From: Erythrobacter sp. Alg231-14
Lineage (GTDB): Bacteria > Pseudomonadota > Alphaproteobacteria > Sphingomonadales > Sphingomonadaceae
Length of the DNA: 64,000 nt
Assembly: GCF_900149685.1 (NCBI RefSeq)
Contig: NZ_LT702999.1
Coordinates: forward strand, 1,798,001-1,862,000
Direction: 5' to 3'
A program made the position numbers and the translations under genes. Position 1 is the stretch's first letter. Each line of letters begins with the position of its first letter. The notes under the pieces are model-generated. The model had not been told where the DNA came from. It searched no databases and worked only from the letters and a program-made list of their open reading frames with translations. Below are positions 1 through 64,000 of the stretch, in pieces.

Positions 1-741
1 GCCAATCTCCCGCACCAAATTGTAATGCAGCGGAAAAGTTATGACCGATCCAATCAGCGCAAGATAAACGATCCCCGCCCAGTAATCGGTGCTTGCCGGG
101 AATGGAGGCGGCCCCGCCGTTAGCAAGGCAAAGCCCAGATCAAATACGGTGCCATACAGCATCGCCCAAGCGAGCAAGCTGACCATTGGCACGCCGCGTC
201 CGGTTGGGTTTGCTTGAATAACGTTCGCAATCGACGCGGCGAGGATACCGACAAAGGCAAGTCCTATGCCCAACGCGACGTTCCCGCCGATCACGCCAGC
301 ATCGGGATTGTCACTCCATTCGTGCACCAACAAGAACATGACGCCCGCAATCGCGACCGCGCTGCCCAACATGAAACCGCTTTGCACCCGTTCGCCCAAA
401 AACAACCTGCCAAACAGAGCGTTGGGCACCATCAATAGCCCAAACATCATCGCAACAATGCCCGATGTGACATACAATTCCGCGTGATAGACGAACAGGA
501 AATTACCGCTGAATTGAAAGACACCCACCAACGCGGCGAGCTTGTGCTCTGGACGGGTGAGCAGCAATCGACGTTTCATCAAAAACGCGACAAGAAACAA
601 CGCCGGGGTCGCCAGCGCAAAACGGTAAAAAACCGACCAAGCTGCAGGTACGCCGTCAATCTGTCCGGTGATGACGAACCATGTCGATCCCCAAATCGAT
701 CCGGTCAGGATAAACGGGATGATGACTTTCCAAGAAAGCAT
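1..741 (-). CDS. EamA/DMT-family transporter, 3' end cut by window
   Basis: I translated this by hand on the minus strand. It starts with ATG at 741 and stays open for 247 codons to the window edge, so the C-terminus is missing (family members are usually near 300 residues). It is strongly hydrophobic with several membrane segments, and begins MLSWKVIIPFILTGSIWGST, the usual first helix of EamA proteins. The first EamA repeat (about residues 5-140) is complete and the second is partial. The family exports metabolites or amino-acid-like compounds across the inner membrane, and the substrate here is unknown. It lies 17 bases downstream of the aldolase-like gene on the same strand, so the two are probably cotranscribed. 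Confidence 0.8.
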   Translation of the reverse strand, partial: MLSWKVIIPFILTGSIWGSTWFVITGQIDGVPAAWSVFYRFALATPALFLVAFLMKRRLLLTRPEHKLAALVGVFQFSGNFLFVYHAELYVTSGIVAMMFGLLMVPNALFGRLFLGERVQSGFMLGSAVAIAGVMFLLVHEWSDNPDAGVIGGNVALGIGLAFVGILAASIANVIQANPTGRGVPMVSLLAWAMLYGTVFDLGFALLTAGPPPFPASTDYWAGIVYLALIGSVITFPLHYNLVREIG

Positions 742-758
742 CGGAGTTTGGGCCCCGC

Positions 759-1766
759 TCACAAGCTGGCGATCGCTTTACCGAGCGCCGCGGCGTCTTC
801 TGCGCGGGTATCCCACGCGGTCACAAATCGCGCAGCGTCATCGCCCCAATCGTAGAACGCGAAATCCTGCGAGCGTAACGCATCGCGTTCGGCGCCCGAA
901 AGCCGCACGAACAATTCATTGGCTTCAACAGCATGCATCAAACGATCGCCGCAACCGGCGGCAATCTCTTGAGCAGCGGCGTTGGCGTGCCGTGCATTGG
1001 AAAGCCACAGATCACCGTTAAGCATCGCCAAAATTTGCGCGGCGAGATACCGGCCTTTGCATTGCAGGTGCCCAGCCCGTTTCCGGCGGTATTTTACTTC
1101 TGCGGCGCGATCGGGATCGAACAGGATGACTGCCTCTGCGCTCATCGCTCCGTTCTTGATGCAGCCAAACGCTAGGCTATCGACATCACCCGCGGCGACG
1201 GCGGCGGAACCGCCCAAAAACGCAGCCGCATTGGCGAAACGCGCGCCATCCATATGCATGCCCAATCCGCGCGTCTTGGCAAAGTCACACAGAGCAGTGA
1301 GCTCTTGTGGGGTGTAGCTGCGCCCATATTCACTTGCCTGCGTGATGGATATTGCGTGGGCTTGAACCTGGTGCACATCATCACGGATCGGATCAATCAC
1401 CGCCGCAATGCCCGCCGGTGTCAGTTTGGCACCATCACCCGACGCATGGATCAATTTGGCACCGTGGAGATAGAAACCGGGCGCACCGCCTTCATCCACT
1501 TCGATGTGAGCCTCTTCGTGGCAAACTACTCCGCCATGCGGTTGGCACAGCGTGCCCAAGGCAAGGCAATTGGCCGATGTACCAGTCGCCACCCATAAGG
1601 CGGCGCACTCGCGCCCAAACAAATCGGTGAAACGAGCATCTAACTGCGCCGATAATGCATCCCCATCGTAGGGATTATCGGCGCTGTCGGCTGTGCGCAT
1701 CGCCTCCCACACATTGGGGTGGACGGGCGCGGCGTTATCCGAAAGGAAGGGCTTTAGCTTAGTCAT
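759..1766 (-). CDS. Low-specificity L-threonine aldolase-like PLP enzyme
   Basis: A 335-residue fold-type I PLP enzyme of the beta-eliminating lyase/threonine aldolase family, which cleaves L-threonine or L-allo-threonine to glycine and acetaldehyde. The likely PLP lysine is K204 in FGCIKNGAMSAEA. D173 in HMDGAR would contact the pyridine nitrogen, and H83 lies in CHEEAHIEVDEGG. The length matches the family. I take ATG at 1766 as the start, because the in-frame codon just upstream is only TTG. The EamA gene follows closely. The reaction is assigned from family resemblance, and a related beta-hydroxy amino acid substrate is equally possible. Confidence 0.85.
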   Translation of the reverse strand: MTKLKPFLSDNAAPVHPNVWEAMRTADSADNPYDGDALSAQLDARFTDLFGRECAALWVATGTSANCLALGTLCQPHGGVVCHEEAHIEVDEGGAPGFYLHGAKLIHASGDGAKLTPAGIAAVIDPIRDDVHQVQAHAISITQASEYGRSYTPQELTALCDFAKTRGLGMHMDGARFANAAAFLGGSAAVAAGDVDSLAFGCIKNGAMSAEAVILFDPDRAAEVKYRRKRAGHLQCKGRYLAAQILAMLNGDLWLSNARHANAAAQEIAAGCGDRLMHAVEANELFVRLSGAERDALRSQDFAFYDWGDDAARFVTAWDTRAEDAAALGKAIASL

Positions 1767-1817
1767 CAACCATCGCCTCTACTCGCGATACCGCCAAGCG
1801 CAAGACGGAACAAACCT

Positions 1818-2123
1818 ATGACGGATCAAAATCAAGGCGTCTCGATCACTCATGTGAGCGAGGGCGCAGGCGGCAAATACATCGCCGAAGTCCCCGGCGA
1901 GAAAGCGGTTGGCACGTTGGAATGGGAACCCAGTGGGCACAATGTCCGCGTCGCAACCCACACAATTGTACCGCCCGAAATTGGCGGGCGCGGGATTGCC
2001 GCGTTGTTGGTGGAGCGATTGGTCGAGGACGCCATTGAGCACAGTTTCACAATCGATCCGCAATGTTGGTACGTCGCGAAGAAATTGGATGCGAACCCAG
2101 ATTGGTCGCATCTGCGGGCCTAA
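1818..2123 (+). CDS. Small GNAT-like N-acetyltransferase (YjdJ/COG2388 type)
   Basis: A 101-residue protein whose core IVPPEIGGRGIAALLVERLV matches the acetyl-CoA binding loop and following helix of the minimal GNAT-like family. Such proteins are around 90-110 residues and have only the second half of the GNAT fold. The product and acceptor are unknown. It is a single gene lying between the aldolase-like gene and the PH-domain pair, both on the opposite strand. Confidence 0.7.
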   Translation: MTDQNQGVSITHVSEGAGGKYIAEVPGEKAVGTLEWEPSGHNVRVATHTIVPPEIGGRGIAALLVERLVEDAIEHSFTIDPQCWYVAKKLDANPDWSHLRA

Positions 2124-2129
2124 CAAAGT

Positions 2130-3686
2130 CTAAGCTTTTTCTAGCTGGGAAAAGTCTGTTTGCGCGATGGTTTCCAACACTTCGCGGCGCACTTCGCGGG
2201 CGCGTTCGACCGGAACACCGGGCACCGAAAATTCGCCTCCCGCCTGACCCAGATGCAGCGTCGCATACCCACGCAATCGCGCGATTGGCCCTTGCGAAAT
2301 TTCAACCGAATGAAGTTTTAGCCGCGTGGCAATCTGACTGCGCGGGGACAAAACACCTTTTGTCGCCATGATCTGATCGGCGTCCAATGCGTGGCGCTGA
2401 AACCGCCAAGCCATCGCATTCGCGATGGCAGCAATGCCCGCCATTACAAGGGGAATTCCCGTCGCCAGCGCGGTCCAGTCGGGCGAAAATATAGACGTTG
2501 TCACAAATGCGATTGCGGCAGCGATCAAAAAGAACGCCGCATCCCAAAACGCGCTATCGACCATGTAACGCCCACTTGCGCGCCGCCAATCGGCGTCTGG
2601 GCCGGGTAAACGAAATCCTGCCGCCTCCACAATAGGTGCGATCTCGTGCATTTTTGCAAATGGTGCGACCACGTGGCTTGATGCGCCGCTATCTTGGGCA
2701 AGACTGACGAAGCTCAGCCCGTGCCAGCCGAAACGATAGCGCAAGAACCGAGTCCCGATCTTAACACCCTGAACCCGATGAACGGGCATCACAACGTCGG
2801 TGCGGGTGAACAGGCCGCGACGCCGCCTAAAACCGCGCGCTGTGCGTTCCAACAAAAAGCCCCATTCTCGGGTGAAGACGCGTAACATCCCGGTCATCGA
2901 TCCCACCACAAAAACCGCAATCAACGAAGCGATCGCGCCCAACACCTGAAGCCCCGTGCTTGCTTGGCGCAATTGCCCGCCTTGATCCTCAACCCAGCCC
3001 AGCCAAAGATCCGCGTTCCAAAATTCAAATTCGAACAAGCTGCTCGCATATTGTGCCAAACCGGCCAACACCGCGAAAACAGCCAGTGAGAATTCGAAGA
3101 GGCCAAAGGTGAACAACCGCCCCGGCCCCATCGCGAACAATGGTTCGCCTTGCTCTTCTGCGATGGTTTCGGTCGCTTCTCCGCTTGCATCAACGACGGC
3201 GGATTCGGCGCCATCGCGGCGTTCACGGACCAATTGGCGCAATTCTTCGCCATCGGCCTCGCGCAGATATGTCAGGCTTAGGTCATCTCCCCCGCCCGCG
3301 CCGGTTTCAAACTTGACCGACACCAGACCGAACAAGCGAGGGAGCAATTTTTGCTCAAGGCTGACATCTTGAATCCGTTCAAACGGGACCGATCGCGCAG
3401 ACCGGCTAAGAACGCCGCTTTCCACGCGAATATCTGTCGCGCCGATTGTGTATGTCAGCCGTTTCCATCGGATATAAGAGAAGAACGCCGAAACAACGGC
3501 GATCGCCACACCAACGCCCAGCCCGATTAATAGGGCCAATCCGCTGGAGCGCGCGCTGAAACCGGCGAAGACCGCAGGGAAAATCGCATTTTGAAGGCCG
3601 CTTAACGTGCCCACAAGCACGCTCAATGGCGCGGTGTTGCGCGGTTCGACGTTTGGTGTTTCCGGTGCGCTATCGTTCACGTTCAC
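2130..3686 (-). CDS. Membrane PH-domain protein, YdbT-like
   Basis: A 518-residue integral membrane protein with repeated bacterial PH (bPH_2/DUF304) domains separated by paired membrane helices. Hydrophobic pairs are visible near residues 35-72, 190-270 and 383-428. A bPH_2 start is seen at IGATDIRVESGVLSRSARSV (about 82-101), with further copies near 290-360 and 440-510. GTG at 3686 overlaps the stop codon of the upstream gene by 4 bases, so the two are translationally coupled. This YdbS-YdbT arrangement is common in bacteria. The function is unsettled; envelope stress or peptide resistance roles have been proposed for relatives. Confidence 0.8.
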   Translation of the reverse strand: MNVNDSAPETPNVEPRNTAPLSVLVGTLSGLQNAIFPAVFAGFSARSSGLALLIGLGVGVAIAVVSAFFSYIRWKRLTYTIGATDIRVESGVLSRSARSVPFERIQDVSLEQKLLPRLFGLVSVKFETGAGGGDDLSLTYLREADGEELRQLVRERRDGAESAVVDASGEATETIAEEQGEPLFAMGPGRLFTFGLFEFSLAVFAVLAGLAQYASSLFEFEFWNADLWLGWVEDQGGQLRQASTGLQVLGAIASLIAVFVVGSMTGMLRVFTREWGFLLERTARGFRRRRGLFTRTDVVMPVHRVQGVKIGTRFLRYRFGWHGLSFVSLAQDSGASSHVVAPFAKMHEIAPIVEAAGFRLPGPDADWRRASGRYMVDSAFWDAAFFLIAAAIAFVTTSIFSPDWTALATGIPLVMAGIAAIANAMAWRFQRHALDADQIMATKGVLSPRSQIATRLKLHSVEISQGPIARLRGYATLHLGQAGGEFSVPGVPVERAREVRREVLETIAQTDFSQLEKA

Positions 3687-4444
3687 AACGTTTCGCGTTT
3701 AATGTGCGCGCGGATTTCCTCGCGCATTTCAATCGCCAATTCATGCCCCAATCCGGGCAAGCGAACCGATGCGTTGTGACTACCGGCTGTGTGCAGGGTC
3801 ATGGTTGCGATACCCATGGCCCGTTCAATCGGACCTTGGTCAACATCGATGTGTTGGACGCGGCCAAATGGCACCACCGTGTCGGAATGCCACATAATCC
3901 CGCGAACCACACGCAGCCGGTCGCGGCTGATTTGATAGCCGCGCGCATTGTATCGCGCGGCCGGGATGCGAATGATGAGGAACAACGCAAAAAGAACCGC
4001 CGGCCCCGTGATGAAGCCATACGGGATACCAAATTCGCCGCTGACCAATTCGTCGGCGATTATCGCGACGATCATTAGGATCACCGCCCCAATCACAGCG
4101 CCAAACCGCATCAACAATTTGTAATTGGGATGCAGGTTGGTCAACTCACCTTCATCATCGACCTCACCCAATATCGATTTGCGGACCGCGGGAGGATCAG
4201 ATGCGTCGGTCGGTTCGGGCCGTGGTGCGTATTTGGAATCGCGGGGATACGGCGTAGAAGCCTTTGCCTTTGCCGATGCCGATGCCGCCGGGGCGGAGGG
4301 TTTAGTGGGTGTGCTATTCGGCGTTGATTGCGCATTCACCGTTGGCTCTTCCCACGGTTTTGCGCCGGCCTTATGGCCAAACAATTGGCGGGCGCTGTTG
4401 GGCTGCCCTGTTTTGGGTGGATCATTTTCGCCGTCGCTGCTCAT
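3683..4444 (-). CDS. Membrane PH-domain protein, YdbS-like
   Basis: A 253-residue partner of the downstream YdbT-like protein. The first 85 or so residues are a low-complexity Ala/Ser/Pro/Lys-rich cytosolic tail. Two adjacent membrane segments follow, then one bPH_2 domain beginning at YQISRDRLRVVRGIMWHSDT. I use ATG at 4444, preceded by GAGGG, rather than the longer frame to 4534, whose extra 30 residues look non-coding. It is first in a two-gene operon. Confidence 0.78.
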   Translation of the reverse strand: MSSDGENDPPKTGQPNSARQLFGHKAGAKPWEEPTVNAQSTPNSTPTKPSAPAASASAKAKASTPYPRDSKYAPRPEPTDASDPPAVRKSILGEVDDEGELTNLHPNYKLLMRFGAVIGAVILMIVAIIADELVSGEFGIPYGFITGPAVLFALFLIIRIPAARYNARGYQISRDRLRVVRGIMWHSDTVVPFGRVQHIDVDQGPIERAMGIATMTLHTAGSHNASVRLPGLGHELAIEMREEIRAHIKRETL

Positions 4445-4482
4445 ACCCTCTAAGATGCTAAGAGCGGGCGATCCGCGCAAGG

Positions 4483-4495
4483 GCAAAGTGCGGGA
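4483..4495 (+). promoter_or_regulatory. Candidate operator GCAAAGTGCGGGA
   Basis: One of several intergenic elements sharing the core AAAGTG(C/T)(G/C)(A/G)G (see the sites at 42508 and 44036). It lies about 120 bases before the GST start, in the only non-coding gap at the left end of the cluster. It was matched by eye only. Confidence 0.3.
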
Positions 4496-4614
4496 TGAGA
4501 ACGAATATTCGACCGATGGACGACCCCATCCCATCTGCGCCTATCGCATTTATCAGGGCCCGATAGCGGCCTGGATGCATAAAAGATAAAACAGCCCATC
4601 CATTCAGGAGATAG

Positions 4615-5265
4615 ATGATGACCAAACTGCATTCCAGCTTAGGCCCCAATCCGCGCCTTGTGCGGATGTTCCTTACCGAAAAAGGAATGGAAGAAGGAAG
4701 CGATTTTGAACGGGTCCATTACGACATCATCACCGGCGAAAATCGCCAAAGCGCCGAATACACCGCCAAAAACCCGCTTGGCACAATTCCAACATTAGAA
4801 TTGGATGATGGCACCTGTTTGACGGAAAGTTGGCCAATATGTGAATTTATCGAAGAGAGTCATCCAACACCAAACTTGTTCGGAGAAAACGCCCGTGAAC
4901 GCGCGGAAGTGCGCAAATGGGCACGGCTCTTCGATCAAGAGATTGTAGTCCCAATGACAATGGGTTTTCGCGCAGGCGGTGGACGGCCAATGTTCGAACC
5001 CCGGATGAGCGTCGTTAGCGTCGAAGCGGGCGCAGAATTGTCGGCCATGTCCGACGAAAAATGGCGGTTCTTCGACAGCGTCTTGGGCGACAGCAATCAC
5101 TTGGCCCTTGGCCGTTTCACCTTCGCCGATTTGCTTATGTTCTGCTTTGCCAATTTTGGGTTCACTGTGGGATGGAAACTGCCTGAGGGAACGGACAACC
5201 TTGCCCGTTTCGTTGAAACTCACAATGCCCGCCCAAGCGCAGCGGTCTGGCAACAGGCAGAGTAA
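4615..5265 (+). CDS. Glutathione S-transferase family protein
   Basis: 216 residues with the GST layout: an N-terminal thioredoxin-like domain (about 3-80) containing NPLGTIPTLELDDG and ESWPICEFIEE, then an all-helical domain with the FTFADLLMF capping region. GSTs conjugate glutathione to electrophiles or isomerise and dehalogenate substrates. Beside oxygenases it may remove epoxides or act as an isomerase. AGGAG at 4606-4610 precedes two adjacent ATGs, and either could be the start. It overlaps the next SDR by one base (TAATG), so the two are cotranscribed. It is the first gene of the supercluster. Confidence 0.85.
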   Translation: MMTKLHSSLGPNPRLVRMFLTEKGMEEGSDFERVHYDIITGENRQSAEYTAKNPLGTIPTLELDDGTCLTESWPICEFIEESHPTPNLFGENARERAEVRKWARLFDQEIVVPMTMGFRAGGGRPMFEPRMSVVSVEAGAELSAMSDEKWRFFDSVLGDSNHLALGRFTFADLLMFCFANFGFTVGWKLPEGTDNLARFVETHNARPSAAVWQQAE

Positions 5266-6044
5266 TGCCGGATCTTAAAGGAAAGGTCGCCATCGTCACC
5301 GGCTGCGCCAGCGGAATTGGCGCGGCCACCGTGCGTCGGTTGAGGGCCGATGGTGCCGAAGTCTTGGGGACGGATATCAACACCGAATGGGGTGAGCCCG
5401 TGTGCGAAGAGGCAGGCGCGGCCTTTGCCGTCCACGACGTCGCCGACTTTGCGGCATGGCCTGACATTGTCGCGCAGGCAGTGGACCGTTGGGGCCGGCT
5501 GGATATTCTGGTCAACAATGCAGGCACGGTTTCATCGATGTCGATCGAAGATGTCACCGATGAAATGTGGGATCGGATTTACAACATCAACATCAAAGGA
5601 ACGATGGCCGGTTGCCGGGCGGCCATCGCGGCGATGAAGGAAAATCCCTTTATCGGCCAAGATGGATCGTCGGGGTCCATCATCAACATTAGTTCAACGT
5701 CTGCGATCGGCGCATTGCCCAGCGACGTGGCCTATTGTTCTAGCAAAGGGGCCGTGCGGGTGCTTTCCAAATCGGTCGCAACACATTGCGCGAAACAGGG
5801 GTACAACATCCGGTGCAACACCGTCATCCCCGGTGCAACCGACACAAACATTCTGGCTCAGGCTGAGAATGTTGCGCCCGGATTGAAAGAAGCCGTGGCG
5901 GCGACATCGCCGATGAACCGCTTGGCGGACCCTTCTGAAACGGCGTCAGCTATTGCTTTTCTCGCATCGGATGAATGCGCGTATATGACCGGATCGGAAT
6001 TGTTGGTGGATGGCGCGATGATGTCGATCCACCCCGGCTTTTAG
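5265..6044 (+). CDS. SDR-family NAD(P)-dependent oxidoreductase
   Basis: A classical short-chain dehydrogenase of 259 residues. The cofactor motif is TGCASGIG (12-19), the structural motif is NNAG (84-87), and the catalytic pair is Y157 and K161 in YCSSK, with a serine near 143. Asp37 at the end of the second strand favours NAD over NADP. It probably interconverts an alcohol and ketone in the pathway. It is coupled to the GST gene, and its 3' end overlaps the convergent MFS gene by 4 bases. Confidence 0.9.
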   Translation: MPDLKGKVAIVTGCASGIGAATVRRLRADGAEVLGTDINTEWGEPVCEEAGAAFAVHDVADFAAWPDIVAQAVDRWGRLDILVNNAGTVSSMSIEDVTDEMWDRIYNINIKGTMAGCRAAIAAMKENPFIGQDGSSGSIINISSTSAIGALPSDVAYCSSKGAVRVLSKSVATHCAKQGYNIRCNTVIPGATDTNILAQAENVAPGLKEAVAATSPMNRLADPSETASAIAFLASDECAYMTGSELLVDGAMMSIHPGF

Positions 6045-7387
6045 TCGGCAGCCATCCGATCAAGATGGCCAGAGCCGCGCATTTGCGCCGCGGTCCAAGC
6101 GAACACAGCCATCGCCGCGACGCCAGAAGCAAGACACACCGCGAACACCGCAATAGTGAGAGATTGTGTCTGTTGAGTGGGGGCAAGCCAATCGCTGATC
6201 CAACCGATGACATACAGGCCCAATGCCTGCCCAACGAGATTGTTGAAGAAGAGCGCCATCGCCACCGCAAACCCACGCTGGCCCGGTTCAACAGCAGCCT
6301 GAATCCCCGATAGGATTGGCGCCTGGCTGGCCACATAGATGCCGTAAGCGAGCGCGAAAAAGCCGAGAAACGGCCAGAACGCTCCTGAAGACAGGCTAAC
6401 AGCCAAGGGCGCGACACAGCCTAAGCTTACGATGCCCGGCAGCCATGCGCGCCACCGTTCGTCACGACGAGTCAACCAACCGGCCACATAACCACCCAAA
6501 ATCGGGCCCGGTATACCGCCCAACAAAAACGCAAGCCCAAGGTAAATGCCCACATCGCCGCTGGAAATGTCAAAGCTGCGCATCATGACGGCAGCCATCC
6601 ACACAGCGAGGGCGTATCCGATCATGATTTGCACCGCCCAGCCCACTGCGAAGCCCATAAAGACGCGGTTATCAACCAATGTCTTTATGCCTTCGCGCAA
6701 AGGAGGTTGTTCAATCTTGGCCTCTTTGGGAGCGTATTGGCCTCTGCGCGGTTCTCGCATGGTGAAATACACGATCGCGCCGATCGCGATGCCCGGCAAA
6801 CCCATCAAAACGAACGCCCAACGCCAACCGAAAAGCTCGTTCAATTGTCCGCCAACCAACAATCCACTGGCCGTGCCGACCGTGGCGCCAAGGGTGAGGA
6901 AACCCATCGCCTTGGCCAATTCATCACGCCGGAAATAGTCGGATACGAGGCTCTGCGACGCAGGCCCAGAACACCCTTCGCCCACGCCTACGCCGGTACG
7001 CGCGAGAAACAACGTCCAAAAGCCGGTTGCCAATCCACACAAAGCGGTCATTCCACTCCAAAACGTGATGGCGGCGGACACGATGTTTTTGCGCACGGAC
7101 CGATCGGCCAAACGCGCAGCGGGAAAGCCAACGATCACATAGGTGGCGGCAAAGGCCAGCCCCCCAATCAATCCGATCTGAGCGTCAGAAAAGTCGAATT
7201 CCGCCTTTATGTCTTCCAACAGAATGGCAAAAACCAGCCGGTCCGCGATGGAAAACATGCTGACCAATGTAAGAAGACCAAGCACGTACCAACGATACAC
7301 GCCTTCACCCTTTTCGGGCGGCGACTGGCCGGTGGTGACCGGCTCTGGGCTCGATGGCTCAGTGGTGCGGTCTGGCGTCGAGGCCAT
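6041..7387 (-). CDS. MFS transporter, spinster-like
   Basis: 448 residues with about twelve membrane helices. The conserved loop between helices 2 and 3 is AARLADRSVRKN (family form GxLaDRxgRR), and helix 4-5 carries RTGVGVGEGCSGPASQSLVSD, typical of spinster-type MFS carriers common in sphingomonad catabolic clusters. The role would be inner-membrane uptake or efflux of the pathway substrate or an intermediate. Its start lies 29 bases inside the end of the upstream SDR, with GGTGG before the ATG, so the two are translated as a unit. Confidence 0.88.
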   Translation of the reverse strand: MASTPDRTTEPSSPEPVTTGQSPPEKGEGVYRWYVLGLLTLVSMFSIADRLVFAILLEDIKAEFDFSDAQIGLIGGLAFAATYVIVGFPAARLADRSVRKNIVSAAITFWSGMTALCGLATGFWTLFLARTGVGVGEGCSGPASQSLVSDYFRRDELAKAMGFLTLGATVGTASGLLVGGQLNELFGWRWAFVLMGLPGIAIGAIVYFTMREPRRGQYAPKEAKIEQPPLREGIKTLVDNRVFMGFAVGWAVQIMIGYALAVWMAAVMMRSFDISSGDVGIYLGLAFLLGGIPGPILGGYVAGWLTRRDERWRAWLPGIVSLGCVAPLAVSLSSGAFWPFLGFFALAYGIYVASQAPILSGIQAAVEPGQRGFAVAMALFFNNLVGQALGLYVIGWISDWLAPTQQTQSLTIAVFAVCLASGVAAMAVFAWTAAQMRGSGHLDRMAAD

Positions 7388-8150
7388 TGTCCACCGGGAT
7401 CGTCAAACCATTAAGGAACCGCGCATCGTCACTCGCAAGGAAAAGCACGCATCCGGCAACATCATGCGCGTCGCCCAAACCGTCTTGCGGCAAGGGGCCG
7501 GGATCGATCTTCATCAATTCCTCACCCGCGCGGCCAGAAATATCGCGAACCATCGGGGTTTCAATCCCGCCGGGCGCCAAGGCGTTGCAGCGAATGCCGT
7601 ATCCTTCGTCCTGACAGTGCATTGCGATGCTGCGTGTCATGGATGAAATCGCCCCTTTCGCAGCGGTGTAGGCAGGAATCATAGGATACCCCATCAAAGC
7701 CGCAGTCGAAGCCATATTGACTATGCTGGATCCGCCCCCGCCATTTGTCTTGTGCCGATGTTTCATCAACGGCATCGCATATTTACAGCCTAAGAATGTG
7801 CCGCTGACGTGAATGTCTAAATGCAGCTTGAAATGGTCGAGCGAGCAATCTTCGATTGTTTCAAAGATCACATTGCCCGCGTTGTTGACCAGAATATCCA
7901 GTCCACCATGCCGTTCTTGAACGGCCTGCATCACGTCTTTCCATTGCTGTTCATCGGTGACATCCAACGCCATCGCGTCTCCGCCAATGCTGTCCGCCAC
8001 TTCGTGCGCCAATTCGACCTCGCGATCGGTGACGATGACCTTTGCGCCTTCACTGGCCAGCCGTTCACAATCCGCCTTACCCAGACCCATTGCCCCGCCT
8101 GTTACGAGAGCCACGCGGCCCTCGACCCGTCCTGTCCCAGTCGTATTCAT
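7359..8150 (-). CDS. SDR-family oxidoreductase
   Basis: 264 residues from the ATG at 8150. This start is chosen because GGGAGAGAGC sits directly before it, while the longer frame to 8180 has no ribosome site. The motifs are TGGAMGLG, NNAGN and YTAAK, with a serine in MASTAAL. Asp at the end of strand 2 (VIVTDRE) suggests NAD. It is cotranscribed with the MFS gene and divergent from the Rieske gene at 8312. The substrate is unknown. Confidence 0.9.
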   Translation of the reverse strand: MNTTGTGRVEGRVALVTGGAMGLGKADCERLASEGAKVIVTDREVELAHEVADSIGGDAMALDVTDEQQWKDVMQAVQERHGGLDILVNNAGNVIFETIEDCSLDHFKLHLDIHVSGTFLGCKYAMPLMKHRHKTNGGGGSSIVNMASTAALMGYPMIPAYTAAKGAISSMTRSIAMHCQDEGYGIRCNALAPGGIETPMVRDISGRAGEELMKIDPGPLPQDGLGDAHDVAGCVLFLASDDARFLNGLTIPVDNGLDARPHH

Positions 8151-8311
8151 GCTCTCTCCCAAAAGCGCTTGTTTGATCACGCAGACTAAGACCGACGGCG
8201 CGTCACGCCACTACTTAAACCGATGAGGGCATCATTTTGTGCTTCCCTCCCAACCAAAGTGTCAGGTGTCGGCTTTGCGTGATGGACTATTTATACAGGC
8301 GGGAGAGGTCG
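8151..8311. promoter_or_regulatory. Divergent promoter region, SDR/MFS and Rieske operons
   Basis: 161 non-coding bases between divergent genes that must carry both promoters. It contains a candidate operator CCAAAGTGTCAGG at 8254-8266, 46 bases before the Rieske ATG. It also has an AT-rich TATTTATAC at 8288-8296 that could be a -10 element. Neither ORF extending into the gap has a ribosome site. Confidence 0.45.
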
Positions 8312-9613
8312 ATGATTGGTCCGAGCGAAGTCGCACGATTGAAAGCCCTGATGGAATGGGAAGGGCAACGCTCTGGTCCGCCAAAAGGCTTTCCCAAACT
8401 GCCCGACATGCCCGCCGCCCGCTACACCAGCGCAGAGTATTACGCTCTCGAACAAGAACACATCTTCCGCAAAAGTTGGCTGTTCGCAGGGCATATTGAT
8501 GAAGTGCCAGAGCCGGGTTGCTATATGCGGTGGCACAATGCGGGTGACCCGATCATCATTGTCCATGGGATGGATGGAATAGTCCGCGCGTTCTACAACA
8601 CGTGTCGGCATCGCGGGGCGCCGGTTGTCACCGAAGATTTCGGCAAATCATCGCGTTTGATGTGCGGCTATCACAATTGGACATACAAAACCGACGGCAC
8701 ACTGATTGGGGTGCCCGAGCGGCAGGATTTCCCCCCTGATTTCGATATGTCTTGCCGCGGATTGATCCCGGTTCGGTGCGAATTGGTGGGCAATGTCATC
8801 TTCGTGAATTTTGATGATGACGCTATGCCGTTGACCGAATGGATGGGGCCGATACTTGATGAATGGGACGAATTTGCCCTCGACCGGGTGCGCCTCGCAT
8901 CGCGTCACTCCTTTGATCTGAATTGCAATTGGAAGGTTGCGATGGAGGCCAATATGGAGGTCTATCACGTCCCCTTTATCCATCCTGAGACGGTTGCGCC
9001 GCTGGTCGATTCAAAGCGCAATCTCAACACGATGTATCCCAATGGCCATGCCCGCATGCTCGCCCCGCCCCCGAGCGACACCGATCGCGAACATGTACGC
9101 GCCGTCGATAGCCCGCCGGGGTGGCAGCAAATCGAAAGCGTCGGCGAGTTGGGCCGAACCCACACGCAAAGCTACACGCTGTTTCCCAATTGGGTCTCTC
9201 CGCTCTCCAATTTCTTCGTTCCGCCATTGGTGTTTTGGCCGACATCTTTGACAACGACACGGTTAGAATTGGTGACGATGGCGCTCGATTGGGGCGATGA
9301 ACCGGCACCTGACCTTTGGACCGTTCCCGACCCATCCAAACCGAATGGCCGCGATATGAGCCCCATCATCCTTGAAGACACGCAATTCGGCGAAGCGATT
9401 CAAAAATCGATGCAAAGCGCCGCCTTCAAAAGCGTGCCGTTGTCGTATCAAGAGGCCCGGATCTATTCCTTTCACCAAAGCTGTGACCGCATGATTGGAA
9501 AAGGCAATGTCCCTGGTCCCCTAGCCGTCGAACAGGTGATCGGCGACGAATGGGTTTGGCCCAATGATCCGCGCGTTTCGCAAATGGAAATGGAAGCAAA
9601 TCGCGCCAACTGA
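8312..9613 (+). CDS. Rieske aromatic-ring-hydroxylating-type oxygenase, alpha subunit
   Basis: 433 residues. The Rieske [2Fe-2S] ligands are C98, H100, C118 and H121 (CRH...CGYH). The mononuclear iron site is H219 and H224 in MEVYHVPFIH. The residue that usually bridges Rieske and iron centres is Glu (E216) instead of the common Asp, as in the carnitine oxygenase CntA group. The start at 8312 has GGGAGAGG three bases upstream, and the frame running back to 8237 is not credible. The enzyme would be a mono- or dioxygenase needing a ferredoxin and reductase, and neither is nearby. The TonB receptor follows after a 255-base gap. Confidence 0.92.
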   Translation: MIGPSEVARLKALMEWEGQRSGPPKGFPKLPDMPAARYTSAEYYALEQEHIFRKSWLFAGHIDEVPEPGCYMRWHNAGDPIIIVHGMDGIVRAFYNTCRHRGAPVVTEDFGKSSRLMCGYHNWTYKTDGTLIGVPERQDFPPDFDMSCRGLIPVRCELVGNVIFVNFDDDAMPLTEWMGPILDEWDEFALDRVRLASRHSFDLNCNWKVAMEANMEVYHVPFIHPETVAPLVDSKRNLNTMYPNGHARMLAPPPSDTDREHVRAVDSPPGWQQIESVGELGRTHTQSYTLFPNWVSPLSNFFVPPLVFWPTSLTTTRLELVTMALDWGDEPAPDLWTVPDPSKPNGRDMSPIILEDTQFGEAIQKSMQSAAFKSVPLSYQEARIYSFHQSCDRMIGKGNVPGPLAVEQVIGDEWVWPNDPRVSQMEMEANRAN

Positions 9614-9642
9614 TCGCCCAAATTGAGTTTTATGGCCCTTCC

Positions 9643-9654
9643 GCTTACGTAAGC
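9643..9654. promoter_or_regulatory. Perfect 12-bp palindrome GCTTACGTAAGC
   Basis: A self-complementary dodecamer 30 bases after the Rieske stop and 215 bases before the TonB receptor start. A second CGTAA/TTACG inverted pair overlaps it (9648-9664). It could be a regulator site for the receptor promoter. Confidence 0.35.
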
Positions 9655-9698
9655 TGACGTTACGGCTTTGGGCTTTGACGTGGCATTGTGACCAAATA

Positions 9699-9714
9699 GT
9701 CGCACTTTCCGATG
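9699..9714 (-). promoter_or_regulatory. Candidate operator, reverse-oriented CGGAAAGTGCGAC
   Basis: Read on the minus strand, this matches CGTAAAGTGCGAG at 44036-44048 in 11 of 13 positions. It lies about 155 bases before the TonB receptor ATG. It was matched by eye. Confidence 0.35.
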
Positions 9715-9750
9715 ATCCCTAGCGCTTTTGCTAGATGAGCCGGGATACCC

Positions 9751-9868
9751 CTCTCCATACACTCTCCATCACACTGACAGTTGGCTCGTAAGCCAACGCA
9801 GGACCTTCGAAAGAAGGATTGGGGAACAAGCGACGGAGCCATCGCTCCGGACCTTAAAGGGAGAGAGC
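9751..9868 (+). promoter_or_regulatory. Structured 5' leader of the TonB receptor gene
   Basis: Three perfect hairpins with four-base loops follow one another: TTGGCT-CGTA-AGCCAA (9781-9796), CCTTC-GAAA-GAAGG (9804-9817) and CGGAGC-CATC-GCTCCG (9834-9849). Upstream lie two CTCTCCAT repeats (9751-9758 and 9762-9770 region) whose CTCTCC can pair with the ribosome site GGGAGAGAG (9859-9867). This arrangement would allow translational control. The transcription start is unknown, so whether all of it is transcribed is inference. Confidence 0.5.
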
Positions 9869-12310
9869 ATGATGATCACAGACAACACCCGAATTGCCAC
9901 CAATGGCGGTTTTCGCCGCGCCTTAATGAGCGGAGCAGCCATCGCAGCTTTCGCATGCGCCCCACAGGTTGCTTTCGCGCAAGACAACGAAACCGAAGAA
10001 GCCCAAGACGGCGAATTTGGTGATCGTGTGATCGTGGTTCAGGCTCGTCGCCAAAACGAATCTCTTCAAGAAGTTCCGGTTACGGTGACCGCGATTGGCG
10101 CCGAAACACTCGAAGCATACGGCGTTGACCAAGTTGCCGATGTGGTCGGCCGCGTTCCGACATTGAACGTGCAGGTCGGCGGCTCCGGTTCGGGCGGTCA
10201 GCTTTCGCTGCGCGGGGTTGGCTCCTCCAACATTTCTGCTGCTTTCGATAGCGCAGTGGCGTTTGATTTTGACGGCGTCCAAGTGTCAACGATGCGCCTT
10301 GTTCAGGCGGGCTTTTTCGACACGCAACAAATTGACGTTCTGAAAGGGCCGCAATCGCTCTTCTTTGGTAAATCGGCATCCGCAGGTGTTTTTGCGATCC
10401 GCTCTGCCGATCCAACATCAACCTGGGAAGTCGGTGGCCGCGCCCAGTATGAATTCGAAGAAAAAGGCTACACGATCAATGGCTACCTCTCCGGTCCATT
10501 GAGCGACACTTTGGGTGTTCGCATTGCCGCGCAATGGAACGATATCGACGAGTTCCTAGAGCTTCAGCCCGGAACGCCAGCCGTAAATGGTGATTTCCGC
10601 GGCACTGACAATTTGGTCGTTCGCGGAACCTTGGATTGGGAGCCGAGCGACATCTTCGACGCCAATCTCAAACTGCAATATGTCAAAAACACCAACGATG
10701 GCGCGATCCAGCATTCGGACATCAATTGTGGCGCCAACGGCGTGGCAGACTCCATCGTCCTATTGGGCGGCGCGATCAATATTGACCCGGGCTATGACTG
10801 CAACAGCACCGATCAACTCTACTTCCTGCCAGACGCAGCCGCCGCGCTTGCACCGGGAGTACCAACGCCATCTCCGGCTGCGGGTCGCAACGGCGTTCCG
10901 TTCGGTGAAACAGAGATTTGGTTTGGCCGGTTGCTCTTCAACCTCGACCTGTCCGACACATTGACGCTCACATCGACAACCGGTTTCCTCAACATGGATG
11001 CCGTCGATTTTGACTGCTATTCATATGGCGGCCAATTTCCAGACGGCGCAGGCGGGTTTGTCGCCGGCGGCGTCGGTTGTTCCGATCCTGAGAACGAATT
11101 GGAACAATACAGCCAGGAAGTGCGCATTGCCTCCGATTTCGGTGGAGCGTTCAACTTCATGCTCGGTGTGTTCTATGAAGATCGCACCTTTGTGTTCGAC
11201 ACGGCGCAACAGGCGGTGAACATCTCATTCCTCGGCGCGGATCCGATCACCGGCTTCACCTATGACTGGGATAAGCGGCACGTCACCAAAACAGAGGCAT
11301 TCTCGGTGTTTGGTTCGGTGCAATTCGACCTGACCGATCAATTGGAGCTTTCTGGCGGTGTGCGGTACACCGATGAAACCAAGACCCAAACGATCTCGGT
11401 CCCGGCGCTTCACCTGTTCCTTCAAGGTCCAGGCTTTGTGGCACCGGGTTTCTTCTCTGGCCCAATCGGTTTTGCCGATGACAACATCTCGCCAGAGCTG
11501 ACATTGCGGTATCAGGCGAGCGACGACATCAACATCTTTGCCTCGTTCAAGACCGGCTTTAAATCGGGCGGTATTGATAACTCGGCGCTGCCATCCGCCA
11601 GCTTGAGCGCAGCGGCTCTGTCCGGCGATTTCTCGGCTCTGATCTTTGATTCAGAAACGACCATCGGCGGTGAGATCGGGATCAAGACTCAGTTTGATGA
11701 TCGCAACATCACATTGAATGCGACGGTCTATCACTATGTGTTTGACGATCTTCAGGTTCAAAACTTTGACGCGGTCAACATTCAGTTCGCCACTTTGAAC
11801 GCTGGTGAATTGACATCGCAAGGTGTGGATCTGGAATTCAGCTGGCGCACCCCGGTCGAAGGGTTGACCTTGTCGAGCAACCTGTCCTATCTCGACGCTT
11901 CATTTAGCGATACGTTCATCACTGCCGGTGGCGACGATCTGGATGGTCGTGATGCGGCGCGGGCGCCATCCTTCTCGGGCAATGTGGCCTTTGATTGGTT
12001 CATCCCTGTTGGTGACAGTTTGGAAATTGGCCTTGGTGGCAACGCCATCTTCTCTGGCGATTATCTGACCAATGAAGACACATTGAACAACGATTTGGTT
12101 CAAGATGGTTATGTGACATTTGATGCCCGTGTTTCGGTCGGTGATGCCGACGGTCGGTGGAAAGTTGCCTTGGTAGGCAACAACATCAACGACGAAATCT
12201 GGACCAACACTTCGGGTGGTCGCCCATTCCTGCCGGTGGGCGGTGACGATCTGGTTGTTACCCAAAACCGCGGACGTCAAATCTTCGTGGAAACCAGCTT
12301 CCGGTTCTAA
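9869..12310 (+). CDS. TonB-dependent outer-membrane receptor
   Basis: 813 residues from the ATG at 9869, behind GGGAGAGAGC. A Sec signal peptide covers about residues 1-37, with a cleavage site after AFA. A TonB-box-like segment, DRVIVVQARR, follows. The plug domain (about 60-165) contains LQEVPVTVTAIGAETL, and a 22-strand type barrel ends in the terminal aromatic signature ETSFRF. Such receptors import scarce or bulky molecules using TonB energy, and its position between Rieske genes points to the pathway substrate as ligand. A strong terminator follows the gene. Confidence 0.95.
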   Translation: MMITDNTRIATNGGFRRALMSGAAIAAFACAPQVAFAQDNETEEAQDGEFGDRVIVVQARRQNESLQEVPVTVTAIGAETLEAYGVDQVADVVGRVPTLNVQVGGSGSGGQLSLRGVGSSNISAAFDSAVAFDFDGVQVSTMRLVQAGFFDTQQIDVLKGPQSLFFGKSASAGVFAIRSADPTSTWEVGGRAQYEFEEKGYTINGYLSGPLSDTLGVRIAAQWNDIDEFLELQPGTPAVNGDFRGTDNLVVRGTLDWEPSDIFDANLKLQYVKNTNDGAIQHSDINCGANGVADSIVLLGGAINIDPGYDCNSTDQLYFLPDAAAALAPGVPTPSPAAGRNGVPFGETEIWFGRLLFNLDLSDTLTLTSTTGFLNMDAVDFDCYSYGGQFPDGAGGFVAGGVGCSDPENELEQYSQEVRIASDFGGAFNFMLGVFYEDRTFVFDTAQQAVNISFLGADPITGFTYDWDKRHVTKTEAFSVFGSVQFDLTDQLELSGGVRYTDETKTQTISVPALHLFLQGPGFVAPGFFSGPIGFADDNISPELTLRYQASDDINIFASFKTGFKSGGIDNSALPSASLSAAALSGDFSALIFDSETTIGGEIGIKTQFDDRNITLNATVYHYVFDDLQVQNFDAVNIQFATLNAGELTSQGVDLEFSWRTPVEGLTLSSNLSYLDASFSDTFITAGGDDLDGRDAARAPSFSGNVAFDWFIPVGDSLEIGLGGNAIFSGDYLTNEDTLNNDLVQDGYVTFDARVSVGDADGRWKVALVGNNINDEIWTNTSGGRPFLPVGGDDLVVTQNRGRQIFVETSFRF

Positions 12311-12337
12311 GAGGCGCTAACTTTTTGGACCAAAGCT

Positions 12338-12366
12338 ACGGGCGGGCCGCAAGGCTCGCCCGTTTG
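12338..12366 (+). terminator. Rho-independent-like terminator after TonB receptor
   Basis: An 11-base-pair stem ACGGGCGGGCC/GGCTCGCCCGT with a GCAA loop and one G-T pair, followed by a short T run (TTTG). It lies 28 bases after the receptor stop and would insulate the receptor from the next Rieske gene. Confidence 0.75.
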
Positions 12367-12445
12367 CGTATCCCTCCCAAAAACAAGCATTGCGCCGGAC
12401 GCCAATCACAACGCATCCTGAGATCAATTCTGGGAGATTGAACAC

Positions 12446-13672
12446 ATGTCGCGCGACCAACTCATCACTATGACCCGCAGCCTCATTGACCATGGCGCAG
12501 CAGACACGATGGAATACGCCGACGATATCGTTTCCGTCCCGGCGCGCACATACACCGATCCCGACCTGTTCGAATTGGAGAAGCGCAATATCTTTAAACG
12601 TTTGCCCTTGATGGTCGCGCCGTCTTGCGAATTGCCAGAACCGGGTGACTTCAAAGCGATGAACATTGGCGGAGTGCCCTTGCTCCTTACGCGGCAACGC
12701 GATGGCACCGTTGGGGCATTTCTCAATATGTGCAGTCATCGCGGCAATCCCGTCGTGCCCGACGGCACCGGCAATGCAACGCGCTTCACCTGTGGGTATC
12801 ACGGGTGGACGTTCAAGAATGATGGCGGCTTGGTCGGTGTCGCAAGCCCCAAGGATTTTGGCGCGGTAGACAAAGCAGCCCTGTGCCTCAAACGTTTTCC
12901 AGTCCATGAAAGTGCGGGTTTGATTTGGGCTACGCTCGACCTCGAATCCAAGCTTTCGATACCCGATTATCTATGCGGATATGACGCGCTGTTGGCGGCG
13001 TTTGGATTTGATGGTTGGACATTGTTCGCGCAACGCACTTTGTCCGGGCCAAACTGGAAAACGGCTTACGATGGCTATCTCGATTTTTATCATCTGCCGG
13101 TGCTGCACAAAGACACTTTTGGTGCCGATTTCTTCAACCGTGCCAATTACTTTTTCTGGGGGCCTCACCAACGCCTTTCGAGCCCGTCCAAGTTCGCGCA
13201 AAAAACGGGCAGCGATGAAATGCTCGACCTGTCGGTGATGAGCGACGACGAATTGCCGGCCGACGCATTAACCCAAGGGGTTTGGACCATCTTCCCGCAC
13301 ATTTCGATCGCCAGCTTTTACGGCGGCGGACAACGCGGGGCGTTGATCTCTCAACTCTTCCCGGGCGACAATGTCGGTGAAAGCTACACCACTCAATATT
13401 ACGTCATGGAAAATCAGCCCGAAACAGAGGCCGACATCAAATCCGCGCATGAGCAGTTCGACTTCCTAGAAATTGTGGTGCGCGATGAAGATTACGCGAC
13501 GGGCAAACGTCAGCATGAGGCCCTGCAATCGGGCATGCTTAAAGAAGTTTTGTTCGGTAAGAACGAACGCGGCGGACAAGTGTTTCACCAATGGGCCGCG
13601 AAGCTGACCAACGCGACAGACGAAGAATTGCTCGAGATTTTCGCGGCGGAACAACGCGCGGCGGCTGAGTAA
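12446..13672 (+). CDS. Rieske oxygenase, alpha subunit
   Basis: 408 residues. The Rieske ligands are C96, H98, C116 and H119 (CSH...CGYH). The catalytic iron histidines are H216 and H221 in YHLPVLH. Here the bridging residue is the usual Asp (D213), unlike the other two Rieske proteins in the cluster. GGGAG sits about 10 bases before the ATG. It is a single gene, convergent with the SnoaL/NmrA pair (3-base gap). No electron-transfer partner is adjacent. Confidence 0.92.
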   Translation: MSRDQLITMTRSLIDHGAADTMEYADDIVSVPARTYTDPDLFELEKRNIFKRLPLMVAPSCELPEPGDFKAMNIGGVPLLLTRQRDGTVGAFLNMCSHRGNPVVPDGTGNATRFTCGYHGWTFKNDGGLVGVASPKDFGAVDKAALCLKRFPVHESAGLIWATLDLESKLSIPDYLCGYDALLAAFGFDGWTLFAQRTLSGPNWKTAYDGYLDFYHLPVLHKDTFGADFFNRANYFFWGPHQRLSSPSKFAQKTGSDEMLDLSVMSDDELPADALTQGVWTIFPHISIASFYGGGQRGALISQLFPGDNVGESYTTQYYVMENQPETEADIKSAHEQFDFLEIVVRDEDYATGKRQHEALQSGMLKEVLFGKNERGGQVFHQWAAKLTNATDEELLEIFAAEQRAAAE

Positions 13673-13675
13673 GTC

Positions 13676-14140
13676 CTAAAAGTCGAATGGCCGCTCAACA
13701 ACACTAGGCCCCTTATGAGTCGGATTGTCGTTGAGGGCCAATTCGACCAAAGCTGTGTCGAACAATTCGTGCAATTCGACAATCTTGCCGTCTTTGATGG
13801 TCATGATCTGACAATAGGTTTGAAGGTATTCGTGTCCATTGGTGCCCATGCCTCCGCCGAACATCAATCCAACGACCCGGTGATCATCGGCGCACATGAT
13901 CCGCCATTTGCGCGAAAATTGCACGGTTTCAGGGACCAGTTTCCCGACAACAGCGTCGGCAACCAAAGGACCAAAACAGACATCCTTGCCTTCCCAACGC
14001 CCAGAAACCGGTGTCGAACCCAATAGGTTGAAGGCGACATCATCGCTGTGCAAAGCGGCCAATGCTTCAAAATCACCATCGGCCAACGATGTGTAAAACC
14101 GTTCCGCCACTGCGATGTTCGCGTCTCTCAATTCAGACAT
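13676..14140 (-). CDS. SnoaL-like polyketide-cyclase/isomerase-fold protein
   Basis: 154 residues from ATG at 14140 (MSELRDANIAVAERFYTSLA), a typical SnoaL/NTF2-like opening helix, ending in HELFDTALVELAL. These small cone-shaped barrels act as steroid isomerases, cyclases, hydratases or hydrolases. The start overlaps the end of the NmrA gene by 16 bases, so the two are coupled. A second SnoaL/NmrA pair is at 46300-47634. Confidence 0.75.
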   Translation of the reverse strand: MSELRDANIAVAERFYTSLADGDFEALAALHSDDVAFNLLGSTPVSGRWEGKDVCFGPLVADAVVGKLVPETVQFSRKWRIMCADDHRVVGLMFGGGMGTNGHEYLQTYCQIMTIKDGKIVELHELFDTALVELALNDNPTHKGPSVVERPFDF

Positions 14141-14154
14141 GGGTTCGACCGCCC

Positions 14155-15117
14155 TTACCCAAATGCGGGCCGGGAATTGCTCTCGCCCCAATCTTGGCGT
14201 TTGGTCCAATCGCCCAATGTTTCCAGCTCCCCCTCCAACTCGGGAAAGCGTTCATAGACGTGGTCCATATCCACTTCGAACGGCCGCGTCGGCGCTTCGT
14301 TGTTGTATTCGTAAAACGCTTGGATGCCTTTGGCGAATTCATCCCGCATTTCTGCGGGCATTGAATCCCCGGCGGCCTCGACAAGATAGCGGCCAAATTC
14401 TTCAGGTGAACACGGGTCATATGTGATGTCTTTGTCCAACGCATCGGACAGATATTGCGTGACCTGTTTGCCGACCAATCGTTCCGGGCCACCAATATTG
14501 ATCCACGCGCCTTCCATATCGGGGCGATCCAAACTGGCGATCATAAACTTCGCCACATCATCGAGGCTGATCCAATTGGCTTCCAATGCCGGGTTGTGCG
14601 GATAGACATAACGACCCTCATTCACGATGAAGGGGCGCGCCCAATTGGTGAGCAGATTGTCCATAAACAACACGCTACCAAACACTGTGCCCGGGCAACC
14701 TGAGCGCCACAATGCATTGATACCTTTAGTGTTTTCGCCATAGGTGAATGGGTCACCTGGGCGATCCGGGATCCAGCTTGATGTGTTCCAAACCAGCCGT
14801 TTGACGTCCAATTCTGCACCCACTTTGCCAAGTTCGCCGATTAACACTGCGCGGTCTGCACGGGCTTGCAATGGGTGGGTGTAAAAGATGTAATCCGACC
14901 CTTCGAGGGCGGGTTTGAACGTCGCAGGATCGTAAAGGTCCATCGGGCGCACTTCGACCCGATCAATCCCATCAATCTTTGATCCGCCAAAGGGGTCTTC
15001 TTGACGTGAGATCGCGCGCACATTGTACCCCGCGCTCAACGCTTGCTTGACCTGCGCCATGCCTTGACGGCCGGATGCGCCGACGACTGTGATTAATTCC
15101 CCAGAATTGGCCATCAT
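14155..15117 (-). CDS. NmrA-like NAD(P)-binding protein
   Basis: 320 residues from ATG at 15117, preceded by GGGAGAGAG. An atypical SDR: the N-terminal dinucleotide motif is VGASGRQGMAQV, and there is no YxxxK pair in the usual place. The C-terminal NmrA domain contains GGPERLVGKQVTQYLSDAL. Members are NADPH-dependent reductases or redox sensors. It is paralogous to 46300-47229, with both sharing the GGPE and EEF segments. It is divergent from the MDR gene at 15242. Confidence 0.8.
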   Translation of the reverse strand: MMANSGELITVVGASGRQGMAQVKQALSAGYNVRAISRQEDPFGGSKIDGIDRVEVRPMDLYDPATFKPALEGSDYIFYTHPLQARADRAVLIGELGKVGAELDVKRLVWNTSSWIPDRPGDPFTYGENTKGINALWRSGCPGTVFGSVLFMDNLLTNWARPFIVNEGRYVYPHNPALEANWISLDDVAKFMIASLDRPDMEGAWINIGGPERLVGKQVTQYLSDALDKDITYDPCSPEEFGRYLVEAAGDSMPAEMRDEFAKGIQAFYEYNNEAPTRPFEVDMDHVYERFPELEGELETLGDWTKRQDWGESNSRPAFG

Positions 15118-15206
15118 TCTCTCTCCCATTTGCTGAGGCACAGCCTACGAATGCCGTCGCCCCTTCGCACCGCGCCAAATTGATAGCGCCCTAGCAAAAG
15201 CGCGGC

Positions 15207-15226
15207 TTGTCGCGGCGGCGCGACAA
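15207..15226. promoter_or_regulatory. Perfect inverted repeat TTGTCGCG-GCGG-CGCGACAA
   Basis: An eight-base perfect inverted repeat with a 4-base centre in the divergent NmrA/MDR intergenic region, ending 15 bases before the MDR ATG. It could be a dimeric-repressor operator or an RNA hairpin just upstream of the ribosome site. Confidence 0.45.
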
Positions 15227-15241
15227 CCGGACAAGGTGGAT

Positions 15242-16249
15242 ATGCAAAACCGATATTGGCGCATCGAAAACCGCCCCGATGGCATCAACTTTGCCAACGC
15301 GTTGGCGTTGGTTGAGGAGGCAGTGCCGCCGATTGGCGATGGCGAGATTTTGATCCGCAACATCATGCTTTCCATGGATGCTGGCACGCGGCTTTGGCTG
15401 ACCGATCGCGAAGACGGCTATCAACCGCCATTGCCCACCGGCAGCCCGATGACCGGTTTAGTCGTCGGCGAAGTGATCACCAGTCGCGCGGAAGGGTTTG
15501 CAACCGGCGATTTGGTGCGCGCCTTTGGCGTGTGGGGCGAATTGAGCCAAGTCGACGCCGTAATGAGCGGAGCGGTCATCCTTGACCCGAGTGTTGACGA
15601 CAAACGCGCATGGTTTGGCCCGCTTGGCATGAACGGTTGGACTGCGCTTTGGGGTGTGGAAGAAACGGGCGCGGCAAAACCGGGTGAACGCGTGCTGGTA
15701 TCCGCAGCCGCCGGCGCAACCGGGATTTTGGCGGTGCAGATCGCAAAGCTTTTGGGATGTGACGCATGGGGCATTGCGGGCGGCGCGGATAAGTGCCGGT
15801 TCCTTACAGACGATCTTGGGATCGCGGGAGCGCTCGATTACAAATCGGGAGACCTTGCCGCGCAATTGGATGGTGCCTGTCCCGCTGATGGCGGCTTTGA
15901 CGTCTATTTCGACAATGTCGGCGGCCCGGTGCTCGACGAAGTGCTCACCCATATGAACCATTACGGGCGTATCGCCGTGTGCGGTTTGTTGAACGATTAC
16001 AGCAGCAACACCCGCACGGCGCCGCGCGAATTCGATCAAATTTTGATGCGGCGCCTAAGGGTCGAAGGGTTTTTCAGCCCCGATTTCATGGACCAAGGGG
16101 AGCGACTGACGAAGCGGCTTCGCGAATGGTATGAGGCCGGTGAATTGGTGATGCCCTATGATGTGACACAGGGCCTTGAAAACACATTATTGGCGTATGA
16201 GAAGCTCTTCACCGGGGGCAATATCGGCAAAGTTATCGTGGAGCTTTAA
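15242..16249 (+). CDS. Zinc-free MDR NADP-dependent oxidoreductase (PTGR/CurA type)
   Basis: 335 residues. The start is ATG at 15242 after AGGTGG. The Rossmann motif is AAAGATGILAVQIAKLLG, and DVYFDNVGGPVLDEVL is the signature of the leukotriene-B4 12-hydroxydehydrogenase/prostaglandin reductase branch, which lacks zinc ligands. These enzymes reduce the double bond of alpha,beta-unsaturated ketones with NADPH. It has two paralogues at 27460 and 30768. The SnoaL gene follows after 2 bases. Confidence 0.88.
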   Translation: MQNRYWRIENRPDGINFANALALVEEAVPPIGDGEILIRNIMLSMDAGTRLWLTDREDGYQPPLPTGSPMTGLVVGEVITSRAEGFATGDLVRAFGVWGELSQVDAVMSGAVILDPSVDDKRAWFGPLGMNGWTALWGVEETGAAKPGERVLVSAAAGATGILAVQIAKLLGCDAWGIAGGADKCRFLTDDLGIAGALDYKSGDLAAQLDGACPADGGFDVYFDNVGGPVLDEVLTHMNHYGRIAVCGLLNDYSSNTRTAPREFDQILMRRLRVEGFFSPDFMDQGERLTKRLREWYEAGELVMPYDVTQGLENTLLAYEKLFTGGNIGKVIVEL

Positions 16250-16251
16250 AA

Positions 16252-16803
16252 ATGATGGGAACGTTAGAAGATCGCGCAGCCATTCAGGATATAATCGCAG
16301 CCTATGCTCACGCGCTTGACCGTCGCCGTTGGGGGATGATGGACCATTTGTTTCATGACGATGCTCAATTTCAATTCGGACTGATCTCTGGTGGGTGGCG
16401 CGAATTCGTGGATCAAGCGCGCGGAATCCTCGACCCTTGCCTCGCAACGCAGCATCAACTGGGTCAAATCCTCTATGCATTCTCCGATGAAAATACTTGC
16501 CACACCGAAACCTATATGACCGCTATGCACACTGTTCCGGCGGGCTATCCGGTGCCTGAGGTTTTCCCAGATAAAGGCGAGGTCTATTCCGCTGTGATCG
16601 CTGGTCGATATATCGACCGCTTCGAGAAACGGGGCGACGGAGATGATGGCGAATGGCGCATTGCGCACCGAACCGGCGTTTATGACTGGCGCGAATTCCG
16701 CGCGGTCGAAGGCGTCGATCTGTCAGATTTACCAGAGGGATCATGCGGGGCGCACAATGAAACCGACCCATCGACGCCCGTGGTCACCCGCCTCCTTGGT
16801 TAA
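16252..16803 (+). CDS. SnoaL_4-type NTF2-fold protein
   Basis: 183 residues. The opening IQDIIAAYAHALDRRRWGMM is the classic SnoaL_4 start, the same layout as small subunits of ring-hydroxylating oxygenases and scytalone-dehydratase-like enzymes. GEWRIAHRTGVYDW closes the barrel. Translation is probably coupled to the MDR gene 2 bases upstream. It could isomerise or dehydrate a pathway intermediate. A close architectural relative lies at 20274. Confidence 0.78.
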   Translation: MMGTLEDRAAIQDIIAAYAHALDRRRWGMMDHLFHDDAQFQFGLISGGWREFVDQARGILDPCLATQHQLGQILYAFSDENTCHTETYMTAMHTVPAGYPVPEVFPDKGEVYSAVIAGRYIDRFEKRGDGDDGEWRIAHRTGVYDWREFRAVEGVDLSDLPEGSCGAHNETDPSTPVVTRLLG

Positions 16804-16814
16804 GATCGTCGAGA

Positions 16815-17231
16815 CTAACCCCGCTTTATCGCAAATACGCCCGTCATGGTCGCGATGCACACGCCATCGATTGTAATCTCGCCAGATGTGTATGCCGTGC
16901 GCCCGCCCAAGCGATCCAACCGCACGCGCGCTTCCAACCAATCGCCCAATTTGGCGCCTTTCAGGTAATTGACTTGAATGGTGATGGTCGACGGCGCCAA
17001 CCTTGGCCGTTCTGCATCGTAGACCGCGTGGCTTAAAGCTACATCGGCAAAGGTTGAGATCACGCCGCCATGGGCGCTGTCCTGATAATTGATGTGATGG
17101 GCACAAATACGCAGGCCAACCAATTGCGGATCGGAGCCCTGTTCCTTTAGGAAATAGGGCCCGCCATGATCGAGGAAACCGGGCGAAAAACCGGCAGAGT
17201 CAAATCCAGCAGGAGGTTCAATTTCTGTCAT
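16815..17231 (-). CDS. PaaI-family hotdog thioesterase
   Basis: 138 residues of the hotdog fold. The PaaI core is visible as HHINYQDSAHGGVISTFADVA, where the HGG motif precedes the long central helix, and CIATMTGVFAIKRG closes the sheet. It would hydrolyse acyl- or aryl-CoA esters, releasing stalled CoA intermediates. It is divergent from the acyl-CoA ligase at 17322. Confidence 0.82.
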   Translation of the reverse strand: MTEIEPPAGFDSAGFSPGFLDHGGPYFLKEQGSDPQLVGLRICAHHINYQDSAHGGVISTFADVALSHAVYDAERPRLAPSTITIQVNYLKGAKLGDWLEARVRLDRLGGRTAYTSGEITIDGVCIATMTGVFAIKRG

Positions 17232-17321
17232 TCCATCACCCTACACCGACCCGGCGCAATCAAACCGCTATGAATAGTGCCAATGCCACCAAAGCGAAGC
17301 CACGCGTAGCGTCCGCACATT

Positions 17322-18923
17322 ATGGGAAATGACTTTATGATCGAAGCCAACTCTTTTTGCGACATCGTACGCGAACACGCGCGACTAACACCTGACAAGG
17401 ACGCGTTCACTTTCGGCGATGAGACGATGTCCTTTGCCGACCTCGATACAGGCAGCAATCGGGTCGCCCACGCTTTGGCCAGCATGGGTGTGACCAAAGG
17501 AGAGCGCGTCTCGTTCCTGGGAAAGAACCACCCGCTTTATTTCGAAGCGTTGTTAGGCGCGGCCAAGATTGGCGCGGTGATGACCCCAGTGAATTGGCGA
17601 TTAGCCCCACCAGAGGTCGCCTATATTTTGGACAACGCGCAAACGCGTATCGTTTTCGTAGGCGAAGGTTTTGCCGATATGGTCGCCCAAGTGCGCGGCG
17701 ACACACCGTTGATCGAACACATTATCGGTATAGAAGCACCCGATCACGATGGACCTGATTATCGCAATTGGCGCGATGGTTTTCCGGCCGATCCTATCCT
17801 GATTGATATCGGCCTGCACGATGATGCGCTGCAATTGTACACGTCGGGTACAACAGGACGCCCCAAAGGCGCCGTGATGACGCATGGGTCAATCTTGTCG
17901 AGCCGCGGATCAACCGAGGACGGCGATGAAAGCGCAGATATGCGGGATTGGCAGGAGCCAGTCGAAGGCGACGTAACATTGCTGGCCATGCCGTGTTTCC
18001 ACATAAGCGGGACCGGCACTGGGTTGGGCACAATGGTCGCTGGATCGAATTCCATCGTCCTGCCCGAATATGATCCGACCAAGGCGCTCGATCTGATTGA
18101 GAATTTCAACATCTCAAAGATCTTCTTAGTGCCGGCGGCGATTCAAATTTTGCTCAACCATCCGCGAGTCAAAGATGTCGATTTCAGTCGCCTGAAATAC
18201 GTGACCTACGGGGCCTCACCGATCCCATTGGAATTGATGCGCGAAGCGATGGAAGTCCTTGGATGCGGCTTTGTCCAAATGTATGGGATGACGGAAACGA
18301 GTGGCACAATCGTCGCGCTTGATCCAGAAGATCACGTCCCCGAAGGATCACCCAGAATGCGAAGCGTGGGGACCCCTCTGGCAGGCGTTGAGGTCAAAAT
18401 CATCGACGAACAGGGCAACGAAGTGGCTGCGAACGCGGTTGGCGAAATTGCCACGCGGTCTTCTAAGAATATGAGCCGGTATTGGAACAACCCGGGCGCG
18501 ACCACCGAAACTATCGACGCCGATGGATGGTTGCGCACGGGCGATGCGGGATATTTGGACGAAGACGGCTATCTCTACATCCATGACCGGGTGAAAGACA
18601 TGATCATATCCGGCGGTGAAAACATCTACCCGGCTGAGGTCGAAAACGCCGTTTATGCGCATCCCAAGGTTGCCGATGTTGCCGTTATCGGGGTGCCCAG
18701 TGAAAAATGGGGCGAAGAGGTCAAAGCCTGCGTCGTTGTGAAGGAAGGCGAGACATTAAGCCAAGCCGATCTCATCGCGCACTCGCGTGAACATATTGCC
18801 GGATACAAGTGCCCCAAATCGATAGATTTTATCGACGAACTACCTCGCAATCCATCTGGGAAAATCCTCCGCCGTGAATTGCGAGCACCCTATTGGGAAG
18901 GGAAAGATCGCGCGGTGAATTGA
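17322..18923 (+). CDS. Acyl-CoA ligase (AMP-binding, class I adenylate-forming)
   Basis: 533 residues. The ATP-binding P-loop is YTSGTTGRPKGAV, the A5 motif is YGMTETSG, the hinge motif is DRVKDMIISGGENIYPAEVE, and the catalytic lysine is in PSGKILRREL near the C-terminus. It activates a carboxylic acid intermediate to its CoA thioester. ATG at 17322 and ATG at 17337 are both possible starts. Its TGA overlaps the next ATG (TGATG), so the VOC protein is translationally coupled. Confidence 0.93.
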   Translation: MGNDFMIEANSFCDIVREHARLTPDKDAFTFGDETMSFADLDTGSNRVAHALASMGVTKGERVSFLGKNHPLYFEALLGAAKIGAVMTPVNWRLAPPEVAYILDNAQTRIVFVGEGFADMVAQVRGDTPLIEHIIGIEAPDHDGPDYRNWRDGFPADPILIDIGLHDDALQLYTSGTTGRPKGAVMTHGSILSSRGSTEDGDESADMRDWQEPVEGDVTLLAMPCFHISGTGTGLGTMVAGSNSIVLPEYDPTKALDLIENFNISKIFLVPAAIQILLNHPRVKDVDFSRLKYVTYGASPIPLELMREAMEVLGCGFVQMYGMTETSGTIVALDPEDHVPEGSPRMRSVGTPLAGVEVKIIDEQGNEVAANAVGEIATRSSKNMSRYWNNPGATTETIDADGWLRTGDAGYLDEDGYLYIHDRVKDMIISGGENIYPAEVENAVYAHPKVADVAVIGVPSEKWGEEVKACVVVKEGETLSQADLIAHSREHIAGYKCPKSIDFIDELPRNPSGKILRRELRAPYWEGKDRAVN

Positions 18924-19462
18924 TGCGTATGTTGGGCGATCTTGCGATAAGACAGGTCGCCTATTTCGTGCCTGACATTGAACGGGCGGCGCGCGCCCAT
19001 AGCGAACAATTTGGTTCTGGCCCGTTCTTCACATTGCGTCATATCGCTTTAACGCACAGCATGCATCGCGGCATCGAACGCCGGTTCGACCATTCGTCTG
19101 CTTACGGTCAATGGGGCGATGTGATGATCGAATTCGTAATGCAACACGGCAACGAACCCAGTGCGATGCGCGATCTCTACCCATTGCAATCAGGCCGCTA
19201 TGGGCTGCATCATATGGCCGTATTCGTCGACAGGCTCGACACGGCGATCGCCGATTTCGAAGCACGTGGCTTCCCTCTCGCACAATTATCCGAAACACTG
19301 GATGGGACGCGATTTGCATTTGTTGATGCAACCGCGAGCCTTGGCCATATGATCGAAATGTACGAACCCAACGAAACCCTGTTGGGATTTTACAATTTCG
19401 TGCAGAACGCGGCCGACGGTTGGGACGGTTCCGATCCTGTCCGCGCATTGGGCGGATCATGA
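18923..19462 (+). CDS. VOC-family (glyoxalase-like) protein
   Basis: 179 residues from ATG at 18923, coupled to the ligase. There are two beta-alpha-beta-beta-beta modules. Candidate metal ligands are H in YGLHHMAVFVD and E in HMIEMYEP, with Gln in RQVAYFV at the first position. It is too short for an extradiol dioxygenase, and epimerase, lyase or isomerase activity is more likely. Its tail WDGSDPVRALG is nearly the same as WDGSDPLRSLG in the paralogue at 43433. Confidence 0.78.
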   Translation: MRMLGDLAIRQVAYFVPDIERAARAHSEQFGSGPFFTLRHIALTHSMHRGIERRFDHSSAYGQWGDVMIEFVMQHGNEPSAMRDLYPLQSGRYGLHHMAVFVDRLDTAIADFEARGFPLAQLSETLDGTRFAFVDATASLGHMIEMYEPNETLLGFYNFVQNAADGWDGSDPVRALGGS

Positions 19463-19530
19463 TCAAGCCATTCAACATTATAAGTACAAAGGCGCGGCCG
19501 TTGCAGCCGCGCCAATTTCGGGAGGAATAG

Positions 19531-20268
19531 ATGACTCAGCTGGTCTTGCGTGAGGATTTCGGAGGTTGGGTGCAGCTAACCTTGAACCGTCCCGAAAAAC
19601 TCAATTCCTTGAACGTAGAAATGTTTGCCGAATTGCGCGCGCATGTCGCGGATCTCGCCGATAGCACCGGAATTGGCTGTGTTGTCTTGCGCGGCGCGGG
19701 AAAGTGTTTCTCTGCCGGTCATGACCTGGGTGGCATTGCGGAGGGCGAAACACCGCCGAGCAAAGGGTGGCATTCAGAAACGCTGCGCTTGCTCGGAAAG
19801 CTCCCGATCCCGGTCGTCGCCGCGGTCCATGGTCATTGCTACACCGGCGCACTCGAAGTGGCATTGGCCGCGGATTTCATCATGGCAAGCGACACCGCCC
19901 GATTTGGCGACACCCACGCCAAATTTGCACTGACCCCGGTATGGGGGATGAGTGTTCGATTGCCGCGGCGTGTGGGATTGGCCACGGCAAAACGATTAAT
20001 GTTCACCGCCGAAATGTTCGGCGCACAAGAAGCGGTCCGTATCGGACTTGCGGAGTTTACCGTCCCGGATGAGGCGTTCGATGCAGAAATCACCCGGCTC
20101 GCAGAACAGATCGCTGCGCAAAGCCACTTTAGCCACGCCGCCATAAAGCGATTGTTGGATCAAGCCGACGGCAGGCCCACCGATGACGGTTTGATCCGCG
20201 AATGGATGGACGGCGAAGGGCGCGGCCCCGACATGCATGAACGGATCGGGGCATTTCAGAAAAAATAG
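19531..20268 (+). CDS. Enoyl-CoA hydratase/isomerase (crotonase) family protein
   Basis: 245 residues with crotonase motifs: an oxyanion-hole segment CFSAGHDLGG and GHCYTGALEVALAADFIMAS, which keeps the first catalytic Glu (E144 of rat hydratase). The second, E164, appears as His in FGDTHAKFALTP, so simple hydratase activity is uncertain and an isomerase, hydrolase or retro-Claisen role is possible. GGGAGGAATAG precedes the ATG. It follows the VOC gene in the same direction and is convergent with a SnoaL gene. Confidence 0.87.
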   Translation: MTQLVLREDFGGWVQLTLNRPEKLNSLNVEMFAELRAHVADLADSTGIGCVVLRGAGKCFSAGHDLGGIAEGETPPSKGWHSETLRLLGKLPIPVVAAVHGHCYTGALEVALAADFIMASDTARFGDTHAKFALTPVWGMSVRLPRRVGLATAKRLMFTAEMFGAQEAVRIGLAEFTVPDEAFDAEITRLAEQIAAQSHFSHAAIKRLLDQADGRPTDDGLIREWMDGEGRGPDMHERIGAFQKK

Positions 20269-20273
20269 CCGCG

Positions 20274-20810
20274 TTACAATTTGCGGTATTTCGGATGATC
20301 CGGCCCATCGATCTTGAACGTGGGCAGCGGAAAATCGGGGTCCGGCTCAAATCCCGGCTGGTCGCGCAATGGGCTTTTCCAATCGACAATATATGTCCGC
20401 GCCGAAATGCGCCATTCGGGGCCTTTGTCATGGTCGCGTTTCTCCCACTCATCGAGATAACGCCCGCCGATCAAATCGCCGCCAATTGTGCCATCTTCTT
20501 GCAATCGGCCACCGCCAAAAATGCCGTAACATTCGCTGCTGGCGGCTGTGTTGGAATGAAACCGAATGAGAGGCGATGACAGCATATGCCATCGCCGCGC
20601 AAGCGATCGTTCGGTTTCCATGACCACCGACAAAAAGTCCTTCGCCGCACCGGTGAAAAAGCCGTACTCAATTTCTGCATCGGGCCAATAACAACTCGCC
20701 TGCCCTTCGGCGTCTAGCCAATCGAGCGTGCGGCAATATCGTTGAATCACATCGCCAATCGCCTGTTTGTCGATCAATTCCTGTATGACTTGATCCTTGG
20801 TGTCTGACAC
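20274..20810 (-). CDS. SnoaL_4-type NTF2-fold protein
   Basis: 178 residues from GTG at 20810, which has GGAGGGGCG just upstream; the ORF's further TTG start lacks this. The opening DKQAIGDVIQRYCRTLDWLD and closing PEWRISARTYIVDW match the SnoaL_4 pattern seen at 16252. Activity is unknown, possibly isomerase or dehydratase. It is divergent from the P450 at 20898. Confidence 0.75.
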   Translation of the reverse strand: MSDTKDQVIQELIDKQAIGDVIQRYCRTLDWLDAEGQASCYWPDAEIEYGFFTGAAKDFLSVVMETERSLARRWHMLSSPLIRFHSNTAASSECYGIFGGGRLQEDGTIGGDLIGGRYLDEWEKRDHDKGPEWRISARTYIVDWKSPLRDQPGFEPDPDFPLPTFKIDGPDHPKYRKL

Positions 20811-20897
20811 GCCGCCCCTCCTCAATCCGCCAGTTGATGATCCCGACTATCGGCCCGATCACGGCATGAAAGCCACAAGCAATTTCGGGAGGGAACC

Positions 20898-22190
20898 ATG
20901 ACCACCAAGGCAGGAACAGCGCAGCCAGCGGACAGCCCCAACATCAACTTGTTCGATCCTGGGCTGCAACAATGCCCGTATGACGCGTACAAACAATTGC
21001 GCGACGATGCGCCTGTCTACGCGATACCGGGCACCGATATGTTCGTCGTTTCTCGCTATGATGATGTGCGCGAAGTCTTGATGGATCCCACCCGCTTTCC
21101 CAGCTCCGCCGCCGATACGCCATTCCGCGCCAGCGCGGGCAATGTTCAACGCGGCGAGATGGTCGCCGCGCGTTTCGCGGAGAAAGGATGGGTCCCAGCC
21201 CCAACGCTAAACGGTCGAGATGATCCCAATCACAAACAAATGCGCGCCATGTTCAATCAAGCGTTCAAACCATCGCGCATCAAAGAAATCGACCATCACG
21301 TCGAAACGTTGGCTTACCAATTGATCGATGGCTTTATCGATGATGGTCACTGCGAATGGGTAAAGCAGTTTTGCGTGCCGCTGCCGTTGTTCATTATCGG
21401 CGAACAAATGGGCGCAAAGCGAGAGGATATGTGGCGGATCAAACGCTGGACCGACGCGTTCTTTCAACGCATTTCGCTCATGCTACCCGAAGACCGCCAC
21501 ATGGAGATGGTCGACCGAGAGATAGAGGCTCAGCACTATTTTCAACCCATCTTTGAGCGGCTCCGCGAGAACCCCGATGACAGTTTGATTAGCGTGTTGG
21601 TCAACACCGTGATCGAAGAATGGGGCCGCACTCTCACGGACAATGAACTGCACGGCGAAATGATGGCCGATACCTTTGTCGGCGGCAGCGAAACGACCAC
21701 CAATGCTTTGGCGGCTGGGATGAAATTGTTGATCGAAAACAAAGATGTTTGGCATCAATTGAAATCCGATCCTGACCGCTACATGAAAACATTTGTCGAA
21801 GAGGTCGTGCGCCTAGAAAGCCCGGTCCAATCGTTGATGAGATTTGTACGCGAAGACACCGAATTATCCGGCGTGACAATACCCGCTGGCTCTATGATCA
21901 ACGTCCGCTTTGCCGCGGCCAACCGCGATGAACGCACTTTTGACGCGCCGCAGAAACTGGACCTCAACCGCCCTAAAGCGGGTGCTCATATGGGGTTTGG
22001 GTCAGGCACCCACCATTGTTTGGGCGCCCCATTGGCGCGGCGGGAATTGATCTGGGGTTTCACCGCCGTTGTTGATCGGTTTGACGACATGCATTTTGCT
22101 GCAGGCAAGAACACATTTGAGTATCATCCGCACTTCTTGCTGAGATCGTTAAAAGAGCTGCATATCGAGTTTGAGCCCAAGCAGAAGTAG
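20898..22190 (+). CDS. Cytochrome P450 (soluble bacterial class)
   Basis: 430 residues. The I-helix oxygen motif is GGSETTT (262-268), the K-helix pair is E302-x-x-R305, and the heme loop FGSGTHHCLG has its thiolate ligand at C374. There is no membrane anchor, so it is a class I enzyme needing ferredoxin and ferredoxin reductase, which are not in this window. It probably hydroxylates the hydrophobic substrate. GGGAGGGAACC precedes the ATG. It is convergent with the flavoprotein gene. Confidence 0.95.
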   Translation: MTTKAGTAQPADSPNINLFDPGLQQCPYDAYKQLRDDAPVYAIPGTDMFVVSRYDDVREVLMDPTRFPSSAADTPFRASAGNVQRGEMVAARFAEKGWVPAPTLNGRDDPNHKQMRAMFNQAFKPSRIKEIDHHVETLAYQLIDGFIDDGHCEWVKQFCVPLPLFIIGEQMGAKREDMWRIKRWTDAFFQRISLMLPEDRHMEMVDREIEAQHYFQPIFERLRENPDDSLISVLVNTVIEEWGRTLTDNELHGEMMADTFVGGSETTTNALAAGMKLLIENKDVWHQLKSDPDRYMKTFVEEVVRLESPVQSLMRFVREDTELSGVTIPAGSMINVRFAAANRDERTFDAPQKLDLNRPKAGAHMGFGSGTHHCLGAPLARRELIWGFTAVVDRFDDMHFAAGKNTFEYHPHFLLRSLKELHIEFEPKQK

Positions 22191-22198
22191 TCAGCGGG

Positions 22199-23845
22199 TC
22201 AACCGTTCGCGCGCGCTGCGCTGCGCCCGGCAAGATAGCCAAACGTTAAGGCCGGGCCCAATGTTCCGCCCGCCCCGGCATAGATCCCACCTGTCGGGCA
22301 GGCGATCGCGTTACCAGCGCCAAACAGGCCTGTGATCGGTTCACCATCATGGCCCAAAATCCGCGCATTACCATCGGTGCGCGCGCCTCCATTCGTGCCC
22401 AGCAATCCCATGCGAATTTCAACAGCGTAATAGGGCGCCCGTTCGATCGCCCCCAATGTGACCGCTGTCCCTTCGCGGGTGCGATCGCCGTAGAAGTGAT
22501 CATATGCGCTCGTCCCGCGTTCAAAATCGCGATCTTCACCGTCTTTTGCAAAGCCATTGAATCGGGAAACCGTGGCGTTCAAACCGGATGCAGGAACGCC
22601 GATTGCACTGGCCAATTGATCCAAGGTTTCGGCACGGATGACCCAGTCGGGCACCGGTTGGCCCGGTAGACGCGGCCCAATCGGATAGCGATCGACGTAA
22701 TCTTCATCAAAGATCAGCCATGCCGGAAGGTTTGGGTAATCATAGGTTTGCGGGTCGAACTGGTGAAACGCCCCGGCCAAGGCGGAGTAATTGGCCGCTT
22801 CGTTGCAAAACCTCTCGCCCTTGGCGTTGACCATGATCGAATGCGGAACGGTCCGTTCAATCAGGACGGGCATCGCCCTTTCTTCGCCGTTGAATTGATC
22901 GTTTGACCACGGCGCATCGGGAACCGCCAGTGTTGGCGCCCACCATGCTTGAGTCATGTTGCCCAATTTTGCGCCGCTTTCCATCGCCAATGTATGACCT
23001 TCGCCGCGTGCCGTCGGCGGACTGGCCGGGGCATCAATTGGCCCTCGCAGGAACGTTTGTCGCTTGTCCTCATCCCATTCAAAACCGCCGGTCGTGATGA
23101 TCACTCCGTTGCGCGCAGCAAGAGAAAATGGCTCCCCCTTGCGCGTTCCTTCGATGCCGGTGATGCGCCCATCGGTTTTAGCCAACCGCTTGGTCTCCAC
23201 CTCCAAAATCGGTTCAATGCCGCGATCCAGACACGCCTTTAGCAATCGCGCGACCATCGCCTGGCCAAAACCGCGTTCATTGTTGGCTATCCGCCGGCCC
23301 AATTCTTCGGGCGGCACCACCCCACTGCCGCCGCCCAATGGCGTTTCGCGCAGCATCATCGGCTTTGGCTCTTCGATGGCGGTGATCCGGTCCGCCCATT
23401 CGCCCAACGCGCCTAGGGCAAAGAGATCATGGTCCAGCGCGCGCCCGCCTTCAGGCTTGGCCCCGGGGCGATCCAAATAATAGTCGGGATACCGATCAAG
23501 CAGCGCCACTTTAAGCGCACCCGCATCTTCCAAAAACTCCAGCGCATCTGGGCCCGATTCCACAAAAGCCTCAAGCGTTTCATCCACCAAATCGCCATGG
23601 TCGAGACTTCGGAAATAGGCGAGCGCCTCTTCTTTGCTATCGGCCATACCTGCCGCGCGTTGGCGCGGATTGTCCGCGACCCAAATGACGCCACCAGAGA
23701 TCGCACCGGTCCCCCCGATACGGTCAAACCGTTCGATCAACGCCACGCTTGCACCCGCTTCGTGGGCGGCCAACGCCGCCGTCATGCCAGCAGGGCCACA
23801 GCCCAGAATGATAATGTCCACTGTTTCCATTCCGCGTTTAATCAT
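22199..23845 (-). CDS. FAD-dependent dehydrogenase, 3-ketosteroid-delta1-dehydrogenase/fumarate-reductase family
   Basis: 548 residues. The FAD motif is GCGPAG (15-20) with E38 at the end of strand 2. A substrate-cap domain lies in the middle, and the C-terminal IYAGAGGTLGPALTFGYLAG keeps the Tyr-x-Gly-x-Gly-x-x-x-Gly-Pro pattern of KstD (Tyr522 here). KstD-type enzymes dehydrogenate ring A of 3-keto steroids, and relatives act on other cyclic ketones. ATG at 23845 or 23830 may be the start. It is divergent from the SDR at 23933. Assignment to steroids is inference. Confidence 0.82.
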   Translation of the reverse strand: MIKRGMETVDIIILGCGPAGMTAALAAHEAGASVALIERFDRIGGTGAISGGVIWVADNPRQRAAGMADSKEEALAYFRSLDHGDLVDETLEAFVESGPDALEFLEDAGALKVALLDRYPDYYLDRPGAKPEGGRALDHDLFALGALGEWADRITAIEEPKPMMLRETPLGGGSGVVPPEELGRRIANNERGFGQAMVARLLKACLDRGIEPILEVETKRLAKTDGRITGIEGTRKGEPFSLAARNGVIITTGGFEWDEDKRQTFLRGPIDAPASPPTARGEGHTLAMESGAKLGNMTQAWWAPTLAVPDAPWSNDQFNGEERAMPVLIERTVPHSIMVNAKGERFCNEAANYSALAGAFHQFDPQTYDYPNLPAWLIFDEDYVDRYPIGPRLPGQPVPDWVIRAETLDQLASAIGVPASGLNATVSRFNGFAKDGEDRDFERGTSAYDHFYGDRTREGTAVTLGAIERAPYYAVEIRMGLLGTNGGARTDGNARILGHDGEPITGLFGAGNAIACPTGGIYAGAGGTLGPALTFGYLAGRSAARANG

Positions 23846-23932
23846 GCCGCAAACGCCCCCCGCAATTGCTCATTTTGGCAATGTGCACCCGGTATGACTC
23901 TTCGCTAGGCATAGAGGTAAAGGAGAATTGGC

Positions 23933-24733
23933 ATGAATCGGGACTTGAAACTCGAAGGCAAAGTCGCAGCGATCACTGGTGGCACGGCAGGTTTAGGCCG
24001 CGGCATCGCAGAAGCGTTCTTGGCTGAAGGGGCAAAAGTCGCCCTATTCGCGCGCAATCCGGAAAAAGGCGCCCGCGTGGTTGAAGAATTGCGGGTGGAC
24101 CGCCCGGGGAAAGACCGCGTCGTCTTTGTCGCAGGGGATGTGATGGACCAAGGCGACGTGGAAGGGTTTATCGACACCGTCGTGGATACGTTTGGTACGA
24201 TCGATATTCTCGTCAACAATGCCGGCGGCGCAGGTGACCTTCAACCGTTGGTCAACCTTTCGGACGAAGCCTTTGATGAAGCGATGAAGTGGAACGTCTA
24301 TTCGACATTCTGGGCCTGTCGCCGCGCCTTGCCCCCGATGATCGACAAAGGCGATGGCCGGATTATCAACATGTCTTCCATGGAAGGAAAGCACGGCAAG
24401 CCCGTCTTTACCGCGTACACTGCGGCCAAACACGCGGTAAACGGATTGACCAAATCGTTGGCGCGTGAAGTGGGCGAAGCAGGCGTCACTGTAAACACGA
24501 TTTGCCCGGGACTTGTGGTGACCGACATCATCAAAAACAACGGACCTGAAACCGCAAAAGCGATGGGGATGGAGTTTGACGACATGATCACGATGTTCGC
24601 ATCCGAAGCAGCGATCAAACGGCCTAACACCGTCGAAGAGATCGCGGCCATGGCGTTGTTGTTGGCTTCGAAAGAAGGGGCCGGCATCACAGGAGCCAAT
24701 TTAAGCGTCGATGGGGGAACCGCCCAGTTTTAG
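23933..24733 (+). CDS. SDR-family oxidoreductase
   Basis: 266 residues. The cofactor motif is TGGTAGLG, followed by NNAGG, a serine in NMSSMEG and YTAAK. Arg in FARNPEK after strand 2 suggests NADP. A strong ribosome site, AAAGGAG, lies nine bases before the ATG. It is followed at 52 bases by a small unknown gene, likely in the same operon. Confidence 0.9.
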   Translation: MNRDLKLEGKVAAITGGTAGLGRGIAEAFLAEGAKVALFARNPEKGARVVEELRVDRPGKDRVVFVAGDVMDQGDVEGFIDTVVDTFGTIDILVNNAGGAGDLQPLVNLSDEAFDEAMKWNVYSTFWACRRALPPMIDKGDGRIINMSSMEGKHGKPVFTAYTAAKHAVNGLTKSLAREVGEAGVTVNTICPGLVVTDIIKNNGPETAKAMGMEFDDMITMFASEAAIKRPNTVEEIAAMALLLASKEGAGITGANLSVDGGTAQF

Positions 24734-24784
24734 GCAAGCCTTAACCAATATTGGATATGGAATGGGCTTCGCACAGGAGGTCGC

Positions 24785-25171
24785 ATGTATTCCATTATCG
24801 CCGATAGTCGCCAACGTCGTTTGACGCTGACGTTCAGCGGAGAAATGGACCAAGACCCTGCGGCATTTTTCGAAGAATTGACGTCAAAAGTTCAACGCTT
24901 GCGGGCGGCTGGCGATGATTGGGATTTGCTAACGGATTTTTCCGACACCCCGGTCATGCCTCAAGATCGCGCGCAAAACACGGTACGGATTTTCGCGTGG
25001 TTCATGGACAACGGCATGCGACGCGGCGCGTGCGTTTTGCAAAGCGTTACGCAGCGCATGCAAATTGCACGCGTGACCGGGCGCAACGACGCCGTGGTGT
25101 TCTTCGACACGCTGAGCAAAGCGGAAAGCTGGCTCAACAACCCCGCAAAAACCGAACCCGCTCTAGGTTGA
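24785..25171 (+). CDS. Small protein of unknown function (possible STAS/SpoIIAA-like fold)
   Basis: 128 residues preceded by a strong AGGAGG. I do not recognise a family with certainty. Alternating strands and helices (YSIIADSRQRRLTLTFSGEM, then WDLLTDFSDTPVMPQD) recall SpoIIAA/STAS-like proteins. There are no cofactor motifs, membrane segments or signal peptide. Its codon use and position after the SDR support a real gene of the cluster. Its stop is directly adjacent to the stop of the convergent SDR. Confidence 0.6.
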   Translation: MYSIIADSRQRRLTLTFSGEMDQDPAAFFEELTSKVQRLRAAGDDWDLLTDFSDTPVMPQDRAQNTVRIFAWFMDNGMRRGACVLQSVTQRMQIARVTGRNDAVVFFDTLSKAESWLNNPAKTEPALG

Positions 25172-25984
25172 TTATTCGGCCGCTTTGGCCATCGCAGCGC
25201 CCACGGCGGCTTCGATGTCTTTTGCCTGCGGATTGCCGCGGATAGTCACGCCGCCGTTTGGTTGGATGTTTTGGCCCGTCACAAACGCGTGATCGCTGCA
25301 CAACCACAAACAAGCATGCGCAACGTCTTCCGATGTGTTGAGCCGTCCCAATGGGTATTTCGGCAAAAACGCATCCACCAGACCCGGTGTAGCAAATGCG
25401 CCTTCTGTCATCGGGCTTTGCGTGAAGGCAGGCGACACACTGTTCGCTTTGATGCCTAAGTGACCAAAATCATTGGCAACGCATTCGATCATCCCCTCGC
25501 CCGCGCGCTTTGTGCCGATATAGGCGGCGTGGTTGTTGATCAGGCATTTGGTCGTCGCCGATGAAAGAGAGATGATCGATCCCCCCGTGGGCGCTTGATC
25601 GCTCATCGCTTGAACGAATGCTTGAAGGAAGTGGTGCACGCCTTTGAACTGAAGGTCCGCGATCGTGTCCAATTCTTCTTCGGTTGTTTCCAGCAAGTTG
25701 GAAAGAAGCGCCCAACCAGTGCAATTGATCGCGGCATCGACGCGGCCAAACTCCGATGTGGCTTTGGCCGCCAGCGCGTGCACATCATCGCGTTGGGTAA
25801 TGTCGCACAGCCCATAAGATCCGCCAATCTCTTCAGCCAAAGCCGCAAGCGGCTCCTCTTTGCGTCCCGCGACCATCACTTTGGCGCCTTCGCTGGCGAA
25901 AAGGCGCGCGATCACCTGACCCATATTTCCAGGGTTTGCTGCGCCAATAATGACTGCGGTTTTACCTTCGAGTTGGCCCATCAT
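25172..25984 (-). CDS. SDR-family oxidoreductase with variant motifs
   Basis: 270 residues. The cofactor loop is GAANPGNMG, resembling the divergent SDR loop more than TGxxxGxG. NNAG is replaced by NCTG, and the active site is YIGTK with serines in SLSSATT. The Rossmann second strand ends AGRKEE, favouring NADP. AGGAGAT precedes two adjacent ATGs. It is divergent from the SnoaL gene at 26134. The active-site Tyr and Lys remain, so it should be a functional reductase or dehydrogenase. Confidence 0.85.
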   Translation of the reverse strand: MMGQLEGKTAVIIGAANPGNMGQVIARLFASEGAKVMVAGRKEEPLAALAEEIGGSYGLCDITQRDDVHALAAKATSEFGRVDAAINCTGWALLSNLLETTEEELDTIADLQFKGVHHFLQAFVQAMSDQAPTGGSIISLSSATTKCLINNHAAYIGTKRAGEGMIECVANDFGHLGIKANSVSPAFTQSPMTEGAFATPGLVDAFLPKYPLGRLNTSEDVAHACLWLCSDHAFVTGQNIQPNGGVTIRGNPQAKDIEAAVGAAMAKAAE

Positions 25985-26064
25985 GATCTCCTATGTGTTG
26001 CGCATATTCGTTGCACTTATGTCTTCAACAAAGGTCTACCATGCGGGGCTCTTCCCCACCCTTC

Positions 26065-26077
26065 CCAAAAGTGTTCA
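26065..26077 (+). promoter_or_regulatory. Weak candidate operator CCAAAAGTGTTCA
   Basis: A partial match (AAAGTG core) to the recurring cluster element, 57 bases before the SnoaL ATG in a divergent intergenic region. Confidence 0.2.
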
Positions 26078-26133
26078 TTGTCCAACCCGCCCGACCGCCC
26101 GATAGCCAGATGCAATCAAAACGGAGAGACACG

Positions 26134-26547
26134 ATGTTCAAAGGACCGATTGAAGACCGGCTGGCGATTCGCGAACTGCACGAAGTTTATGGCGACGGGG
26201 TCGTCCGCTTTGACGCGGAAACATGGGGATCGGTCTGGGCAGACGATGCCGATTGGGATTTCTTGGGCATGCAATTGAAGGGACGCGAAGCCATCGTAGA
26301 AGTGTGGCTGGGCGCAATGTCCAATTTTGAAGCGGTCAGCTTTCAATGCGTGCCCGCCTCTATCGAGGTCGACGGCAACACGGCGACATCGCGGTGCCAA
26401 ACGCAAGAGGTGTTGAAAGGCAAAGACGGCACAACACGGATGTTGGGCGGACTTTACACCGATGAATTGGAAAAGCGCGACGGCCAATGGGTCTACACCA
26501 AACGCGCGTTTCAAGTCATCGCCGAATACAACCCACAGGAAGGATAA
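26134..26547 (+). CDS. SnoaL-like NTF2-fold protein
   Basis: 137 residues from ATG at 26134 behind CGGAGAG. The frame continues back to 25993 but shows no ribosome site and unlikely composition. It opens IEDRLAIRELHEVYGDGVVR and later has GGLYTDELEKRDGQWVYTKR, as in SnoaL_4 proteins. The function is probably isomerase or dehydratase. An ABM gene starts 4 bases after its stop. Confidence 0.75.
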   Translation: MFKGPIEDRLAIRELHEVYGDGVVRFDAETWGSVWADDADWDFLGMQLKGREAIVEVWLGAMSNFEAVSFQCVPASIEVDGNTATSRCQTQEVLKGKDGTTRMLGGLYTDELEKRDGQWVYTKRAFQVIAEYNPQEG

Positions 26548-26551
26548 GCCC

Positions 26552-26893
26552 ATGGCCAAAATTGTCATCGCCGCTCAAATTGACCTTGATCCGGCACAGC
26601 GCGCCGAAGCCCTCGCCAGCGCAAAGCCGCATATCGATGCCGCTCTCGCCCAAGACGGGTGCAACCATTACGAATGGAGCGCGGATGGCAACGATCCCGC
26701 GCGGGTCAACGTCTTTGAAGAATGGGAAAGCGAAGAGGCGCTGGCGCATCATTTTGCCAACGCCGCTTATGCCGGAATGCGCGATCACATCGGCACATTC
26801 GGTCTGACCGCCGCCGCCAGCAAGAAATACCGTGTCGACATGGAAGGTCCGGTCTACAACGCTCAAGGCGAAGCGACCGAGGCGTTTGACTGA
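26552..26893 (+). CDS. Antibiotic-biosynthesis-monooxygenase (YgiN/ABM) domain protein
   Basis: 113 residues starting at ATG 26552, with AGGAAGG upstream inside the preceding gene's end. It has the ABM dimeric ferredoxin-like fold: IAAQIDLDPAQRAEALA, HYEWSADGNDPARVNVFEEW and HHFAN. The ABM family includes cofactor-free quinol or anthrone monooxygenases and heme-degrading enzymes. Here it may oxidise or merely bind a pathway intermediate. It is the second gene of a small operon with the SnoaL gene. Confidence 0.78.
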   Translation: MAKIVIAAQIDLDPAQRAEALASAKPHIDAALAQDGCNHYEWSADGNDPARVNVFEEWESEEALAHHFANAAYAGMRDHIGTFGLTAAASKKYRVDMEGPVYNAQGEATEAFD

Positions 26894-26929
26894 CACGATT
26901 TGCCAAAGCCTTTGCGGTAAGGGGCGTGA

Positions 26930-27463
26930 GTGAGAATTTTGGGTGCGATCTTGGCCGGTGGAAAGGCAAGGCGCTTTGGCAGCGATAAGGCGCAGGCGCT
27001 CTATCGTGGAGAGCGCCTTATCGACTGCGTTGCCCGCTCATTGCGCGGCCAGACCAATGCGGTTGTCTTGTGCGGCCGTGTAGATCCCGATTTTTCCTGC
27101 CTCGAAGATCGCCCAAACGGCGATTTGGGGCCTTTGGGCGGCCTTTGTGCGGCGTTGAACCACGCACATCATCATGGCTACACACACGTCCTATCGACTG
27201 GAGTCGACGCCCCCGATTTGCCGGTTGATCTTTGCCAAACACTGACCGGCGCGGACACAGTGAACCGGGCCGCCATCGTCGAAAATCAACCCGTGATCGG
27301 ATTGTGGCCCGCGCCGCTTTGCAAAGAGTTGGACGCGTTTCTCGCCCAAGGTGGGCGTGCCCTGTATGGTTTTGCTGAACAGGTGAACGCGCGGCGGATC
27401 GCGTTCGACCCGCCGCTGATGAATGTGAACCGCCCCGCCGATCTGGGCGATGATCAACCCTAA
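26930..27463 (+). CDS. mobA: Molybdenum cofactor guanylyltransferase MobA
   Basis: 177 residues with a GTG start. It has the nucleotide-binding signature LAGGKARRFGSDKA, the catalytic-region GDLGPLGGLCAAL, STGVDAPDLP, and the C-terminal NVNRPADL typical of MobA. It joins GMP to molybdopterin to make the MGD cofactor of the DMSO-reductase superfamily. The MGD-type enzyme at 28577 is about 1.1 kb away, so this copy probably serves it. The gene overlaps the end of the convergent MDR gene by 4 bases. Confidence 0.88.
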   Translation: MRILGAILAGGKARRFGSDKAQALYRGERLIDCVARSLRGQTNAVVLCGRVDPDFSCLEDRPNGDLGPLGGLCAALNHAHHHGYTHVLSTGVDAPDLPVDLCQTLTGADTVNRAAIVENQPVIGLWPAPLCKELDAFLAQGGRALYGFAEQVNARRIAFDPPLMNVNRPADLGDDQP

Positions 27464-28461
27464 AGCTTGAGCATCTGTTTGCCGCGGTTTTTGCCCACGA
27501 ACAAACGTTGCAAAGTGTCGGGCGCGTTTTCAAAGCCGTGCTGAATATCCTCTTGGTATTTCAGGCTGCCATCATCAACGAACCCTTCGAGCCGCTTTCG
27601 AATAGCCGCAAACTCACTGGCCCAATCAAGGACAATGAACCCGGCCATGCTTGCCCGGCGAAAGATCAGGTTGAAATAATTGCCAGGCCCCGTGGGCAGG
27701 CCGCCCGATTCATAACGCGATATGCCACCGCAAATGACTACGCGCGCATTGGTGGCGATGTTGGCCAGCATATCGTCCAAGATCGTGCCGCCGACATTGT
27801 CGAAAATCACATCGACGCCGCGAGGGCAATGTTCTCTGATTTGCGCTTTCACGTCGCCCGCTTTGTAATCAATTGCGGCGTCGTATCCCGCTTCTTTCAC
27901 GAGCCATTCGCATTTTTCCTTGCCGCCCGCGATGCCAACAGCGCGGCACCCAGCAATTTTGGCCAATTGACCAACCACGCTACCGGTTGCGCCCGCCGCA
28001 CCTGACACCAAAACGGTGTCACCGGCGACAGGTTTGCCGACTTTGAACAATCCGCAGTACGCGGTCAGCCCCGTAGTCCCCAAAACCGAAAGAACCGCGG
28101 TCGGCGACAAAGCGGTCTCCACTTTGGTCAATCCTTCACCATCATGGACAAGATATTCGGTCCAACCGGTGGTGCCGAACACAAAGTCGCCAACGGCGTA
28201 TTTTCCGGCATTGCTTTCAACCACTTCGCAAATACCGCTGCCGCGCATCACGTCGCCGATCGCCATGGGCGCCACATAGTCGGCGATGTTTTCCATCCAG
28301 CCCTTTTGCGCCGGGTCAAACCCTAAGAAACGCGTCGCTAACACCATCTCTCCCGGGCCAGGATCGGGCAATTGAGTATCGACCAGTTTGAAATCGTCGC
28401 TGGCGATGCCGCGTCCGCGTGGGTGACCGTTCAAGAGCCATTGGCGAGAAGTCGTGGGCAT
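27460..28461 (-). CDS. Zinc-free MDR NADP-dependent oxidoreductase (CurA/PTGR type)
   Basis: 333 residues. The start has AAGGAGA seven bases upstream. The signatures are GAAGATGSVVGQLAKIAGC for NADPH and DVIFDNVGGTILDDML, diagnostic of the prostaglandin-reductase branch. It would reduce an enone or enal double bond. It is divergent from the molybdoenzyme and is one of three paralogues in the cluster. Confidence 0.9.
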   Translation of the reverse strand: MPTTSRQWLLNGHPRGRGIASDDFKLVDTQLPDPGPGEMVLATRFLGFDPAQKGWMENIADYVAPMAIGDVMRGSGICEVVESNAGKYAVGDFVFGTTGWTEYLVHDGEGLTKVETALSPTAVLSVLGTTGLTAYCGLFKVGKPVAGDTVLVSGAAGATGSVVGQLAKIAGCRAVGIAGGKEKCEWLVKEAGYDAAIDYKAGDVKAQIREHCPRGVDVIFDNVGGTILDDMLANIATNARVVICGGISRYESGGLPTGPGNYFNLIFRRASMAGFIVLDWASEFAAIRKRLEGFVDDGSLKYQEDIQHGFENAPDTLQRLFVGKNRGKQMLKL

Positions 28462-28515
28462 GGAAAATCTCCTTTATTGCCCTCTAATGCGGGCAGGACG
28501 CCCCCATCACTACGG

Positions 28516-28528
28516 CCAAAAGTACCAG
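28516..28528 (+). promoter_or_regulatory. Weak candidate operator CCAAAAGTACCAG
   Basis: A partial match to the recurring AAAGT(G/A)..(A/G)G element, 49 bases before the molybdoenzyme ATG and within the divergent promoter region. Confidence 0.22.
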
Positions 28529-28576
28529 TCGCTGAGCGCACACGCTTTGGTATCTTCAGGGTTGAGGAGAAATGTG

Positions 28577-30715
28577 ATGGGTGTTGAGACTCGCAAAACG
28601 TTCTGTCGGTTCTGTCATGCAAATTGTGCGATGGAAGTGGACGTAGAGAACGGCAAAGTTATCGAAGTGCGCGGCGACAAAGATGATCCGGCATTTGGCG
28701 GATACACCTGTCTAAAGGGCCGCGAATTGCCCGATTCGCACAATGCAGAGCACCGCCTGCATCACAGCCTAATCCGCAACGATGCGGGCGAATTCCAAGA
28801 AACCGCAATGCCCCAAGCGTTGGAGCATGTGGCCGACGAAATTCGCCGAGTGATCGCGGAACATGGGCCCAATTCGGTCGCGGTCTTTATGGGTTCAGGC
28901 GGCTATCAAAACAGCGCAGCAATGGCCGCATCGCTTAGCTTTGCTCAAGCGATAGGGACGCGAAATTTCTACACTTCTGTCACGTTGGACCAGCCGGCGA
29001 AGGTTTTCACGACCGCACGCTATGGCAAATGGATGGGCGGTACGAACACATTTTCGGAAAGCGACGTCGCTCTCTTGGTGGGCAACAACCCGATCGTTTC
29101 GCATTATTCTCCCCCTGGCGGCGTCCCACCCTTTAGCCCGTCGCGACGCATCCGGGATGCCAAAGAACGCGGCATGAAAGTGATTGTCGCCGATCCACGC
29201 GAAAGCGACGTGGCGCGATTGGCCGATATCTATTTGCCGGTGAAGCCGGGCGAAGATCCGGCTTTGCTCGCCGGGATGCTGCATGTGATCATCAAAGAAG
29301 AATTGTACGACCGCAATTTCGTCGCCGCGCATGTCGATGGCTTTGAAGAATTGACCGCTGCGGTCGAACCGTTCGCACCAGATGCCGCGGCGGCGCGGGC
29401 CGGTGTTGACGCGGACCAATTGATAGCGGCCGCCCGAATCTTCGCGGGCGGATCGAAGGGGTGCGCGGTCACAGGAACCGGTCCAGAAATGGCCGGGAAC
29501 GGGACGTTGACCGAGTATCTTGTGACCTGTCTCAACACCGTGTGCGCGCGGTTCAAACAAGAAGGTGAGAAAGCCGCGATCCCCGGTATCTTTACCAATA
29601 TCAACGGTCCACGGCGTGCCCAAGTTGGCCCCAATGTGCCCATGTTTGGCGCCGAAGGAATGGAGAAATCTCGGTTCCGCGGCTTAGGCCAATTGGGCGT
29701 GGAAATGCCCTGCAACGTTTTAGCTGATGAGATCTTGACGCCCGGCGACGGCCAAGTCCGTGTTCTCATTTCGGTTGGCGGCAACCCCGTCGTTGGCTTC
29801 CCCGATCAGGTGAAGATGGTTCGGGCGCTCGACGATTTGGATATGTTTGTGCAAATCGATCCATGGATGAGCGCAAGCGCCAAACGCGCCGATGTGGTCT
29901 TGGCTCCGTCTCAATGTCTTGAACGCGAAGACATCTCCAACCTGTCGGAATGGTGGCACGAAGAACCCTATGCCCGTTATGTTGAAGCGGTTGCGACACC
30001 GCCGGGCGATGTCATCGACGAATATGAAATGTTTTGGACCTTGGCGCACAAATTGGGCGTTACGATGCAGCTTGCCGGTGGGCCGCTGCCGATGGATGAA
30101 AAGCCGTCAAAGGAAACGTTCCTCGATCTGATGACCGCCGGATGCATCGTACCCCCCAGCGAAGTTCGCAAGGACGCGGCCAAATTGGGTGGCAGCGCCG
30201 TGCTCTATCCCGACAGACACCCTGTTGTCGAAGCGGTCGAGGAAAGCGAGTTTAACCGGTTTGGATTGGGTGCGGGCGATATGCCAGCAGAATTGCTACG
30301 CTATGCCGACGATGCCCCAGCGCGGGCCGGTTTTGAGTTCAAGTTGATCAGCCGGCGTTCCAAAACGCGGTTCAATTCAATCGGGCACCCGCTCAAGAAA
30401 CTGCGCGAAAAAACGACAACCAACCCCGCCTATATTCACCCGGATGACATCGCTCAATTGGGTCTTGAGGAAGACGGTATTGTCGCGATCACCAGCCCGC
30501 ACGCAACAATCCATGGCGTTGTGAAATCAAGCAACAAGGTGCGCCGAGGCCTGGTTTCCATGGCCCATGCCTATGGCGATGTGGACGCCACAAAAGACGA
30601 TGTGCGCGAACGCGGCTCATCGACAAACCGACTGACCAGTGAAGTGGTCGATTTCGATCCCATCACGGGCCAAAGCCTACAAAGCGCGATCCCTGTGAAA
30701 CTGGTCCCTGCTTAA
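28577..30715 (+). CDS. Molybdopterin oxidoreductase, DMSO-reductase superfamily, with [4Fe-4S]
   Basis: 712 residues from ATG at 28577 behind GAGGAGA. The N-terminal cluster ligands are C10, C13, C17 and C45 (CRFCHANC...CLKG). The bis-MGD domains follow (NNPIVSH, VADPRESDVARLADIYLPV, SVGGNPVVGFPD), with a C-terminal MopB_CT barrel from about residue 595 (RRSKTRFNSIGHP). At the place where formate dehydrogenases carry Cys or Sec (near 140) I see TLDQPAKV, leaving D138 as the apparent metal ligand. No Tat signal is present, so the enzyme is cytoplasmic. No electron-transfer subunit is adjacent. Possible reactions are anaerobic-type hydroxylation, hydration or ring-carbon redox. The substrate is unknown. 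Confidence 0.88.
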   Translation: MGVETRKTFCRFCHANCAMEVDVENGKVIEVRGDKDDPAFGGYTCLKGRELPDSHNAEHRLHHSLIRNDAGEFQETAMPQALEHVADEIRRVIAEHGPNSVAVFMGSGGYQNSAAMAASLSFAQAIGTRNFYTSVTLDQPAKVFTTARYGKWMGGTNTFSESDVALLVGNNPIVSHYSPPGGVPPFSPSRRIRDAKERGMKVIVADPRESDVARLADIYLPVKPGEDPALLAGMLHVIIKEELYDRNFVAAHVDGFEELTAAVEPFAPDAAAARAGVDADQLIAAARIFAGGSKGCAVTGTGPEMAGNGTLTEYLVTCLNTVCARFKQEGEKAAIPGIFTNINGPRRAQVGPNVPMFGAEGMEKSRFRGLGQLGVEMPCNVLADEILTPGDGQVRVLISVGGNPVVGFPDQVKMVRALDDLDMFVQIDPWMSASAKRADVVLAPSQCLEREDISNLSEWWHEEPYARYVEAVATPPGDVIDEYEMFWTLAHKLGVTMQLAGGPLPMDEKPSKETFLDLMTAGCIVPPSEVRKDAAKLGGSAVLYPDRHPVVEAVEESEFNRFGLGAGDMPAELLRYADDAPARAGFEFKLISRRSKTRFNSIGHPLKKLREKTTTNPAYIHPDDIAQLGLEEDGIVAITSPHATIHGVVKSSNKVRRGLVSMAHAYGDVDATKDDVRERGSSTNRLTSEVVDFDPITGQSLQSAIPVKLVPA

Positions 30716-30767
30716 TTTCCGTAACTTCCTAGGCCTGCGCCTCATCACATCCATCAAAGGACCACAT

Positions 30768-31778
30768 ATGCCAGAAAATCGCCGCTTCCTTTTGCAACGC
30801 CGCCCGGACGGTGAGCCGGTTCGAGAAGATTTTGAGTTGATAACGGAAGCCACCCCTCAATTGGCCGAGGGAGAATTTCTGATCCGCAATCATTACGCGT
30901 CGCTTGATCCGGCGATGCGCGGTTGGATGGATGCCAGCGGAAACTACATGCCCCCGGTTCCGCTGGGCGCATCCATGCGGGCCAGCACCATTGGCGTCGT
31001 CGAAGAAAGTCGGGCGGAAGGGTTTGAGCCCGGCCAATGGGTCATGGGGCTCAACGCGCTTGAAGATTATTCGATCAGCCAAATCGGTGGGTTCACCCAA
31101 CCGATTGATGCATCATTGGTGCCGAGCGTGACCAATTACCTTTCGATTTTTGGTGCGGTGGGAATGACGGCCTATTTCGGTTTCCTCGAAGTGTGCGAAC
31201 CAAAAGAGGGCGACACGGTTCTCGTCTCTGGCGCTGCGGGTGCGGTTGGGTCGTTGGTGGGTCAGTTGGCCAAATTGCATGGCTGCCGTGCGGTCGGCAT
31301 CGCCGGTGGACCGGAAAAATGCGCTCGCCTGACGGAGAAATACGGGTTTGATGCAGCGATCGATTATCGCGGCAAAGACGAAGCATCCTTGACCGCTGCC
31401 ATCGCAGAGGCCGCGCCAGACGGCGTCGATGTAATCTTCGAAAATGTTGGCGGCGCGATCCTGGATGCAGGGTTGATGAATTTGAATCTCTATGCGCGCA
31501 TCGGCCTTTGCGGTTTGATCAGCGAATACAACACTGACCCGCGCGGCGCGCGCAACATTTGGCAACTAATCGTGAAGCGCGCCTCCATCCGGGGCTTGTT
31601 GGTTGCGGATTATGTCGAACGCTTTGGCGAAGGTGCGGTGAAAATGGGCGAGTGGGCCGCAGCCGGCAAACTCACCATTGATGAACATATCGATGAAGGG
31701 CTCGAGAACGCCTTTGACAGTTTCATGCGCCTGTTCGCCGGGACCAATGATGGCAAGATGATCCTCAAAATCGCATGA
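30768..31778 (+). CDS. Zinc-free MDR NADP-dependent oxidoreductase (CurA/PTGR type)
   Basis: 336 residues with AAAGGA before the ATG. NADPH binding is seen in SGAAGAVGSLVGQLAKLHG, and the branch signature is DVIFENVGGAILDAGLM. It should reduce an activated C=C bond. It lies 52 bases after the molybdoenzyme, so may share its transcript, and overlaps the ThuA gene by 4 bases (ATGA). Confidence 0.9.
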   Translation: MPENRRFLLQRRPDGEPVREDFELITEATPQLAEGEFLIRNHYASLDPAMRGWMDASGNYMPPVPLGASMRASTIGVVEESRAEGFEPGQWVMGLNALEDYSISQIGGFTQPIDASLVPSVTNYLSIFGAVGMTAYFGFLEVCEPKEGDTVLVSGAAGAVGSLVGQLAKLHGCRAVGIAGGPEKCARLTEKYGFDAAIDYRGKDEASLTAAIAEAAPDGVDVIFENVGGAILDAGLMNLNLYARIGLCGLISEYNTDPRGARNIWQLIVKRASIRGLLVADYVERFGEGAVKMGEWAAAGKLTIDEHIDEGLENAFDSFMRLFAGTNDGKMILKIA

Positions 31779-32566
31779 CATCCGCGGCGCAGAAACGCTC
31801 GCTTCTCGTTTTGTCGTGGGGCCATCCATATGAAGAAGAGCCCTTTGACGAGCTCATCCACAATGTGGGCGACTGGGACGTCACCCATTTGCTCCATCCC
31901 GAAGCCGAAGAGGCCGTAGCAAACGGCGCGGCGCGGGAAGCGGACGCGATGCTTTTCTACGATATGGGTGGTTACACTTTTGCAGATGATTGGGTCACAT
32001 CACGGCCGCCATCGCCGGAATTTCGCCGCGCCATTGTGGAGCGGTTTGAAAGCGGCCGCGGCGCGGTTGCGATGCATCATGCGTTGGCCGGTTGGGCAGA
32101 TTGGCCCGAATGGCATGAAATGTTGGGCGGACGGTTCCTTTACACGCCGGGCGAAGTGCGTGGAGAGAAAGTGCTCGATTCCGGTTATCGCCACGACGTC
32201 GATTACACGGCCAAGGTGGTTGCAGACCACCCTGTTACGGCGGGGCTTCCATCGGAATTTCCCGTCTGCGACGAGCTGTATCTGGCAGAAATCTTCGAAG
32301 CGGATGTCGAGCCTTTGGTGCGCTCTGACTATGCCTTCACCCGCGACGATTTTTATTCCGCTGCATTAGGCATTTCGGGGACGCTGTATTCCAATGAAGG
32401 GTGGGACCACCCCCCTGCCAGCAACCTGGTCGCGTGGCACAAACAAGTGGGGAATGCACCCCTAGTCTATTTACAGTTTGGCGATGCGCCGCAAACCTAC
32501 ACAAACCCGCATGTGCGCCAAATGCTTGCACAGGCGCTCACATTCACCGCCGGAGAGAAATCATGA
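31775..32566 (+). CDS. ThuA-domain (trehalose-utilisation-like) protein
   Basis: 263 residues of the glutamine-amidotransferase-like ThuA fold: LLVLSWGHPYEEEPFDELI, GAVAMHHALAGW, then DHPVTAGLPSEFPVCDELYL, which is the family's most conserved region. The biochemical role of ThuA proteins is poorly known; many lie beside sugar or keto-sugar genes. It is translationally coupled on both sides (4-base overlaps). A second ThuA gene lies at 37809. Confidence 0.85.
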   Translation: MTSAAQKRSLLVLSWGHPYEEEPFDELIHNVGDWDVTHLLHPEAEEAVANGAAREADAMLFYDMGGYTFADDWVTSRPPSPEFRRAIVERFESGRGAVAMHHALAGWADWPEWHEMLGGRFLYTPGEVRGEKVLDSGYRHDVDYTAKVVADHPVTAGLPSEFPVCDELYLAEIFEADVEPLVRSDYAFTRDDFYSAALGISGTLYSNEGWDHPPASNLVAWHKQVGNAPLVYLQFGDAPQTYTNPHVRQMLAQALTFTAGEKS

Positions 32567-32943
32567 CGCCCATCGAAACCATCACCGCCTTCATCGCTGC
32601 GTGGGACGAATACAATCTTGAGAAGATTTATTCGTTTATGGCCGAGGATGTTGAATGGACCGATGTGCCGTTGTCGACCGTCACCGGGGTCCCAGCCGTC
32701 CGCGCCAAAATGGACGCCTTTCCCGGTGTCGAAGCGTGCGGATTTGACATGCATCACATCGCCGCAAACGGGAACGTCGTCCTCACCGAACGCACAGATT
32801 GGTTTGAAATGAAGGGCAAACGCCGGACCATTCGCGTGATGGGCACGTTTGAACTGAATGATGATGGCAAGATCGCCAAATGGCGTGATTATTTCGACAG
32901 CGCAGAATTTATGCGCGAATTTGGTGATTTGGTCGGTGGATAG
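32563..32943 (+). CDS. Limonene-1,2-epoxide hydrolase-like protein
   Basis: 126 residues from ATG at 32563, overlapping the ThuA stop. It aligns by eye with limonene-1,2-epoxide hydrolase: TERTD gives the catalytic R77-x-D79 (R99 and D101 in the Rhodococcus enzyme) and KWRDYFD gives D109 (D132). The two residues that help hold water, Tyr53 and Asn55, appear as Trp32 and Asp34. It could open an epoxide formed by the nearby P450. It is otherwise a SnoaL-fold protein of the expected size. Confidence 0.75.
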   Translation: MTPIETITAFIAAWDEYNLEKIYSFMAEDVEWTDVPLSTVTGVPAVRAKMDAFPGVEACGFDMHHIAANGNVVLTERTDWFEMKGKRRTIRVMGTFELNDDGKIAKWRDYFDSAEFMREFGDLVGG

Positions 32944-33046
32944 GGTGGATTTGGGGCTCTGGCCCTAACACATTCGTGCATCGCTTACAGGGCGTCCCAT
33001 TGTCTAGGAATTGGATAACCAATTTCGTCGGATGGGAGCCGCCGCC

Positions 33047-34309
33047 ATGAACAAACCAGAAGCGATCAAAGACACCAGTATCTTTGCACCGGAAACGCTG
33101 CTCGATCCGTTCGATTACTACCGCGCCATTCACGACGCCGGAATCGACATCGAATTTCTGGCAGAGATGAACACATTCGTCGTGTACAGCTATGACCTGT
33201 GCAACGAGGCCAACGGCAAGCCGGATGTGTTCTCCAACGACTTCACCGTCTTAATGGGCGCCGAAGACGAGGAGATTCAGGAAATCCTCAAAGACGGTTG
33301 GGACAACCCGCCGACTTTGCTGACCGCTGATGCGCCGGTTCACACCCGCAACCGCAAACTCGTAAACCTCGCCTTCTCCGCCCCGCGTGTGAATGCGATT
33401 GAGGCGGATATGCGGGCGAAGTCTATCGAGCTGATCGAGAAGATGACCGGTGGATCAGATGGCACCGGATCAAGCGAATTTGTCGAAGATTTCGCGATTC
33501 CATTGCCCGTTGCGATGATCGCCCAGCAAATTGGCCTCGACAACGATCCCGCTCAGGTGAAGGCATGGTCCGACGCAGCCGTCGATCGCTTCAGCCAAAT
33601 GGTTAGCCGCGAACGGCAATTGGAATGCGCCCGCGCGTTTGTCGAATATCAAAAATACATGAAATCTAAGATCGAAGACCGCCGCGCCAATGGCGGCGAT
33701 GATTTGCTCACCGATCTGGTCGAAGCGCGCGTCGAAGGGGAAACGCCGCTAACCGATGAAGAGATTATGTCGATCATGCAGCAATTCATGGTCGCCGGGA
33801 ATGAGACGACGACGTCGACATTGGCGGGCGGCTTGCTTCAATTGATCCGCAATCCAGAACAAATGGCCAAAGCGAAAGCAGCCGCTGGTGGCCGCGACCC
33901 CAAATTGATCGGAAACCTTGTCGAAGAATCCCTAAGGTATGAAACGCCCACCGCAGGCATGTGGCGGATCGTGAAAGAAGACACCGAATTGGGCGGCACC
34001 AAAATACCCGCGGGCTCTGTGGTTCAATTGCGGTATGCGGCGGCCAATCGCGATCCGAAGAAATTCGAAAACCCCGACGCGTTCGATATCGAACGCAAGA
34101 ATGCGCGCGCGCACCAAGCTTTTGGCAAGGGTCCTCATATGTGCGTCGGCAATATGCTGAGCCGCAAGGAAATGCTGGTTGCGTTCGATGAATTGCTGGA
34201 GCGGATAGACGATTTTGCAATTGCCGATGAAGGGGGAATCGAAGTTCTTCCCAACATCCTATTGCGGGGTGTGACACGGCTACCGATCAGCTTTTCCAAA
34301 GCCTTATAG
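33047..34309 (+). CDS. Cytochrome P450 (soluble bacterial class)
   Basis: 420 residues from ATG at 33047, with GGGAG eight bases upstream. The I-helix motif is AGNETTT (250-256), the K-helix pair is E294-x-x-R297, and the heme thiolate is C366 in FGKGPHMCVG. It heads a tight run of acyl-CoA genes, so it may make terminal or side-chain hydroxylations ahead of CoA activation, as CYP125-type enzymes do for sterols. That role is inference. Confidence 0.95.
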   Translation: MNKPEAIKDTSIFAPETLLDPFDYYRAIHDAGIDIEFLAEMNTFVVYSYDLCNEANGKPDVFSNDFTVLMGAEDEEIQEILKDGWDNPPTLLTADAPVHTRNRKLVNLAFSAPRVNAIEADMRAKSIELIEKMTGGSDGTGSSEFVEDFAIPLPVAMIAQQIGLDNDPAQVKAWSDAAVDRFSQMVSRERQLECARAFVEYQKYMKSKIEDRRANGGDDLLTDLVEARVEGETPLTDEEIMSIMQQFMVAGNETTTSTLAGGLLQLIRNPEQMAKAKAAAGGRDPKLIGNLVEESLRYETPTAGMWRIVKEDTELGGTKIPAGSVVQLRYAAANRDPKKFENPDAFDIERKNARAHQAFGKGPHMCVGNMLSRKEMLVAFDELLERIDDFAIADEGGIEVLPNILLRGVTRLPISFSKAL

Positions 34310-34322
34310 GGGAGAGGGGCCA

Positions 34323-35411
34323 ATGAACTTCGACCTAACCGAAGAACAAGAAATGTTCCGGGCGTCCGTTGAACGTTTCTCCGCTCCCATCGATGTCGAG
34401 GCGCGCCGCAAATTGCGCTTGTCGCCAACCGGCTATGACCGTGATCGATGGGCATCGCTCGCGGAATTGGGTCTCATCGCGCTTGCGGCGCCGGAAAGTG
34501 CGGGCGGCATGGGCGGATCAACTCTGGATCTCGCATTGATCGCCGAAGCCATTGGCAAGGCAAATTCGCCCGATCCGTGGCTCGAACATGGTGTTTTGCC
34601 CACGCAACTTCTGATTGCAGGCGGTGTTGATGGCGCGGTGGAGAATGTTTTGGCCGGCGAACACATCGTCGGATTGGCATGGGCGGAACGCGCACAACGA
34701 TACGCGTTGGCGGCCGTGGGTATGAAGGCGGAGCCATCGGGAGAGGGTTTCGCTCTTACCGGGGAAAAGACCTTTGTGATGGGCGCTTTGTTGGCCGACA
34801 CCTTCGTCGTGTCTGCCAATTTGGATGGCGAAACGGCGTATTTTCTGATCCCACGGGATGAGGATGGCGTTGAAATGCGTGCCTACCGTTTGACCGACGG
34901 AAGCATTGCAGGTGAACTGAAATTGACCCGCGCCACAGTCGGAGCCGCCGCAAAGCTCAACATAACATCCGCGCAATTCAACGATATTGTCGGCGAAACG
35001 CGATTGTTGGCTGCTGCAGAGATGTTGGGCCTGGGTCAAAGATTGCTCGATGACACGTTGATCTATGTGAAAGAACGCGAACAGTTCGGCGTTGCCATCG
35101 GGTCGTTTCAAGCCCTGCAACACCGTCTGGTCGAAGCTTATGCCCGGATCGAGCAATGCCGATCCATGCTGTATCGCGCCGCTTTGGCGGATCGCAGCGA
35201 TGCCCATGAGTGGCACCGCGCCACCGCTGGAGCAAAGGCCTTTATTGGCGAAAATGTAGACGCCGTCGCACGTGAGGCGGTCCAGATGCACGGCGGAATG
35301 GGCATCACCGACGAATTGGCCATCGGACATGCGATGAAGCGTGTGATGGTGCTCGCCAAACTGTTCGGTGACGCGGAAAGCGCGCTCGCCGAATACGCGA
35401 CAGCGGCCTGA
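34323..35411 (+). CDS. Acyl-CoA dehydrogenase, short subunit-type
   Basis: 362 residues, shorter than the usual 380-400. The N-terminal helical domain is MNFDLTEEQEMFRASV, and the C-terminal flavin region is REQFGVAIGSFQALQHRL with MHGGMGITDELAIGHAMKR. GGGGAGAGGGG precedes the ATG. Together with the 402-residue ACAD at 38580 it resembles the split (alpha2beta2) acyl-CoA dehydrogenases of steroid side-chain degradation, where each chain supplies part of the FAD sites. It is directly downstream of the P450. Confidence 0.88.
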   Translation: MNFDLTEEQEMFRASVERFSAPIDVEARRKLRLSPTGYDRDRWASLAELGLIALAAPESAGGMGGSTLDLALIAEAIGKANSPDPWLEHGVLPTQLLIAGGVDGAVENVLAGEHIVGLAWAERAQRYALAAVGMKAEPSGEGFALTGEKTFVMGALLADTFVVSANLDGETAYFLIPRDEDGVEMRAYRLTDGSIAGELKLTRATVGAAAKLNITSAQFNDIVGETRLLAAAEMLGLGQRLLDDTLIYVKEREQFGVAIGSFQALQHRLVEAYARIEQCRSMLYRAALADRSDAHEWHRATAGAKAFIGENVDAVAREAVQMHGGMGITDELAIGHAMKRVMVLAKLFGDAESALAEYATAA

Positions 35412-35437
35412 AAAATGCGGCTTTAAGGAGGCCACCT

Positions 35438-35863
35438 ATGGGACAAAAAATCGACCCTGAGCTGTGGAGCAATGATGCACAGCCGCATTTGATGGGAGGG
35501 AAACTTCCATCAGGCGAAGTGGTGTTTCCGATGCCGCAAGGCGACGCTGCACGCGATGTGGAACCGTACAAATTATCGCGCCAAGGGACACTGTGGTCGT
35601 GGACGACACAAGGGTTTCTGCCCAAGGAACCGTATGAAGGCCCAGGATCCGGCCCGAACGAAGGCCCCCCTGACTTTCAGCCCTTCTTGCTGGGTTATGT
35701 CGAATTGCCCGGCGAAGTCATTGTCGAAAGTCGAATTGTGGGCGCGACGCTCGATGATTTGAAATTGAACATGCCGATGGAGTTTTGCGTGGTCCCATTC
35801 AATGCGACGCACGACACGTTTGCGTACCGTCCGATGGCCACCGAAAAGGAGCAAGCCGCATGA
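35438..35863 (+). CDS. DUF35-type OB-fold protein lacking the zinc ribbon cysteines
   Basis: 141 residues. The OB domain shows GTLWSWTTQGF and FLLGYVELPGEVIVESRIVG, matching the C-terminal DUF35 half. At the N-terminal rubredoxin-like region, where CxxC pairs normally bind zinc, it reads KLPSGEVVFPMPQGD with no cysteine, and the whole protein has a single Cys. DUF35 proteins act as partners of thiolase-like enzymes, including the Ltp2 steroid aldolase. It overlaps the thiolase-like gene by 4 bases, supporting a complex. Confidence 0.82.
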   Translation: MGQKIDPELWSNDAQPHLMGGKLPSGEVVFPMPQGDAARDVEPYKLSRQGTLWSWTTQGFLPKEPYEGPGSGPNEGPPDFQPFLLGYVELPGEVIVESRIVGATLDDLKLNMPMEFCVVPFNATHDTFAYRPMATEKEQAA

Positions 35864-37032
35864 CCGAGAATGTCTATATTGTCGGTGCGGGCATTCACCC
35901 GTTTGGCCGAACAGAGAACCGCACGGGCCGCGAACAAGGTGTTTTTGCCGTCCGTCAGGCTTTGGCGGACGCAGGACTGGATTGGACCGATATGGAATGC
36001 GCCTATGGCGGTTCCGCAGCGGCCGGAAACGCCGATATCATGGTGAACGAATTGGGCCTGACGTCCCTACCCTTCACCAATGTTGCCAATGGTTGCGCCA
36101 CAGGCGGCAGCGCGTTGGTAGCCGCGCAACAGGCGATCGCCAGCGGTATGTATGATCTGGCGCTGGCGGTTGGCTTCGACAAACATCCGCGCGGCGCGTT
36201 CAACGCCAAACCGTCCGATTACGGCTTACCCGAATGGTACGGTCAAACCGGCATGATGCTCACCACGCAGTTTTTCGCGCTCAAAATCCAACGCTACATG
36301 CAACTTCACGGGATTAGCCGAGAATCGTTGGGTCGGGTCGCGGCAAAGGCTTTTCGCAATGGAACGGTGACGCCGCATGCATGGCGTCGCAGCGAGATTG
36401 ATCTGGAAACGATCATGAATGCGCCGATGATCAATGATCCACTCACCAAATATATGTTCTGCGCACCCGCCGAAGGCGGCGTCGCACTGATTCTTGCCAG
36501 TGAGAAAAAAGCGCGCGAAATGGGTGCGCTCGACAACAATGGCTCGGTGAAAATCGCCAATATTGCCGTTCGGACACGGCCACCTGATAGTTTCGAAGTG
36601 TTCCAAGCCGGGGTCAGCGTTAAGGAAGGCGGCAAACCGACCGTGCTGGCGTCAAAGGCAGCGTTCGAAGGCGCAGGGATTGGCCCCGACGATATCGAAG
36701 TCGCTCAATTGCAGGACACAGAATCCGGTGCAGAGATCATGCACATGGCCGAAAACGGGTTTTGCAAAGACGGCGAACAGGAAGAATGGTTGGCCAATGG
36801 TTGGTCCGAACGCGGCGGGAAACTTCCCATCAACACCGATGGCGGATGCCTCGCTTGCGGTGAGCCAGTCGGCGCATCGGGTTTGAGACAAGTCTATGAA
36901 AATGTCGAACAACTGCGCCTGCGCGCGGGTGAACGGCAGGTCGCGGGCCGCGATGGGAACGGTCCCAAAACCGGATACAGCCATGTCTATGGCGCTCCGG
37001 GCCTTTCCGCAGTTGCGATCTTGGAGCGTTAA
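35860..37032 (+). CDS. Thiolase-like protein (lipid-transfer/Ltp2-type)
   Basis: 390 residues from ATG at 35860. The nucleophile cysteine region is present (C79 in VANGCATGGS). The usual thiolase GHP histidine is Glu in ACGEPVGASG (E335), and the C-terminal Cys-x-Gly is replaced by HVYGAPG (Y377). Loss of these two residues argues against ordinary thiolysis. Ltp2-type aldolases that work with DUF35 proteins rely on tyrosines instead. A retro-aldol cleavage of a beta-hydroxyacyl-CoA is therefore plausible but unproven. The start overlaps the DUF35 stop (ATGA), and the SDR gene begins one base after the stop. Confidence 0.86.
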   Translation: MTENVYIVGAGIHPFGRTENRTGREQGVFAVRQALADAGLDWTDMECAYGGSAAAGNADIMVNELGLTSLPFTNVANGCATGGSALVAAQQAIASGMYDLALAVGFDKHPRGAFNAKPSDYGLPEWYGQTGMMLTTQFFALKIQRYMQLHGISRESLGRVAAKAFRNGTVTPHAWRRSEIDLETIMNAPMINDPLTKYMFCAPAEGGVALILASEKKAREMGALDNNGSVKIANIAVRTRPPDSFEVFQAGVSVKEGGKPTVLASKAAFEGAGIGPDDIEVAQLQDTESGAEIMHMAENGFCKDGEQEEWLANGWSERGGKLPINTDGGCLACGEPVGASGLRQVYENVEQLRLRAGERQVAGRDGNGPKTGYSHVYGAPGLSAVAILER

Positions 37033-37806
37033 ATGACCGGTAAAATGCAAGGCAAAGTCGCAATCGTCACAGGCGGCGCCGAAGGAATTGGCGCCACAGT
37101 AGGCCGGATGATCGTTGCCGAAGGCGGGCAGGTTATGCTGTGCGATGTTCAAATCGACAAAGCACGCGCGCTGGCCGAAACTTTGGGCAGCAATGCCGAT
37201 GCGTTCGAATTGGATGTGCGCGAACTCGATCAATGGCACGCAGCGGTAAAGGCAACGCAAGAGCGTTTCGGTAAGCTGACGGTGTTGTGCAACATCGCCG
37301 GCATTTCGGAACCTGGGAATGTAGTTGATGTGGACCTCGACAGTTGGCGCCGCACGATCGACATCAATTTGGAAGGGCCGTTTTACGGATGCCGCGCAGC
37401 GATCCCGGCGATGGAAGCCAGCGGCGAGCCGGGTGCGATCGTCAATATCGGTTCGATGATTGCAATACGCGCAGCGGCCTTTGTTGCCGCGTACAGCGCG
37501 TCAAAAGCGGGTCTGCTTGGTCTGACCCGATCCATCGCCCTCGATTGCGCGGAACGCGGTGTGCCAATTCGCGCAAATATGGTGCACCCCGGTGCGATCC
37601 GCACACCAATGTACGATCGATACAAATATTCCGGTGCCGACACGCCAGAGAATATCGAAACAAACTTTGCCGCAACCCATCCGATGAACCGGATCGGGGA
37701 ACCCGAAGAAGTGGCGAAAGCGGTTGTCTTCCTTGCCAGCGATGAAGCCAGCTTTACCACCGGTTGCGATTTTACCGTCGATGGCGGCGGGTCGATTAGG
37801 AGTTAA
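37033..37806 (+). CDS. SDR-family oxidoreductase
   Basis: 257 residues. TGGAEGIGA is the cofactor motif, Asp in LCDVQID suggests NAD, NIAG replaces NNAG, the catalytic tetrad has serine in NIGSM, and the Tyr/Lys pair is YSASK. In this operon it could be the hydroxyacyl dehydrogenase of a side-chain cycle. ATG immediately follows the thiolase-like stop, and ThuA follows after 2 bases. Confidence 0.9.
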   Translation: MTGKMQGKVAIVTGGAEGIGATVGRMIVAEGGQVMLCDVQIDKARALAETLGSNADAFELDVRELDQWHAAVKATQERFGKLTVLCNIAGISEPGNVVDVDLDSWRRTIDINLEGPFYGCRAAIPAMEASGEPGAIVNIGSMIAIRAAAFVAAYSASKAGLLGLTRSIALDCAERGVPIRANMVHPGAIRTPMYDRYKYSGADTPENIETNFAATHPMNRIGEPEEVAKAVVFLASDEASFTTGCDFTVDGGGSIRS

Positions 37807-37808
37807 TT

Positions 37809-38576
37809 ATGGGCGAACAACCAGCAACCCGCATCGACGCGCATTTCATCGCAGCGGGCAAATATCACGATATCGATTACCCGCGTCTCGAAGTGCTCAA
37901 ACTGCTCGCGGAACACCCGCATATCCGCACAACTGTGGCCGCGGATTATTCGGGTCTCGAACGGTTGGATCAATGCCGGTTCTTGATCACTTATACGTGT
38001 GATTTGATGCCGACGCCCGAACAGACAAAGCAATTGCGGGCGTGGGTCGAAGGGGGCGGCAAATGGTTGGCGCTGCACGGGACCAATTCGATCCTGGTCT
38101 TCACAGAAGAAGGTTTGGTCGACACACCCGAAGATCGACCCGATGTCTTTGACATGCTGGGCACGCAGTTCAAAGCGCATCCGCCCATCGGCCAATTCGA
38201 AGTCGAAGTGGTGAACAAAGATCACGAGCTTACCCGGGGGATCGACAATTTCGAAGTGGTCGACGAGCTGTATCTGTCAAAAACCACCGCCGAAATCGAC
38301 ACGCTGATGCAGACCACTTTCGAAGGTGAAGCAACCGGCTTTGTCGAAGACAAGTGGGACAAAACCGCTGTGCCTATCCTTTACACTAGGGATCTTGGTC
38401 GCGGTAGGATCGTTTACAACACATTGGGCCATTGCCGCGGCCATTATGACCTGCCCGGAATGCAGGATTTCTACCCGCACAAGGAAATGTGCGCGTGGAA
38501 CTACGACGTGTATTACGACATGCTCAGACGGTCGATCGATTGGGCAAAAAGAGACGAAGCTACAGGGGGAGACTAA
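37809..38576 (+). CDS. ThuA-domain protein
   Basis: 255 residues of the ThuA/GATase-like fold. WLALHGTNS is the strand-turn at the pseudo-active site, and KDHELTRGIDNFEVVDELYL is the conserved block shared with the paralogue at 31775. It lies between an SDR and the second ACAD with spacings of 2-3 bases, so it must be made along with them. Its function is unknown. A role in handling CoA or keto intermediates is only suggested by its place. Confidence 0.83.
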   Translation: MGEQPATRIDAHFIAAGKYHDIDYPRLEVLKLLAEHPHIRTTVAADYSGLERLDQCRFLITYTCDLMPTPEQTKQLRAWVEGGGKWLALHGTNSILVFTEEGLVDTPEDRPDVFDMLGTQFKAHPPIGQFEVEVVNKDHELTRGIDNFEVVDELYLSKTTAEIDTLMQTTFEGEATGFVEDKWDKTAVPILYTRDLGRGRIVYNTLGHCRGHYDLPGMQDFYPHKEMCAWNYDVYYDMLRRSIDWAKRDEATGGD

Positions 38577-38579
38577 AAT

Positions 38580-39788
38580 ATGGACATGACGTTTTCGCCC
38601 GACGACATCGCCTTTCGCGAAGAGGTGAGAGAGTTCCTCGCCACGAAATTGCCAGATCGGTTGAGAGACGGCGCACGACGGACGCCCGGCGTATTTGTTG
38701 AACCCGATATCGGCATGGAATGGCACCGCATCCTGAATGATAAAGGTTGGGTTGCACCGCATTGGCCCAAAGAAGACGGCGGGACCGGTTGGACCCCAAC
38801 CCAGAAATTCCTGTTCGAAAAAGAATGCGCCTTGGCGGGTGCCCCGGCTTTAGCGATCCTTGGCTTGCGCCTTGTTGGCCCCGTAATTTGCGCCTTTGGC
38901 ACGCCGGAGCAAAAGGCGCGGTTTCTGCCCAAAATTCTATCGGGTGAAGAATATTGGTGTCAGGGATATTCAGAGCCCGGCAGCGGATCGGATCTGGCCT
39001 CTCTCAAAACTACCGCCCGGTTGGAAGACGGGGAATACACGGTCAACGGTTCTAAGATTTGGACGACACACGCCCATCATGCCGATTGGATTTTCGCGTT
39101 GGTGCGCACCGATGCAACGGTCAAAAAACAGGCTGGCATCACATTCTTATTGTTGCCGATGGATCAACCAGGGATCGAGGTCACACCGATCCATTCCATG
39201 TCGGGCGACCACGAAGTCAACGCCGTCTTTTTTAGCGACGCGAAAACATCCGTCGATTGCCGGATTGGCGAAGAGGGGCAAGGTTGGGCAATTGCGAAAT
39301 TCCTGCTTGAAAATGAACGCGGTGGATCGTGTTACGCCCCGCGCCTTTTGCAGAGCATCGACAAGTTAGAAGCCTTAGCCAAAGATCAGCCATCCGGCGT
39401 GAACGGCGCGATGGCCCATGATGCAAGATTCCGCGACAGATTGGCGCGGGCGCGATTAGAAGCCGAAGCGTTGGAATTCACCGAGTTACGGATTCTGGCC
39501 GAACTGGCCAAGGGACGCTCTCCCGGCCCTCAAACATCATTGGTCAAACTTCTTGGATCCAATATCGGGCAAGAAATCGACACGCTGCGCCTCGAACTGC
39601 TGGGCCATGATGCGTTGCAATTGCCGCTTGAGCGGCCGCTTTACGGCAATGAAGCACCCGAACCCGTGGGCAGCGAAACCGCGCAAACCGCGATGGGTCG
39701 ATATCTCAACAACCGAGCGTCAACGATCTTTGGTGGGTCCGACGAAGTGCAAAAGAACATTATTGCAAAGACCGTTCTGGGTCTTTGA
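38580..39788 (+). CDS. Acyl-CoA dehydrogenase, long subunit-type
   Basis: 402 residues with the complete ACAD pattern: YSEPGSGSDLASLKT (flavin and substrate contact), VNGSKIWTTHAHHADW, and C-terminal STIFGGSDEVQKNIIAKTVLG, typical of FadE-like chains of steroid-side-chain enzymes. It probably pairs with the shorter chain at 34323. GGGGGAG precedes the ATG by nine bases. It is part of the 33047-40712 operon. Confidence 0.92.
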   Translation: MDMTFSPDDIAFREEVREFLATKLPDRLRDGARRTPGVFVEPDIGMEWHRILNDKGWVAPHWPKEDGGTGWTPTQKFLFEKECALAGAPALAILGLRLVGPVICAFGTPEQKARFLPKILSGEEYWCQGYSEPGSGSDLASLKTTARLEDGEYTVNGSKIWTTHAHHADWIFALVRTDATVKKQAGITFLLLPMDQPGIEVTPIHSMSGDHEVNAVFFSDAKTSVDCRIGEEGQGWAIAKFLLENERGGSCYAPRLLQSIDKLEALAKDQPSGVNGAMAHDARFRDRLARARLEAEALEFTELRILAELAKGRSPGPQTSLVKLLGSNIGQEIDTLRLELLGHDALQLPLERPLYGNEAPEPVGSETAQTAMGRYLNNRASTIFGGSDEVQKNIIAKTVLGL

Positions 39789-39812
39789 TCCCTCTTTAGA
39801 AAGACGCACATT

Positions 39813-40712
39813 ATGGACGTATCCAAGCTGATGTTCCGCGAAGGCCTTATGAATGATGAGCGCATTCTCATCACAGGCGGAGGAACCGGTTTGGGTCGTG
39901 AAATGGCCGAAGGATTCCTGAAACTGGGGGCCACCGTTTACATTTGCGGGCGACGCCAAGCGAAATTGGATGAAACAGCGGCAGAATTGATGGCCGAACA
40001 TGGCGGCAAAGTTGTCGCCCATGCCTGTGACATTCGCGATGCCGATGCGATCCACACGATGGTCGACGCCATTTGGGCCGATGGCGGTGCCTTAACCGGG
40101 GTGGTCAACAACGCCGCCGGCAATTTCATCAGCCGCACCGAAGACCTTTCGGTCAACGGGTTTAACGCGATTGCGGACATCGTTATGCGCGGAACATTCT
40201 ATGTCACATTGGACATCGGCAAACGTTTGATCGCCGAAGGAAAAACCGCCAGCTTCTTGTCGATCCTCACCACATGGGTGTGGTCCGGCAGCGCGTTTGT
40301 GGTTCCCAGCGCCATGTCCAAAACCGCGATCAACGCAATGACCCAAAGCCTTGCAACAGAATGGGGCCGGTACGGTTTGCGGTTCAACGCCATCGCTCCG
40401 GGCCTATTCCCAACAAAGGGGATGAGCGCGCGCCTTTCCCCCGGCGGACAGGGCGGAAACACCAAGAACGATCTCAATCCGATGGGCCGTGCCGGTGAAA
40501 TGCACGAATTGGCCAACCTTGCCGTGTTCCTCATGGGCACGGGGGCCGAGTATGTGAATGGTCAGACTATCGCCATCGACGGCGCCGGGTATCAAGCGAA
40601 TGGCGGCACATTCTACCCTCAACTCCACGGGTTGGGCGATCCGGAATGGGATATGATGCGCCAAATGATCAAAGGCACCAACGACAAGGATAAGGCCGAC
40701 CGTTCAGCGTAA
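39813..40712 (+). CDS. SDR of the 2,4-dienoyl-CoA reductase type
   Basis: 299 residues. The cofactor motif is TGGGTGLG, then NNAAGNF. The active site has no Tyr at the usual place: it reads GSAFVVPSAMSKTAINAMT, where Lys remains. This is the pattern of mitochondrial 2,4-dienoyl-CoA reductase (FVVPSASAK). It should reduce a conjugated dienoyl-CoA with NADPH. It is the last gene of the operon and is followed by a hairpin overlapping its stop. Confidence 0.88.
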   Translation: MDVSKLMFREGLMNDERILITGGGTGLGREMAEGFLKLGATVYICGRRQAKLDETAAELMAEHGGKVVAHACDIRDADAIHTMVDAIWADGGALTGVVNNAAGNFISRTEDLSVNGFNAIADIVMRGTFYVTLDIGKRLIAEGKTASFLSILTTWVWSGSAFVVPSAMSKTAINAMTQSLATEWGRYGLRFNAIAPGLFPTKGMSARLSPGGQGGNTKNDLNPMGRAGEMHELANLAVFLMGTGAEYVNGQTIAIDGAGYQANGGTFYPQLHGLGDPEWDMMRQMIKGTNDKDKADRSA

Positions 40713-40724
40713 TTCGAACGGTCG
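40697..40724. terminator. Hairpin between convergent operons
   Basis: A nine-base perfect inverted repeat, CGACCGTTC/GAACGGTCG, with a 10-base loop containing the stop codon of the DECR-like gene. It has no T run. It lies between the plus-strand operon and the minus-strand ligase gene, as expected of a bidirectional terminator. Confidence 0.5.
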
Positions 40725-40779
40725 CCTAATCGGCACCCGAATACTCACGGTTTCGCAAAAGGTCGCTCAAGGCGTGGCA

Positions 40780-42447
40780 TTATGCCGCCGCCTCATCCGC
40801 GATGCTTTGCGCGGTTTTGTAGTCGGGTTTGCCGTTGTTGAGACGCAGGCTTTGATCCGTCATCACGTAAAGGCGGGGGATCTTGTACCCGGCAAGACCT
40901 TCGCGCGCATGTTCATCCAACGCGGATTCCAGCTCTTTCTCAGCCATACCTTCGGGCTCCACAACCGCGACAACCTTTCTGCCAAACCGTGGGTCAGGCA
41001 GGCTAACGACGCGCACATCATGAACTTGCGGATGTTCCTGCAAAACCGCTTCGACCTCTTCGGGAAAGACTTTCTCCCCGCCGGTGTTGATGCACATATT
41101 GTCGCGGCCGATGAATTCCATACTGCCATCGGGTGCCCAGCGCGCACGATCGCCGGTCATCAACCAGCGTTTGCCATCAACCTCTGGGAATGTGGCCGCG
41201 TTCTTTTCATCCTCACCCAAATAGCCCAGCGGCAACGGGCCCGTCCGCGCGACAATACCGACCCCATCGCTGCCCTTGGGAATCTCCTGCATGTTCTCAT
41301 CAAACAGCTTCGTCTCGCGTCCCGGCAAGGCAGAGAACTTCCCGCCGCCTGTCGATCCTTGCGCGGTGGTGATCACAATCGCGGTGCCCGAACTTTCCGA
41401 AGAACCCAAAGCGTCAATGATCACCATGTGCGGATTGTGCGCGATCAATCGTTTCTTGATCCCTTCGGAGAAAACCGCACCCGAACTGACGATGGATCGC
41501 AAACTGGCGATTGAGGTGTTGCTGCCTCCGCGCGCATCCAACCTATCGGCAAGCGGCAAGGCAAAGGCATCGCCGACAATGAACACACCGCGCGCCGACA
41601 ATCGCTCCACTTCATCAAGCGCGGCATCCGCATCGAATTTCTCCGCCGGGAGCAACGCCAAAGTGCCACCTTTTAAAAGGTGGATCACCCCAGTGAATTG
41701 CCCGGCCCCATGCATCAGTGGGCTCAGCAAGAGCATGGGCGACCCGCTGGCCGGGTGATCCGGGCCGATTTCTGCCGCCTCGTTAACTTGCGCCGCAAGC
41801 GAAGTCGCGACAAATGGCGGTTCTGCAAAACCGCGCTGCCATGTTGAAATGCTGAACGCTTGCCACGCCTCTTCCATCGGCCACATCACCGCCTTTGGCA
41901 TACCCGTGGTGCCGCCCGTCGCCGTTAGGAAAAGCGCCTGGCGATCGTCGTGGATTTTGAAATCATCGCCGATTGCATAACGGCGAAGCGCGGACCAATC
42001 ATCGCCGCCCACATCGATTGTTGTGGTGCCCGATGGCATTGCCTCGGCGCCGATCTGCGCAAAGTCACTTTCTGTGAACAACGCCTTCAATTCGAAGCGG
42101 GCGAAAATGTCGGTCAATTCGCGTGTCTTGTAGTGATAATTTACGTTCACCGGGACCAATCCGGCCTTGATGCAGCCGAAATAGGCCAGAATGTAATCGG
42201 GATTGTTGCGCAGCATTTGGCCGGCGATGTCACCGGGCTTTAAACCGCGCGCCAGCAAACCCGCAGCGATCGAATCGGTTTGTGCGTCCAATTCGCCCCA
42301 TGTGACGATGCGCGCGCCATGAATCAAAGCGGGGCGATCGGCTTCGATCCCGTCGCTCAGCGCCTTGAGAGCCACGCCAAAATTCTCACCCCCCCACATC
42401 GCCGGGTTGGAAGTTTTTTCTGTCGAAGGCCCGTCTTGCCTCATCAT
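40780..42447 (-). CDS. Acyl-CoA synthetase (AMP-binding)
   Basis: 555 residues. The P-loop is TATGGTTGMPKAV, A5 is DALGSSESSG, the hinge is GRDNMCINTGGEKVFPEEVE, and the C-terminal catalytic lysine is in RLNNGKPDYKTA. It activates a carboxylate to acyl-CoA, resembling FadD-type ligases of steroid and terpenoid clusters. CGGAGAA lies nine bases before adjacent ATGs. It is divergent from the LuxR gene. Confidence 0.93.
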   Translation of the reverse strand: MMRQDGPSTEKTSNPAMWGGENFGVALKALSDGIEADRPALIHGARIVTWGELDAQTDSIAAGLLARGLKPGDIAGQMLRNNPDYILAYFGCIKAGLVPVNVNYHYKTRELTDIFARFELKALFTESDFAQIGAEAMPSGTTTIDVGGDDWSALRRYAIGDDFKIHDDRQALFLTATGGTTGMPKAVMWPMEEAWQAFSISTWQRGFAEPPFVATSLAAQVNEAAEIGPDHPASGSPMLLLSPLMHGAGQFTGVIHLLKGGTLALLPAEKFDADAALDEVERLSARGVFIVGDAFALPLADRLDARGGSNTSIASLRSIVSSGAVFSEGIKKRLIAHNPHMVIIDALGSSESSGTAIVITTAQGSTGGGKFSALPGRETKLFDENMQEIPKGSDGVGIVARTGPLPLGYLGEDEKNAATFPEVDGKRWLMTGDRARWAPDGSMEFIGRDNMCINTGGEKVFPEEVEAVLQEHPQVHDVRVVSLPDPRFGRKVVAVVEPEGMAEKELESALDEHAREGLAGYKIPRLYVMTDQSLRLNNGKPDYKTAQSIADEAAA

Positions 42448-42583
42448 GGTCGCATTCTCCGTTAGGGTGGCGTCTCAACTACCGAGCGTCAGCCCCGATT
42501 GCCCCTACGTAAAGTATGAGGCGAAACCCGCGAAATAGGGTATAGGTAAATCAGGGATGCATCTTGAGAGGAGTGAGCTAGCA
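42448..42583. promoter_or_regulatory. Divergent promoter region, ligase and luxR-type gene
   Basis: 136 bases between divergent genes. It contains the best copy of the cluster element, CTACGTAAAGTATGAG at 42505-42520, which agrees in 13 of 16 positions with CTGCGTAAAGTGCGAG at 44033-44048. Its presence before the regulator's own gene suggests autoregulation. Confidence 0.45.
42508..42520 (+). promoter_or_regulatory. Candidate operator CGTAAAGTATGAG
   Basis: Core of the 16-base element CTACGTAAAGTATGAG. It lies 63 bases before ATG 42584, or 36 bases before the alternative ATG 42557. Confidence 0.4.
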
Positions 42584-43393
42584 ATGGCAAGCAACGTCGT
42601 CGAACTTCGCACACCGAATGGCACTGAAAACATTGAGCAATTGCTCGATCAAGTGACGATCAAATGTCCCGAAGACATTCATGATGCCGCAGAGAACCTT
42701 GCGCGAATCGCCCAAGAACGCGGGCTCCAAGTCGCCGTTTGCGATGATATTTCTTCTAAAGAGCCAATGGTTGATGCCGATGGCACCATCCTGAACGCCG
42801 ATATATTCCGCTGGCTGGACGACGGCGCGCGTTGGTGGGAAGACCATCGCCTTGCGCTGCATTCACCGTTGCCACGCGCATGTCGGTATGAAAGCGAGCC
42901 GTTTTGGGTGAACGGCGACGGCTTTAATCTCAAATGGCCCAACTCCTACCTCGATGAATTGGACCTATCAGATTTCGAAAAACGGTCGCTTTGCAAAGCG
43001 GCGATCGTCATTCCGGTTCATCTGCCTTTTGGTCAAATTTCGGCCAGCAGCTTTATCAGCATGGACCGCGACAAAGAGGACCTAACCGAAGAGTTTGCCA
43101 TGCATTCCATGCTGCTCGCGCAGCTCGTTCGTCGGTTTGTCGCTGGGTATGTTCAGGCGATTCGCACAAAACGGCGCATCCCTTCGGATTGCGTCTTGTC
43201 CAAACGCGAAGTGGAATGCCTGCGATGGGCGGCTATTGGTAAAACGGATAAGGAAATCAGCATGATCCTTGACCGCAGTCACGCGACAATCCGCTATCAC
43301 ATTCACCGCGCAGGCGAGAAATTGGACAGCGTCAATCGCGCGCAAACAATCTTTAAGGCGGGTCAATTGGGATATCTGGGCGCGAACAGCTGA
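42584..43393 (+). CDS. LuxR-family transcriptional regulator
   Basis: 269 residues from ATG at 42584, with AGGAG ten bases upstream; ATG at 42557 is an alternative. The N-terminal part (about 15-185) resembles the autoinducer-binding fold but lacks clear AHL signatures. The C-terminal GerE-type helix-turn-helix runs LSKREVECLRWAAIGKTDKE to TIRYHIHRAGEKL. There is no luxI nearby, so it is a solo regulator, possibly sensing a pathway compound. It is the only DNA-binding protein in the cluster and the natural candidate to read the shared element. Confidence 0.88.
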   Translation: MASNVVELRTPNGTENIEQLLDQVTIKCPEDIHDAAENLARIAQERGLQVAVCDDISSKEPMVDADGTILNADIFRWLDDGARWWEDHRLALHSPLPRACRYESEPFWVNGDGFNLKWPNSYLDELDLSDFEKRSLCKAAIVIPVHLPFGQISASSFISMDRDKEDLTEEFAMHSMLLAQLVRRFVAGYVQAIRTKRRIPSDCVLSKREVECLRWAAIGKTDKEISMILDRSHATIRYHIHRAGEKLDSVNRAQTIFKAGQLGYLGANS

Positions 43394-43432
43394 TTCGCGC
43401 TCCACACGCCCATTGACGATCCTTCGATGGGT

Positions 43433-43966
43433 TTAACCCAGCGATCGCAATGGGTCGCTGCCGTCCCAATTTTCGCCGGCTTGTTTGATCATTGCAAACA
43501 GATCGGGGCCGCCGGCGCCCTGTTGCAGGATCTCGACCAATCCGCCGGGGCCTGAGCCGGGATCGGCGTAGATCACACGGCTGTCGCCCAAAGTACCCTC
43601 GATCACAATTTCCGCATCGTGTTCGGCACAGACGCGATACGCCTCTGCGATGTCGTCCACCAAGATACAGACATGGTGCAGGCCGCTCACCGCCCCATAT
43701 TCACCCGAGTAAATGGATGGGTGGTTGTCGCGCGGGCGAATCAATTCGATCTGGATGTCACCCCAATAGGCGAGCGCAAGATCGAACACGGCATCGGTTG
43801 GTGCGCCTTTGTACTTCATATCTTCAAGGTGGATCCCTTCCATCAAGAAGAACGGGCCAACCCCCATCACTTGAGTCCAATGTTTGACGGCGGCGTCAAA
43901 ATCATCGGGTACGAATGCCAATTGCATCACTTCGCCTAAGTCCGACAATCCATCTTTGCGTGCCAT
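43433..43966 (-). CDS. VOC-family (glyoxalase-like) protein
   Basis: 177 residues with two VOC modules. Likely metal ligands are His in LHHVCILVDD and Glu in LVEILQQ, with Gln in MQLAFVPDD as the first position. It is the paralogue of 18923-19462, sharing the tail WDGSDPLRSLG. Too short for an extradiol dioxygenase, it is more likely an epimerase, lyase or isomerase. GGAGAGGG precedes the ATG. It is divergent from the Rieske gene at 44069. Confidence 0.78.
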   Translation of the reverse strand: MARKDGLSDLGEVMQLAFVPDDFDAAVKHWTQVMGVGPFFLMEGIHLEDMKYKGAPTDAVFDLALAYWGDIQIELIRPRDNHPSIYSGEYGAVSGLHHVCILVDDIAEAYRVCAEHDAEIVIEGTLGDSRVIYADPGSGPGGLVEILQQGAGGPDLFAMIKQAGENWDGSDPLRSLG

Positions 43967-44035
43967 ATGGCCCTCTCCAATCCGATAGTGTGATCAAGGG
44001 GCGAACCTGTGTGATATTCATCCCCACGAATACTG

Positions 44036-44048
44036 CGTAAAGTGCGAG
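44036..44048 (+). promoter_or_regulatory. Candidate operator CGTAAAGTGCGAG
   Basis: Core of CTGCGTAAAGTGCGAG, in the 102-base divergent region between the VOC and Rieske genes and 20 bases before the Rieske ATG. Its position close to the start could mean repression of the Rieske gene or activation of the VOC gene. Confidence 0.4.
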
Positions 44049-44068
44049 TGATGGGATAGAGGCCGCCA

Positions 44069-45505
44069 ATGAACGAAATCAGAGACATCGCAAAAGATGG
44101 GGACCGCGACGATCGTTGCCCCGGCATCAGCTACACCGACATGCTAAACGGCGACACACGCACGCCGCCCGATTACCTGTTTGAAGAGAGCAATCTTGAA
44201 ATGGGGGATGAGCCGCTATCGGTTGAGCCCTATATCAGCGAGGCTTTCGCACAGGCAGAGCGCGAGAAGCTTTGGCCCAATGTCTGGTTGTTCGCCGCAC
44301 GCGAAGATGAAATGCCCGATCCCGGTGACACGGTCGTGTTTGAGATTGCGGGCAAGAGTTTCCTATTAATCCGCCAAAAAGATGGCGGCGTGCGCGCGTT
44401 CTACAACGCATGCTTGCATCGTGGGCGCAAACTGCGGACCGAATGCGGTCCATCGATCCAATTGCGGTGCCCATTCCACGGATTCACGTGGCGCAACGAT
44501 GGCAGTTTGAAAGAGATCCCTTCAGAATGGGATTTCCAGCACCTCAAAGACAAAGACATGGATCTGCCTGAGGCTCGGATTGAGCTGTGGCAGGGCTTTG
44601 TCATGCTCACCGAAAATCATGACCTGCCCGATTTCAAAACCTGGCTTGGCCCGGCAGCATCGCACTATGAGCGGTACGATTTTGAGAATCGCTACACCGG
44701 CATGTGGATCCAGAAACGCATCCCGGCCAACTGGAAAGCCACCGCCGAAGCCTTTATGGAGGCGTGGCATTCCATTGTGACCCACCCGCAATTGTTGCCG
44801 TTTTTGGGCGATGCGAACACGCGTTACGACCTGATCGGGGATCACTTTAACCGCGCCATCACACCGTCAGGTGTCCTAAGCCCGCATATGAAGGGTAAGG
44901 ATTCGTCCTACGTCCTCGAGAAAATGAACGAATTTTCTGGTGGGGCAGATGCGGATACCAATCGCCGCTTTGCCGCTGGCGATGGGGAACAGGATTACGA
45001 CGCAGCCGATCCGTTGGGTGCGCGCAAAGTTTTGGCCGAGGCCGGGCGCCAAGGTTTCGCCGAAGCGTATGGCTATGATTATTCGGACGCTTCAGACAGC
45101 GAAATCCTGGACAATTTCACCTACAATATCTTCCCCAATTTCGCGCCATGGATCGGGTATCTGCCCACCCTCGTCTATCGCTGGTTGCCGGATGATACGC
45201 CGGATTCCTGCGTGATGGAGATCCGCTTGTTGTTCCCGACACCCAAAGGTGAAGAACGACCACGCGCGGTTGAGAAGACATTCATTCCGGATGACGAACC
45301 GTTTGCATGGGCCGCTGAGATTATGGGGCCCCAACTCGCCAATGTATTCGATCAAGACATGGCGAATTTGCCGCATGTTCAAACCGGCATGAAGTCGATG
45401 AAGAAAGGGATGATGGAGCTCGGCAGTTATCAAGATAGCCGTGTCCGCCATTTCCAAACGACTTTGAAAAAATACATAGACGGCGATCTTCCGGCCTCTA
45501 AATAG
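44069..45505 (+). CDS. Rieske oxygenase, alpha subunit
   Basis: 478 residues, the longest of the three. The Rieske ligands are C115, H117, C134 and H137 (CLH...CPFH). The catalytic iron histidines are H234 and H239 in EAWHSIVTH. The bridging position is Glu (E231), as in the Rieske protein at 8312. The extra N-terminal 40 residues are not conserved in the family. It probably acts as an oxygenase on an early intermediate. An SDR follows at 8 bases, so the two are cotranscribed. Confidence 0.92.
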   Translation: MNEIRDIAKDGDRDDRCPGISYTDMLNGDTRTPPDYLFEESNLEMGDEPLSVEPYISEAFAQAEREKLWPNVWLFAAREDEMPDPGDTVVFEIAGKSFLLIRQKDGGVRAFYNACLHRGRKLRTECGPSIQLRCPFHGFTWRNDGSLKEIPSEWDFQHLKDKDMDLPEARIELWQGFVMLTENHDLPDFKTWLGPAASHYERYDFENRYTGMWIQKRIPANWKATAEAFMEAWHSIVTHPQLLPFLGDANTRYDLIGDHFNRAITPSGVLSPHMKGKDSSYVLEKMNEFSGGADADTNRRFAAGDGEQDYDAADPLGARKVLAEAGRQGFAEAYGYDYSDASDSEILDNFTYNIFPNFAPWIGYLPTLVYRWLPDDTPDSCVMEIRLLFPTPKGEERPRAVEKTFIPDDEPFAWAAEIMGPQLANVFDQDMANLPHVQTGMKSMKKGMMELGSYQDSRVRHFQTTLKKYIDGDLPASK

Positions 45506-45513
45506 TCGTCGAT

Positions 45514-46266
45514 ATGAGTGTTTCAGTTGATCTTTCGGGGCGCACCGCGCTGATAACGGGTGCGTCTTCGGGCCTTGGTTCGCGTTTTGGGCGAATCCTC
45601 GCCGATAGCGGGGCGCGCGTGGCATTGGGCGCGCGGCGCAAAGATCGATTGGAATCTTTGGCCCAGGATATTGGCGATCATGCAACGGCAATCGCTATGG
45701 ATGTCGCGCGAGAGGCGGACATCATCGCCGGGTTTGACGCGGCTGAGGCGGCGTTTGGTCCGGTCGATACGGTGATTGCCAATGCCGGTGTCGACGGCGC
45801 TGGCATGATGAACACCATCACCGAAGAAGAGATAGAGCAAACGTTGTCGATCAACCTGAAAGGGGCCATTCTAACCGCCCGCGAAGGGGCAAAGCGGATG
45901 ATGGCCCATGGTGTAACAAAGGGGCGGATCATTATGGTCGCCTCTATCACTGCGTTTGAACCATCGCCCGGCTTGGTCGCCTATTCCGCCAGTAAAGCGG
46001 GCGTTGTTCAGGCCGCGCGAAGCATGGCCCGCGAATGGGCTCGCGCCGGGATTTGCGTGAATACGGTTTCACCGGGCTATATTCGCACAGCGATCAACGA
46101 TGAATGGTTTGATACAGATTTAGGTAAGAAACAGATCGCTCGGTTCCCCAAAAAACGCCTCATGGGCGAAGAGGGATTGGACGCGCCGGTCCTGTTTCTG
46201 TGTTCCGATGCGGCGGAATTTGTAACGGGCACCGATTTTGTTCTGGATGACGGGCAAACGCTCTAA
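45514..46266 (+). CDS. SDR-family oxidoreductase
   Basis: 250 residues. TGASSGLG is the cofactor motif, and Arg-Arg-Lys after strand 2 (GARRKDR) favours NADP. NAGVDG and the Tyr/Lys pair in YSASK are present, with a serine in VASITAF. It is second in an operon with the Rieske gene and could oxidise the diol or alcohol made by it. Confidence 0.9.
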   Translation: MSVSVDLSGRTALITGASSGLGSRFGRILADSGARVALGARRKDRLESLAQDIGDHATAIAMDVAREADIIAGFDAAEAAFGPVDTVIANAGVDGAGMMNTITEEEIEQTLSINLKGAILTAREGAKRMMAHGVTKGRIIMVASITAFEPSPGLVAYSASKAGVVQAARSMAREWARAGICVNTVSPGYIRTAINDEWFDTDLGKKQIARFPKKRLMGEEGLDAPVLFLCSDAAEFVTGTDFVLDDGQTL

Positions 46267-46299
46267 GCCAAAGGACCAAAGGCGGCCGCAAAACCCCTT

Positions 46300-47229
46300 T
46301 TAGATGAGGCCTTCTAGGCCCTCCATCCAATCCTTCGATTGAACCCAATCCAAATGCGACGTGGGTTTCATACCCAACAAGTCGCGCGCGTCATTCGGAT
46401 CCACAATCAATGGCGATGTGGGTTGGGAATTGTAGAAGGCGTAGAACTTGGCCATCCCATCATAGATGCTCAACGGTTCCACCGTGCGCGAACCGGTGAC
46501 CAGCTCGCTCATTCTGGCGGCAAACTCTTCTGGGGCTAGACTTTGAAAGCGCACCGGCCGGCCCAAGGCGGTCGATAAATTTGCGGCAACTTGATCACCG
46601 ACCATAGCCTCTGGGCCACCAATCGGCACATGCATTCCGTCGGCCGCGTTCGTTTGCAACGCGCGAACCACCGCTTGCGCAACGTCTTCCAAACACACCC
46701 AATTGATCTTGAGGTCCGGTTTGGCCGGATAGGCGAAAATCCCGTCTCGCATGATCAATGGACGCGTCCAAATGCGGTATTGATTGTCCATAAAAACGGT
46801 GGGCTCGATGAAGACGCATGGAATGCCGGTTTCTTCCAACGCGCGCTCGATATCGCGTCGGCCATCATGGGCCGATAGGTCAAGGTCACGGTCGGCCACG
46901 AAACACGCCGTGTTGAAGACAATTTTCTTTAGCCCTGCCCGTTTGGCCCCTTTGGCTATGGCGCGTCCAAAACTGGCGGCGCGTTCGCGATCAAATTCAA
47001 ACGGAAGGTGAAATGCCGCAGCGTCCTGTCCGGTGAAAGCATGGGCCATCGCATCGGCATCGGTGATATCGGCGTGGACAGTGGGCAGATCGGGGAAAGG
47101 TGTCCCCGCCATGGCGTCATCCCGGCGAACACCCGCAGTGACCGAAAATCCCTGTTCCAACAATTGCGCGACCAGCGGTTGCCCCTGATCGGCAGGAGCG
47201 CCAAGCACGCAGACTTTCTCGATTGTCAT
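46300..47229 (-). CDS. NmrA-like NAD(P)-binding protein
   Basis: 309 residues. The dinucleotide motif is VLGAPADQGQPLVAQLL, a variant of GxxGxxG. GGPEAMVGDQVAANL and the EEF segment match the paralogue at 14155-15117. An atypical SDR, probably a reductase or redox sensor. It lies 18 bases after the SnoaL gene on the same strand, making the second SnoaL/NmrA pair of the cluster, in reversed order to the first. Confidence 0.8.
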   Translation of the reverse strand: MTIEKVCVLGAPADQGQPLVAQLLEQGFSVTAGVRRDDAMAGTPFPDLPTVHADITDADAMAHAFTGQDAAAFHLPFEFDRERAASFGRAIAKGAKRAGLKKIVFNTACFVADRDLDLSAHDGRRDIERALEETGIPCVFIEPTVFMDNQYRIWTRPLIMRDGIFAYPAKPDLKINWVCLEDVAQAVVRALQTNAADGMHVPIGGPEAMVGDQVAANLSTALGRPVRFQSLAPEEFAARMSELVTGSRTVEPLSIYDGMAKFYAFYNSQPTSPLIVDPNDARDLLGMKPTSHLDWVQSKDWMEGLEGLI

Positions 47230-47247
47230 TATTTTATGCCTTTGGCT

Positions 47248-47634
47248 TCACACATTTGCCGCGACTTGAGCAGCGTCGAAATAATGGATGCGCAGTTCCT
47301 TGAGCAAGCCACCCTCAAAAGCGCCGCATTCATTCACAGTTTGAGAGAATGTCTCTCCGGTGCGTTTGGATTTCATGGTCAAGGTGAGAACGGTTACGGC
47401 ATGCGTGTCCCCACCGGTGATGTCGTGGATGTCAACGCTGGCTTCGGCCCATGTTGCGTACATTGCCGCCGCGCATCGCTGCAGCGCATCTTTGCCCCGC
47501 CATTCCCCGCCAAAGGGCAGGCATTCGGCTTCGTACAAAATGAAATCCGGGTGGATTAGGCTTTCCACCAAATCCCAATCGCGCGCGCCAGCCGCCGCAT
47601 AAACGGCGGCCAACATCTCACGCGGGGTGCTCAT
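47248..47634 (-). CDS. SnoaL-like NTF2-fold protein
   Basis: 128 residues from ATG at 47634, seven bases after the lipoyl gene's stop; a longer TTG start is unlikely. MSTPREMLAAVYAAAGARDW is the opening helix pair, and GEWRGKDALQRC is the SnoaL loop. Its function is unknown, possibly isomerase or hydratase. It is linked with NmrA and the E1/lipoyl genes in one minus-strand operon. Confidence 0.72.
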   Translation of the reverse strand: MSTPREMLAAVYAAAGARDWDLVESLIHPDFILYEAECLPFGGEWRGKDALQRCAAAMYATWAEASVDIHDITGGDTHAVTVLTLTMKSKRTGETFSQTVNECGAFEGGLLKELRIHYFDAAQVAANV

Positions 47635-47641
47635 CGGATGA

Positions 47642-47872
47642 TCATCCAATTGTTCCGACAACGTCGCCAACTTTGTATTTGACGCCCTCTTCGCCGGTCG
47701 GGTGGATCACACCGGACGCTTGCGCTTCGATCTCCACCGTCGTTTTGTCCGTTTCGGCGGTGTAGATAATATCGCCGGTCGCAACTTCTTCCCCATCAGC
47801 GAACATCCATTCGGATAAGGTGACTTCGGTTGCGCTCATACCCAATTTTGGGATGCGAATTTCTTCGGCCAT
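47642..47872 (-). CDS. Stand-alone lipoyl (biotinyl/lipoyl) carrier domain
   Basis: 76 residues forming only one lipoyl domain. IPKLGMSATEVTLSEW begins it, and the modified lysine is in the hairpin ETDKTTVE. It has no E3-binding or acyltransferase domain. It sits directly after E1 beta (stop and start 1 base apart), so it should accept the acyl group from the E1 pair. Which E2 core and dihydrolipoyl dehydrogenase complete the cycle is not visible here. Confidence 0.88.
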   Translation of the reverse strand: MAEEIRIPKLGMSATEVTLSEWMFADGEEVATGDIIYTAETDKTTVEIEAQASGVIHPTGEEGVKYKVGDVVGTIG

Positions 47873-48859
47873 TTACGCTTTCCCCATCGATGCTTTGATC
47901 TGGCCGACAATCTCTTCCTTGTTGGGGATCCACGCCTGTTCCAGATGCGAGGCGAACGGCACAGCGGAGAATGTTCCCCCGACCCGGCGAACTGGTGCCT
48001 TCAAATTATCCCAGCATTTCTCTTGGATATTGGCGGCGATTTCTGCGCCTGTGCCGAACGGACGAACCGCTTCGTGCAAAGTGATCGCCCGGCCAGTTTT
48101 GTTGACGCTGGCGAGAACGGTTGCCTCATCATACGGTGCGATCGTGCGCAGATCGACGACCTCGACGCTGATGCCTTCCTTTTCCAGATCAGCAGCAACC
48201 TCCAACGCATCCAGCACCGTGCGACCATAGGTGATGAGCGAGATATCGGTGCCTTCTTTGGCCACAGCCGCTTTGCCCAAAGGCACGCGATAGCCAACGC
48301 CGGGATCCTCGCTGGTCAAACCATAGCAAAGGATGTTTTCGATAAAGATCACGGGATCATTCGCGTCGATCGCAGACCGCATAAGGCCGCGAGCATCGGC
48401 AGCGTTCGATGGGGTAACCACATGAATCCCTGCGACATGAGCGAACCATGCCTCCAACATATCGGAATGCTGGCCGCCAAAGCCGACGCCCACGCCGGTT
48501 GTTGTGCGGATGACGATCGGGCACGGGGTTTGACCGCCTGACATAAACCGCAATTTCGCCGCGTGATTGACGATCTGATCCATACACACGCCGACAAAGT
48601 TCATCAGCATGATCTCTGCGATAGGGCGATGCCCGGCAAGCGCCGCACCGACCGCCGCACCGATGATCGCCGTTTCGGAAATCGGCGTCGCTCGGATCCG
48701 GTTCTCACCGTATTTTTCGGTCAGACCGGACGTTACTTTGAACACGCCCCCGCCCTGTTTCGCGGAAACATCCTCGCCTAGGCAGAAGACACCAGCATCC
48801 TCGGCCATAGCTTCGTCAATGGCGAGATTGAGCGCCTGCGTCATGGTAATTTCGGCCAT
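47873..48859 (-). CDS. 2-oxoacid/acetoin dehydrogenase E1 component, beta subunit
   Basis: 328 residues, the full length of E1 beta. PISETAIIGAAVGAALAGHRPI carries the conserved Glu that activates TPP, HSDMLEAWFAHVAG is the conserved strand region, and the C-terminal transketolase domain has EVVDLRTIAPYDE. It overlaps E1 alpha by one base. With E1 alpha it would decarboxylate a 2-oxoacid or cleave an acetoin-like diketone and acylate the lipoyl protein. Confidence 0.9.
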   Translation of the reverse strand: MAEITMTQALNLAIDEAMAEDAGVFCLGEDVSAKQGGGVFKVTSGLTEKYGENRIRATPISETAIIGAAVGAALAGHRPIAEIMLMNFVGVCMDQIVNHAAKLRFMSGGQTPCPIVIRTTTGVGVGFGGQHSDMLEAWFAHVAGIHVVTPSNAADARGLMRSAIDANDPVIFIENILCYGLTSEDPGVGYRVPLGKAAVAKEGTDISLITYGRTVLDALEVAADLEKEGISVEVVDLRTIAPYDEATVLASVNKTGRAITLHEAVRPFGTGAEIAANIQEKCWDNLKAPVRRVGGTFSAVPFASHLEQAWIPNKEEIVGQIKASMGKA

Positions 48860-49827
48860 TATGCGGTCTCCTCAAGCACGTCTTTGTAGATTTCATCGGT
48901 ATCCGGCAGCGGCGCATCCAGCGCATGTTGGACCGCATTGTCGATTTCCGCGTCAATGTCGGCGACGATCTTGTCCAATTCCTCTTCGGAAAATTGGCGT
49001 TCCAACATAACCTTGCGCAGTTTCGGCAATGGATCTTCGGCCGCCATTTCCGCGAGGTGTTCCTCGGGCATGTAAGAGAAATCCGATCCAAAGAAGTGGC
49101 CCATCATGCGGTAGCACATGGCCTCCACCAAAACCGGACCTTTGCCAGAACGCGCATGCGCCACAGCCTCTTCCATCGCGGGATAGACTGCGTTCACATC
49201 GTTGCCATCGACTTTAACGCCTTTCATCCCGTAACCGGCGGCGCGGGTGGAAATGTCAGGACTGTCGGTGTGATCGGCATAGGCGGTGTGTTCGCCGTAC
49301 CGGTTGTTTTGACACAGGAAGACCACTGGCAATTTATAAAGCTGCGCCATGTTCATCGCTTCGTGGAAACCGCCAATATTGGCCGCACCATCGCCAAAAC
49401 TTACCAGTGTCACTTTGCCATCGCCGCTGTTCTGGCTGGCCATGGCTAGGCCGTTGGCAATCGGAATGCCGGATCCAACCACACCGGTCGTTACCATGAT
49501 GCCGGTGTCAGGATCGGTGATGTGCATGGTACCGCCCTTACCCTTGCAAGTGCCGGTCGCTTTGCCAAGGCATTCACCCCACCATTTCTCAATCGGAATG
49601 CCTTTGGCTGTTTGTTCGCCTTGTCCGCGATACGTGCAAACGACGTAATCTTCATCATCAAGCGCCGCCATCGCGGCAGCCGAGACGAGCTCTTGTCCGC
49701 GCACACAGTAATACATCACTGCGACCTTACCCTGCATCAACAAGGCCCGGAATTTCTCATCCGTGCGGTTCACCTTCATTGTGCGAGTGTAGATATCGAG
49801 AAGCTTGTCGCGTTCGATTTCAGCCAT
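48859..49827 (-). CDS. 2-oxoacid/acetoin dehydrogenase E1 component, alpha subunit
   Basis: 322 residues. The TPP/magnesium motif runs from FGDGAANIGGFHEAMNMA to QNN. GTCKGKGGTMHI is the glycine-rich loop and RAAGYGMKGVKVDGNDV the phosphorylation-loop region. Its length and motifs match the acetoin dehydrogenase AcoA/PDH E1 alpha group. It is downstream of an SDR on the same strand and is followed by E1 beta, the lipoyl protein, SnoaL and NmrA. No E2 or E3 gene is present in the window. Confidence 0.9.
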   Translation of the reverse strand: MAEIERDKLLDIYTRTMKVNRTDEKFRALLMQGKVAVMYYCVRGQELVSAAAMAALDDEDYVVCTYRGQGEQTAKGIPIEKWWGECLGKATGTCKGKGGTMHITDPDTGIMVTTGVVGSGIPIANGLAMASQNSGDGKVTLVSFGDGAANIGGFHEAMNMAQLYKLPVVFLCQNNRYGEHTAYADHTDSPDISTRAAGYGMKGVKVDGNDVNAVYPAMEEAVAHARSGKGPVLVEAMCYRMMGHFFGSDFSYMPEEHLAEMAAEDPLPKLRKVMLERQFSEEELDKIVADIDAEIDNAVQHALDAPLPDTDEIYKDVLEETA

Positions 49828-49874
49828 GGAAATGGGCCTTCCTTAAAGAGAAGTGAGTGTCTGCGTAGCGTGGC

Positions 49875-50639
49875 TTAGAATTGAACCCGTTGGGTGAAGC
49901 CGCCATCAACCACGATGTTCGATCCGGTCATGTATGGTACGGCCGGGCTCGCGGTGAAGACGATGGCGTTGGCGACCTCTTGGTCATTGCCAAACCGGCC
50001 CATCGGCATCTTGGCCAAGGTCCCTTGGAACAATTCGGGCATCGCGCCTTCGATCACTTCCCAATTGCCGCCCGGATAATAAATGGCGCCGGGTGAGACA
50101 CAATTCACGCGGATCCCCTGAGGCGCGAGCGCCTGCGACAATTGCGAACCGTAAGTGATTAGCGCGGCCTTCATTGCGTTGAACGCTTGGGGTGCGATGA
50201 AGGTTTCAAGCGCAGCGGTTGAGCTCATGAAAAGGATCGAACCGCATGACGAATTGGCCAGATGCGGGGTCAAAGCCTCAACCCCGTTCACCGCGCCCAT
50301 AATGTCGAAATCCAACGTCGCCTGCCAATCGCCGGTGCCGCCGGTGCCCGACGTGGACGCCGTGTGGATGAAGATATCGCACCCACCCAGCTCTCCGGCG
50401 GCTTTCTCCAGCCATGCTTTATAAGCGTCGCCACCACCGGCCATATCGAACACTTCGGCAAAGACCTTGCCCGGCCCTTCGGCGTCGATCGCAGCTTTGG
50501 CCGCTTCGATCTTGTCTTCCTTGCGGCTGAAGAAGGCGACATCCGCGCCTTCCGCTGCGAACAGTTTGAGCGATGCGAGACCCAGCCCGTGTGCGCCGCC
50601 ATTCATAATGACTTTTTTGCCTTTAAGTCCCAGATCCAT
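49875..50639 (-). CDS. SDR-family oxidoreductase
   Basis: 254 residues. Its cofactor loop is GGAHGLG, it has HTAST in place of NNAG, and the active site shows serines in FMSSTAAL, with no clear YxxxK (the segment reads FNAMKAALI, where Phe/Asn sits at the Tyr place but Lys stays). The missing Tyr suggests an altered or CoA-type mechanism. GGAGAGCG precedes the ATG. It begins the minus-strand E1 operon and is the last gene before the tRNA. Confidence 0.85.
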   Translation of the reverse strand: MDLGLKGKKVIMNGGAHGLGLASLKLFAAEGADVAFFSRKEDKIEAAKAAIDAEGPGKVFAEVFDMAGGGDAYKAWLEKAAGELGGCDIFIHTASTSGTGGTGDWQATLDFDIMGAVNGVEALTPHLANSSCGSILFMSSTAALETFIAPQAFNAMKAALITYGSQLSQALAPQGIRVNCVSPGAIYYPGGNWEVIEGAMPELFQGTLAKMPMGRFGNDQEVANAIVFTASPAVPYMTGSNIVVDGGFTQRVQF

Positions 50640-50706
50640 AACTCGCTCTCCTGCTCAAATGTGTGTTGAGAAGGGGATAGCCGAGAGAAGCACGCACGCG
50701 CACTCG

Positions 50707-50719
50707 TCAAAAGTGGGGG
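50707..50719 (+). promoter_or_regulatory. Weak candidate operator TCAAAAGTGGGGG
   Basis: A partial AAAGTG-core match, 68 bases ahead of the SDR/E1 operon start (which is on the minus strand). Confidence 0.2.
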
Positions 50720-50845
50720 TATGAAAGGAAAATCGCCTGACCCATCGGTTGCGCCATGATCGCGTTCTGGGTCGCGATACAGGGCTCAAACAGACGCTTA
50801 CGACCCCAAGCGGGCGGTTTCGTTTCGATCTGGGTGGAAATGGAA

Positions 50846-50920
50846 TGGTGCCACGAGAGAGAATTGAACTCTCGGCCTCACCCTTACCAAGGGTGCGCTC
50901 TACCACTGAGCTACCGCGGC
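50846..50920 (-). tRNA. tRNA-Thr (GGT)
   Basis: On the minus strand a 75-base gene reads from GCCGCGGTAGCTCAGTGGTA to an encoded CCA. The anticodon stem-loop is CACCCTTGGTAAGGGTG with anticodon GGT. The T arm is GAGAGTTCAATTCTCTC, and the acceptor stem pairs with two G-U pairs. Its 3' end points towards the catabolic cluster. It lies alone between the SDR and a small ORF. Confidence 0.96.
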
Positions 50921-51022
50921 GCCTGTCCAAGACGCGCGCCTATCGTTGGGTGCGGGCCTCTTGTCAAGCTAAGCTTGATGGCCTGCTTGAATGAAAGCCC
51001 ACTTAGCGGCAAGGCGTTTCAT

Positions 51023-51172
51023 ATGAGTGAAGATAAGAACAGCGAAATGACGCGCGAAGAGCGCTTGGCGGCCAAGCTGCGCGAAAACTTGCGGCGGCGA
51101 AAGGCGCAGGGGCGCGAAATGAAGATCGAATCGGCGGAAAATGACCTTTCCAAGGGCGGCCGCGAAAGCTAG
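51023..51172 (+). CDS. Small conserved-looking basic protein of unknown function
   Basis: 49 residues, rich in Lys, Arg and Glu, beginning MSEDKNSEMTREERLAAKLR. The middle, KLRENLRRRKAQ, predicts one long charged helix. The frame is open further upstream through the tRNA region, which cannot be coding. It lies just ahead of gpmA on the same strand. I recognise no domain. Its start has only a weak AAGG upstream. Confidence 0.55.
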   Translation: MSEDKNSEMTREERLAAKLRENLRRRKAQGREMKIESAENDLSKGGRES

Positions 51173-51198
51173 ATCGCTAGGAAACGCGGCGGCACGCA

Positions 51199-51216
51199 TA
51201 AGAGCAATCGCTCTTA
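51199..51216. promoter_or_regulatory. Perfect hairpin TAAGAGC-AATC-GCTCTTA before gpmA
   Basis: A seven-base stem with a four-base loop, ending 24 bases before the gpmA ATG. It may be a terminator of the small gene or a leader structure of gpmA. No T run follows. Confidence 0.4.
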
Positions 51217-51240
51217 CACGCCGTTCGCTATGGAGAACAC

Positions 51241-51927
51241 ATGCCCAAATTGATCCTCGTCCGCCACGGCCAAAGCCAATGGAACCTTGAAAATCGTTTC
51301 ACCGGCTGGTGGGATGTCGACCTGACCGAAAAAGGCGTCGCCGAAGCGAAAGCCGCAGGCGTTTTGTTGGCCGAAAAAGGCGTTGTGCCTGACCTTTGCT
51401 TCACATCGGTTCAAACCCGCGCCATCAAAACGCTCAATCTCGCATTGGAAGAAATGGGGCGTTTGTGGATGCCGGTGGTCAAGGACTGGCGCCTGAATGA
51501 ACGGCATTATGGCGGCCTAACAGGGCTCAACAAACAAGAGACGCGCGAAAAGCACGGCGATGAGCAGGTCCACATTTGGCGCCGCAGTTTCGACACGCCG
51601 CCGCCTCCGATGGAAGCGGGCAGCGAATACGATCCGGGCGCGGATCCGCGCTACGATGGAATAGATGTTCCCAACACCGAAAGCCTTAAGCTGACGATCG
51701 AGCGCGTTTTGCCCTATTGGGAAGAAAACATCGTACCAGCCTTAGCCGCGGGCAATTCGGTGATCATTTCTGCCCACGGCAACAGCTTGCGGGCGCTTGT
51801 GAAACACCTCTCTCAGATCTCAGATGAGGATATCACCGGCCTGGAAATTCCCACCGGCCAACCGATCATCTATGAGTTTGACGACAATATGGTGCCGGGT
51901 GAGCGGTATTATCTAAAGGACGCTTGA
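51241..51927 (+). CDS. gpmA: 2,3-bisphosphoglycerate-dependent phosphoglycerate mutase
   Basis: 228 residues. The phospho-histidine motif is [10 protein letters not shown] (H9), [14 protein letters not shown] follows, [12 protein letters not shown] is the substrate loop, and [13 protein letters not shown] holds the second catalytic His. It interconverts 3- and 2-phosphoglycerate in glycolysis and gluconeogenesis. The length is as expected. It is followed at 7 bases by purE. Confidence 0.96.
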
Positions 51928-51934
51928 GGCGCAT

Positions 51935-52429
51935 ATGGCCAAGGATAACAACGGCAAAGTCGCCATCGTCATGGGCAGCCAATCGGATTGGCCCACGATG
52001 CGGCTGGCCACAGAGATTCTGAGCGAGCTTGAGGTGGAACACGAAGCGCGCATCGTTTCTGCCCATCGTACACCCGACCGCATGAACGCTTTTGCCAAAG
52101 GTGCTGAGGGCGAAGGCTTTGATGTCATTATCGCCGGCGCAGGCGGCGCAGCGCATTTGCCCGGGATGATCGCGGCGATGACGCACCTGCCGGTTTTGGG
52201 TGTCCCCGTTCAATCCAAGGCGCTTTCGGGCATGGATAGCCTGCTTTCGATCGCGCAAATGCCCGCCGGGGTGCCGGTTGGCACGTTGGCAATTGGCGAT
52301 GCAGGCGCGAAAAACGCCGCTTTGATGGCGGCTGCGATACTCGCTTTGTCCGACGAAGGTTTGTCCAATCGCCTTCAGGATTGGCGCGCGGCGCGCAGCA
52401 ATGATGTGGCGGAGGCTCCGGTCGATTGA
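51935..52429 (+). CDS. purE: N5-carboxyaminoimidazole ribonucleotide mutase
   Basis: 164 residues. The motifs are [19 protein letters not shown] and [15 protein letters not shown] (PurE class I). It converts N5-CAIR to CAIR in purine synthesis. Its stop overlaps the purK ATG by one base (TGATG), the usual purE-purK coupling. Confidence 0.97.
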
Positions 52430-53517
52430 TGGCGATCACCGCTCCTCTACCCCCCGGTTCAACAATCGGTATTTTGGGCGGCGGTCAATTGGGCCGAATG
52501 CTCGCCATGGCCGCGGTTCAATTGGGCTATCGCGTGATTGGCTACGCCCCTGCGGGTGACAATGTTGCGATCAGCGCTTGCGATGATTTTTTTGAAAACG
52601 GCTGGGCCGACACCGCCGCATTGGCCGCGTTCGCCAGCAAATGCGATGTGGTGACGTGGGAATTTGAGAATGTTCCCTTGTCCACTGTGGATGCCATTCC
52701 CGAAAACTTGCTCGCCGCTCCGCCTAAAGCGTTGATGATTGCGCAAGACCGACTCAACGAAAAGCGCTTTGTCGAGGAACTGGGTGCTACATGCGCGCCC
52801 TATATGCGGGTCGAAAGCGAAGAGGATTTCGCCAAAGCGGTGGACAGAGTCGGCACACCAGGCATCCTTAAAACCGCGCGCGATGGCTATGACGGAAAAG
52901 GCCAATGGCGCATTTCTTCCGCGCACGAAGTCGAAGGGATTCGTTTCCCCGGACGCCCGTGCATCTACGAAGGCATGGTCAATTTCGAAGCGGAGTTTTC
53001 GGTCATCCTAGCCAGAAGCAGCGATGGCCAAGAGGGAGGAAACATCCGCATATGGGATTCATCGGCCAACACCCATGATGGCGGGATGTTGGTGAAATCG
53101 GTGATCCCTGCCGGCAGCATAATCGAGAGCCAAGTCGAAGCGGCGCGGAACATCGCCCGGAAAACGGCGGACGCTCTGCAATATGTTGGTGTGCTCACGC
53201 TGGAATTCTTTGCAACCAAAGACGGCCCGGTGTTCAACGAAATGGCACCCCGCGTTCACAATTCGGGGCACTGGACAATCGAAGGCGCCGCGACGAGCCA
53301 GTTTGAAAACCACATCAGAGCCATATGCGGATTGCCCTTGGGCGGAACAGAAACCCGGTTTGCCAGCATTGATATGCGCAACATCGTGGGCGAAGATGCC
53401 CTATCCGCACATGAAATATTGGCCGAAGATGGGGAACCGCATTTGCATCTCTATGGCAAACGCGAAGCCCGCGACGGGCGCAAAATGGGCCATGTTACGC
53501 GGGTCGCGCACGGTTAA
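52429..53517 (+). CDS. purK: N5-carboxyaminoimidazole ribonucleotide synthase
   Basis: 362 residues, ATP-grasp enzyme. GILGGGQLGRMLAMAA is the N-terminal domain, GTPGILKTARDGYDGKGQW the ATP-grasp region, and FNEMAPRVHNSGHW a metal/substrate site. It uses ATP and bicarbonate to make N5-CAIR. ATG at 52429 is preferred over the adjoining TTG. folA follows 13 bases later. Confidence 0.96.
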   Translation: MAITAPLPPGSTIGILGGGQLGRMLAMAAVQLGYRVIGYAPAGDNVAISACDDFFENGWADTAALAAFASKCDVVTWEFENVPLSTVDAIPENLLAAPPKALMIAQDRLNEKRFVEELGATCAPYMRVESEEDFAKAVDRVGTPGILKTARDGYDGKGQWRISSAHEVEGIRFPGRPCIYEGMVNFEAEFSVILARSSDGQEGGNIRIWDSSANTHDGGMLVKSVIPAGSIIESQVEAARNIARKTADALQYVGVLTLEFFATKDGPVFNEMAPRVHNSGHWTIEGAATSQFENHIRAICGLPLGGTETRFASIDMRNIVGEDALSAHEILAEDGEPHLHLYGKREARDGRKMGHVTRVAHG

Positions 53518-53530
53518 AGCCGCACCGCGA

Positions 53531-54034
53531 ATGGATCATACCATCACCCTTATCTATGCCCGTGCGGCGAACGGCGCGATCGGCCACGAAGGCAGCTTGC
53601 CCTGGCATCTGCCGGCGGATTTGAAGCGTTTCAAAGCGCTGACGATGGGTAAGCCAATGATTATGGGGCGCAAAACTTTTGAAAGCCTGCCCGGTTTGCT
53701 TCCCGGTCGGCGTCACATCGTTTTAACTCGGCGCGACACATGGAACAGCGATGGCGCCGAAGTCGCACGATCCGTTCAAGAGGCGCTGTCATTGGCACAA
53801 GAGGGCAATGAAACGGGCGAAATACCCGTTGTGGGCGGCGCAGCTATTTACGATGTGTTTCGCCCCTTGGCGCAACGGATCGAAGTCACTGAAATTCATG
53901 CCGATTATGCGGGCGACACATTCATGAAGCCTTTGGGCGATGAATGGCGAGTAACAACACGCGAAGATCACGACGCCCAAGGCGATAGGCCCGCCTATTC
54001 CTTCGTCACCTATTGTCGGGATGGCGACGAGTGA
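53531..54034 (+). CDS. folA: Dihydrofolate reductase
   Basis: 167 residues from ATG at 53531, the start giving the expected DHFR length; the longer open frame overlaps purK and is not used. GSLPWHLPADLKRFKALTMG and PMIMGRKTFESLPGLLPGR are the substrate and NADPH regions (D in LPADL is the catalytic acid), and VVGGAAIYD is the second cofactor motif. It reduces dihydrofolate. It overlaps the dipeptidase start by 4 bases. Confidence 0.95.
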   Translation: MDHTITLIYARAANGAIGHEGSLPWHLPADLKRFKALTMGKPMIMGRKTFESLPGLLPGRRHIVLTRRDTWNSDGAEVARSVQEALSLAQEGNETGEIPVVGGAAIYDVFRPLAQRIEVTEIHADYAGDTFMKPLGDEWRVTTREDHDAQGDRPAYSFVTYCRDGDE

Positions 54035-55242
54035 TCCGGAAATTCCTTTTGGGGATCGCGCTGATTGTGATCATCGGCGCGTCGGCTTTTTTCATATTCG
54101 CGCCGCGTATTGTCGACAGTGACATGAACGGTATCGATGGCGCGCCGCTGCCCGCCGTCACCGCAGAGGCGCAAGCTTTGCACGCCACGCTTTCCATTGT
54201 TGATTTGCATTCCGATACGTTGCTTTGGAAACGCGATATTTTGGAACGTCACGATTACGGCCACATGGATATGCCGCGGCTCCGCGATGGGAATGTCGCA
54301 TTGCAGGTATTCTCCAGCGTCACCAAAACGCCAAGAAACCAAAACTACGACAACAACAGCGCCGATGGCGACAATGTCACGGCGTTGGTCGTTGGCCAAT
54401 TGCAGCCGCCGCGAACATGGACGTCGCTGCTCGAACGCTCTCTCTTTCACGCGCAAAAACTTGATGAAGCGGCTGACGAGACCGGGTCTGGCATTGTTAA
54501 AGTCCGCGCCGCCGGAGATGTGGCCGACCTTTTGACGGCTCGCGCTGCGGATCAGGATGCAGTCGGTGCCTTGTTCAGTGCCGAAGGATTGCACAATCTC
54601 GAGGGGGAACTGAGCAATCTAACAGTGTTGTACGATGCGGGATTGCGCATGGCGGGCCTGACGCATTTCTTTGACAATGATCTGGCCGGATCCATGCACG
54701 GCGAAGGCAAAGGCGGCCTGACCGATATGGGCCGCAGCGCAGTCCGCGACATGGAAGAGATGGGCATTATAGTCGACATCGCGCATTGCAGCGCGGCCTG
54801 TGTCGATGACATTTTGACCATCGCGCGACGCCCGGTTGTCTCCAGCCATGGTGGCGTACGGGCCACATGCGATGTGAACCGCAATCTCAACGATGATCAG
54901 ATCCGCAAAGTCGCCGAAAATGGCGGGATCATTGGCGTTGGATATTGGGAGGGCGCGGTTTGCGACACCTCCCCCCAAGCCATTGTCCGCGCGATGCAAC
55001 ACATTCGCGATCTTGTCGGGATAGAGCACGTCGCTCTTGGCAGTGACTATGACGGAACCGTCCTGGTCCGGTTTGACACCGCAGGATTGGTGCATATCAC
55101 TCAGGCATTGATTGATGCTGAATTCACCGAAGACGAAATCCGCGCCGCAATGGGGGGCAACGCCCTTCGATTGATTGAACAAGGGCTGATCCCGATGGCC
55201 GATCTCCCCGATGAAACCACCAATGACGAAGAGGATAGCTGA
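54031..55242 (+). CDS. M19 renal-type membrane dipeptidase
   Basis: 403 residues from GTG at 54031, overlapping the folA stop (GTGA). An N-terminal membrane anchor or signal lies at about residues 4-24. Metal-binding residues are in VDLHSDTL (H and D), HCSAACVDD, SSHGGVRATCD and LGSDYDG. This is the peptidase M19 pattern, hydrolysing dipeptides, probably on the periplasmic side. ribF is coupled directly (TGATG). Confidence 0.9.
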   Translation: MIRKFLLGIALIVIIGASAFFIFAPRIVDSDMNGIDGAPLPAVTAEAQALHATLSIVDLHSDTLLWKRDILERHDYGHMDMPRLRDGNVALQVFSSVTKTPRNQNYDNNSADGDNVTALVVGQLQPPRTWTSLLERSLFHAQKLDEAADETGSGIVKVRAAGDVADLLTARAADQDAVGALFSAEGLHNLEGELSNLTVLYDAGLRMAGLTHFFDNDLAGSMHGEGKGGLTDMGRSAVRDMEEMGIIVDIAHCSAACVDDILTIARRPVVSSHGGVRATCDVNRNLNDDQIRKVAENGGIIGVGYWEGAVCDTSPQAIVRAMQHIRDLVGIEHVALGSDYDGTVLVRFDTAGLVHITQALIDAEFTEDEIRAAMGGNALRLIEQGLIPMADLPDETTNDEEDS

Positions 55243-56168
55243 TGCGCTGGCTCGATCATCGCGAACCAATCGCCGATGCATTGCGCGGCGCCGTCATTGC
55301 GCTGGGCAATTTTGACGGTTTTCATATTGGGCACCAAACGGTCGCCGGCGAAGCGATCAATTGGGCGCACGAAGAGGGCCGCCCGTCCATCATCGCCACG
55401 TTCGATCCCCATCCGGTCCGCTTTTTCAAACCTGATGCGGCCCCTTTTCGCCTGACAACGTTGGAACAACGCCAAGAGCTGTACACCGGCGCCGGGGCGA
55501 CCGCGATGTTGGTCTTTCATTTCGATGCGGAACTGGCCGGGACGAGCGCCGAAGATTTCATCACCGAAATCCTGATTGAACGGTTTGGCGCGCATGGTGT
55601 GGTCACCGGCGCCGATTTCACCTTTGGCAAAGGCGCAAAAGGCAACGTGGAATTGCTGCGATCCTTTGGTGGCGAACACGATCTGAAATCGCGCGTGGTC
55701 GATGCCGTGGAAGGCGATGGCGCGATCGTATCATCCAGCCGCATCCGAGACGCATTGCGCGAGGGCGATCCCCAATTGGCGGCGCAATTGTTGACCCGTC
55801 CCTTTGCCATTCGCGGCATTGTCGAACACGGCGACAAACGCGGCCGCACTATCGGATATCCAACCGCCAATCTTGCGGTCGATAAATACCTGCGCCCCAA
55901 ATATGGCGTGTACGCCGTGACAGGTACCGTGCTGGCCACGGGTGAGGTTTTAAAGGGCGCGGCAAATATTGGCATCCGCCCGCAATTCGAACCGCCCAAA
56001 GAGTTGTTGGAACCCTATTTCTTTGATTTTTCCGGCGATCTGTACGGCCAAGAAATCGAGGTCGCGTTTCACCATTTCCTGCGCGGAGAGGCGAAATTCG
56101 ACACCCTTGATGGTTTGATGGTGCAGATGGAACGCGATTGCACCAAGGCGCGCGAGCTGTTGGCGTGA
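55242..56168 (+). CDS. ribF: Bifunctional riboflavin kinase/FAD synthetase
   Basis: 308 residues. The N-terminal FMN adenylyltransferase domain contains GNFDGFHIGHQ and ATFDPHP, with SSSRIRDALREGD. The C-terminal riboflavin kinase domain has GRTIGYPTANL and PKYGVYAV. It makes FMN and FAD. It overlaps the following gene by 4 bases. Confidence 0.95.
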   Translation: MRWLDHREPIADALRGAVIALGNFDGFHIGHQTVAGEAINWAHEEGRPSIIATFDPHPVRFFKPDAAPFRLTTLEQRQELYTGAGATAMLVFHFDAELAGTSAEDFITEILIERFGAHGVVTGADFTFGKGAKGNVELLRSFGGEHDLKSRVVDAVEGDGAIVSSSRIRDALREGDPQLAAQLLTRPFAIRGIVEHGDKRGRTIGYPTANLAVDKYLRPKYGVYAVTGTVLATGEVLKGAANIGIRPQFEPPKELLEPYFFDFSGDLYGQEIEVAFHHFLRGEAKFDTLDGLMVQMERDCTKARELLA

Positions 56169-57214
56169 AGCGCTTTATCTATTGGGGCGGCTTGCTGTTC
56201 GCCCTCGCCATTCTGATCCTGTCCGTGACCAACGCCAGTTGGCTTGCACCTGATCCCGTGGGCGCACCCAAAATCATCACCCATCGCGGCATCCACCAAA
56301 TGTACGACAAAACCGGGGTGGAGCGGGACACATGCACCGCCGACCGAATCGACGCGCCCTATCACGACTACCTCGAAAACACCGTCCCCAGCGTTCTGCG
56401 TGCGCAAAAATTGGGCGCGTGGATGGTCGAAATTGACATCGCCCCGACAAAGGACGGGGAATTGATGGTCTTCCATGATTGGACGCTTGATTGCCGCACA
56501 AACGGCACAGGGCCCATCCGCGACGCCACTTTTGAAGAGGTTAGCGCGCTGGATATCGGGCATGGCTACACCGCAGATGGCGGCGAGACTTTTCCCTTTC
56601 GTGGGCGATTCGTCGGCGCGATGCCAACATTGAAACAAGTGGCCGCCGTGTTGCCAGTGCGGGGTCGTTTGATGATCAATTTCAAATCGAAGGACCCCGC
56701 AGAAGCGGACATGGTTGCCGCCGCGATGGAGGCTATCGGACGCGATCCGGTCGAATCGGGCGATGGTTTTTACGGAAATGCCGGCCCTATCGACCGTATT
56801 CGAGAGCTCTATCCCGAAATATGGTCATGGAAGCCGGATGCGGCAAAAACCTGCTCCCAAGACTACATCGCCTATGGCTGGAGCGGATATTTGCCTGAAA
56901 GCTGTCGCGGCGAGACGATGTTGGTCCCGCTCAATTACCAATGGGCCTATTGGGGTTGGCCCAATCGATTGATTGCGCGGATGGAAGAATATGGCGGCAA
57001 TGTCATCGTCATTGGCCCGGTTGCGGACAATTTGCCGCGTGGTCTGACCCTGCCCGAACAACTCACTGAAATACCCGATTCTTTTAACGGTTATGTCTGG
57101 GTCGAAGACGCGATTAATATCGTTCCGGCGCTGATCCAACGCTTTGATGACCGCACCCAAGAAGAGATCGACGCGGGCGAAGCTGCATTGGATCGGCGCA
57201 GAGCTGCGCAATGA
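56165..57214 (+). CDS. Glycerophosphodiester phosphodiesterase family protein
   Basis: 349 residues from GTG at 56165, overlapping the ribF stop. An N-terminal membrane helix is at about residues 4-24. GDPD catalytic features are THRG and VEIDIAPTKDGELMVFHD. The rest is longer than minimal GDPDs and includes a Trp-rich segment YQWAYWGWPNR. It is probably a periplasmic or membrane-bound phosphodiesterase; the substrate is not certain. Confidence 0.83.
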   Translation: MKRFIYWGGLLFALAILILSVTNASWLAPDPVGAPKIITHRGIHQMYDKTGVERDTCTADRIDAPYHDYLENTVPSVLRAQKLGAWMVEIDIAPTKDGELMVFHDWTLDCRTNGTGPIRDATFEEVSALDIGHGYTADGGETFPFRGRFVGAMPTLKQVAAVLPVRGRLMINFKSKDPAEADMVAAAMEAIGRDPVESGDGFYGNAGPIDRIRELYPEIWSWKPDAAKTCSQDYIAYGWSGYLPESCRGETMLVPLNYQWAYWGWPNRLIARMEEYGGNVIVIGPVADNLPRGLTLPEQLTEIPDSFNGYVWVEDAINIVPALIQRFDDRTQEEIDAGEAALDRRRAAQ

Positions 57215-57254
57215 GGGTTTATTGCTGGGCGCGAATGTCCTAACGCGCGCGTCT

Positions 57255-60140
57255 ATGTCTGACAGCAATCAGAGCGCAAACGAGCGCGACCTCAAAGATA
57301 CCGTCTTCCTACCCAAGACGGCGTTCCCCATGAAAGCCGGCCTTCCGCAGAAGGAACCGGGCATTGAGGCGCGCTGGCGCGAGATCGATTTGTACAGGCA
57401 AATGCGCGAAAGCCGCGCTGGGCGTGAGAAGTTTATCCTTCACGATGGCCCTCCCTATGCGAACGGCGATATGCATATCGGCCATGCGCTGAACCATATC
57501 CTCAAGGACATGGTCTGCCGCACGCAAAACCTGATGGGCAAAGACGCGCCCTATGTGCCGGGCTGGGATTGCCACGGCCTTCCGATCGAATGGAAGGTTG
57601 AGGAGAAATACCGCAAGAAAAAGCTCAACAAAGACGAAGTTCCCGCAAAGGAATTTCGCGCCGAATGCCGCGCCTATGCGCAAGGGTGGGTGGACACTCA
57701 GCGTGAGCAGCTCAAACGGCTTGGCATCATGGGCGATTGGGACAATCCCTATCTCACCATGGATTTTCAGGCTGAGAGCACAATTGTCGCCGAGCTGATG
57801 AAATTCGCCGAAGCGGGCAACCTTTATCGCGGTTCAAAGCCGATCATGTGGTCGCCGGTTGAGAAAACCGCTCTGGCGGAGGCTGAGGTTGAATATGAAG
57901 ACCTAACCGACAGCCCGCAGATTGATGTGGCGTTTGAGATTACGGAATGCCCGAATGTACCCGAACTGGTCGGCGCGCATGCGGTGATCTGGACGACGAC
58001 GCCTTGGACGATCCCGGTTAATCAGGCTTTGGCCTATGGGGCAGATATCGACTACCTCCATGTCGCCGAACTTGATGAGATGGCCGAAGAAACAGGCCGT
58101 CGGTTCCTCGTGGCCCGCGAACTCTACGACGCATTCCGCGCTCGCGTAAGATCACAGGGCGATCCGCAGCAGAATTACGCGACGTTGGGCTTTTATATTG
58201 GCTCCGACCTAGCCGGAGCCAAAACCCGCCACCCGATGCATCATCTGGGAGGGTTCTACACCAAGCCCCGCCCTTTCCTCGAAGGCGATTTTGTCACCAC
58301 TGAGAGCGGCACCGGCCTAGTCCATATGTCGCCCGATCACGGCGAGGATGATTTCGACCTGTGCAAAGCCAACGGCATCAACCCCGTCTTCGCCGTGATG
58401 GATGATGGCCGTTACCGCGATGATTGGGCGTGGCTGGGCGCCGATGATGTGGATGCGGATGGCAAAGCGCGCCGCCGCGCGGTCATCAACAAGCCCTTCA
58501 ACGCGCCCGATGGCCCGATCTGCAACGATCTGCGCGAGGTTGGCGCATTGCTTTCGGCCTCCGCCGATTACGCGCATTCCTACCCGCATTCATGGCGTTC
58601 CAAGGCCAAGGTTATCTATCGCTGCACACCGCAATGGTTCGTGCCGATGGACAAAGAACTCGATGGAGGCGGCACGCTGCGTTCGCGCGGCATGTCCGAA
58701 ATCGACCGGGTCGAATTCGTGCCGGAGAAAGGCCAAAACCGCATCGGCTCTATGGTCGAAGGGCGGCCCGATTGGGTGCTCTCGCGCCAACGCGCATGGG
58801 GTGTGCCGATCACGCTCTTCCTGAAATCGGGCACCAGCGAATATTTGGCAGACCCTGCGGTCAATGCACGCGTCGTCGCCGCGGTTGCCGAAGAGGGCGT
58901 CGATGCATGGGAAGAGGCGCGCAAGGCCGAATTCCTCGGTTCGGACTACAACCCCGACGATTACGACATGGTCATGGACATCCTCGATGTCTGGTTCGAT
59001 TCGGGCTGCACCCATTCCTTTGTGCTGGAGTCTGGCCGCTGGCCTGACCTGCAATGGCCCGCCAACCTCTATCTCGAAGGGTCGGATCAGCATCGCGGTT
59101 GGTTCCAATCTTCGCTTTTGCAAAGCTGCGCCACGCGCGGCCGCGCGCCCTACGATCAGGTTCTCACCCACGGATTCACGATGGATTCCAAGGGCAAGAA
59201 AATGTCGAAATCGCTCGGCAACACGATCAGCCCTCTGAAAGTGATGGAGCAATACGGCGCGGACATCGTCCGGCTCTGGGCGCTCAGCGTCGATTTCACC
59301 GAAGATCACCGGATCGGCGACGAAATCCTCAAGGGTGTCGGCGATCAATACCGCCGGTTGCGCAACACGTTCCGTTATCTGCTTGGCGCTCTCGATGGCT
59401 TTATCGGCGATATGTCGGACAGCGGAGAGATCCCCGAGCTGGAATTGTACGTCCTATCGCTGCTCAGCGAATTGGACGGGAAACTGCGCAAGGCCGCAAC
59501 CGAATACGATTTTAACACCTACACGCGTTTGCTCGTCGATTTCTGCAACGAAGATTTGAGCGCATTCTTCTTCGATATTCGCAAAGATACACTCTATTGC
59601 GATGGCCCCGACAGCACGACCCGCAACGCTTATCGCACAGTGCTCGATCTGTTGTTCCACGCGCTCGTCCGCTACGCGGCGCCGGTTCTGGTCTTCACTG
59701 CAGAGGAAGTGTGGAAGACCCGATATCCCGAAGACGATCAGGCGGATGAAGATGGCAAAGTGGGCAGCGTCCACTTGCTCGAATGGCCCAGCGTTCCTGC
59801 CGTGCCAGCCGACCGCGCAAAATGGGACGCTCTGCGCGCCTTGCGCGAACGCGTGACCGAAGCGATTGAGCCGCTGCGCCGCGAAAAAGTCATCCGGTCC
59901 AGCAATGAGGCCGTTGTCAGCGTGCCAGCCAATGCGGTTCCGGATGGCGTGAGCGATGAACAACTTGCCGAGCTGTTCATCACTGGGAAAGTCACACGCG
60001 TCGATGGGGATGAAGTGACTGTTACCAAATCCACCGATCACAAATGCGGCCGCTGCTGGCGCTTGCTCCCCGACGTTGCCGAAGATGGTGCGTTGTGTGG
60101 ACGGTGCGACACCGTCGTTAGCGCGATGGACACCGCCTGA
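57255..60140 (+). CDS. ileS: Isoleucyl-tRNA synthetase
   Basis: 961 residues from ATG at 57255, the start that gives a typical IleRS N-terminus; the open frame further upstream lies in the GDPD gene. HIGH is at 74-77 (HIGH in DMHIGHALN), and KMSKS is in KGKKMSKSLGN. The C-terminal zinc site is CGRCWR...CGRC. It charges tRNA-Ile. Its stop overlaps lspA (TGATG). Confidence 0.97.
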   Translation: MSDSNQSANERDLKDTVFLPKTAFPMKAGLPQKEPGIEARWREIDLYRQMRESRAGREKFILHDGPPYANGDMHIGHALNHILKDMVCRTQNLMGKDAPYVPGWDCHGLPIEWKVEEKYRKKKLNKDEVPAKEFRAECRAYAQGWVDTQREQLKRLGIMGDWDNPYLTMDFQAESTIVAELMKFAEAGNLYRGSKPIMWSPVEKTALAEAEVEYEDLTDSPQIDVAFEITECPNVPELVGAHAVIWTTTPWTIPVNQALAYGADIDYLHVAELDEMAEETGRRFLVARELYDAFRARVRSQGDPQQNYATLGFYIGSDLAGAKTRHPMHHLGGFYTKPRPFLEGDFVTTESGTGLVHMSPDHGEDDFDLCKANGINPVFAVMDDGRYRDDWAWLGADDVDADGKARRRAVINKPFNAPDGPICNDLREVGALLSASADYAHSYPHSWRSKAKVIYRCTPQWFVPMDKELDGGGTLRSRGMSEIDRVEFVPEKGQNRIGSMVEGRPDWVLSRQRAWGVPITLFLKSGTSEYLADPAVNARVVAAVAEEGVDAWEEARKAEFLGSDYNPDDYDMVMDILDVWFDSGCTHSFVLESGRWPDLQWPANLYLEGSDQHRGWFQSSLLQSCATRGRAPYDQVLTHGFTMDSKGKKMSKSLGNTISPLKVMEQYGADIVRLWALSVDFTEDHRIGDEILKGVGDQYRRLRNTFRYLLGALDGFIGDMSDSGEIPELELYVLSLLSELDGKLRKAATEYDFNTYTRLLVDFCNEDLSAFFFDIRKDTLYCDGPDSTTRNAYRTVLDLLFHALVRYAAPVLVFTAEEVWKTRYPEDDQADEDGKVGSVHLLEWPSVPAVPADRAKWDALRALRERVTEAIEPLRREKVIRSSNEAVVSVPANAVPDGVSDEQLAELFITGKVTRVDGDEVTVTKSTDHKCGRCWRLLPDVAEDGALCGRCDTVVSAMDTA

Positions 60141-60670
60141 TGGGCAAAGTGTTCACCCCATATCGCCTCATCGGGCTTGGCTTTGCCGCGTTCATTGCGG
60201 TGATCGATCAGATTGTGAAATGGTACGTGGTTGGCCCGCTCGACCTGCGCAATGTGCGCAATATTGAGCTGCTCTCCTTCTTTGACCTCACTTACACCGA
60301 GAATCGCGGCATATCGCTGGGCATGTTGGAAGCGACCAATATGGAAATGCGCTGGCTGTTGGTCGGATTGACCGCGGTGATCGCCTTGGTCGTCCTGATT
60401 TGGATGATGCGAGAGAAGTATTTGGGCGACATTCTGGGTCTGTCGATGATTTTGGGCGGGGCGATTGGCAATATTCGCGATCGATATCTGCTTGGCTATG
60501 TCGTGGATTACGCCGATTTGCACATCGGCACATTCCGCCCATTCCTAATTTTCAACATTGCCGATGCGGCAATCACCATCGGCGTCGTGATCATCCTTGC
60601 GCGCAGCCTTTTCATAGGCGACAAGGACGACAAAACTACGGGCGAAAACACCGTCCCTGCGGAGATTTGA
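60140..60670 (+). CDS. lspA: Lipoprotein signal peptidase II
   Basis: 176 residues with four membrane helices. The catalytic aspartates are in GYVVDYADLH and FNIADAAI. The N-terminal conserved block reads TENRGISLGM, variant from NxGaAF. It cleaves signal peptides of diacylated prolipoproteins. It is directly followed by a lipoprotein gene, matching its role. Confidence 0.93.
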   Translation: MGKVFTPYRLIGLGFAAFIAVIDQIVKWYVVGPLDLRNVRNIELLSFFDLTYTENRGISLGMLEATNMEMRWLLVGLTAVIALVVLIWMMREKYLGDILGLSMILGGAIGNIRDRYLLGYVVDYADLHIGTFRPFLIFNIADAAITIGVVIILARSLFIGDKDDKTTGENTVPAEI

Positions 60671-60672
60671 AT

Positions 60673-61083
60673 ATGCGTAACCTGAAAACAGCAATCCTGC
60701 TTGGCGCTGGCTGCGCGATGCTTGCCGCATGCGGTGGCAGCGGTATCTTTAACCGCGATCGTCCCGATGAATTTGCAGTGCAGCGTCAGGCCCCTCTGGT
60801 GGTTCCGCCTGATTTCTCACTCACGCCGCCTGCGCCGGGCGCACCGCGCCCCGCCGAAGGAACGGCCTCTGAACAGGCTCTTGAGGCGCTTTTTGGCGGA
60901 CCAGCCGCACGCAGCGATATTGAAACAAGCGCGCTTGACCGCGCCGGCAGCGCCGCACCAGGCATCCGTTCGCAAGTCGGCGATCCAGGAACGAACATTG
61001 TCGCCAAAGGCAGCGTGACGCGCGATATTATCGCCGCTCCCGAAGGGGATGGGCAAGCCGCCCAAACATTGATCCCGTCGTAA
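60673..61083 (+). CDS. DUF3035-type lipoprotein
   Basis: 136 residues starting 2 bases after lspA. The lipobox is LAAC (cysteine 20), followed by a Pro-rich acidic region containing RQAPLVVPPDFSLTPP, the DUF3035 hallmark. The function is unknown, with a position at the inner or outer membrane expected from lipidation. Co-location with lspA is common in this group. Confidence 0.85.
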   Translation: MRNLKTAILLGAGCAMLAACGGSGIFNRDRPDEFAVQRQAPLVVPPDFSLTPPAPGAPRPAEGTASEQALEALFGGPAARSDIETSALDRAGSAAPGIRSQVGDPGTNIVAKGSVTRDIIAAPEGDGQAAQTLIPS

Positions 61084-61118
61084 TTGAGGGCCCCATTGCG
61101 GGGTGACAGATGAGGCGG

Positions 61119-61142
61119 TTGCAGCCTTAGACTGGGCTGCAA
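61119..61142. terminator. Hairpin terminator between convergent genes
   Basis: An eight-base perfect stem, TTGCAGCC/GGCTGCAA, with an 8-base loop between the stops of the DUF3035 gene and the convergent CNNM gene. It has no strong T run, so it may be weak or bidirectional. Confidence 0.5.
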
Positions 61143-62456
61143 TCAGTCTTCGCTGGGTTCTTCTGCGATCTTGCGCGCCAAGATTTTATCGATCCGGCGG
61201 TTGTCCATTTCGGCTATTTCAAATCTCCAACCTTGGTCGGTGAAGCTTTCGCCCACCAATGGCAGCTTCTTCATCACCGACAGCGCATAGCCCGCTGCGG
61301 TTCCGAATTCGCGCGTCTCGCCATATTCCAAGCCAAGCCTGTCGGCGAGCCCATCGGCAGAAAGCGCGCCCGACACCAACAAGGATCCATCGGTGCATTC
61401 GATGATCTGTGGCGCGTCGCCTTGGTCTTTATCGCTGGCAAAGTTACCCGCGATCGCGGTCAGCAAATCGACCGGTGTGACGACGCCTTCGAAATGGCCG
61501 TATTCATCGTGAACAACCGCCATCGCCGTGTCTGCGGATTGCAAGACGCGCAAGGCATCCATCGCATCCAATTGGTCCGGCACCACTTCGGCTTTGTGCA
61601 TCATCTTGCGGATGGAGACGGGCTCTCCCGCGACAAGTTTGGCCAAGACTTCGCGGACTTTCACAATGCCCAAGATCGCATCGGGCGACCCTTCTGCGAC
61701 AGGTAAAAGCGAATGCGGACTGTCTTCAATTGAGGCGCGGATTTGCGATTTGTCCGCGTCCGCCTCAATCCAATCGAGTTCGGTGCGCGGCGTCATCATT
61801 TCCCGCACTGGCCGTTCGGCAAGGCGGACGACGCCGGTCAAAATCTGATGCTGTTCCGCCTCGATCACCCCGGATCGTGTTGCATCTGCAAAGATCATCT
61901 GAAGCTCTTGCGCGGTCAACGATTGCTGCCCCTTTGAACGAATTCCAAAGAGGGAAATGATCCCAGCCGATGATGTGTCCAAGACCCAAACCAACGGCGC
62001 GGCGACTTTTGCCATCAACGACATCGGCCGGGCCATAATCACCGAAATCGGAACGGCGTTGCGCAGGGCGAGCTGTTTCGGGACGAGCTCCCCTACGACC
62101 AAGCTGAAATAGGTTGTGACCGCAATGACAACGACAAAGCCGGCCTGTCCCGACATATCTTGAGGCACGCCCAATCGGGCCAAGCGTTCCCCGACCGGCG
62201 TGCCAAGACTTGCCCCGGAATACGCGCCTGCGATGATCCCGATTAAGGTGATCCCGATTTGAACGGTTGAAAGGAATTTGCCGGGGTCCGCGGCCAATCG
62301 CACCGCAATGCCCGCACCAGCCGACCCGTTGTCATGCCGCGCCTTAAGCGTGCTGGTCTTTGCCGAAACGATTGCCAATTCGGACATGGCAAAGACGCCG
62401 TTGAGCACAATCAGCCCGGCGATGATGAATAAGTCTGTCCAAGGAAACGGGGTCAC
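61143..62456 (-). CDS. CNNM/CorC-type membrane protein (hemolysin family)
   Basis: 437 residues from GTG at 62456. The N-terminal DUF21 domain has about four membrane segments. CBS-domain pair features appear at RPVREMMTPRTEL and HDEYGHFEGVVTPVDLLTA. The C-terminal CorC_HlyC domain ends FEIAEMDNRRIDKI. Relatives help transport or sense magnesium and related ions. It is a single gene. Confidence 0.88.
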   Translation of the reverse strand: MTPFPWTDLFIIAGLIVLNGVFAMSELAIVSAKTSTLKARHDNGSAGAGIAVRLAADPGKFLSTVQIGITLIGIIAGAYSGASLGTPVGERLARLGVPQDMSGQAGFVVVIAVTTYFSLVVGELVPKQLALRNAVPISVIMARPMSLMAKVAAPLVWVLDTSSAGIISLFGIRSKGQQSLTAQELQMIFADATRSGVIEAEQHQILTGVVRLAERPVREMMTPRTELDWIEADADKSQIRASIEDSPHSLLPVAEGSPDAILGIVKVREVLAKLVAGEPVSIRKMMHKAEVVPDQLDAMDALRVLQSADTAMAVVHDEYGHFEGVVTPVDLLTAIAGNFASDKDQGDAPQIIECTDGSLLVSGALSADGLADRLGLEYGETREFGTAAGYALSVMKKLPLVGESFTDQGWRFEIAEMDNRRIDKILARKIAEEPSED

Positions 62457-62665
62457 AATTATCGCGCTAGCACAAATGCGCTGTCTTGCCAGCCACGTCT
62501 TGTCAGCCGCCGCTGTAAACTTGTGAGATTGGCCTGTGCCGGGTTACATGAGTTTACGCATCGTTCATCATGCCGCAAATTACGGGCGACCAATAGAATT
62601 TGTGAACACAAGTCGCTGCGACCGCCTAGTTTGCGGGCGGAAGATTCCAATCGGAGGATTACACA

Positions 62666-63361
62666 ATGAAAACATCACGCATTTTGCTCTCGAGCACCGC
62701 TGCTCTCGCTATGCTCGGGACGAGCGCTTGCGTCACGGACCCCAACACCGGTGAACGCAAAATCTCGCGCACTGCTGTCGGCGCCGGCCTTGGCGGAACG
62801 CTTGGCTATTTGTTGGGCGGCGCGATTGGTGGTGATGCGGCGCGCATTATTGGCGCGGGCATTGGCGGTTCGGCCGGGGCCGTGGTTGGCAAGCAATTTG
62901 ACGATCAGATCCGCGAACTCGATGAAGAGCTTGAAGGGACCGGCGTCGATGTCGAAGAAGTCGGCGATCAAGACGCCATCCTCGTTCGCTTGCCCGACGG
63001 CGTTACGTTTGCGCGCGGTTCGTCCGACATTAATCCGGGCTTTTACGATTCGCTCAATTCGGTCGCGACCAGCTTGATCAATTATCCCAACAGCTTGATC
63101 GACGTTTACGGCTTTACCGACACGACGGGGTCGGATGCGTTGAACCAACGTCTTTCAGAACAACGCGCGCAGGCGGTTGCGGACTATCTGGCCGCTCGCG
63201 GTGTCGCGCGCAGCCGTTTGGAAACACGCGGCTATGGTGAAAGCTACGATTATCTGCGCGTCAAAACCGCCGATGGTGTGGATGAGCCGATGAACCGCCG
63301 GGTTGAAATCAAAATCATCCCCATCAGCCAGGATGACGTGAACGCCGCTCGCACCCAGTAA
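62666..63361 (+). CDS. OmpA-family peptidoglycan-associated lipoprotein
   Basis: 231 residues. The lipobox TSAC (cysteine 22) follows a signal peptide. A Gly-rich segment (about 40-85) with glycine-zipper repeats (GGTLGYLLGGAIGG) precedes the C-terminal OmpA domain, with NQRLSEQRAQAVADYL and MNRRVEIKI. It probably anchors the outer membrane to peptidoglycan. GGAGG precedes the ATG. A strong terminator follows. Confidence 0.9.
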   Translation: MKTSRILLSSTAALAMLGTSACVTDPNTGERKISRTAVGAGLGGTLGYLLGGAIGGDAARIIGAGIGGSAGAVVGKQFDDQIRELDEELEGTGVDVEEVGDQDAILVRLPDGVTFARGSSDINPGFYDSLNSVATSLINYPNSLIDVYGFTDTTGSDALNQRLSEQRAQAVADYLAARGVARSRLETRGYGESYDYLRVKTADGVDEPMNRRVEIKIIPISQDDVNAARTQ

Positions 63362-63382
63362 GCGGCCGAAGACCGAACCAGC

Positions 63383-63413
63383 AAAGGCCGGTCCTATTCG
63401 GGCCGGCCTTTTT
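63383..63413. terminator. Strong hairpin terminator overlapping the next gene's end
   Basis: A nine-base perfect stem, AAAGGCCGG/CCGGCCTTT, with an 11-base loop and a T run. It is 22 bases after the OmpA stop and overlaps the last codons of the convergent inositol-monophosphatase-like gene. Confidence 0.8.
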
Positions 63414-64000
63414 GCGTCAATTGCTGGGCTCTATCGGCTAGCCGATCGATCGCTGCACCGTGAATATCGGGTGCGCACACCAAAACCCCAAAATCACGCG
63501 GATCGTGTTTGTTGTAGGCCAAAGGCTTCCCAAACGCGTCCGACACCTTTGCCCCAGCCTCGCGCGCAATGAGCGTGGCGGCGGCGATGTCCCATTCAAA
63601 GCCCCAGCGCAAAGTCGCCAGCAAATCGGCACGATTATCGGCAACCATTGCGATCCTAAGCGCAATCGAGTTTGGTTTTTCCACCAGAACCAGATCCGAA
63701 TCCGCGCTGGGCAATTGATCGGCGGGCACACGCGCGCCCACAAATTCCTGACGCGCGCTGGATTTGAGCGATTTTTCATTCAATGTTGCGCCCTGTCCGG
63801 CGACGGAGAACCATTCTTCGTCGCGCGCGGGCGCTGCCAGCATCCCGATCAAGGGTTTTCCATTGCTGATCAATGCAACAGACACCGACCATCCGGGGCG
63901 GCCATTTACAAAATCGCGGGTACCATCAATCGGATCGACCAACCAGATCAGGTCGCTTTTCGTGCGCGCTTTGTCATCGGCCGTTTCTTCCGATAGCCAA
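63394..64000 (-). CDS. Inositol monophosphatase/CysQ-family phosphatase, 5' end cut
   Basis: The frame continues to the window edge on the minus strand without a start. The metal-binding motif is WLVDPIDGTRDFVNG and the second is EWDIAAATLIAREAGAKV. Immediately upstream of WLVDP is the EE-containing segment WLSEETADD, consistent with family motif A. It may hydrolyse inositol phosphate or 3'-phosphoadenosine 5'-phosphate. Which one cannot be decided from the part seen. Confidence 0.85.
   Translation of the reverse strand, partial: WLSEETADDKARTKSDLIWLVDPIDGTRDFVNGRPGWSVSVALISNGKPLIGMLAAPARDEEWFSVAGQGATLNEKSLKSSARQEFVGARVPADQLPSADSDLVLVEKPNSIALRIAMVADNRADLLATLRWGFEWDIAAATLIAREAGAKVSDAFGKPLAYNKHDPRDFGVLVCAPDIHGAAIDRLADRAQQLTQKGRPE

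Follow-up and report, generated by a model that had tools for sequence, protein, structure and literature searches.

Aspartate as the metal ligand of a molybdoenzyme is found in the type-II enzymes, namely NarG, perchlorate reductase, ethylbenzene dehydrogenase and steroid C-25 dehydrogenase. According to PMC10100899 and PMC6016249, the type-II enzymes consist of several subunits including an FeS beta subunit, and EbdH and S25DH, both Asp enzymes, use water to hydroxylate hydrocarbons. The recent superfamily tree in PMC10100899 has one Asp clade, located around NarG, and unnamed basal lineages described as Cys-using; a description of the clade presented here was not found in the part of that work examined. 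Two other systems resemble our protein in architecture. The FdhF-type formate dehydrogenases (E. coli FDH-H and the HDCR FdhF) share its domain layout, length, [4Fe-4S] motif and the lysine Lys44 (K47 here), and acetylene hydratase (AHY, 2e7z) is likewise a single chain of similar length with one [4Fe-4S] cluster and the bis-MGD domain set. The molybdoenzyme described here has an Asp at the predicted ligand position and, in contrast to the multi-subunit type-II enzymes, is a lone chain of 712 aa. We lean towards a bis-MGD molybdenum enzyme that works in the cytoplasm as a single subunit and represents an Asp-ligated lineage of its own within MopB, with a confidence slightly above even that applies mainly to the structural and lineage claims.

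The gene lies at 28577..30715 on the plus strand of the window, the 64,000-nt stretch of DNA that was analysed, in an Erythrobacter-like host genome of 3.14 Mb. The product is a member of the MopB/DMSO-reductase superfamily by its three domains PF04879 (Molybdop_Fe4S4), PF00384 (Molybdopterin) and PF01568 (Molydop_binding), each scoring above the cut-off. The open reading frame of the preliminary description was confirmed. The ATG at 28577 is preceded 7 bases upstream by a Shine-Dalgarno-like GAGGAG. The frame is open further 5' to a GTG at 28454, and close relatives align from MG(V)... The translated N-terminus is MGVETRKTFCRFCHANC, and no signal peptide or other export signal is apparent from the sequence ahead of the first cluster cysteine. 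The [4Fe-4S] motif CRFCHANC with C10, C13 and C17 is encoded at 28604..28627 (+) and is invariant in the clade; the fourth cluster cysteine, C45, has its codon at 28709-28711 (+). As had been noted before, these cysteines are intact, and all four are present in 37/37 aligned clade members. The nearest genome loci, labelled 'uncultured Erythrobacter', are 91% identical. A sequencing artefact was rejected, since the same frame and the same motif occur in more than 70 related loci.

The relation to the formate dehydrogenases and to acetylene hydratase was analysed by sequence and by predicted structure. The best PDB sequence matches of the molybdoenzyme are FdhF-type formate dehydrogenases. These have a Sec or Cys followed by His141, whereas the molybdoenzyme has D138-Q139, and the column of their catalytic Arg333 is not conserved in its clade. 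With TIGR01591 the protein scored 218.6 bits against a cut-off of 666.25, and no fdhD for the FdhD sulfurtransferase was found in the host genome. Lacking the Sec/Cys-His pair, Arg333 and a genomic fdhD, and with TIGR01591 below its cut-off, the protein was rejected as a formate dehydrogenase. The cofactor-free AlphaFold2 model is confident (pLDDT 92.4, pTM 0.93). Foldseek with this model listed acetylene hydratase first (TMq 0.78), followed by NapA and formate dehydrogenases, with a TMq of about 0.76-0.78 across the three, and the Asp-type EbdA and PcrA first appeared at rank 36-37. Acetylene hydratase was also rejected: its ligand Cys141 corresponds to D138 and its Asp13 to His14 in the molybdoenzyme, and it belongs to a separate Cys clade. 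A second bis-MGD candidate of the same genome (L002, G000:C1:503876-505204) is acetylene-hydratase-like, reads Cys in the ligand column (GVALCAGNTAAVSR) and groups with the solved AHY in the tree.

The molybdoenzyme gene is located within a catabolic island, which spans roughly 4.6 to 50 kb of the window and contains P450s, Rieske-type oxygenase subunits, a KstD-like flavoprotein, a PimC/PimD-like acyl-CoA dehydrogenase pair, an OB-fold protein with a thiolase, SDRs and CoA ligases. It is flanked by two CurA-type reductases, the NADPH enone reductase MDR1 (27460..28461, minus strand) and MDR2 (30768..31778, plus strand), which reached 336 and 330 bits with NF058644, both below the cut-off, and each has a match in 75 of 80 related loci. 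Further downstream, all on the plus strand, are a ThuA-like protein (31775..32566, PF06283), a limonene-epoxide-hydrolase/SnoaL-like protein (32563..32943, PF07858), a cytochrome P450 (33011..34309, PF00067), a small-subunit PimD-like acyl-CoA dehydrogenase (34323..35411, TIGR03203 at 207 bits, below the cut-off), an OB-fold protein of the ChsH2 C-terminal type (35438..35863, PF01796), a thiolase or lipid-transfer-type protein (35785..37032, NF006102 at 231 bits, below the cut-off), a short-chain dehydrogenase (37033..37806), a second ThuA-like protein (37809..38576, PF06283) and a large-subunit PimC-like acyl-CoA dehydrogenase (38580..39788, TIGR03204 at 374 bits, below the cut-off). The acyl-CoA dehydrogenase pair, the OB-fold protein and the thiolase at 34323-39788 recall steroid side-chain degradation genes; none of these genes matched a diagnostic equivalog model. 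A ferredoxin motif was not found among the small open reading frames of the window.

The island core around the molybdoenzyme is common to Erythrobacteraceae and Sphingopyxis, in the latter without a mobA within 10 kb. Plasmid-borne relatives lie among P450, acyl-CoA, CoA-transferase or dehydratase genes. Such an enzyme inside an oxygenase cluster had been called unusual, but the subfamily occurs repeatedly beside P450, acyl-CoA-dehydrogenase, SDR and CoA-transferase genes, and in sphingomonads a place among P450, acyl-CoA and thiolase genes is typical of it. Close relatives with the motif TSVTLDQPAK are found across Erythrobacteraceae and Sphingopyxis. More distant paralogues (31-48% identity, typically with TSVTIDQPGK) occur in other alphaproteobacteria, where a genome may have as many as three. 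Many other proteobacteria, Deinococcus and Streptomyces have a second subfamily, of about 700 aa and with the motif SATSVDQLPH; in the other proteobacteria its genes are apparently solitary, and no diagnostic partner was seen when their neighbourhoods were inspected by eye. The same clade includes unnamed 'molybdopterin-dependent oxidoreductase' proteins, from sphingomonads, Massilia, Deinococcus and Streptomyces among others, which have the invariant D, mostly as DQ; many of them have no neighbouring mobA and some are solitary genes. At the sequence level the observation is well supported, and it reaches further than the preliminary description supposed. PDB sequence and profile searches found no entry within the Asp clade, no NCBIfam model reached its cut-off on the molybdoenzyme, and no characterised clade member was found in the open-access literature, to which this search was confined. 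In one genome (G151), two Asp-type molybdoenzymes are encoded at most 6 kb apart (L226, 5989-13833), adjoining frames that by eye are nitroreductase-like and flavin-oxidoreductase-like.

The supply of the cofactor was analysed with mobA, which encodes the MGD cofactor guanylyltransferase of 177 aa at 26930..27463 (+). It matches PF12804, and TIGR02665 with 100 bits against a cut-off of 151.85 that is likewise missed by every mobA of the genus. The gene is upstream of the molybdoenzyme, with one opposite-strand gene between them; the gap of 1113 bp from its 3' end at 27463 agrees with the 1.1 kb given before. In 50 of the 80 related loci, mobA, MDR1 on the opposite strand and the molybdoenzyme follow one another in this order, and the gaps measure 1.1-1.4 kb. 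In a genus sample of 37 genomes, the host included, where mobA was called at >70 bits, each of the 23 enzyme-bearing genomes had mobA, against 4 of the 14 that lack the enzyme (Fisher p = 2.9e-6, a value that ignores shared ancestry). These four all encode a different bis-MGD candidate. Eight near-complete genomes (G008, G009, G020, G021, G026, G027, G028 and G036) have no mobA and no bis-MGD enzyme, their single PF00384 protein being NuoG-sized; all eight have moaA, which is found in nearly all genomes of the sample. In 19 of the 23 enzyme-bearing genomes mobA adjoins the enzyme. Of the others, G031 has it elsewhere, G003 has it fused to fdhD beside another enzyme, and in G014 and G032 the contig ends too early to show it.

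Judging by this co-occurrence and the conserved gene order, the molybdoenzyme is genetically coupled to mobA and MGD synthesis. It may bind bis-MGD with Mo or W, to which the fold and the co-occurrence with mobA point indirectly. The preliminary description had gone further and suggested a dedicated MGD supply. This is too strong, because the gene at 26930..27463 is the only mobA-grade match in the host genome, and the Cys-type acetylene-hydratase-like enzyme at C1:503876 must depend on it as well. FdhD is absent from 21 of the 23 enzyme-bearing genomes, the host among them, which is weak evidence since a Cys-type bis-MGD enzyme also exists in this FdhD-less genome. Where a genome of the Erythrobacteraceae encodes no bis-MGD enzyme other than this one and NuoG, a clean knockout and mobA test is possible. 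The mobA gene diverges faster (about 49-67% identity to its relatives) than most neighbours in the same loci (mostly 75-95%). Apparent fdhD-mobA fusions were observed at G003:C1:1489921-1491246 and G011:C5:13474-14787 as single frames of 517 and 488 aa that match FdhD and MobA, and both adjoin a 775-aa MopB enzyme.

For the reaction, we propose that MobA would add GMP to form the bis-MGD of the molybdoenzyme and that the Mo would be held by the carboxylate of D138 in an oxo/hydroxo-type site that would need no sulfuration by FdhD. The site would then catalyse oxygen-atom transfer, most likely acting on an alicyclic or steroid-like intermediate of a CoA pathway by water-based hydroxylation or dehydrogenation, and the electrons would pass via K47 through the single cluster to a soluble carrier. 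Taken on its own, water-based hydroxylation or dehydrogenation is a tentative first choice that falls well below even confidence; it is preferred in view of the pathway in which the gene is set and of paralogues that are tied to different islands, and by analogy to EbdH and S25DH.

The enzyme might instead work in the reductive direction, as an Asp-ligated dehydroxylase or similar to an S- or N-oxide reductase, on an oxygenated intermediate provided by the neighbouring P450s or Rieske enzymes. Many oxyanion reductases are found among the Asp-ligated type-II enzymes, according to PMC10100899, and in a related locus on a plasmid the gene is followed directly downstream by an NADPH-dependent FMN reductase. 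NADPH-dependent reductases also stand on both sides of the molybdoenzyme gene, but these MDR enzymes are better read as enone reductases. Since the setting is one of aerobic catabolism and a dedicated electron-donor subunit is lacking, we regard the reductive direction as doubtful. Somewhat less probable still is a non-redox hydratase, isomerase or transhydroxylase, comparable to acetylene hydratase or pyrogallol transhydroxylase, which would need no electron partner. None of the contexts examined shows a second subunit, and this extends to the apparently isolated genes of other proteobacteria; acetylene hydratase is the best fold match of the enzyme. However, the ligand is Asp and not Cys, the position of the AHY Asp13 is His14, and the place of the solved AHY in the tree is among Cys-type relatives, not within the Asp clade. 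The conserved K47 also argues against a non-redox reaction, though this lysine is present in AHY too.

D138 had been suggested as the metal ligand in the preliminary description. The motif SVTLDQPAKV is present with the D138 codon at 28988..28990 (+), and neither Sec nor Cys occupies the metal position. In a MAFFT alignment with E. coli references, D138 falls on the column of Sec140 (U140) of FdhF and on the ligand columns of FdnG (Sec), NapA and YdeP; NarG is one column off, with an alignment ambiguity around YDWYCDLPP. In an alignment of PDB sequences with a profile of 32 clade members, D138 matches, with no local gap, the Cys or Sec ligands of 7qv7 (HDCR-FdhF), 9t1s (F420-FDH), 2e7z (acetylene hydratase) and 2vpw (polysulfide reductase). 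No other residue aligns at the metal. Asp occupies this column in 37/37 aligned clade sequences down to 23-30% identity, followed by Gln in 34/37, and the Fe-S/pterin lysine K47 is kept in 36/37. Chance does not explain the match, since even relatives of 23% identity keep this Asp without exception. From these alignments, the Mo is very probably held by D138. The site could also be open, as in the Ala-type arsenite oxidase, or D138 could be an acid/base residue. One diverged outgroup sequence with Glu in this column, L146, points in this direction, but the invariant Asp on the ligand column and the gap-free match to the four solved ligand sites make it improbable.

The kinship to the NarG-type enzymes was analysed with an unrooted IQ-TREE maximum-likelihood tree of 60 sequences and 693 columns, which has long branches. 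A search for type-II enzymes with TIGR03479 found none in 150 proteobacterial genomes, and therefore E. coli and plasmid records supplied the references of the NarG type. The Asp clade was monophyletic with an ultrafast bootstrap of 95, and of 100 when the divergent Acinetobacter sequence L146 was included. The NarG-type sequences joined DmsA/TorA (100) and then the acetylene-hydratase group (97). When the Asp clade and the NarG group were forced together, the tree was worse by a delta lnL of 88.6 (AU p = 6e-5). A second tree, to which the solved AHY and PsrA were added and from which the ligand neighbourhood was cut, gave the same separation and placed the solved AHY outside the Asp clade, in a group (support 100) with the Cys-type L002 and a Rhodococcus protein. 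The molybdoenzyme did not fall within a Cys-ligated family. A ligand as in respiratory nitrate reductase had been proposed, which holds for the residue itself, whereas a kinship is contradicted by the AU test. That the molybdoenzyme is merely a shortened member of the type-II Asp clade (NarG, PcrA, EbdA, S25DH), as the common ligand residue and the resemblance of its D-Q-P to the D-L-P-P of NarG might suggest, is very improbable in view of this test, the TIGR03479 score of 110.8 bits against a cut-off of 984.75 and the absence of a NarJ/TorD-type chaperone (PF02613) from the host genome.

Since the Asp and NarG lineages are separate, parsimony favours two origins of the Asp ligand. The unrooted trees, in which the type-II enzymes are represented by NarG-like and haloarchaeal sequences and EbdA, PcrA and S25DH are absent, favour an acquisition separate from that of the nitrate reductases. 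Asp, at a ligand position regarded as important in determining the chemistry, would then have been acquired at least two times. The separate lineage would make it possible to test which properties Asp confers by itself, and would bring molybdenum chemistry into aerobic oxygenase pathways. It is plausible, though a little short of even confidence, that the clade forms another class of Asp-ligated Mo-bisMGD enzymes, with an evolutionary origin independent of the first. Its members, cytoplasmic and with one subunit, would have radiated in aerobic bacteria as catabolic enzymes specific for their substrates and would perform water-based hydroxylation or deoxygenation beside P450 and Rieske oxygenases. 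The Acinetobacter homologue L146 (5001-6317), which reads SLAQEKTG with the Glu in the ligand column, branches beside the Asp clade; its record is a 'plasmid' of 3.66 Mb, probably a mislabelled chromosome.
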